A DNA stretch of 22,183 nt, from IMG/VR virus record IMGVR_UViG_3300024054_000543, positions 1 through 22,183 of that record, one strand, 5' to 3'. Source of the DNA: a virus. This document shows positions 1 through 22,183 of this stretch, in pieces. A program made the position numbers and the translations under genes. Position 1 is the first letter of the stretch. Each line of letters begins with the position of its first letter. The notes beneath the pieces were generated by a model. The model was not told the origin of the DNA, searched no databases, and saw only the letters and a list, made by a program, of their open reading frames with translations.

Positions 1-2172
1 TCAGTTGAGCGTCAGGAAAAGCGGCCGCGAACGGCCGAGGTCGCCGACCTGTCGAATGGCAAGCATTGCCGCGGTCGGCAGGCTCGCGACAACCGCCGCG
101 TCGAGGTGCAGCGTCGGCACGGTGGTCGTCCATGGTCCGGCGCCCGGCGCTGGCGGCACCGGCGCGACCTCCCAGGCTTCGCGGCTTTCGCCAAGGGGCA
201 GGTCGACATGATCGCGCCACCCGGTGTCGAAGCGGCTGCATCGCATCCATTCGACGACGAAGCCCCCCGCGCCATCGGGTCGCGCCCGGCCGTGCACCGG
301 GGGGAGCGGGGCCAGCGCCTGCCCCACGGCAGGCAGCGGAGCCTCGGCAACCGCCGTGCTTGCCCGCCCGGTCCATTGCAGGACCGCCGAACCGCTCTCG
401 ACCAGCTGCGCGACGGCATCGGGAACCGGCAACAACGCCATATCGTCCAGGAGGACGAACGGCGTACCGGCGGGATGACTGGCGATCTCCGACCCGCCGC
501 GCCCGCGCAGCAATCGCGACAGCCGCCATTCGGCAACGCCGACCCGTTCCGCCGTGCCGAACTGCACCATCTCGGTTCCCAGCATCGCCCGGTTGGCGCC
601 ACCGAGAAGCGCGGAATCTTCAATCGATTCCAGCATCATGGATGGATTGGCCAGCGATACGACAAGAGTGTTTGCAAGGTCGATCAACGCGCCGCCCGAG
701 GCGGGCACCGCAGCCGCCAGCGTCCCGAGCGCGGCCGCCGGGCGCGCCATCCCTAGCGCGATCGGCTCGGCGTCGGGGGCGGGACAAATCCAGATATCGG
801 CGCCGCGCCATCCCTCGTTGCTGCCCGCCGCGGCGATCAGCAGACGCGGGGCAGAGGCTGGACTGGTTCCGATGTTGGGGCAGTCGAACAGATGGACGAA
901 CGTTTCGCCGTCGGGCCAGTCGGGCGGCGTGACAGCCTGCCCTCCATCGGCATCGATCGCGGTTAGCGGCAACGGCTGATGCCGACATAGCTCGAGCATC
1001 ACCTCCCCGCCCCGCACCGTTCGCGCCACGCTCCGCCAGACACTTCCGTCGGGGAGCGCGACCGGCCCGCCGATCGGCAGCGCCAGCGCCGCCAGGTCGG
1101 CCCGCCAGACACAGGTTTCGCGGCCGTCCGCCGCGGCCCCGGCAAGCGCGAGCGCCAACGCATGCGCCGACTCGGCGGGCAGTGCGGCGGGCAGGTCGAC
1201 ACGCTCCTCGCGCACGCCGCCTCCCGCGACCTCGGCCGACTGCTGACCGAGCTGATAATCGCGCGCGGGCTCATAATGCCGGAGGCTTACAAGCCCGGGC
1301 AGCGACGAAAGCGGTGCGCGGCGCTGCTCGACCCGATCCGCATCGCGGAACGGACGGCGCATTTCGGTAAAATCGGACAGCGCCGACGGTTCGGACGCCG
1401 AGGCGGGAGCCAGCCGCCACCCCGCCGGACCACTGGCGAGCCGGACACCGTCGACGGCGAACAGCGGCGCCAACGCCTCGCGCGCCCGTTCGCCCGACGC
1501 GGCATAGCCCGCAATCGGCCAGTTCCCCACGCAGCGCCCCGCCTCTCCCAACAGCACATCGCCGACGAACCCGCCGTCGACCGCCGCGTCGTCGGCCTCG
1601 ACTTCGAAGGTGAGCGACGGGATGCGGTTGCCGAAGGCGGCGAGTTCAAGCTCCTCGAACACCGCATAGGCCAGACCCCGAAACGCGCTCGCCGAGCCGA
1701 TACCGACCGCCGAAGCGATCAGCGGATCGACGGCTTGATCCTCATTCCCGTCGTGCCAGCGAAAGGTACAGCGCTCGCGAAAACTCCCGCCCGCACCGCG
1801 CAGCAAATTGCCGTCGGCCCATATCCGGCGAATCGCGCGGATCGGGCGCGACGACAGCGCGACCGCCAGCGACACCGAATAGCTATATTCGGTCGTCGAT
1901 GGCCGCCCCTTGCCGCCGCCGCGCTTCGTCCGCCGTTCGATCAGGTCGGTTGCCCAGACCACGCTGCCCGCCACGCGCATCGTCCCGAACAGCTTGGGGA
2001 TCTGTTGGCCATAGGTCGACGCCTGGACCTTCAGGTCGGCAAGCCGCGGCCCCTCGCGGCCCTTCGGCTTGAAGATCGCGGCATCGGCCTGCTGTCCGAT
2101 CGCAGCGCCCAGCGCCGCGCCGACCGGCCCGCCGACTATCCCGCCGACCACCGTCAGTACCAAAGTCGCCAT
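1..2172 (-). CDS. GTA gp15-like host-specificity / baseplate tail protein
   Basis: A 723-residue protein, last gene of the minus-strand morphogenesis cluster; the TGA stop occupies the first three bases of the window. It starts at an ATG behind a GGGGGTAAGG Shine-Dalgarno-like stretch. The N-terminus is a Gly/Ala-rich hydrophobic segment (about residues 5-30), then a conserved tail-protein region with LADLKVQASTYGQQIPKLFG and RIWADGNLL. This layout is typical of the large tail-tip proteins (phage-tail_3/gp15 type) that end alphaproteobacterial GTA clusters. It should sit at the tail tip and contact the recipient surface. At 723 residues it is clearly shorter than the roughly 1,300-residue Rhodobacter gp15, and I do not see a GTA TIM-barrel in it. 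A TIM-barrel-like region is found instead in the gp12-type fusion nearby. Family assignment is confident; receptor and detailed role are inferred. Confidence 0.88.
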   Translation of the reverse strand: MATLVLTVVGGIVGGPVGAALGAAIGQQADAAIFKPKGREGPRLADLKVQASTYGQQIPKLFGTMRVAGSVVWATDLIERRTKRGGGKGRPSTTEYSYSVSLAVALSSRPIRAIRRIWADGNLLRGAGGSFRERCTFRWHDGNEDQAVDPLIASAVGIGSASAFRGLAYAVFEELELAAFGNRIPSLTFEVEADDAAVDGGFVGDVLLGEAGRCVGNWPIAGYAASGERAREALAPLFAVDGVRLASGPAGWRLAPASASEPSALSDFTEMRRPFRDADRVEQRRAPLSSLPGLVSLRHYEPARDYQLGQQSAEVAGGGVREERVDLPAALPAESAHALALALAGAAADGRETCVWRADLAALALPIGGPVALPDGSVWRSVARTVRGGEVMLELCRHQPLPLTAIDADGGQAVTPPDWPDGETFVHLFDCPNIGTSPASAPRLLIAAAGSNEGWRGADIWICPAPDAEPIALGMARPAAALGTLAAAVPASGGALIDLANTLVVSLANPSMMLESIEDSALLGGANRAMLGTEMVQFGTAERVGVAEWRLSRLLRGRGGSEIASHPAGTPFVLLDDMALLPVPDAVAQLVESGSAVLQWTGRASTAVAEAPLPAVGQALAPLPPVHGRARPDGAGGFVVEWMRCSRFDTGWRDHVDLPLGESREAWEVAPVPPAPGAGPWTTTVPTLHLDAAVVASLPTAAMLAIRQVGDLGRSRPLFLTLN

Positions 2173-2181
2173 CCTTACCCC

Positions 2182-2586
2182 CTATTGTTCGAGCCGCCAC
2201 CGCGCGGCCGCGCGCATGACATCGTCCGCAGGCGACTCGACGACCCTTCGCAGCCCGGCATGGGCGTGAACCATGCTCGCGGGCCCGATGACCCCCAGAT
2301 GATACTGCCCGGCCGGAAGCGCGATCAGCGCCACGTCGCCGTCAGCCCGATCGGCGACCGCCCGGAATCCTGCCGTCATCAGCGCGGCAACAATCCGGCC
2401 GCGGCGCCACCCGCGCAGCGGATAGTCATGGGGGGTCGGCAATGCGTACCCCACCGCCGCATAGGCCGCCCAGACCAACCCCACGCAATCCAGCCCGCAC
2501 CGCGGGTCACGCCCCTGCGCGCGGAACGGCACCCCCACCATCGTCCGCGCCGCCGCAAAGGCGCGCGCGCCCAAGGCCTCAACCAC
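2182..2586 (-). CDS. NlpC/P60 family cell-wall peptidase, GTA gp14-like
   Basis: A 134-residue NlpC/P60 cysteine peptidase of the phage/GTA type. The nucleophile is Cys34 in GLDCVGLVW, and the catalytic His is probably in GQYHLGV near residue 97, with MVHAHAGL following. It is expected to cut peptidoglycan cross-bridge peptides at the tail tip, so that DNA can cross the recipient envelope. The start is a GTG overlapping the end of the DUF2163 gene by 8 bp, implying translational coupling; a 9-bp gap separates its stop from the gp15 gene. Length and position directly before gp15 match Rhodobacter gp14. No signal peptide is seen, as expected for a protein assembled into a particle. Confidence 0.9.
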   Translation of the reverse strand: MVEALGARAFAAARTMVGVPFRAQGRDPRCGLDCVGLVWAAYAAVGYALPTPHDYPLRGWRRGRIVAALMTAGFRAVADRADGDVALIALPAGQYHLGVIGPASMVHAHAGLRRVVESPADDVMRAAARWRLEQ

Positions 2587-3415
2587 CGGGATAGCGCGTC
2601 AGCAGGTCATTCCCCGGCAGATGCGCCTCGCCGCGAAAATTGACGGCATTGGCAAAACGGTCGCGACAGGTCGCGAGCCGCCGGTCGCATCCCTCGACCA
2701 GCCGAACGCGCACGGGAAGCGCCGACATGAATGGCGGCATCTCCGCCAGCATCAGCGCTTCCGCGTCTTCGGCGACCACCGGGGTCGCCAATCCGCATGC
2801 CCGCCCCTCCATCCAGAGCAGTTCGCCAAAGGCCATCGCGCCTGCCGCCAGCGGCATATCGAGCATGACACGGCGTCCTTCGACCGCGACGACGCGCCGC
2901 AAATGCGTGCGCGGCGCAAGGTCGACCCGGCACGCACTGTCGCCCAGCCGCGCGCGGCACGACGGCGAGGTCGCCGGACAAACCGGCGCATCGAGCCGCC
3001 GCGTCACGCCTTGCAGCTCCGCCGTAAAGGCTGCGCCCCGCCGCTCGACCGCGCCCAGCGACCCGCGCGCCACCGTCACCGGCGCTGCCTCGGGCGCAGT
3101 CCAGTCGGTCACGAACAGCTCGAGCTCGGCGCCGTCCCACCGCCCCGCGTCAAGGTCGGCGGCCGCGATCGCGTCGCTCGTCACCGCCCCTTCAAGGTCC
3201 ATCGTCGCCGCATCGAGGCTGTCGTTCGTTTCCAGCGCCGACGGTTTCATGCCCGGCGCCGCGCGATAGGGGACGCCGCCGACGATCAGGTCATGGTCGT
3301 GCGAGGTCAATCCGATCACCACCCCGTCGCGCCGCGACAGCCGCCAGCACCAGGCGAGCGTCACCAGCTCCTCGCGCAGCCAGTCCGGCGCGCTCCCGCC
3401 GGGCCCGATCACCAT
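2579..3415 (-). CDS. DUF2163 tail hub protein, GTA gp13-like
   Basis: A 278-residue protein of the DUF2163 / phage BR0599 family, which forms the hub joining tail tube to baseplate in RcGTA-type tails. The C-terminal hallmark is visible: EGCDRRLATCRDRFANAVNFRGE followed by HLPGND. Further cysteines occur in the CPATSPSC-x8-C region and in GRACGL, so a Cys-bound metal centre is possible; I recall iron-sulfur binding in related hub proteins but cannot show it here. The chosen ATG at 3415 overlaps the upstream gp12 gene by 7 bp. A GTG one codon later forms a GTGA overlap and is an alternative start. The longer reading frame running upstream to 3919 lies inside the gp12 gene and is not coding. 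Confidence 0.9.
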   Translation of the reverse strand: MVIGPGGSAPDWLREELVTLAWCWRLSRRDGVVIGLTSHDHDLIVGGVPYRAAPGMKPSALETNDSLDAATMDLEGAVTSDAIAAADLDAGRWDGAELELFVTDWTAPEAAPVTVARGSLGAVERRGAAFTAELQGVTRRLDAPVCPATSPSCRARLGDSACRVDLAPRTHLRRVVAVEGRRVMLDMPLAAGAMAFGELLWMEGRACGLATPVVAEDAEALMLAEMPPFMSALPVRVRLVEGCDRRLATCRDRFANAVNFRGEAHLPGNDLLTRYPGG

Positions 3416-5733
3416 GGCGCGCGCACCTCGACCAGCGGCACGCTCGCAAGTTCGCCCGCGAGGAAGGTCGCGCGGCTGACCTCCAGCCGGTCCTCGGCAA
3501 AGCGTACCGGCACGTCGAACAGATAGCCGGCCCGCACCGCGATCCCCGGCCCCGGCGGGGCGTCGAGCAGCACCTCGCCCTCGTCCGTCACGGCGAACGC
3601 CGCCGTCTCGATCCCGTCGACCGATACCCGCACGCTGCCCCCGACCGGCAGGCGAATGCTGCGCACCTGCATCGCATCGCCCGCGCCATAGCGCTTCACC
3701 AGCGCGAACTGCCGCCGGCTCCCGTCGCCGACGCCCAGCAGTTGGTCGCCGGGGCCCGGCAGCCCGCCATCCGCGGCCGAACCATGATCGAACGGATCGC
3801 GGAAGCGAAACGCCCGCGCCGCACCGCGCCGGGCGCGAAAGAAATCGGCGAGCGCGCGCACGTCGCTCTCGGAGCGCACCCCCGGCCCTGCGTCGTAGCG
3901 CATCCGCGCCTCGGCCCATTCGCTCGCACGCTGTTCGTGCCCCGAGGGCGAGCTCACGATCTGGGTCGAAAATTCGGTTACGACCATTGCCTCGCGCCCG
4001 ATCGCGAGCGGAAAATCCACCGCATCATAAGCCTGCACCACATCCTCCCCGTCAAAGTGCACGAACCCGTCGCGCGCGACCTGCGGCAGTGCCCAGATGA
4101 ACGTCCTCGCCACCCCTGCACGCCGCGCCGCATCGGCGGCGTCGGCGATCGCCGCCCAATGGGCGCGATCTTCGCCGCGCAGCACGAAGCCCGAAAAATA
4201 ATGCTGCTCGTGGGCCGGATAGCCCAGCCGCTCCGCCATCGCCGCCCGCGCCCCCGCAGTTTCGGCGCCGCCCCCGCCGGTCACCCAGTCATAATCCTCA
4301 AGCTGCAGCACATCGAAGGCCGGCGCTGCCCACGCGGTCGGCACGTTGGCCCGCCGCACCTCGGGCGCCGCCGCATCGAGTACGGTCGGCAGATAGACGA
4401 GCAAATGGCTCGCCAGCCCTGCGGCTCCGGCTTCGTCGCGCGCCGCCGCCACCAGCGCCGCGGTCGACGCCGCGAGCAAGCCGCCCAGCGCATCGAGCAT
4501 CGCCCGCTGCGGCGCGGTGAGCGCCCCGCGCACATCGGCAATCGCAACGCTCGCGCTTCCCAGCATCGCCGTCGTCGCCGCGTCATAGGCGCAAAGCCGC
4601 CCGCCTTCGCCGACCCACCACCAGGGTTCGCCGACCTGGAACTTTACTGCCAGTCCTGCTTCGACAGCGATCGCCACGAACCCCCGCGCGACAAGCTGCA
4701 GCCATCCCATCGCCTCGGCGTGGGCAGGCGACAGCAAGGTCGACGGCGGCGCCCACCCCGTCAGCGCCGGCGCGCCCGCGCTGTCCCGCTGCTTCCACGC
4801 CTCGGGGCAATAGGCATCGAACAGCTCGTAGGAGAGCGACCAGATGACGCCCAGCCCGGCCGCCCGGCACTCTGCCGCGAACGCCCGGTGCCACGCGGCG
4901 CACGGCGCGTTGAGCGCCCCGCCCGCGACGCCGACCTTCAGCGCTCCGCCCGTTACCGCGAGCCGCATGAAGTGGCTCATCCCGACATAATGGACGATAT
5001 CGCCGCGATAGCCGAGATGGATGGCCTGCCGCACGACGCGCGCCGGGGTCAGATGATATTCGTCGTCATAGCCGCTTGCGATCCCCAAGCCTTGTTCGGG
5101 CAACACTGCATCGCCGATCGCGAGCACCGATCCCGACCCGCTGCACAGCATCTCGCTCATCTCCGCCCAACCCTCGGCGGGCGCGGCGAGCAACCCGGCG
5201 CTTCCGTCATAGGTCGGGGCGACGAGCGAGATGAACATCCGGTCGACGTCGCCCGCCCATACCGGGTCGGCCTCACCGGGCAGGAGGAAGCCGCCGGCGA
5301 GCGTATCGAAATCGAGCGACACCACGGCATCCTCGGCCGACCCGACCGCATAATTCCACAGCCGCACATACCAGGCGCGCGGGTTTCCCGCCGCGTCGCG
5401 CCCTTCGATCGTCAGCGTCGGTCCGTGCAGCGCATCGAGCGGCTTGATCCCGCCCGAACGCCAGCGGAAGCGGAGCTGGGTGTGCCGGAAATCGCGCCGC
5501 GTCTCATAGGCGAGCAGCGGATGGTCCCAGCGATCCTCGGCCTCCCAGATCAGCCCCGCCAGATCCTCCCTGTTGTGGAACACCGCCTCGACGCGCAGCG
5601 TCTGTGTGTCGGGCGTCACCACGCTCGCCATCATCGGCCGCGCGAAATCGACGGTCCAGAAGCGCGGGTCGAAACGCTTCACCCATCCCTTGCGATGATG
5701 CGGCTCGGCAGCCGCGACGAGCGCCCAGCCCAT
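3409..5733 (-). CDS. Tail-sheath TIM-barrel / DUF2460 fusion, gp12-like
   Basis: A 774-residue protein starting at an ATG that shares one base with the tape-measure stop (TGATG). The last ~210 residues are a DUF2460 (TIGR02217, GTA gp12 distal-tail) domain: FPLAIGREAMVVTEFSTQIV, then ARMRYDAGPGVRS and RAFRFRDPFDHGSA. In Rhodobacter that domain is the whole protein, about 200 residues. Here about 560 residues precede it. Residues ~1-180 look beta-rich (KGWVKRFDPRFWTVDFARP onward). Residues ~180-560 look like a TIM barrel (YRGDIVHYVGMSHF, GVIWSLSYELFDAYCPEAW, VKFQVGEPWWWV, FDVLQLEDYDWV). This resembles proteins annotated as non-contractile tail sheath proteins. It probably forms distal tail/baseplate structure; enzymatic activity on sugars is possible but not shown. 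The domain split is my reading of the sequence, not a search result. Confidence 0.85.
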   Translation of the reverse strand: MGWALVAAAEPHHRKGWVKRFDPRFWTVDFARPMMASVVTPDTQTLRVEAVFHNREDLAGLIWEAEDRWDHPLLAYETRRDFRHTQLRFRWRSGGIKPLDALHGPTLTIEGRDAAGNPRAWYVRLWNYAVGSAEDAVVSLDFDTLAGGFLLPGEADPVWAGDVDRMFISLVAPTYDGSAGLLAAPAEGWAEMSEMLCSGSGSVLAIGDAVLPEQGLGIASGYDDEYHLTPARVVRQAIHLGYRGDIVHYVGMSHFMRLAVTGGALKVGVAGGALNAPCAAWHRAFAAECRAAGLGVIWSLSYELFDAYCPEAWKQRDSAGAPALTGWAPPSTLLSPAHAEAMGWLQLVARGFVAIAVEAGLAVKFQVGEPWWWVGEGGRLCAYDAATTAMLGSASVAIADVRGALTAPQRAMLDALGGLLAASTAALVAAARDEAGAAGLASHLLVYLPTVLDAAAPEVRRANVPTAWAAPAFDVLQLEDYDWVTGGGGAETAGARAAMAERLGYPAHEQHYFSGFVLRGEDRAHWAAIADAADAARRAGVARTFIWALPQVARDGFVHFDGEDVVQAYDAVDFPLAIGREAMVVTEFSTQIVSSPSGHEQRASEWAEARMRYDAGPGVRSESDVRALADFFRARRGAARAFRFRDPFDHGSAADGGLPGPGDQLLGVGDGSRRQFALVKRYGAGDAMQVRSIRLPVGGSVRVSVDGIETAAFAVTDEGEVLLDAPPGPGIAVRAGYLFDVPVRFAEDRLEVSRATFLAGELASVPLVEVRAPW

Positions 5734-6296
5734 CAATCCTCCCCCGCGGCGACCGCGCGGCGAACCGCGCGCGCAATCTGCCGCCCCGTGCGTTCCAACC
5801 TTTTTGGTTCACTGTCCGCATCGCCGCGAACATTTACGGTGATCGCGATGGCACGGACGCCCCCGCCCGTCTCGATCCGCCCGCTCGCGGTCGGTACGAA
5901 ATATTCGGGCCCGCGCTCGCCGACGCGATAGGCACGCCCCGCGCTTACCGGACCGCCCGTCGCCCGCCCCGGCGCACCGAACAGCGACGATGCGATCCCC
6001 TGCCCCAGCGCGAGCAGGCCGCCGCCTCCGCCGCCGCCCAGGATCGCCCCGATCCCGCTCTGGATCGCGGCGCGCGCAATGTCGGCCATCACCGACAGCG
6101 CCAGCCGCTTCAGATCCTCGAACCCCAGCTTGCCGGTCAGGATGGCGCGCGTCAGCGCCCGCTCGATCGCCTGGCCCGCGCGTTCGGCCTCGCTCGCCAG
6201 CGGCCCGCCGATTTCCGCGCGCAGCGCCGCGATCTCGCGCCGGAACCCCGCCGCGTCGCCGCGCAGCGCGCCGAACAGATCGTCCATCTCATCCAT
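5733..6296 (-). CDS. Short tail tape-measure protein, GTA gp11-like
   Basis: A 187-residue protein. The N-terminal ~75 residues are helical and charged (DLFGALRGDAAGFRREIAAL onward). A glycine-rich hydrophobic stretch follows (IGAILGGGGGGGLLALGQGI, about residues 82-101). The C-terminal region carries the motif GGPVSAGRAYRVGERGPEYFVP that is common at the end of phage minor tail/tape-measure proteins. It should set the length of a very short tail, as Rhodobacter gp11 (about 220 residues) does. The start overlaps the upstream chaperone gene by 8 bp; an ATG three codons later (MDDLFG) is an alternative. The stop overlaps the next gene's ATG. Confidence 0.88.
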   Translation of the reverse strand: MDEMDDLFGALRGDAAGFRREIAALRAEIGGPLASEAERAGQAIERALTRAILTGKLGFEDLKRLALSVMADIARAAIQSGIGAILGGGGGGGLLALGQGIASSLFGAPGRATGGPVSAGRAYRVGERGPEYFVPTASGRIETGGGVRAIAITVNVRGDADSEPKRLERTGRQIARAVRRAVAAGED

Positions 6297-6492
6297 CGGG
6301 AAATTGCTCCATCATCGCGGTCAAGCCCGCCCGGTCGACCGCCGCTTCGACGCCGCCTTCACCCCAGGCGCCCAGCACCGCCGCGACATCGGCCGGGGTC
6401 GCCGCCCAGAACTCGTCGGGCCGCCAGCCGAACGCGCGCGCCATCATCCCCGCGAGCGCCACCGCCGCGAGCCCGAACCGTTCGTCGGCCAC
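6289..6492 (-). CDS. Small tail assembly chaperone (Phage_TAC_6 / rcc01693-like)
   Basis: A 67-residue protein with the WRPDEFWAATPADVAAVLGAW pattern of the small GTA/phage tail assembly chaperone family found between gp10 and gp11 (rcc01693, DUF2376 type). It probably binds the tape measure during tail assembly. The start is a GTG two bases past the gp10 stop, and the 3' end overlaps the tape-measure gene by 8 bp. Position, size and motif agree with the family. Confidence 0.85.
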   Translation of the reverse strand: MADERFGLAAVALAGMMARAFGWRPDEFWAATPADVAAVLGAWGEGGVEAAVDRAGLTAMMEQFPDG

Positions 6493-6493
6493 C

Positions 6494-6805
6494 TCACCGC
6501 CCCTGCAATATCTGCCCCAGCAGCACCCGCAGCGCGGGCGTCACCGCGGCGAGCCCCTGTTCGACCAGCGCCTCGCCGACCGCCTCGCGCGTCATCCCCG
6601 CGTCGCGGTCCCGGATGCAATGCCAGAACAACGCCGCCAGTTCGCCAAGGCCGAGCCGCCCATCGGCCGCACGCTCGACCAGCGCGAACAGCGGCCCCAG
6701 TTCCTCCTCGGCGGCGACCAGCGCGGCGAAACTCGGCCGCAGCACCAGTGTGCACCCACCGACGCGCAGCGCGGCCTCGCCCCTCAGCGCGTTGGCGGCG
6801 CTCAC
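6494..6805 (-). CDS. GTA gp10 family tail assembly chaperone
   Basis: A 103-residue protein of the GTA gp10 (Phage_TAC_11) family: the segment ALRVGGCTLVLRPSFAALVA with AAEEELG, then an Ala/Leu-rich helical remainder. It lies directly after the major tail protein, with an ATGA overlap at 6802-6805, where tail assembly chaperones are usually encoded. It is expected to act in assembly and be absent from the finished particle. I saw no slippery-site fusion to the next frame; the downstream chaperone has its own GTG. Confidence 0.88.
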   Translation of the reverse strand: MSAANALRGEAALRVGGCTLVLRPSFAALVAAEEELGPLFALVERAADGRLGLGELAALFWHCIRDRDAGMTREAVGEALVEQGLAAVTPALRVLLGQILQGR

Positions 6806-7209
6806 AGGCTCACCACCGCGCCGCTGCTTTCCAGGTTCAGCGTGTAGTTGCGCTCGCCATTATAGTCACCGGCATAGTCGAGCCGGGTCACCAGAAAGCG
6901 CCCGCGCAGCCGCTCGCCGCTTTCGAAGCTCAGCTCATAATCGTCGATCGTCCCCGACAAGGCATGACCGCGCAGGCGCACCTCGGCGTCGGAGCCGGTA
7001 AAAATCCCCGCCGCGCTTACCGACACCGATCGCACCCCGGCGCCCGACAACAGCTCGCGCCAGCCGCCCGAATCCTTCGTCGTCACGTTCACCGCCTCGC
7101 CGTTGACCGACGATTGCGTCGTCCGCAATCCGGCCACGGTGGCAAAGACCGGCGGCACCGCTCCATTACCGATCTTTAACAGAAAAGCGCTCCCATTTTC
7201 GATTGCCAT
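6802..7209 (-). CDS. Major tail (tube) protein, GTA gp9-like
   Basis: A 135-residue TP901-1/gp9-type major tail protein. The N-terminus AIENGSAFLLKIGNGAVPP, the VNVTTKDSGGWRELLSG motif and the C-terminal DYAGDYNGERNYTLNLESSG are characteristic. It should polymerise into the tail tube. The start is an ATG preceded by a strong GAGGAGG Shine-Dalgarno. This gene begins a new block: the two genes upstream of it on the map are on the other strand, so translational coupling to the head genes is broken here and its transcription may need read-through or its own promoter. Confidence 0.92.
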   Translation of the reverse strand: MAIENGSAFLLKIGNGAVPPVFATVAGLRTTQSSVNGEAVNVTTKDSGGWRELLSGAGVRSVSVSAAGIFTGSDAEVRLRGHALSGTIDDYELSFESGERLRGRFLVTRLDYAGDYNGERNYTLNLESSGAVVSL

Positions 7210-7257
7210 CGTCTAACCTCCTCAACACAAAAAGTTCTGCAAACGGGGAGAAGCAGG
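7210..7257. promoter_or_regulatory. Divergent intergenic gap with two opposed Shine-Dalgarno sites
   Basis: This 48-bp gap separates the major tail protein gene (leftward) from the first plus-strand exported-protein gene (rightward). On the minus strand it carries GAGGAGG about 7 bp before the tail gene; on the plus strand it carries GGGGAGAAGCAGG before the ATG at 7258. It is AT-richer than its surroundings. I cannot identify a convincing -35/-10 pair for either direction. Confidence 0.5.
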
Positions 7258-7593
7258 ATGCTGATCACGGCCTTGTTGTTGGCAACCGCGGCACCGGCGG
7301 GATCCGGCAGCGTCGACACGACGCGCGCCGCCTTCACCAAATGCCTGCGCGAGCACATGAAGAAGTCGCTCGAAGCCAAGATGGGCGAAGCCGAATATGA
7401 AATGTCGCTGAAGGGCGCGTGCGACAGCGAACGCTCGGCCTTCCGCGCCGCGGTCACCGCCGCCAATCGCGCCGCCGGCGATTCCGCCGCCGATGCCGCC
7501 GAAAATGCCGACATGCAGGTCGAGGATTATCACGCGAACTTCACCGACAAGTTCAAGGACTATTCCTCGACGGGAACCATGCCGGGCGATTGA
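7258..7593 (+). CDS. Small exported hypothetical protein
   Basis: A 111-residue protein with a short hydrophobic N-terminus (MLITALLLATAAPAG) that reads as a signal peptide, probably cleaved after an Ala around residue 12-14. The mature part is helical and charged, with two cysteines (KCLREHM and GACDSER) that could form a disulfide in the periplasm. The C-terminus is acidic. Similar small secreted proteins with this Cys spacing are, to my recollection, frequent in sphingomonads with no assigned function. It is transcribed against all surrounding tail genes, so it is probably a passenger and not a structural component. The ATG follows a GGAGAAGCAGG site. Codon use is GC-rich and similar to the neighbours, arguing against very recent foreign origin. 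Confidence 0.7.
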   Translation: MLITALLLATAAPAGSGSVDTTRAAFTKCLREHMKKSLEAKMGEAEYEMSLKGACDSERSAFRAAVTAANRAAGDSAADAAENADMQVEDYHANFTDKFKDYSSTGTMPGD

Positions 7594-7693
7594 GCGGCTC
7601 CACCCTGCAACGCCGCCGCACCGACCCGATTGTCCGGTTCGGCGCGTCGGCGCCACCGCAATCCTTCCGCTCGATCCTGCCAAGGGACATATC

Positions 7694-8134
7694 ATGCTCC
7701 TGCTCGCGGCACTTGCCTTGCTCACCCCGCCCGGCCCATCCGGGCTGGGCGAGTTCCGCCCCCCGGAGGAAATGCTCGAGTTCGACTTCGAACGGGGCGA
7801 CGCCCCGTCCGACGACGGTGGCGAGGATGAAGGCGAAAAAAAGGACGAAAAGGGCAACAGCAAAAAGGTCCAGGGTTCGCTGACGGTCCCGACCACATGG
7901 TCGACATCGACGTTCCTGGGGATCGTGCGGCAATGCGGCGGAAAGCAGCTCAGCGCCACCTCCCTCGCTGGAAACTGGATCACAGTATCGGGCGCTCGGA
8001 CCGCCAACGACCTCGAAATTGCACGCTGCGTGCAGGCCTCGACCTCCGTCCGCTTTTTCGTCAAGGTTAAGCGCCGCGCGCAGGGAGGAGTAACCTATTA
8101 CGACCAGCCCTTTCGCGAGCTTTGGGACCGCTGA
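7694..8134 (+). CDS. Exported hypothetical protein with acidic/Lys low-complexity linker
   Basis: A 146-residue protein. I chose the ATG at 7694 because an AAGGGA site lies about 8 bp before it and because it starts a hydrophobic leader (MLLLAALALLTPPGP); the frame is open further upstream. Residues ~25-60 are low complexity (GDAPSDDGGEDEGEKKDEKG), followed by a compact domain with two Cys (IVRQCGGKQL and IARCVQAS) that may be disulfide-bonded. It is the second gene of a plus-strand pair, 100 bp after the first, and converges on the DUF3168 gene (56-bp gap). Function unknown; I do not recognise the family. The shared export signal and orientation suggest it works with, or was acquired together with, its neighbour. 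Confidence 0.62.
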   Translation: MLLLAALALLTPPGPSGLGEFRPPEEMLEFDFERGDAPSDDGGEDEGEKKDEKGNSKKVQGSLTVPTTWSTSTFLGIVRQCGGKQLSATSLAGNWITVSGARTANDLEIARCVQASTSVRFFVKVKRRAQGGVTYYDQPFRELWDR

Positions 8135-8190
8135 GTTCGGGACCGGCTAGCCGCCGTCGTCTCTTGGCCGCCAGACTGGACCGCCGCCCC

Positions 8191-8580
8191 CTAATCCGCC
8201 AGGCACCGGCACCGCACTACCGTCTCGTGCCGCCAGCCGCCGTCGCGCATCGGGGCGAGACGCATCCGCACCGCCCGCGCCGACACGATCGTCCACCCGC
8301 CCGCCGGTCCGCGCAGCGCCGCCACGGCCGCCTCGACCTGCACGGCCGCATCGCCTCCGGCGCCGTCCCCGGCCCCGTGCAACGCCAGCGTCAGCCGCAC
8401 TTCGCGCCCGGCCCGGTCCTTCGTCCCCCAATCGCTCCCCTCCGCTCCGCCGACCGACAGAAAGGGCATGGTCGCGCGCGGCGGCACCCCGTCGAACACA
8501 CCGTGCACCAGCCCCGCCAGCACGCTGTCCCCGCCCAGCACCGCCAGCGCCTTCGCCCGCACCGCGCGTTCGGCGCTCAT
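8191..8580 (-). CDS. DUF3168 tail terminator protein, GTA gp8-like
   Basis: A 129-residue DUF3168 protein, which caps the tail tube at the head-tail interface in RcGTA-type particles. The family pattern is visible: an N-terminal helix (RAVRAKALAVLGGDSVLAGLV), then FDGVPPRATMPFLSVGG and VRLTLALHGAG, ending VRMRLAPMRDGGWRHETVVRCRCLAD. The ATG overlaps the connector stop as ATGA (8577-8580). No separate gp7-like stopper gene lies between this gene and the connector, unlike in Rhodobacter. Downstream, two opposed plus-strand genes separate it from the major tail protein. Confidence 0.88.
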   Translation of the reverse strand: MSAERAVRAKALAVLGGDSVLAGLVHGVFDGVPPRATMPFLSVGGAEGSDWGTKDRAGREVRLTLALHGAGDGAGGDAAVQVEAAVAALRGPAGGWTIVSARAVRMRLAPMRDGGWRHETVVRCRCLAD

Positions 8581-9125
8581 CGCCCGCTTCCCAGCGTCAA
8601 CCGCCGCCACGGTTGCCACAGCGCCACGATCATCGCGGGCGGCGAGGCGCCCGCGCCGTCGCGCGCCTCGTGCAGATGCTGGATCATCCGGACGATCCCC
8701 TGCCGGATCGCCTCGGGAATGCCGTTGGGCGTCGCCGCCATGCCGGCGCGATAGGCGATGCGTACCCGTTCGGCATCGCCCGGCGAGTGGATCGTCAGGC
8801 GCGCGGTGCCGTCACGGGCGATCGCGGCCCTCCACTGCGCCGCTCCCAGCACCGTCTCGCTCCCCGCCGCATCGAGCAGCGCCACCGTATCGACCGCCAC
8901 CACCGGCCGCGCGCCGAGCTGCACCGCGCCCGACCCGACCGGCAAGGTTTGCTCGCCGCCGCGTACAATCAGCCACTGACCGATAAACGCCTCGCAGATG
9001 CTGGTCGCGGCGCGGACAAGCTGGGCGATCACCGCATCGTCGGCTGTCGACCCCAGCCGCAACCAGCCGCGTGCTTCGTTCAGGCTCACCGGGGCATCGC
9101 CCGGCAACGGACTTTCGGCCATCAT
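8577..9125 (-). CDS. Head-tail connector protein, HK97 gp6 / GTA gp6-like
   Basis: A 182-residue connector (adaptor) protein that binds beneath the portal. It has the N-terminal helical signature of the phage connector family: SLNEARGWLRLGSTADDAVI, then a helix ending SICEAFIGQWLI. A beta-rich middle and a C-terminal helix (IPEAIRQGIVRMIQHLHEAR) follow. I place the start at the ATG overlapping the previous gene's stop (ATGA at 9122-9125); a second ATG follows immediately. The upstream extension of this frame lies within the preceding gene. The 3' end overlaps the DUF3168 gene by 4 bp. Confidence 0.88.
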   Translation of the reverse strand: MMAESPLPGDAPVSLNEARGWLRLGSTADDAVIAQLVRAATSICEAFIGQWLIVRGGEQTLPVGSGAVQLGARPVVAVDTVALLDAAGSETVLGAAQWRAAIARDGTARLTIHSPGDAERVRIAYRAGMAATPNGIPEAIRQGIVRMIQHLHEARDGAGASPPAMIVALWQPWRRLTLGSGR

Positions 9126-9403
9126 CGCTCCTCCACCCTGATCGTCATCGACCGCTCGTCGATCTGCCCGTCGCTCAGCGTGACGCGGTTCGTTACGCGA
9201 TAGACGTGGCCGGCGACCCCGCCCGCCAGCGATGCCGTCGACTGCGTCAGGTCGTGCGCCATGCCGACCGCCGTCACCCCGCCCGCCTCCGTCGGCGCAA
9301 TCGTCCAGTCGCTCGCCACGATCGCCTGCCCGTCGGGATAGGCGGTCGCCCAATCGAATTCGAAATCGATCCGGCTGTCCGGATCCTTCACCATCATCGA
9401 CAT
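9122..9403 (-). CDS. Small beta-rich phage protein, probable fibre-tail adaptor type
   Basis: A 93-residue protein starting at an ATG with an excellent AAGGAGG Shine-Dalgarno 7 bp upstream. The sequence opens with KDPDSRIDFEFDWATAYPDG, continues IVASDWTIAP and ends HVYRVTNRVTLSDGQIDERS followed by MTIRV. This pattern of alternating strands resembles small immunoglobulin-like phage proteins sometimes annotated as fibre-tail adaptors. Its position next to the tail-fibre gene agrees with that role, but the assignment rests on recollection of the motif. The 3' end is coupled to the head-tail connector by an ATGA overlap. Confidence 0.75.
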   Translation of the reverse strand: MSMMVKDPDSRIDFEFDWATAYPDGQAIVASDWTIAPTEAGGVTAVGMAHDLTQSTASLAGGVAGHVYRVTNRVTLSDGQIDERSMTIRVEER

Positions 9404-9436
9404 CGCTTTTCCTCCTTCTCGGCCCGCGCGGCCGCG

Positions 9437-9592
9437 TCAGGGCCGCCGCACCGCGATCCGGCGCGGGACCTGCCGTTCCACCGGCAGGGGTGTCTGCGGC
9501 GCAGCCGGCTCGGGACCGCCCTATTCGCTCGCCAGCGCGCGCCGTGCGGCATCGCCGATCGCGCGCGACGCCAGCGCCGATCCTCCGATCAT
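9437..9592 (-). pseudogene. Small reading frame behind the tail fibre, split by an in-frame TAG
   Basis: The tail-fibre stop overlaps an ATG (ATGA at 9589-9592) that opens a 23-codon frame, MIGGSALASRAIGDAARRAL then ASE, ending in TAG at 9521-9523. Reading on in the same frame gives 27 more codons (GGPEPAAPQTPLPVERQVPR, then RIAVRRP) before a TGA at 9437-9439. Third positions in both halves are almost all G or C, as in real genes here. The region may therefore be a ~51-residue gene broken by an amber codon, or a genuine 23-residue coupled peptide followed by unrelated sequence. No homologue is recognised. Only about 30 bp separates it from the next gene. Confidence 0.35.
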
Positions 9593-11019
9593 GCCGCCGC
9601 CTCCAGCGCGGCGAGCCTCTGCTCCTGCGCCGCGATCAGAAACAGCGCGAGCTGATCGATGCGCAGCCCGAACCGGTCGCCCGCGCTCCGGCTGTCCGCC
9701 GCGTCCCATGCATCCCAGCAGAGAAAGGCGTAGGGGGTGGCGCCCGGCCGCCCGTCGCCGTCGATCGCGTCGACCAGCCCTTCTTCGGCCATGATCGTCC
9801 AAACCGCCTGCGCCTCGGCGCCGAAATGATAGCGCGCCGCCGCGCCCTTCGCGGCGATCGCATCGTTCCAGCGGTAAAAACCCAGGGCGCGGCCGATCCG
9901 CGCCGCTGCGCGCAATTCGGCGGCATTCGCGCCGCCGCGCCAGCTTTTTTCGCGCGCGTCGGAGGTGTTGATCGTCCCCGTCGCGGCATAAAGGATTTTG
10001 ACGCGCACCGACGCGCCGCCGATATCATGGGCATTGTCGGTCGCGGGGTGCAGCACGCCCGCCGCGTTGATCCGCCAGCGCTCCACCGGTCCCGTACTTC
10101 CGGTCAGAAAGCGGATCGAGCAGCTCGCATTGGTACGCGGCGCGATAAGCAGGTCGCCGGCGGTCCCGATCCCCGAATTGCCCGTTCCGACGAAGCCCCG
10201 CACCTGCGCCGCGGGAAGCGCGTTGACCGTGCCCCACAGCTCCAGCCCCAGGCTCGCCGCCCCGGCGTCGGACCCGATTGCGACCGTCGCGGCATTGGCG
10301 GCTCCGACCGTCTCGCTGCGGCAATAGGGGGCGGCGACGCCGATTCCGAACCCCGTTGCGGTCAATCGCGCCCGCTCGCCGCCGCCCGCCGCAAAGCCGA
10401 CCGCATCGGCGGCGGGACGAAACAGCCCGGTGTCGGGGTCGCCGGCAAAGGTCAACGCGGGCAGCGCCGCGGTTCCGCTCACCGCTGCCAGCGGCGCGCC
10501 CGCTTGCAGCGTCCCCGCCGTATCGCGATAGGCCAGAGCCGACAGCGGCAGGTTGACCCATCCCTCGCCGCGCCGCACCGTCACCAGATCGTCGGCGGCG
10601 CCCGCCGTCGCGCCGCCGTGCAGCGTCGACAGCGGTTGCCGCGCCGCAACCGCCTCCTCGACGGTCGCCAGCTCTGCCGCCAGCGTCGCCGCCGCCGCAT
10701 CGCTGGCGCCGAACCAGTCGGCGCCGACGGTCAGGGCGATCGTCTTCAGCCCCGGCGCGAAATCGACCCGCGCACCCGCCGCTGACGAGGCCGAGACCGT
10801 GTCGCGAAGCAGGCGCCCGTCGGCGCCGATCCGGCCCAGCCCCACTTCCCATTGTTCGGGCCGGGCGACCCCGGCAATCGCGTAATGAAAGCTCGTGTCG
10901 GGCGGCACCGTACCCGCGAAGCGGCGATGACCGGGCACCGCGCCCGCCGGCGTCAGCGGCCCGGTCCCGCCCTCGTGCGCGATCTCGCGCACCAGGTCGG
11001 CGAAAAAGGGGGTCGGCAT
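9589..11019 (-). CDS. Tail fibre protein with C-terminal S74-type intramolecular chaperone
   Basis: A 476-residue fibre protein. Residues ~1-105 are a conserved base domain seen in sphingomonad phage fibres (TSFHYAIAGVARPEQWEVG, then DTVSASSAAGARVDF and a TVGADWF end). The middle is a beta-helix-like repetitive shaft (GDPDTGLFRPAADAVGFAAG and similar). Residues ~345-476 match the peptidase S74 endosialidase-type chaperone: INTSDAREKSW with the Ser-Asp pair where auto-cleavage is expected, and ARYHFGAEAQAVW. Such domains trimerise the fibre and then cut themselves off. It should mediate surface binding. The location between major capsid and connector genes is unusual for a fibre gene. The start is the ATG at 11019 with AAAGGA upstream. 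Confidence 0.85.
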   Translation of the reverse strand: MPTPFFADLVREIAHEGGTGPLTPAGAVPGHRRFAGTVPPDTSFHYAIAGVARPEQWEVGLGRIGADGRLLRDTVSASSAAGARVDFAPGLKTIALTVGADWFGASDAAAATLAAELATVEEAVAARQPLSTLHGGATAGAADDLVTVRRGEGWVNLPLSALAYRDTAGTLQAGAPLAAVSGTAALPALTFAGDPDTGLFRPAADAVGFAAGGGERARLTATGFGIGVAAPYCRSETVGAANAATVAIGSDAGAASLGLELWGTVNALPAAQVRGFVGTGNSGIGTAGDLLIAPRTNASCSIRFLTGSTGPVERWRINAAGVLHPATDNAHDIGGASVRVKILYAATGTINTSDAREKSWRGGANAAELRAAARIGRALGFYRWNDAIAAKGAAARYHFGAEAQAVWTIMAEEGLVDAIDGDGRPGATPYAFLCWDAWDAADSRSAGDRFGLRIDQLALFLIAAQEQRLAALEAAA

Positions 11020-11061
11020 GGCAAGGCCATCCTTTCCAGTATCGAAATTGCTGAGGAAGTA

Positions 11062-11106
11062 GCGCCCGGCCCCGCCCCGAAAGGGAAGGAAGCGCGGACC
11101 GGGCGC
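11062..11106 (-). other. Inverted repeat between capsid and tail-fibre genes
   Basis: GCGCCCGG (11062-11069) and CCGGGCGC (11099-11106) are perfect 8-bp arms around a 29-nt loop in the 105-bp gap after the major capsid stop. Read on the minus strand it could be an attenuator that keeps capsid transcripts more abundant than downstream ones. No U-tract follows, so a rho-independent terminator is not supported. Confidence 0.3.
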
Positions 11107-11124
11107 CCATCGCGCACCAACCGC

Positions 11125-12264
11125 TTAGCTGGCGGCGAATTTCATCAGTTTGATAGCCTGCGAATCGATGATCGCCCCGCCGACCCTTTTGGTTGCATAG
11201 AAATGCACGAATGGCTTGTTACTGAACGGGTCGCGCAGGATGCGCGTCTCGCCGCGGTCGGCGACCAGATAGCCGGCGCGGAAATTGCCGAAGGCGATCG
11301 ACAGGCTGTTCGCGGCCACATCCGGCATATCCTCGGCCTCGACGACCGGATAGCCGAGCAACGTCGCCGCCTGCCCCTCGACCATCCCCGGCTGCCAGAT
11401 GAAGGCGCCGTCGGTCGTCTTGAACTTGCGGATGCGGCTCAGCGTATCCGCATTCATCACCCAGCAAGCGCCCTGCCGGTACGGCGCCTTCAGCGAATGC
11501 ACCAGCTCGACCAGCTTGTCCTGCGGGTTCGACGCCGGAAAGGCGCCCGCGGTCCCCGTCGCGAGATATTGCAGCGAGCCAAAGGCGCGCACGCTGTCGA
11601 TCTCGTTCGTCGCGGTATAGGTCAGGAACCCCTTCGGCCGGTTCGTGCCATTGCCGTTCACGAACGCGCTGCCCTCGGCGATCGCGAACTCGCGCCCCAG
11701 CTGCTCGGCCAGCCAGTCCTCGACGTTGAACATCGCATCGTCGAGCATCGCCTGGCTCGCCGCCGGATTGGCATAGAGTTCGCCCGTCGGTGGCACGATT
11801 TCGGCAAAGCTGCGCGTCGCGGTCTCGGGCCGCGCCGCGGTCTCGCCGACCCAGCCCGTCCCCATCGACCCCGTCGCGACCAGCTTGCGATACCCGCTCG
11901 TCCCCGTCTGCACGACCGTCGCAATATTACGGATCGGCGACAAGGTCTTAAGCGTCGCGGCGATGCTGCCGTCGATCTCGCGCGGCACCGCATAGCCGCC
12001 GTCGCCGACCGTCGCCCCCGACAGGCTCTTCATCTCGGGCGCCGCATCGATCCCGCGCCGCAGATAGCGCTCGACAAAGGCATCGCGCGCCGGATCGGCC
12101 GCCTTCGCCCCGTCGAGCGGCAACCGCGACGCGGCCACGGCCTGCGCATCGACCTGCGCCTTCAAGGCCGCGACCGACGCCTTCAGCTCGTCGACCGCTT
12201 CGGCCGCAAGCACCGCATCGAACGCCCCATCGAGCGCATCCGCCTTCACTTCCATATCGTCCAT
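11125..12264 (-). CDS. HK97-family major capsid protein, GTA gp5-like
   Basis: A 379-residue HK97-fold capsid protein. The N-terminal ~100 residues are a charged helical scaffold-like delta domain (AVDELKASVAALKAQVDAQA). The mature domain follows, with VQTGTSGYRKLVATGSMGTG, EFAIAEGSAFVNGNGTNRPK and WVMNADTLSRIRKFKTTDG. The start is the ATG at 12264 with AAGGAG 8 bp upstream, a site embedded in the end of the protease gene; the second Met (MEVKAD) is an alternative. The delta domain should be removed by the adjacent protease during head maturation. Order protease then capsid is standard. Confidence 0.95.
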   Translation of the reverse strand: MDDMEVKADALDGAFDAVLAAEAVDELKASVAALKAQVDAQAVAASRLPLDGAKAADPARDAFVERYLRRGIDAAPEMKSLSGATVGDGGYAVPREIDGSIAATLKTLSPIRNIATVVQTGTSGYRKLVATGSMGTGWVGETAARPETATRSFAEIVPPTGELYANPAASQAMLDDAMFNVEDWLAEQLGREFAIAEGSAFVNGNGTNRPKGFLTYTATNEIDSVRAFGSLQYLATGTAGAFPASNPQDKLVELVHSLKAPYRQGACWVMNADTLSRIRKFKTTDGAFIWQPGMVEGQAATLLGYPVVEAEDMPDVAANSLSIAFGNFRAGYLVADRGETRILRDPFSNKPFVHFYATKRVGGAIIDSQAIKLMKFAAS

Positions 12265-12269
12265 GCTTG

Positions 12270-12659
12270 TCACTCCTTCACCACCTGAAGCACCCGCGCG
12301 AGCGGCTGCATCGGCGCCGCCACCAGGCTCACCTCCGCCAGATCGAGCGCCACCAACTCGCGCGGATTGTCCCCACGCGCCGCGCGCACCCGATAGCCAA
12401 AGCTCAGCCCCGTCAGCGCGCCGCGCGCGACCAGCTTCGCCGCCGCCGGATGCGTAACCCGCGCCACCACGCGCAGCCCGCGTGCATCCTCCGCCAATGT
12501 CTCGATCGCACCGACGACGGCCCCCGCTCGGTGCTGCCACAGCAAGGGCACCGCGCGCCCTTCCTTCAGCGTCGCGGCAAAAGCCCCGCTGCGCACCACA
12601 TCGCCCCCGCGATCGACGCGGTCGAACACCGATGCATAGCCCGCAAAGCGCACCGTCAC
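12270..12659 (-). CDS. HK97-family prohead protease, GTA gp4-like
   Basis: A 129-residue serine protease of the U35/S78 prohead family, which trims the capsid scaffold domain. Visible family features are the N-terminal RFAGYASVFDRVDRGGDVV, the catalytic His in PLLWQHRAG, and the probable nucleophile Ser in ALTGLSFGYRV. The start is a GTG overlapping the DUF6127 stop (GTGA at 12656-12659). It ends 5 bp before the capsid ATG, and its last codons contain the capsid Shine-Dalgarno. Length is typical for GTA gp4. Confidence 0.92.
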   Translation of the reverse strand: MTVRFAGYASVFDRVDRGGDVVRSGAFAATLKEGRAVPLLWQHRAGAVVGAIETLAEDARGLRVVARVTHPAAAKLVARGALTGLSFGYRVRAARGDNPRELVALDLAEVSLVAAPMQPLARVLQVVKE

Positions 12660-12982
12660 TTCAGCAGCCCCGGCAACCCCAGCTTCACCGCCAGCCCGAC
12701 GACGAAGAGCGCCAGAACCCCGCGCACCGCCCAGTCGACCACCGCCGCCCACGCGCTCTTCTTCGCATCGCGCCACGCGCCGAGCAGCTGGCGCAAATCG
12801 CTCACATCGTCGCGCGCCGCTTCGTCGGCCAGCCCGAGCCTTGCCAGCGCGCGCCGCGCCCCCAGCTCGCTCGCCTCCTCGACCACCGCGCGCAGCAACG
12901 CCGCATCGAGCGCACCGGAGGCTCCGGCCGCACTCGTCCCCGCCAGCGCGATCAGCCGCGCCAGCGCTTCATCTTCGTCCAT
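12656..12982 (-). CDS. DUF6127 family small membrane-anchored protein
   Basis: A 108-residue protein matching the sphingomonad DUF6127 pattern: an alanine-rich helical N-terminus, RRALARLGLADEAARDDVSD, then LRQLLGAWRDAKKSAW and a C-terminal hydrophobic segment (GVLALFVVGLAVKLGLPGLL) that should be membrane-embedded. It sits where GTA clusters carry gp3.5, between portal and protease. I place the start at the ATG at 12982 because a GGGAG site lies 8 bp before it. The open frame further upstream (translating APAFAGATG) comes from a dispersed palindromic repeat, not from the gene. A GTG at 12991 is an alternative start. Function unknown. Confidence 0.8.
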   Translation of the reverse strand: MDEDEALARLIALAGTSAAGASGALDAALLRAVVEEASELGARRALARLGLADEAARDDVSDLRQLLGAWRDAKKSAWAAVVDWAVRGVLALFVVGLAVKLGLPGLLK

Positions 12983-12998
12983 GTCAGACACTCCCGTC

Positions 12999-13078
12999 GC
13001 CCCCGCGAAGGCGGGGGCCGCTATCGTTTTACGCGGCGACGCCAAGTCAGGCCGATCACGGCTCCGCCTTCGCGCGGG
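12999..13078. repeat. Palindromic dispersed repeat pair (REP/BIME-like)
   Basis: The left unit is a perfect 8-bp hairpin, GCCCCCGC-GAAG-GCGGGGGC (12999-13018). About 45 bp later, CCGCCTTCGCGCGGG (13064-13078) is an inverted copy of CCCGCGAAGGCGG with a 2-bp indel. Such GCGAAGGCGGG units are, to my knowledge, scattered through many sphingomonad genomes. Here the pair fills the gap between the portal stop and the DUF6127 gene. It could stabilise or attenuate the polycistronic mRNA. Confidence 0.6.
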
Positions 13079-13084
13079 CGACGA

Positions 13085-13363
13085 TCAGCCCACCCCCAAC
13101 AGCGCCTTCTTCTCGTCCGCGGTCAGCCAGTCCGCCACCGACACCTCGCGCCACAGCGCCATCCGATCCTCAGCCAGCGCCGGCACCCGATCCAGATCGA
13201 CGCGCAGCTCCGCACCCTCGAACCAGCCCGACAACCCCTGCGCCACCGCCCCCAAAATCTTCGCGCACAGCGGCAGCACCGTCAGCCGCCACAATGCGCG
13301 ATTGGCCTCGCGATAATTGGCATAGGTCGCATCCCCCGGCAGCCCGAGCAGCATCGGCGGCAC
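13085..13363 (-). pseudogene. Portal protein gene, C-terminal fragment (split by insertion)
   Basis: These 92 codons (GVPPMLLGLPGDATYANYRE after rejoining, then WRLTVLPLCAKILGAV) are the C-terminal quarter of an HK97-type portal protein. The motif PPMLLG-x-PGD-x-TYANY is the conserved stretch found after the AMAFGV of phage portals. The N-terminal 281 codons lie about 5.4 kb away at the other junction. The first codon, GTG, corresponds to portal codon 282, so rejoining restores a 373-residue protein without loss. No further lesion is seen, which argues for a recent or reversible insertion. A GTG exists at the break but there is no Shine-Dalgarno, and upstream in frame a TAG occurs within a few codons, so this fragment is unlikely to be made on its own. 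Confidence 0.92.
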
Positions 13364-13373
13364 ACCCTACGCC
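13360..13373. other. attL-type junction core
   Basis: GCACACCCTACGCC matches the right junction (GCACACCGAACGCC) at 12 of 14 positions, including seven consecutive at the left. Strand exchange most likely occurred within GCACACC. Around it, GGCGGC (13356-13361) and GCCGCC (13371-13376) form inverted arms with a 9-bp spacer, and GCAT/ATGC extends them past one unpaired base. This is the usual geometry of a tyrosine-recombinase core site. Confidence 0.7.
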
Positions 13374-13410
13374 GCCATGCGGCAGAAAGAGATTGTTAAG
13401 CAATAGGTTA

Positions 13411-13424
13411 CGCGAAGTTGTTCC
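13411..13424 (+). repeat. Left copy of the 14-bp element-end inverted repeat
   Basis: CGCGAAGTTGTTCC is perfectly repeated in inverted orientation at 18730-18743. This copy lies 45 bp inside the left junction and just before the first recombinase gene. In an excised circle the two copies would flank the attP core as arms about 46 bp apart, which suggests recombinase or accessory-factor binding sites. Confidence 0.75.
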
Positions 13425-13438
13425 TCTAGAAAGAGGAG
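13421..13438 (+). promoter_or_regulatory. Hairpin sequestering the Shine-Dalgarno of the first recombinase gene
   Basis: TTCCTCT (13421-13427) pairs with AGAGGAG (13432-13438) across an AGAA tetraloop: six Watson-Crick pairs plus a terminal G-U. The right arm contains AGGAG, the ribosome-binding site located 7 bp before the ATG at 13446. Folding would hide it and limit recombinase translation. The hairpin's left arm overlaps the 14-bp inverted repeat. Confidence 0.55.
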
Positions 13439-13445
13439 CAAGTCA

Positions 13446-14702
13446 ATGCAAGCAAATGGCTATCTGCTACCAGCTAATGGAGCCACGAATCATGCTCAAG
13501 CCCGATCCGGTGATGGGCGTGGGAGTGGTGAAAAGGCAAAGCCGAGCAGTCGAGTTCGGCTCAACGGCAATATCGTTCGGCGTAAACCGGGCAAGCGTAT
13601 CAGGGAGTATTGGGATATCGACCTGCCGGGCTTTGGCCTGCGGGTAAATCCGGGCGGCAGGCGGACATGGTTCGTGCTCTTCCGCCAGCGCGGCAAGCTG
13701 CGGCGCGTGTCGTTAGGAACCTCCCGTGACATCTCGCCCGCCACTGCCCGCCGCCTCGCGCGGGCGAAGCTGGCCGAAGTGGCGCTCGATGGGTTGCCGA
13801 CGCGCAAGAAGGCCCGCGCCGCGCAAAGGAGCGATGCGCCCCTGCTGCGCGACTACGCCGAACGCTTCTGGGCTGACTATTCGCGACACTGGAAACCATC
13901 GACCCGCAAGCGCAATGAGAGCGCCATTTTCAAGGAAATCCTCGGCGCGTTCGGCGACCGGCGGGTCGACGATCTGGCCAAGGGCGACATCCTGTTTTGG
14001 CGCGACAGCTTTGTCGAACGCCCCGGCGTGTTCAACCGCACCCTGCCTGTGTTCTCTGTGATGATGGGCTATGCCGAGCGCCTTGGTCTGCGTCCGCGTG
14101 GCTCCAATCCCTGCAAAGGCACGCCCCGTTACAAGCGTAAACCGATGGAGCGATTTCTGTCGCCACACGAATATTCGCGGCTTGCCAAGGCATTGCGGGA
14201 CTACGAGGCGGAGCAGCCGCTCTATGTCGCGGCGATCCGCCTCTTGATCTTCACCGGCGCGCGCTGCGGGGAGATCGAGCAACTGTGCTGGGAATGGGTG
14301 CAGGAACCGCGCTTAATGCTGCCTGACAGCAAGACCGGCGCGAAAATTGTCTATCTCAACCGGCAAGCCGTGGATTTGATCGCAGGCCTACCGGACCGGA
14401 AAGCAACCGGCCTGCTGTTTCCCTCGTTCCGCAATCCCGACAAGCCGATCACGCTTGGTATTCACTGGTCGAAAATCCGCAACCGCGCGGCCCTGCCGGA
14501 TGTACGCCTACATGACCTGCGGCACAGCTTCGCATCAGTCGCAATCCGCGACAACATCTCGCTGATGGTGATCGGCAAGCTGCTGGGCCACGCGCTGGCA
14601 GAAACGACGACCAGATATGCCCATCTGTCCGACGAGATCGTCGCCGATGCGGCGGAGCGCGTATCCAGCTCTATCGCGCGCCTGATTGGAGTCGGGCAAT
14701 GA
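13446..14702 (+). CDS. Tyrosine recombinase/integrase 1 (DUF4102-type arm domain)
   Basis: A 418-residue site-specific tyrosine recombinase. Residues ~40-125 form the arm-type DNA-binding domain of the DUF4102/P4-integrase class (DIDLPGFGLRVNPGGRRTWF and RVSLGTSRDISPATARRLAR). Residues ~130-230 are the core-binding domain. The catalytic domain is complete: Arg near 272 (FTGARCGEIEQL), Lys in DSKTGAKIVYL, His-x-x-Arg near 355-358 (LHDLRHSFAS), His near 381 (LLGHALAETT) and the Tyr nucleophile near 391 (TRYAHL). It should cut and join the GCACACC core in the portal gene. The start ATG has AGGAG 7 bp upstream. Its stop overlaps the second recombinase as ATGA, so the two are made together. Confidence 0.93.
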   Translation: MQANGYLLPANGATNHAQARSGDGRGSGEKAKPSSRVRLNGNIVRRKPGKRIREYWDIDLPGFGLRVNPGGRRTWFVLFRQRGKLRRVSLGTSRDISPATARRLARAKLAEVALDGLPTRKKARAAQRSDAPLLRDYAERFWADYSRHWKPSTRKRNESAIFKEILGAFGDRRVDDLAKGDILFWRDSFVERPGVFNRTLPVFSVMMGYAERLGLRPRGSNPCKGTPRYKRKPMERFLSPHEYSRLAKALRDYEAEQPLYVAAIRLLIFTGARCGEIEQLCWEWVQEPRLMLPDSKTGAKIVYLNRQAVDLIAGLPDRKATGLLFPSFRNPDKPITLGIHWSKIRNRAALPDVRLHDLRHSFASVAIRDNISLMVIGKLLGHALAETTTRYAHLSDEIVADAAERVSSSIARLIGVGQ

Positions 14703-15940
14703 ACGCGCTGACCCTGCGGGGAATCGTCGCCGAGGAGCTGGGCAGCCTCAAACTCCATGTGATTGGCAAGTGCGGTGGCCTGGACGAGCTGCGCAAGACC
14801 TGCTGGACGCGCGAACTGCCCGGCTTCGGGACGCGGCATTATGCCAGCGGGCGCAAGGTCTACATCGTCCAGGCACGGATGGAAGGGCGAACGCGCACGG
14901 TGACGATCGGCAATGCCAAGGTATTGAGCCGTGCGCAGGCAATGGATGTAGCGCGCCGCGTGCTGCTCCGTGCCCAGACCGGCGAGAATCCGGCGGAGGA
15001 GCGCAAGCGGCTCCGCAAGGTTCCGTCCTACCGGGACTTCCTCAAGACCTATTGGGAGCGCGTGTCGCCCAAGTGGAAACCGTCCACGCTCTACACCCAC
15101 CGCTACTACAAGCGGAAATATCTCGACCGCGCGTTCGAAGGCCTATTCCTCGATGAGATCGAAGAACGCCATGTGCAGGAGTGGTTCAACCGGATTAGCA
15201 ACACCGGCGGTCCCGGCGCTGCCAACCGTTGCGGCGAAATTCTGCGCGCCATGTTCAACAAGGCCGAGCAATGGGGCGTTCGGCCCGAAGGCTCGAACCC
15301 CTGTCTCTACATCCGCAAGAACAAGGGGCGGAAGTGCGAGCGCTTTCTGTCTGATCAGGAGTTCAGGCGGATCGGCGAAGTGCTCGACCGGCATGGCAAA
15401 ACCTTCCCGCTGCATTGCGCGGCGATCAGCCTGCTGATCCTGACCGGCTGCCGCAAGTCGGAGATCACCTGCCTCAAATGGAGCGAGGTGCGGGGAAGGC
15501 GCTTGTTGCTAACAGACAGCAAGACCGGCCCGCGCACGGTCTGGCTGGCCGAGGCGGCGGCGACCATCCTCCACGCGCTGCCGCGCCGGGAGAAACAGCG
15601 TTACGTGTTCTGGAACCCGGCCACCCAGCGTCCGATCACCGATATCGGGAACCTTTGGAGCAAACTGCGCGACGAAGCAGGCCTACCCGGTGTTCGCATT
15701 CATGACCTGCGGCACAGCTTTGCCAGCCACGCCGCCGCCCGTTCGGAAACGCTGCCGATGATCGGCAAGCTGCTTGGCCATGCCGATGTGCGGACGACCA
15801 CCCGCTATGCCCATCTTGACGATGGGCACGTCATCGAGGCAGCGCAGCGCATCGGCGACCAGATCGAGCAAAACATGAGCGGCTCATATTCATTGAGCCG
15901 TAACACTAAGTATGATAGTGGGCCGTTGCTGCATGACTGA
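14699..15940 (+). CDS. Tyrosine recombinase/integrase 2
   Basis: A 413-residue second tyrosine recombinase, overlapping the first by 4 bp (ATGA). The architecture is the same: an N-terminal arm domain (TRELPGFGTRHYASGRKVYI), a core-binding middle (YWERVSPKWKPSTLYTHRYY) and a full catalytic set: Arg in LTGCRKSEITCL, Lys in DSKTGPRTVWL, IHDLRHSFASHAA, LLGHADVRTT and TRYAHLDD. The two proteins are clearly diverged paralogues, so one is not a recent copy. Tandem recombinases of this kind may act as a heteromeric pair or on different arms of an asymmetric site. The last ~20 codons also contain operator-like dyads and a promoter-like site for the toxin gene. Confidence 0.93.
   Translation: MNALTLRGIVAEELGSLKLHVIGKCGGLDELRKTCWTRELPGFGTRHYASGRKVYIVQARMEGRTRTVTIGNAKVLSRAQAMDVARRVLLRAQTGENPAEERKRLRKVPSYRDFLKTYWERVSPKWKPSTLYTHRYYKRKYLDRAFEGLFLDEIEERHVQEWFNRISNTGGPGAANRCGEILRAMFNKAEQWGVRPEGSNPCLYIRKNKGRKCERFLSDQEFRRIGEVLDRHGKTFPLHCAAISLLILTGCRKSEITCLKWSEVRGRRLLLTDSKTGPRTVWLAEAAATILHALPRREKQRYVFWNPATQRPITDIGNLWSKLRDEAGLPGVRIHDLRHSFASHAAARSETLPMIGKLLGHADVRTTTRYAHLDDGHVIEAAQRIGDQIEQNMSGSYSLSRNTKYDSGPLLHD
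15880..15920 (+). promoter_or_regulatory. Putative autoregulated promoter/operator of the toxin-antitoxin operon
   Basis: Two dyads lie side by side in the 3' end of the second recombinase gene: CGGCTCA-TATTCAT-TGAGCCG (15880-15900, 7-bp arms) and CACTA-AGTATGA-TAGTG (15904-15920, 5-bp arms). Both have 7-bp spacers. The second contains TATGAT (15911-15916), a good -10 hexamer about 17 bp before the toxin ATG; the -35 (around TTCATT) is weak. The layout suits binding of the XRE antitoxin, alone or with toxin. Confidence 0.5.
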
Positions 15941-16331
15941 GAACCCGCGCATCCGCATCTACGCCAACCGCTGGTTCGCCAAGTTCGCGGCAAAGGAAAA
16001 GATCGGCGATGCCACGCTTGCTGATGCCGTGCATCGGGCCGAATCCGGCCTGATCGATGCCGATCTTGGCAGCGGCCTGATCAAGCAACGCATTGCGCGC
16101 CAGGGCGGAGGCAAGTCGGGCGGTTATCGCTCGATCCTGATCTTCCGCTCGGGCGAGCGGGCCATATTCGTGTTTGCCTTCGCCAAGAGCGACAAAGCAA
16201 ACCTGAGTGCGGCGGAACTGAAGGTCTATCGCAAGGCGGCCGGCATCATGCTGGAACTACGCGATGACCAAATCGAAACGGAAGTTGAAGCAGGCCGATT
16301 GGTCGAGGTGAAAGACGATGAGCAAGGCTAA
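15933..16331 (+). CDS. RelE/HigB-like type II toxin
   Basis: A 132-residue RelE-superfamily toxin of the PF06296 kind. The characteristic middle is LIKQRIARQGGGKSGGYRSI followed by LIFRSGERAIFVFAFAKSDK. Members are usually ribosome-dependent or free mRNA endonucleases that stop translation when the antitoxin decays. I chose the ATG at 15933 (MTENPRIRIY) because the family begins near there and the TATGAT box lies just upstream; the frame is open seven codons further. No clear Shine-Dalgarno is present, suggesting modest expression. The gene order is toxin first, as in HigBA, with the antitoxin overlapping by 14 bp. The pair probably stabilises the element by addiction. Confidence 0.87.
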   Translation: MTENPRIRIYANRWFAKFAAKEKIGDATLADAVHRAESGLIDADLGSGLIKQRIARQGGGKSGGYRSILIFRSGERAIFVFAFAKSDKANLSAAELKVYRKAAGIMLELRDDQIETEVEAGRLVEVKDDEQG

Positions 16332-16647
16332 GGCAAAGACCTACAAAAGCGAAGCGATGGCCGCCGTCCACGAGATGATGGAAGGCCTTTACGGCGCGGG
16401 CAGCATCGACAAGCGCACCATGCGCGAGTTCGATGAGGCCTGCCTTGCGCCTGCGCCGGTTCTGTCACCGGACGAGATCAAAGCGATCCGCGAAGCGGAG
16501 CATGTCTCGCAGCCGGTGTTCGCGCGCTATCTCAACGTGTCGAAGAATCTCGTTTCCGACTGGGAGCGCGGCGCGAAGAAGCCGGGAGGACCGGCACTGC
16601 GGCTGCTGTCGATCATCCAGCGCAGCGGGCTGGATGCGGTGGCGTAA
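16318..16647 (+). CDS. XRE-family HTH antitoxin (HigA/NadS-like)
   Basis: A 109-residue antitoxin. The C-terminal ~55 residues are an XRE/Cro-type helix-turn-helix: LSPDEIKAIREAEHVSQPVF then ARYLNVSKNLVSDWERGAKK. The N-terminal ~50 residues (KSEAMAAVHEMMEGLYGAGS onward) are probably the toxin-neutralising part. It should bind the toxin and repress its own operon, plausibly at the dyads just before the toxin gene. Its ATG lies within the last codons of the toxin gene (14-bp overlap), so the two proteins are translationally coupled. It is the last gene of the rightward element operon. Confidence 0.9.
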   Translation: MSKAKAKTYKSEAMAAVHEMMEGLYGAGSIDKRTMREFDEACLAPAPVLSPDEIKAIREAEHVSQPVFARYLNVSKNLVSDWERGAKKPGGPALRLLSIIQRSGLDAVA

Positions 16648-16699
16648 GCCGGGACAATTGCCACGCCACATCTCTAGCCAGCCCCCTAGTCCTGTCCGG

Positions 16700-17989
16700 T
16701 CAGCGGCACGTAGTGATTGTGCCGATGGTGTTGCAGATGACCTTGTTTCCGCCCGGAGGGGTGATGGGTTGCACCTGAGGTGGTTGCCAGCTTTGCACTC
16801 CCTGTAAAGTCTGCTGAGTTTGCTGTTGGAGCTGTCTGTTGGCTTGGCTGATATCGTTCCACGCCTGCTGATTCCGCTGCTGCTGCACCATGTATTGTTG
16901 CATCGCTATTTGCTGCTGAATCTGGCGCTGCTGTTCAGCAGTAGCGGCTCTCTGCTGCAAGCTTTCAAGCTGCCTTTGGTAATTTGCCGAGGCCACGGCA
17001 TAGGGTTCCTTGAACTGGTCTCTCCAAGTGCAGATCTTGGTGTATTCGGTCTGGTCCAAACCACGGACGCTGCCTTTCCCATTGCAGGCCTTATACAGGT
17101 ATTCGCGCTCGATTTGCTGCGCGCGCTGGAGGGTCGAACTGGCGCTCGCAGTTGCCGTTGCAATCTCCTGATATTTTGCCTGCAAATGCTCGGTGTACGC
17201 GGCTGGCAACCTGACCGGCTCCGGCCTCCCGTTGACGCGTTTGAAATGAGCGACGGCTCCATTTCCATATCGTGCAATAGCAACACCGCCCGGTGTATTG
17301 GTCTTCGGATCGATGATTTCGATAGCGAAGGTTGCCGCGTTGGGATTAACCACTGGCGCAGCCGAATTATCTGAAAATTTGAACGCTAGAGCGCCATAAT
17401 TTTGCGTAAGCAGATAATTCCGCTGCGGGTTAAACGCTGCGCTTTGAATGATGTAGCCGTTACCCTGCCCGTCGATGACGCTCAGGGTTTGAAGCGCGTT
17501 AAACCCGTTGATCGAGTTGTCCATTTTTTCGGCGAGTTGGGTCACTGCGGGGAACTGCGATCCACCGACTGCATAGACCACCATGTTGTTGACGAAATCA
17601 TAGTCTACTCGCGGGGCGGACCAGTCGCCTCCCGTGCCGTCGTGGATCGTGATCTCTTCCACATGATGGGTATCAGACATTGCAATGTCGCGACCTAGCC
17701 CAAAGGCAAAACCGTTCCGACATTCGCCGTCCCAATATGCACGGAAGTTAGACCGTTCGAGCTGATCCCGAGTAGTCGGCAACTTGCACGGCTCGGTCTT
17801 GTTGGCGGGCTGAACGTAAAGCTTCTCAGGGGGAGGAGGAGCCGCTGCCGGTCTGGCTAGCAACGACCTCTCGAACTCTGAAGCCTCCTGATAGTTGATC
17901 GCCTTGGGCTTGGAACCGGCATATGCCGAGGTCGTGCACGCAACGACGCTCGCTATGGACACCAGGTAGGAAAGTTTCCGCATCTTCAT
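16700..17989 (-). CDS. Exported Q-rich protein of unknown function (element cargo)
   Basis: A 429-residue protein. The N-terminus MKMRKLSYLVSIASVVACTT is an export signal. VVAC fits a lipobox (Cys18) and AYA before GS25 fits signal peptidase I, so it is either an outer-membrane-directed lipoprotein or a periplasmic protein. Residues ~85-105 (RAYWDGECRNGFAFGLGRDI) resemble a MORN-like turn motif. Residues ~275-395 are a long glutamine-rich coiled-coil (ATAEQQRQIQQQIAMQQYMV). It ends with a compact Cys pair, VICNTIGTITTCR, a tail I recall in other alphaproteobacterial exported proteins. The ATG has GGAG upstream and overlaps the preceding gene's stop (ATGA), so the two form an operon convergent with the toxin-antitoxin genes. 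Composition is less GC-rich than the GTA genes, consistent with transfer. Function unknown. Confidence 0.8.
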   Translation of the reverse strand: MKMRKLSYLVSIASVVACTTSAYAGSKPKAINYQEASEFERSLLARPAAAPPPPEKLYVQPANKTEPCKLPTTRDQLERSNFRAYWDGECRNGFAFGLGRDIAMSDTHHVEEITIHDGTGGDWSAPRVDYDFVNNMVVYAVGGSQFPAVTQLAEKMDNSINGFNALQTLSVIDGQGNGYIIQSAAFNPQRNYLLTQNYGALAFKFSDNSAAPVVNPNAATFAIEIIDPKTNTPGGVAIARYGNGAVAHFKRVNGRPEPVRLPAAYTEHLQAKYQEIATATASASSTLQRAQQIEREYLYKACNGKGSVRGLDQTEYTKICTWRDQFKEPYAVASANYQRQLESLQQRAATAEQQRQIQQQIAMQQYMVQQQRNQQAWNDISQANRQLQQQTQQTLQGVQSWQPPQVQPITPPGGNKVICNTIGTITTCR

Positions 17990-18489
17990 TTCATCTCCGT
18001 CCGATAAATGCGTTGCAGTGCATTTATCGCCTTTTCCAATCGCTCATTGAGGGACGTATTCGGTCCGTTTTGCCCAGTAGGAAAGACGCTGTCCTCGCGC
18101 AGTTGATGCACGATGTCATGGACTTCTTTCACATCCGCGCGCCCTCTCGCGGGCACCATGCCTTCGAGCACAAGAACACTATGCTTTACCTCTGCAATTT
18201 TCTGTTGAAGCCCGATCACGTCCTCGTCCGCAGCTCCAAACACCGGCTGACCCGCGAGCGTTTTCAAATAGTAAAGTTGCTGCAAGAGCTTAACAATTTG
18301 CTCTATGCTCGCAGCCTTCAGCAGTGAATTTCTTTGGAAAGAAAACGTGCTTTTCGCCACCCAACAGGCGGCGATGGCTGCGATTGCGGAAGCCAATGCC
18401 GCAACCGTCTGCAATGCCGTAGAGCAATCAGTCATCGTCTGTTTTGGAGCCCCAAATTCTAGAAACATCATCGGTTTAGTCAGCGACAT
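17986..18489 (-). CDS. Small single-pass membrane protein with helical cytoplasmic domain (element cargo)
   Basis: A 167-residue protein if begun at the ATG at 18489, which has AGGA 5 bp upstream. Starts at 18435 (MTDCSTALQT) or 18546 are possible. One transmembrane helix is evident (LQTVAALASAIAAIAACWVA), followed by a charged, helical C-terminal domain (NSLLKAASIEQIVKLLQQLY; VHDIVHQLREDSVFPTGQNG) probably on the cytoplasmic side. It is coupled to the exported Q-rich protein by ATGA. The pairing of an inner-membrane helical protein with an envelope protein suggests a two-component envelope function such as exclusion or defence, but no motif proves this. Composition is low in GC relative to the cluster. 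Confidence 0.65.
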   Translation of the reverse strand: MSLTKPMMFLEFGAPKQTMTDCSTALQTVAALASAIAAIAACWVAKSTFSFQRNSLLKAASIEQIVKLLQQLYYLKTLAGQPVFGAADEDVIGLQQKIAEVKHSVLVLEGMVPARGRADVKEVHDIVHQLREDSVFPTGQNGPNTSLNERLEKAINALQRIYRTEMK

Positions 18490-18729
18490 GCCGATCCTGC
18501 AAGGGCAGATGACTGATAAAAATTCGGGCTGCCTGCGACTCGGCATCGCGAGTTCGAGTTCCGGACGAAGTGATGTCCAGGTGCTACAAAAATCGCATCA
18601 TGCGCAGTGTTGGACATCGCAGGGAGGCTATCTCTCAAGCGCCGAATGGGCTAGGAAATCCGCGTGAAACCAAGGCCTTTGCCACCAAAAGTTGGGCGGG
18701 GAAGTGGTCGATCACAACGGTCCAAATAG
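18490..18729. other. Non-coding right end of the element with nested inverted repeats
   Basis: No supported gene lies in these 240 bp. They hold GATGTCCA (18572-18579) and its perfect inverse TGGACATC (18611-18618) around a 31-nt loop. Inside the loop is the palindrome CGCAT-c-ATGCG (18594-18604). The region presumably contains the promoter of the leftward cargo operon; I could not find a clear -35/-10 pair. The structure could be an operator, an accessory recombination site or chance. Confidence 0.4.
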
Positions 18730-18743
18730 GGAACAACTTCGCG
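18730..18743 (-). repeat. Right copy of the 14-bp element-end inverted repeat
   Basis: GGAACAACTTCGCG is the exact inverse of the left copy (13411-13424). It abuts the junction heptamer directly, sharing one base with it, whereas the left copy lies 45 bp from its junction. That asymmetry is typical of an attP in which one arm belongs to each side of the crossover. Confidence 0.75.
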
Positions 18744-18756
18744 CACACCGAACGCC
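18743..18756. other. attR-type junction core
   Basis: GCACACCGAACGCC is the native portal sequence downstream of the crossover. On the minus strand it reads GGCGTTCGGTGTGC, encoding the A-F-G-V of the portal motif AMAFGVPP. It matches the left junction at 12 of 14 positions. The original attB would be GGCGGCACACCGAACGCC, with inverted GGCG/CGCC arms. Confidence 0.7.
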
Positions 18757-19589
18757 ATCGCGATCTCGCGCGCACTCGAATCCTTCAGCGCCAGAAAATC
18801 CATCTCCGCGGGCGACAGCGACAGCGCCTGCCACCTGAGCCCGCCCTCCAGCAGCAACGGCCGCCCCGCATTCGCCCCGCCCGCAAAGCTCTCGGCCAGC
18901 TCCTCGCGCAGCCGATCGACCTGGTCCGCCGACAAGGGCATCCCCCTGTCGCCCGGATCGTGCACCAGCGCGCCCGAGGGCCGCGCGGCATTCTCCAGCA
19001 GCGCGGCGTTCCACTTCGCCGCCGCATTATGCGCCGCGATCGCTCCCGCCGCGGCGCCCAGGCACCCCGCGCCATAATGATCGTCGAGCGGATGCAGCGC
19101 CTTCACATGCACCACCGCGACGCGCCCCGCGCCATCCTCGGCGGGCAAGACAACGCCGCTCCCTCCTGCCCCTTGTCCACCCACCTTGTAGCGATAGGCC
19201 ACCGGCCACCCGCGCGCGTCGGCCTCGACCGTCACCCGCTCGGGCCGCAGCGCAAACAGCTCGGCCGGCGCGCCCGCGCCATCGGCCAGGATCTGCACAT
19301 AGCCATTGCCATGCAGCAGCAGCTGCGACGCCAAAGTCTCGACCAGCCTCTGCCCACCTGACGTCGCGGAAACGAGCGCCGCCAACGCCGGATCGCTCGC
19401 AACGATCGGCGCGCTGCCCGCCGCCTCGGCCACCAGCCGCACCGCCCGCTGCACGATCGCATTGGCAAGATACCCCTCGCGGACCTGCGCCTCCCAGCTC
19501 ATCGGCGCAGGCGCGCTCCAGCTCCCGTACACACGCGACAAAGCGGGCCGCGCAGGCACCTGCGCGGCCTTGCGGCCAAACCAGTTCAT
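18744..19589 (-). pseudogene. Portal protein gene, N-terminal fragment (split by insertion)
   Basis: These 282 codons encode the N-terminal three quarters of an HK97/GTA gp3 portal: LANAIVQRAVRLVAEAAGSA, then LLLHGNGYVQIL, ALHPLDDHYGAGCLGAA and DSSAREIAMAFGV. The frame continues 30 codons into the element before a stop, so a 312-residue chimeric product lacking the C-terminal crown region could be made. Portal dodecamers are needed for DNA packaging and tail attachment, so particles should not form while the element is in place. The ATG at 19589 has AGGAG about 7 bp upstream, and that site overlaps the TAG stop of the NYN gene, implying coupled translation. No other damage is visible. Confidence 0.93.
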
Positions 19590-19598
19590 GATGTTCTC

Positions 19599-20234
19599 CT
19601 ATGTTTTCGGAGTATTTTTCGGACGATAGTCTCGCTTGTCGACGCATTGATCATAAAGCTGGCGATCCAGCTTTATCCAATCCGTTTTGTCGATTCCCCT
19701 GACTCGGAATGCTGGGCTATGCGGAAAGGCTGATGCCACCTTTATCCAGCGATTCTGTTCTTTCGCGATGATACGTATCTCATCGGCAACCTCGATCAGG
19801 TCCTGATCTCGACAGAACAATATCGCGACGTCGAATTCCCGTTTTAGCGCTAGCCGAATGACATCGAGAGAAATGCGAACATCAATGCCCTTCTCGTCAC
19901 CATCGAGAAATGAATGCTCGGTTCCATCGGGCAGTCTGACGATCTTGTTGCGGTAACGCAGCGGTCGCGTAAAAACATACACGCCCTCTCGCCCCATCTG
20001 TGCTGCCTTGGCATTCCAGAAATGATTCCAGAATGGTTTGTCGGCAGCGTCTGGCACACCCGTATAAAATCTTGTTTGCTGTAGCTGCCAGCCCTGGTCA
20101 GCGCAAACCCGCTCAGCCAATGCCTTCGGATTGAAATTAGGCCAAGTGTATCCAAAAGCTTGCTTTGCCGAATGAAAAAGATTCTGCCCATCGAAAAAGG
20201 CGACGGCGCGAATCAACGGCAATTGCTCTGTCAT
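19599..20234 (-). CDS. NYN-domain (LabA/DUF88-like) nuclease
   Basis: A 211-residue protein of the NYN family, a PIN-like fold with RNase activity in many members. The acidic active-site residues are in place: Asp15 in VAFFDGQNLF, the EKGIDVRISLDV motif with Asp118, and Asp143/Asp145 in FCRDQDLIEVADE. It lies between terminase and portal, where GTA clusters normally have no gene, and its codon use is much less GC-rich than both neighbours, indicating acquisition. No strong Shine-Dalgarno precedes the ATG. A GTTC-N7-GTTC site begins 6 bp upstream, so expression may be LexA-controlled. Its stop TAG is part of the portal Shine-Dalgarno, tying portal translation to it. Its role could be abortive defence or RNA turnover after DNA damage; the substrate is unknown. 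Confidence 0.85.
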   Translation of the reverse strand: MTEQLPLIRAVAFFDGQNLFHSAKQAFGYTWPNFNPKALAERVCADQGWQLQQTRFYTGVPDAADKPFWNHFWNAKAAQMGREGVYVFTRPLRYRNKIVRLPDGTEHSFLDGDEKGIDVRISLDVIRLALKREFDVAILFCRDQDLIEVADEIRIIAKEQNRWIKVASAFPHSPAFRVRGIDKTDWIKLDRQLYDQCVDKRDYRPKNTPKT

Positions 20235-20239
20235 AAACA

Positions 20240-20254
20240 GAACATGTCAGGAAC
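20240..20254 (-). promoter_or_regulatory. Candidate LexA/SOS box upstream of the NYN gene
   Basis: On the minus strand the site reads GTTC-CTGACAT-GTTC, an exact match to the GTTC-N7-GTTC consensus of alphaproteobacterial LexA. It ends 6 bp before the NYN start codon, where bound LexA would block the promoter. TTGCAA lies 17 bp before ATGTTC, a possible but weak -35/-10 pair overlapping the box. A single exact match somewhere in 22 kb is not rare by chance; the position in a short promoter gap is what supports it. Confidence 0.6.
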
Positions 20255-20284
20255 ATTGCTTTTTGCAAAGCCCAAAATGAATAA

Positions 20285-20318
20285 CCCCGCCGGAGGCCTT
20301 ATGGCGTGTCCGACGGGG
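20285..20318 (-). terminator. Probable hairpin terminator after the large terminase gene
   Basis: CCCCGCCGGA (20285-20294) pairs with TCCGACGGGG (20309-20318), with one mismatch in ten, and an inner GCC-TTAT-GGC may stack on it. On the minus strand the stem is followed by TTATTCATTTT, a loose U-rich run. It lies in the 156-bp gap between the terminase stop and the NYN start, and could separate the transcription of the packaging genes from NYN and portal. Confidence 0.5.
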
Positions 20319-20390
20319 AAGAAGTTAATGAGCGTGAAATAGGAGATGTCCAATTAACGTCAAGTGAAAATTATCCCGTCAGGACAATTT

Positions 20391-21701
20391 CTATATCCGC
20401 CGCACCCCCGGCCCTTTCCCCTTCCGCCGCCCCTCCAGCAAAGCCGCCAGCGCCCAGACGCATGCATCCGCCCGATCGGGCGAGCGTCCCGGCCCCGCAT
20501 AGCCGCCGCCGATCTGCAACCCGCAAAGCTGGTCCTCAAGGCTCGCGAACACCCCCGCATGCACCACATCGCCGCGCTCATAGGCGATCGCGACCGGCTC
20601 CGCGCGCCGCGCCTTGCCGACGCTCGCATGCACCGGCACCACCGGCAGCGTGCAGTCGGCCTGGCGCAGCGTCGCCGCGACCATGTCGCCGCCCATATTG
20701 CTCTCGGCGACGATCCGGTCGGCGCCCCGGCGCGCCGCCGCCGCGGCGACCGCCTGCGCCCACACCCCCGGCAGCGGCGTCTCGACGCTCGCATCCTCGA
20801 CCACCGCCAGCCGCCCGTCGCGCAGCAAGGCCGCGACCACGATCCCGCACGCATCGCCCCTGCTCGTCGCCGGCGGATCGACGCCGATCACCACGCGCAC
20901 CGGCTTGCCGATCGCGTCCTCGGCGATCCGGCACCGCTCGACCAGCGCCCGCGTCCACAGCGCCCCCTCGATATCCTCGAGCAATTCGCCGTCCAGTTCC
21001 TGCCGCCCCAGCCGCGTGCCGGCATAGATCGCATCCATCGTCGCCAGCCATTGCGGCGACAAATTGTGGCGATTGTTACGCGTGCTCCCGCCCGTCGTTT
21101 CGACACCCTTCTCGGTCATCAATCGCCGCACCAGCGGCACGCCGCGCGGGGTGGTCGTCGCGACAACGCGCGGGTTATCGCCGATCCGCATCGTCAGCAT
21201 CAGATTGTCCCACGCCGCCTCGCCCTGCGGCCATTTGGCGATTTCGTCGCACCAGGCGGCGCTATGCTCGGGGCCGCGGAGGCTGTCGGGCTCGGCGGCC
21301 GAATAGAGGGTCGCGACCGTGCCGTTCGCCCAGCTCAGCCGCCTCAGGCTGCTCTGATACTCGGGGCGCGCCGCGTCGGGCGCGATCGCCAGCACGCCGC
21401 TCTCGCCCTCGACCATCACCTGCCGCGCCTCGTGCAGCGAGGCTGCGACCAGCGCGATCCGCGCGCCCGGATGCGCCTCGGCATAGTTCCGCACCCACTC
21501 GGCCCCCGTCCGCGTCTTCCCGAAACCGCGCCCCGCCAGCAGCATCCAGACGTGCCAGTCGCCCGCAGGCGGGCACTGGTCGGCGCGCCGCCACCAGCTC
21601 CAGTCGGTGAGCAGCCTTGCCGCGCTGTCGTCGCCGATCCGGCGCCCCCAGGCCACGAAATCGGCGGGCGACATCCGCAGCAGCTCGTCGAGGCTTTTCA
21701 A
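20391..21701 (-). CDS. Large terminase subunit, GTA gp2-like
   Basis: A 436-residue packaging motor. The ATPase half has Walker A GRGFGKT (residues 57-63), the Walker B region WCDEIAKW and a coupling motif VVATTTPRG. The nuclease half has the acidic sites GVDPPATSRGDACG, ESNMGGDMV and DRADACVWALAALL. It should fill heads with DNA and cut it. I chose a TTG start at 21701 because it overlaps the stop of the preceding gene (TTGA) and follows an AGAGGA site; the ATG at 21674 (MSPADF) is the conservative alternative. The open frame above 21701 overlaps the small terminase gene and is not coding. Confidence 0.94.
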   Translation of the reverse strand: MKSLDELLRMSPADFVAWGRRIGDDSAARLLTDWSWWRRADQCPPAGDWHVWMLLAGRGFGKTRTGAEWVRNYAEAHPGARIALVAASLHEARQVMVEGESGVLAIAPDAARPEYQSSLRRLSWANGTVATLYSAAEPDSLRGPEHSAAWCDEIAKWPQGEAAWDNLMLTMRIGDNPRVVATTTPRGVPLVRRLMTEKGVETTGGSTRNNRHNLSPQWLATMDAIYAGTRLGRQELDGELLEDIEGALWTRALVERCRIAEDAIGKPVRVVIGVDPPATSRGDACGIVVAALLRDGRLAVVEDASVETPLPGVWAQAVAAAAARRGADRIVAESNMGGDMVAATLRQADCTLPVVPVHASVGKARRAEPVAIAYERGDVVHAGVFASLEDQLCGLQIGGGYAGPGRSPDRADACVWALAALLEGRRKGKGPGVRRI

Positions 21702-22183
21702 GACGCGCCATCCTCTTTTTCGTCGGCGCCGCCTTCCTCCGCCGCGACCTGGGCCCGCATCGCGGTCAGTTTCGCGAGCAGTCGGGCCTTCGCATTCCCT
21801 TTGGGCGCGGCCCCGGCCGCCGGGAGCATCGCGCCGCGCACCGCCGCGCGATGCGCCGCGAGCAGCGAGAGCCCGAGGCGATATTTCTGTGCCCGCGATT
21901 TCAGCGTCGCTTCCTTCACATTCCCCGTCGGCGCGATCAGCGCCTCGGACAGCAATTCGGCCTCGAGCCGGGCGAACCCTTCGCACAACGCCTCGTGCCA
22001 GCGCGCCGCAAAGCCGGTGTTGCGCCGCCGCTCGCGGTACATGGCATTCGCCGAAACCCCCGCCGCCCGCGCCGAGGCCGCGACATTCGAGGATTCGGCC
22101 AGCGCCTCGAGGAAAATATCCTTCTGCCGGCGGTCGGGACGGGGATTCCCGCTGTCGTCCGTCGCCGTACCCGCCCGTCCCAT
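21698..22183 (-). CDS. Small-terminase-like DNA-packaging protein, GTA gp1-like
   Basis: A 161-residue protein beginning with an ATG at the last bases of the window, so an upstream extension cannot be excluded. Residues ~17-75 form a helix-turn-helix (QKDIFLEALAESSNVAASAR, then AGVSANAMYRERRR) like those of small terminases that recognise or hold DNA. The remainder is helical, with a basic stretch (KSRAQKYRLGL) and an acidic tail (EEGGADEKEDGAS). Position immediately before the large terminase, with a 4-bp overlap, fits GTA gp1. In GTAs this protein supports packaging without strict sequence choice; that is family knowledge, not visible here. Confidence 0.85.
   Translation of the reverse strand: MGRAGTATDDSGNPRPDRRQKDIFLEALAESSNVAASARAAGVSANAMYRERRRNTGFAARWHEALCEGFARLEAELLSEALIAPTGNVKEATLKSRAQKYRLGLSLLAAHRAAVRGAMLPAAGAAPKGNAKARLLAKLTAMRAQVAAEEGGADEKEDGAS

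Follow-up and report, generated by a model that had tools for sequence, protein, structure and literature searches.

The window, a 22,183-base record from IMG/VR, carries an NYN-domain gene preceded by a conserved hairpin RNA and a LexA-type box. We interpret these parts as a mobile two-part cassette in which a structured RNA would restrain an NYN ribonuclease, with a LexA switch added between RNA and nuclease in Sphingopyxis, and we place the probability of this interpretation at roughly 0.55. It is favoured because AbiF-RCd22 and type III toxin-antitoxin systems show the same order of promoter, RNA, terminator and nuclease.

On the minus strand of the window, family and domain matches identified an RcGTA-like cluster with terminase, NYN, portal, capsid and tail genes in order (Table 1). 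The tail genes contain NCTSP, DUF2460, NlpC and Rcc01698_C domains, in agreement with the GTA setting given in a preliminary description of this DNA. The portal reaches only 312 aa, compared with 368–381 aa in three Sphingopyxis loci where it is intact (L001, L002 and L008), because an element with recombinase and RelE genes has been inserted; the first 3.3 kb of this element are 90% identical to an Aurantiacibacter plasmid. Elsewhere in the cluster, two plus-strand ORFs (7258–7593 and about 7493–8134; region 7258–8134) run against the GTA gene direction and are possible inserted genes.

Table 1. Features of the window and their coordinates.
Feature	Position	Strand	Remark
GTA terminase large subunit	20391..22181	(-)	reading-frame extent, start not fixed
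P1 -35 element, TTGACG, inside TTCACTTGACGTTAAT	20358..20363	(-)	near-invariant in seven aligned loci
P1 -10-like element, TATTTC, 16-bp spacer	20336..20341	(-)	same elements in L001 and L008
Predicted small RNA: 5' single strand, hairpin, U-rich tail	20272..20329	(-)	predicted ends
Conserved terminator-like hairpin: 10-bp stem, 3x1 internal loop, 3-bp stem, 4-nt loop	20285..20318	(-)	
Possible second promoter P2 (TTGCAA, 16 bp, CATGTT)	20241..20268	(-)	putative, weak hexamers; overlaps LexA box
LexA-type (SOS) box, GTTCCTGACATGTTC	20240..20254	(-)	exact match
NYN-domain protein, 211 aa, predicted ribonuclease	19599..20234	(-)	sister to PADLOC HEC-09
GTA portal, truncated to its N-terminal 312 aa	18651..19589	(-)	
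Inserted element splitting the portal gene	13380-18650		
Two tyrosine recombinases in the element	13446-15940		
RelE-family toxin in the element	15912-16331		
HTH protein in the element (RelE/HTH pair)	16318-16647		

The assignment of the gene to the NYN family was borne out. Its product matches Pfam PF01936 (E=7.5e-9, 36.7 bits against a cut-off of 24.2), and residues D15, D118, D143 and D145 are invariant in 28 sequences. A fold search returned an NYN-like fold, with 2qip as the best PDB match and weak matches beyond it, while sequence searches of solved structures and of the INPHARED phage collection gave no match to the protein. A scan of bacterial genomes yielded 38 relatives, mostly of 40–95% identity and distributed over many phyla; hosts of the subfamily include Alphaproteobacteria, Verrucomicrobia, Planctomycetes, Deltaproteobacteria and others.

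Alignment of the non-coding region from the window and six viral-collection loci revealed that the most conserved stretch is not the box but an upstream block (TTGACGTTAAT) together with the hairpin (CCCCGYCGGACACGCC-loop-GGCCTCCGGCGGGGTTATT). The hairpin had been mentioned before and is indeed present, but it is far from incidental. Across the NYN subfamily the layout is almost always promoter, hairpin RNA of about 50–60 nt, terminator and NYN, with the hairpin located 14–85 nt before the matched NYN start in nearly all relatives. In the family hairpin, a 3x1 internal loop separates a 10-bp stem from an upper stem of 3 bp, whose cap is in most cases a GNRA or UUCG loop; a UUAUU(U) tail follows. 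Covariation among 35 sequences amounts to 20 double-change cells, compared with 4.5 (sd 1.8) after shuffling, and to 8 pairs compared with 2.7; the signal is register-specific and collapses on shifting the register by a single position. A covariance model of the RNA, R1, matches the window at 20276–20334 with 73.4 bits (its E-values are approximate). No Rfam covariance model, including that of the AbiF ncRNA (RF03085), matched the hairpin RNA above chance; it is previously uncatalogued and absent from Rfam. The possibility of an ordinary terminator was rejected, as background matches in the two genome sets described below score 27–38 bits, and those that were read have neither the 3x1 loop nor the upper stem.

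The R1 RNA was present in 36 of 37 NYN genomes, usually as one copy per genome. Only two of 349 Sphingomonadales genomes exceeded 31 bits with R1; both scored above 70, and close NYN members are present in exactly these two genomes. The other matches read in this order are plain terminators. When 388 genomes of the Verrucomicrobiota phylum were searched with R1 and no protein query, all four matches above 55 bits adjoined an NYN gene, three of them representing new NYN loci, and one match of 37.6 bits was an ordinary terminator without NYN. Two divergent Sphingomonadales NYNs (L130 and L131) have no such RNA, which counts against an RNA-restrained nuclease.

A conserved terminator hairpin could also be a cis attenuator and nothing else. 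In that case the leader terminator would keep NYN low until opened by a signal, which may be antitermination in phage infection or the NYN protein binding or cutting its own leader, and the RNA would have no function in trans. Such an attenuator would agree with the hairpin and U-tract lying directly 5' of NYN in nearly all loci and with the usual single copy per genome. We regard it as rather unlikely, given that sequence conservation in the internal loop and the 5' single-stranded part exceeds the needs of a terminator and that the RNA is also found apart from the nuclease gene. A Hyphomicrobiales MAG carries several copies that all have a promoter and terminator of their own and of which most do not lie before NYN, and in an Acidobacteria MAG (L037) the RNA is intact although an opposite-strand gene lies between it and NYN. 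These cases, few in number and from draft genomes, hint at an independent action of the RNA; against the RNA-restrained interpretation, the few copies without NYN are either decayed or in one MAG. The decayed ones come from a Phycisphaerae MAG (G079), where two extra copies have broken stems and NYN is lost; the idea that they mark another target gene was therefore rejected. The Hyphomicrobiales MAG also contains an array of several related small RNA genes of two types (L103:1-570 and L104:6975-9960), situated near N6-adenine methylase-like ORFs.

The box had been described as driving NYN. The family promoter, however, precedes the hairpin, some 125 bp farther upstream, and relatives that have no box share it. 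TTGAC-type promoters precede the hairpin in NYN relatives, and a promoter score of at least 9 was observed before the hairpin in 26 of 40 loci, compared with 16% of shuffles. A consensus promoter scan did not report P1, so the promoter assignments draw on conservation and on this enrichment before the hairpin. Just upstream of P1, an inverted repeat (AATTATCC-CGTCA-GGACAATTT, 20369–20391) is kept in all five Sphingopyxis loci and could be either a terminase terminator or an operator.

The exact LexA-type box reported at the NYN start was confirmed on the minus strand, where GTTCCTGACATGTTC (20254–20240) is followed by TGTTT and the NYN ATG (20232–20234); the gap is thus 5 bp and not the 6 bp given. 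The window contains two occurrences of the spaced motif GTTCN7GTTC where 0.5 would be expected, and 10 of 100 shuffles reach two, so that the motif alone is weak evidence. The other exact occurrence, inside a tail gene at 3779–3793, is probably due to chance. In three Sphingopyxis genomes, GTTCN7GTTC was identified upstream of lexA (GTTCCACTATCGTTC, or GTTCCTCTATCGTTC in S. indica), recA (GTTCCCCTCTTGTTC) and uvrA (GTTCCAGATTTGTTC), in line with the alphaproteobacterial SOS consensus invoked earlier, and a further site precedes an imuA-like gene, named from its start sequence only. At Sphingopyxis lexA the box overlaps a likely -10 element, and a few bases separate the box from the ATG, which is the same layout as at NYN. 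A sharper genus consensus, GTTCMN5TGTTC, has 22, 18 and 22 sites in the three genomes compared with 4, 2 and 3 for the reversed control (5–9-fold). These sites include the NYN box and those of recA, uvrA and the imuA-like gene, and near-identical sites (GTTCCTGATATGTTC) recur in Sphingopyxis genomes.

Five distinct Sphingopyxis NYN loci were available: the window, L001 (identical to L007), L002, L003 (identical to L004 and L009) and L008. All five keep GTTC-M-TGACAT-GTTC with 14 of 15 positions invariant, as related loci of one genus and not as independent events, and the box stays fixed next to a diverged spacer on its hairpin side. Looking for the box before NYN homologues, a check proposed in the preliminary description, thus succeeded within the genus but not beyond it: no LexA-type box was found upstream of any NYN relative examined outside Sphingopyxis, other alphaproteobacteria included. 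A chance GTTCN7GTTC, or the site of another regulator, would leave NYN outside SOS control and could appeal to the frequency of the spaced motif in the window and to this absence. We consider it improbable, since the box fits the sharper genus consensus and occupies one place in five diverged loci. Because of this shared regulon motif and fixed position, we take the box to be, with high probability, a genuine LexA site, and the comparison of loci indicates that it is a lineage-specific addition in Sphingopyxis; its absence elsewhere led us to reject the idea that the box belongs to the NYN family in general. In relation to the alphaproteobacterial LexA regulon, the motif is common to the NYN box and to lexA, recA and uvrA of Sphingopyxis, whereas the NYN target differs in being an accessory mobile gene.

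According to the RNA-restrained interpretation, the cassette would have been inserted between terminase and portal of the GTA cluster, where P1 would constantly make a short structured RNA ending at its own terminator hairpin, and a small read-through past the hairpin would yield the NYN mRNA. NYN would be a metal-dependent ribonuclease, bound and restrained by the RNA as in AbiF-RCd22 and type III toxin-antitoxin systems. LexA at the box would block an NYN-only promoter, P2, or else the read-through, and since the box lies after the RNA terminator, derepression would raise NYN and not the RNA. After DNA damage, NYN could then be made without matching RNA and become active. Transcription from P2 may start at the ATG and the NYN mRNA would then be leaderless, which would fit the lack of a Shine-Dalgarno sequence before the gene in the window. 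The hexamers of P2 are weak, and weaker still in L002 and L003, which argues against this part of the proposal.

The box might instead mark an SOS-controlled GTA or prophage gene, tying expression of NYN, portal and capsid to DNA damage. This would suit the position of NYN between terminase and portal, the conservation of the box in Sphingopyxis and the portal Shine-Dalgarno, which adjoins the NYN stop as had been described. The contact between stop and Shine-Dalgarno makes SOS read-through into the portal possible where the portal is intact (L001, L002 and L008). In the window the portal is broken, so the suggested rise in portal and capsid output is unlikely from this locus and is conceivable only in such relatives. 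In most genomes, moreover, the cassette is found outside GTAs, usually as a lone gene beside unrelated neighbours, and we consider an SOS-controlled GTA gene very improbable. By placing a terminator between terminase and portal, the cassette would lower, and not raise, uninduced GTA output. The proposed link to gene transfer is therefore weak, the cassette being mobile, mostly outside GTAs and accompanied here by a split portal.

Several cassettes were observed in defence contexts. Two lie inside Hma operons, in the order HmaC-RNA-NYN-HmaB (L031) and HmaA-RNA-NYN-HmaB (L023, with an interrupted NYN reading frame), and two lie between the Mod (methylase) and Res (restriction) genes of type III R-M systems (L040 and L041). 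The PADLOC family HEC-09, an Hma-embedded candidate, gives a partial match to the window NYN (E=8e-10, 36.7 bits, residues 9–161). HEC-09 shares with the cassette an NYN protein and the Hma context seen in L031 and L023. HEC-09 proper, a distant plasmid-borne NYN family, matches over its full length with 146–158 bits, so that it scores about 150 bits compared with 35–48 bits for the window subfamily, and its leader RNAs differ in sequence from the window type. HEC-09-family matches occur in 448 plasmid records, a minority of which was inspected; in most of the members that were read, NYN follows a promoter-like stretch, hairpins and a terminator. An E. coli plasmid (NZ_CP122630.1, L175:1037-1164) carries a promoter, four 33-nt tandem hairpin repeats and a terminator ahead of a HEC-09 NYN, an arrangement that by its sequence is the classic type III layout; the annotated CDS takes in the array, and its start is probably misannotated. 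A 5.4-kb Klebsiella plasmid (L176) has a repeated GCGATTAAGTTACGC motif 5' of NYN and a terminator directly before the start. Two further HEC-09-type genes (L132:1351-1420 and L134:1420-1500) carry a different two-hairpin leader RNA with compensatory changes between both, and a search of viral contigs with the L134 NYN gave no relative.

NYN/PIN-like RNases are common and mostly unexplained. The nearly constant pairing of a covarying RNA with one NYN subfamily across phyla, together with the HEC-09 hairpin repeats, would make these loci testable as RNA-protein toxin-antitoxin or defence modules and may explain HEC-09, an unexplained defence candidate whose relatives are carried by plasmids in the hundreds, enterobacterial ones among them. 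Sphingopyxis, as environmental bacteria that can be cultured, would offer a naturally occurring form that may be SOS-inducible. More tentatively, the window subfamily and HEC-09 may together form a new class of modules in which a ribonuclease of the NYN type is restrained by an RNA, with the Sphingopyxis LexA switch placed between antitoxin RNA and toxin and DNA damage shifting their ratio. A search of open papers other than preprints found no pairing of NYN with an antitoxin RNA.

Among known systems, AbiF-RCd22, an Abi_2 system of a C. difficile prophage, has an RNA that limits read-through and that binds and neutralises the toxin protein (PMC12373285). It shares with the NYN cassette the order promoter, structured ncRNA, Rho-independent terminator and toxin gene, and its prophage location and single protein gene are further likenesses (PMC12373285). 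It differs in its Abi_2/Cas13-related protein and two abiF motifs (RF03085), whereas the protein of the window cassette has an NYN fold, its RNA is a different one with a single hairpin, and the Sphingopyxis form adds a LexA box. In type III toxin-antitoxin systems (ToxIN, CptIN and TenpIN), as here, RNA and ribonuclease genes share a promoter with a terminator between them and are mobile and defence-linked; the sequence places the RNA 5' of the putative toxin in the same way. Against this assignment, and against the RNA-restrained interpretation, a single hairpin is found in the window and its relatives in place of tandem repeats, which appear (fourfold) only in the HEC-09 plasmid L175, and the protein has an NYN/PIN-like domain and fold and not that of the ToxN, CptN or TenpN endoribonucleases. 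The closest regulatory parallels are tisB-istR and symE-symR of enterobacteria, type I (antisense) systems in which LexA-controlled toxins are paired with a constitutive RNA antitoxin. The logic proposed for the Sphingopyxis cassette is the same, with an RNA that is always made and a toxin promoter under LexA, but in tisB-istR and symE-symR the RNA is antisense, whereas here it would act on the protein.
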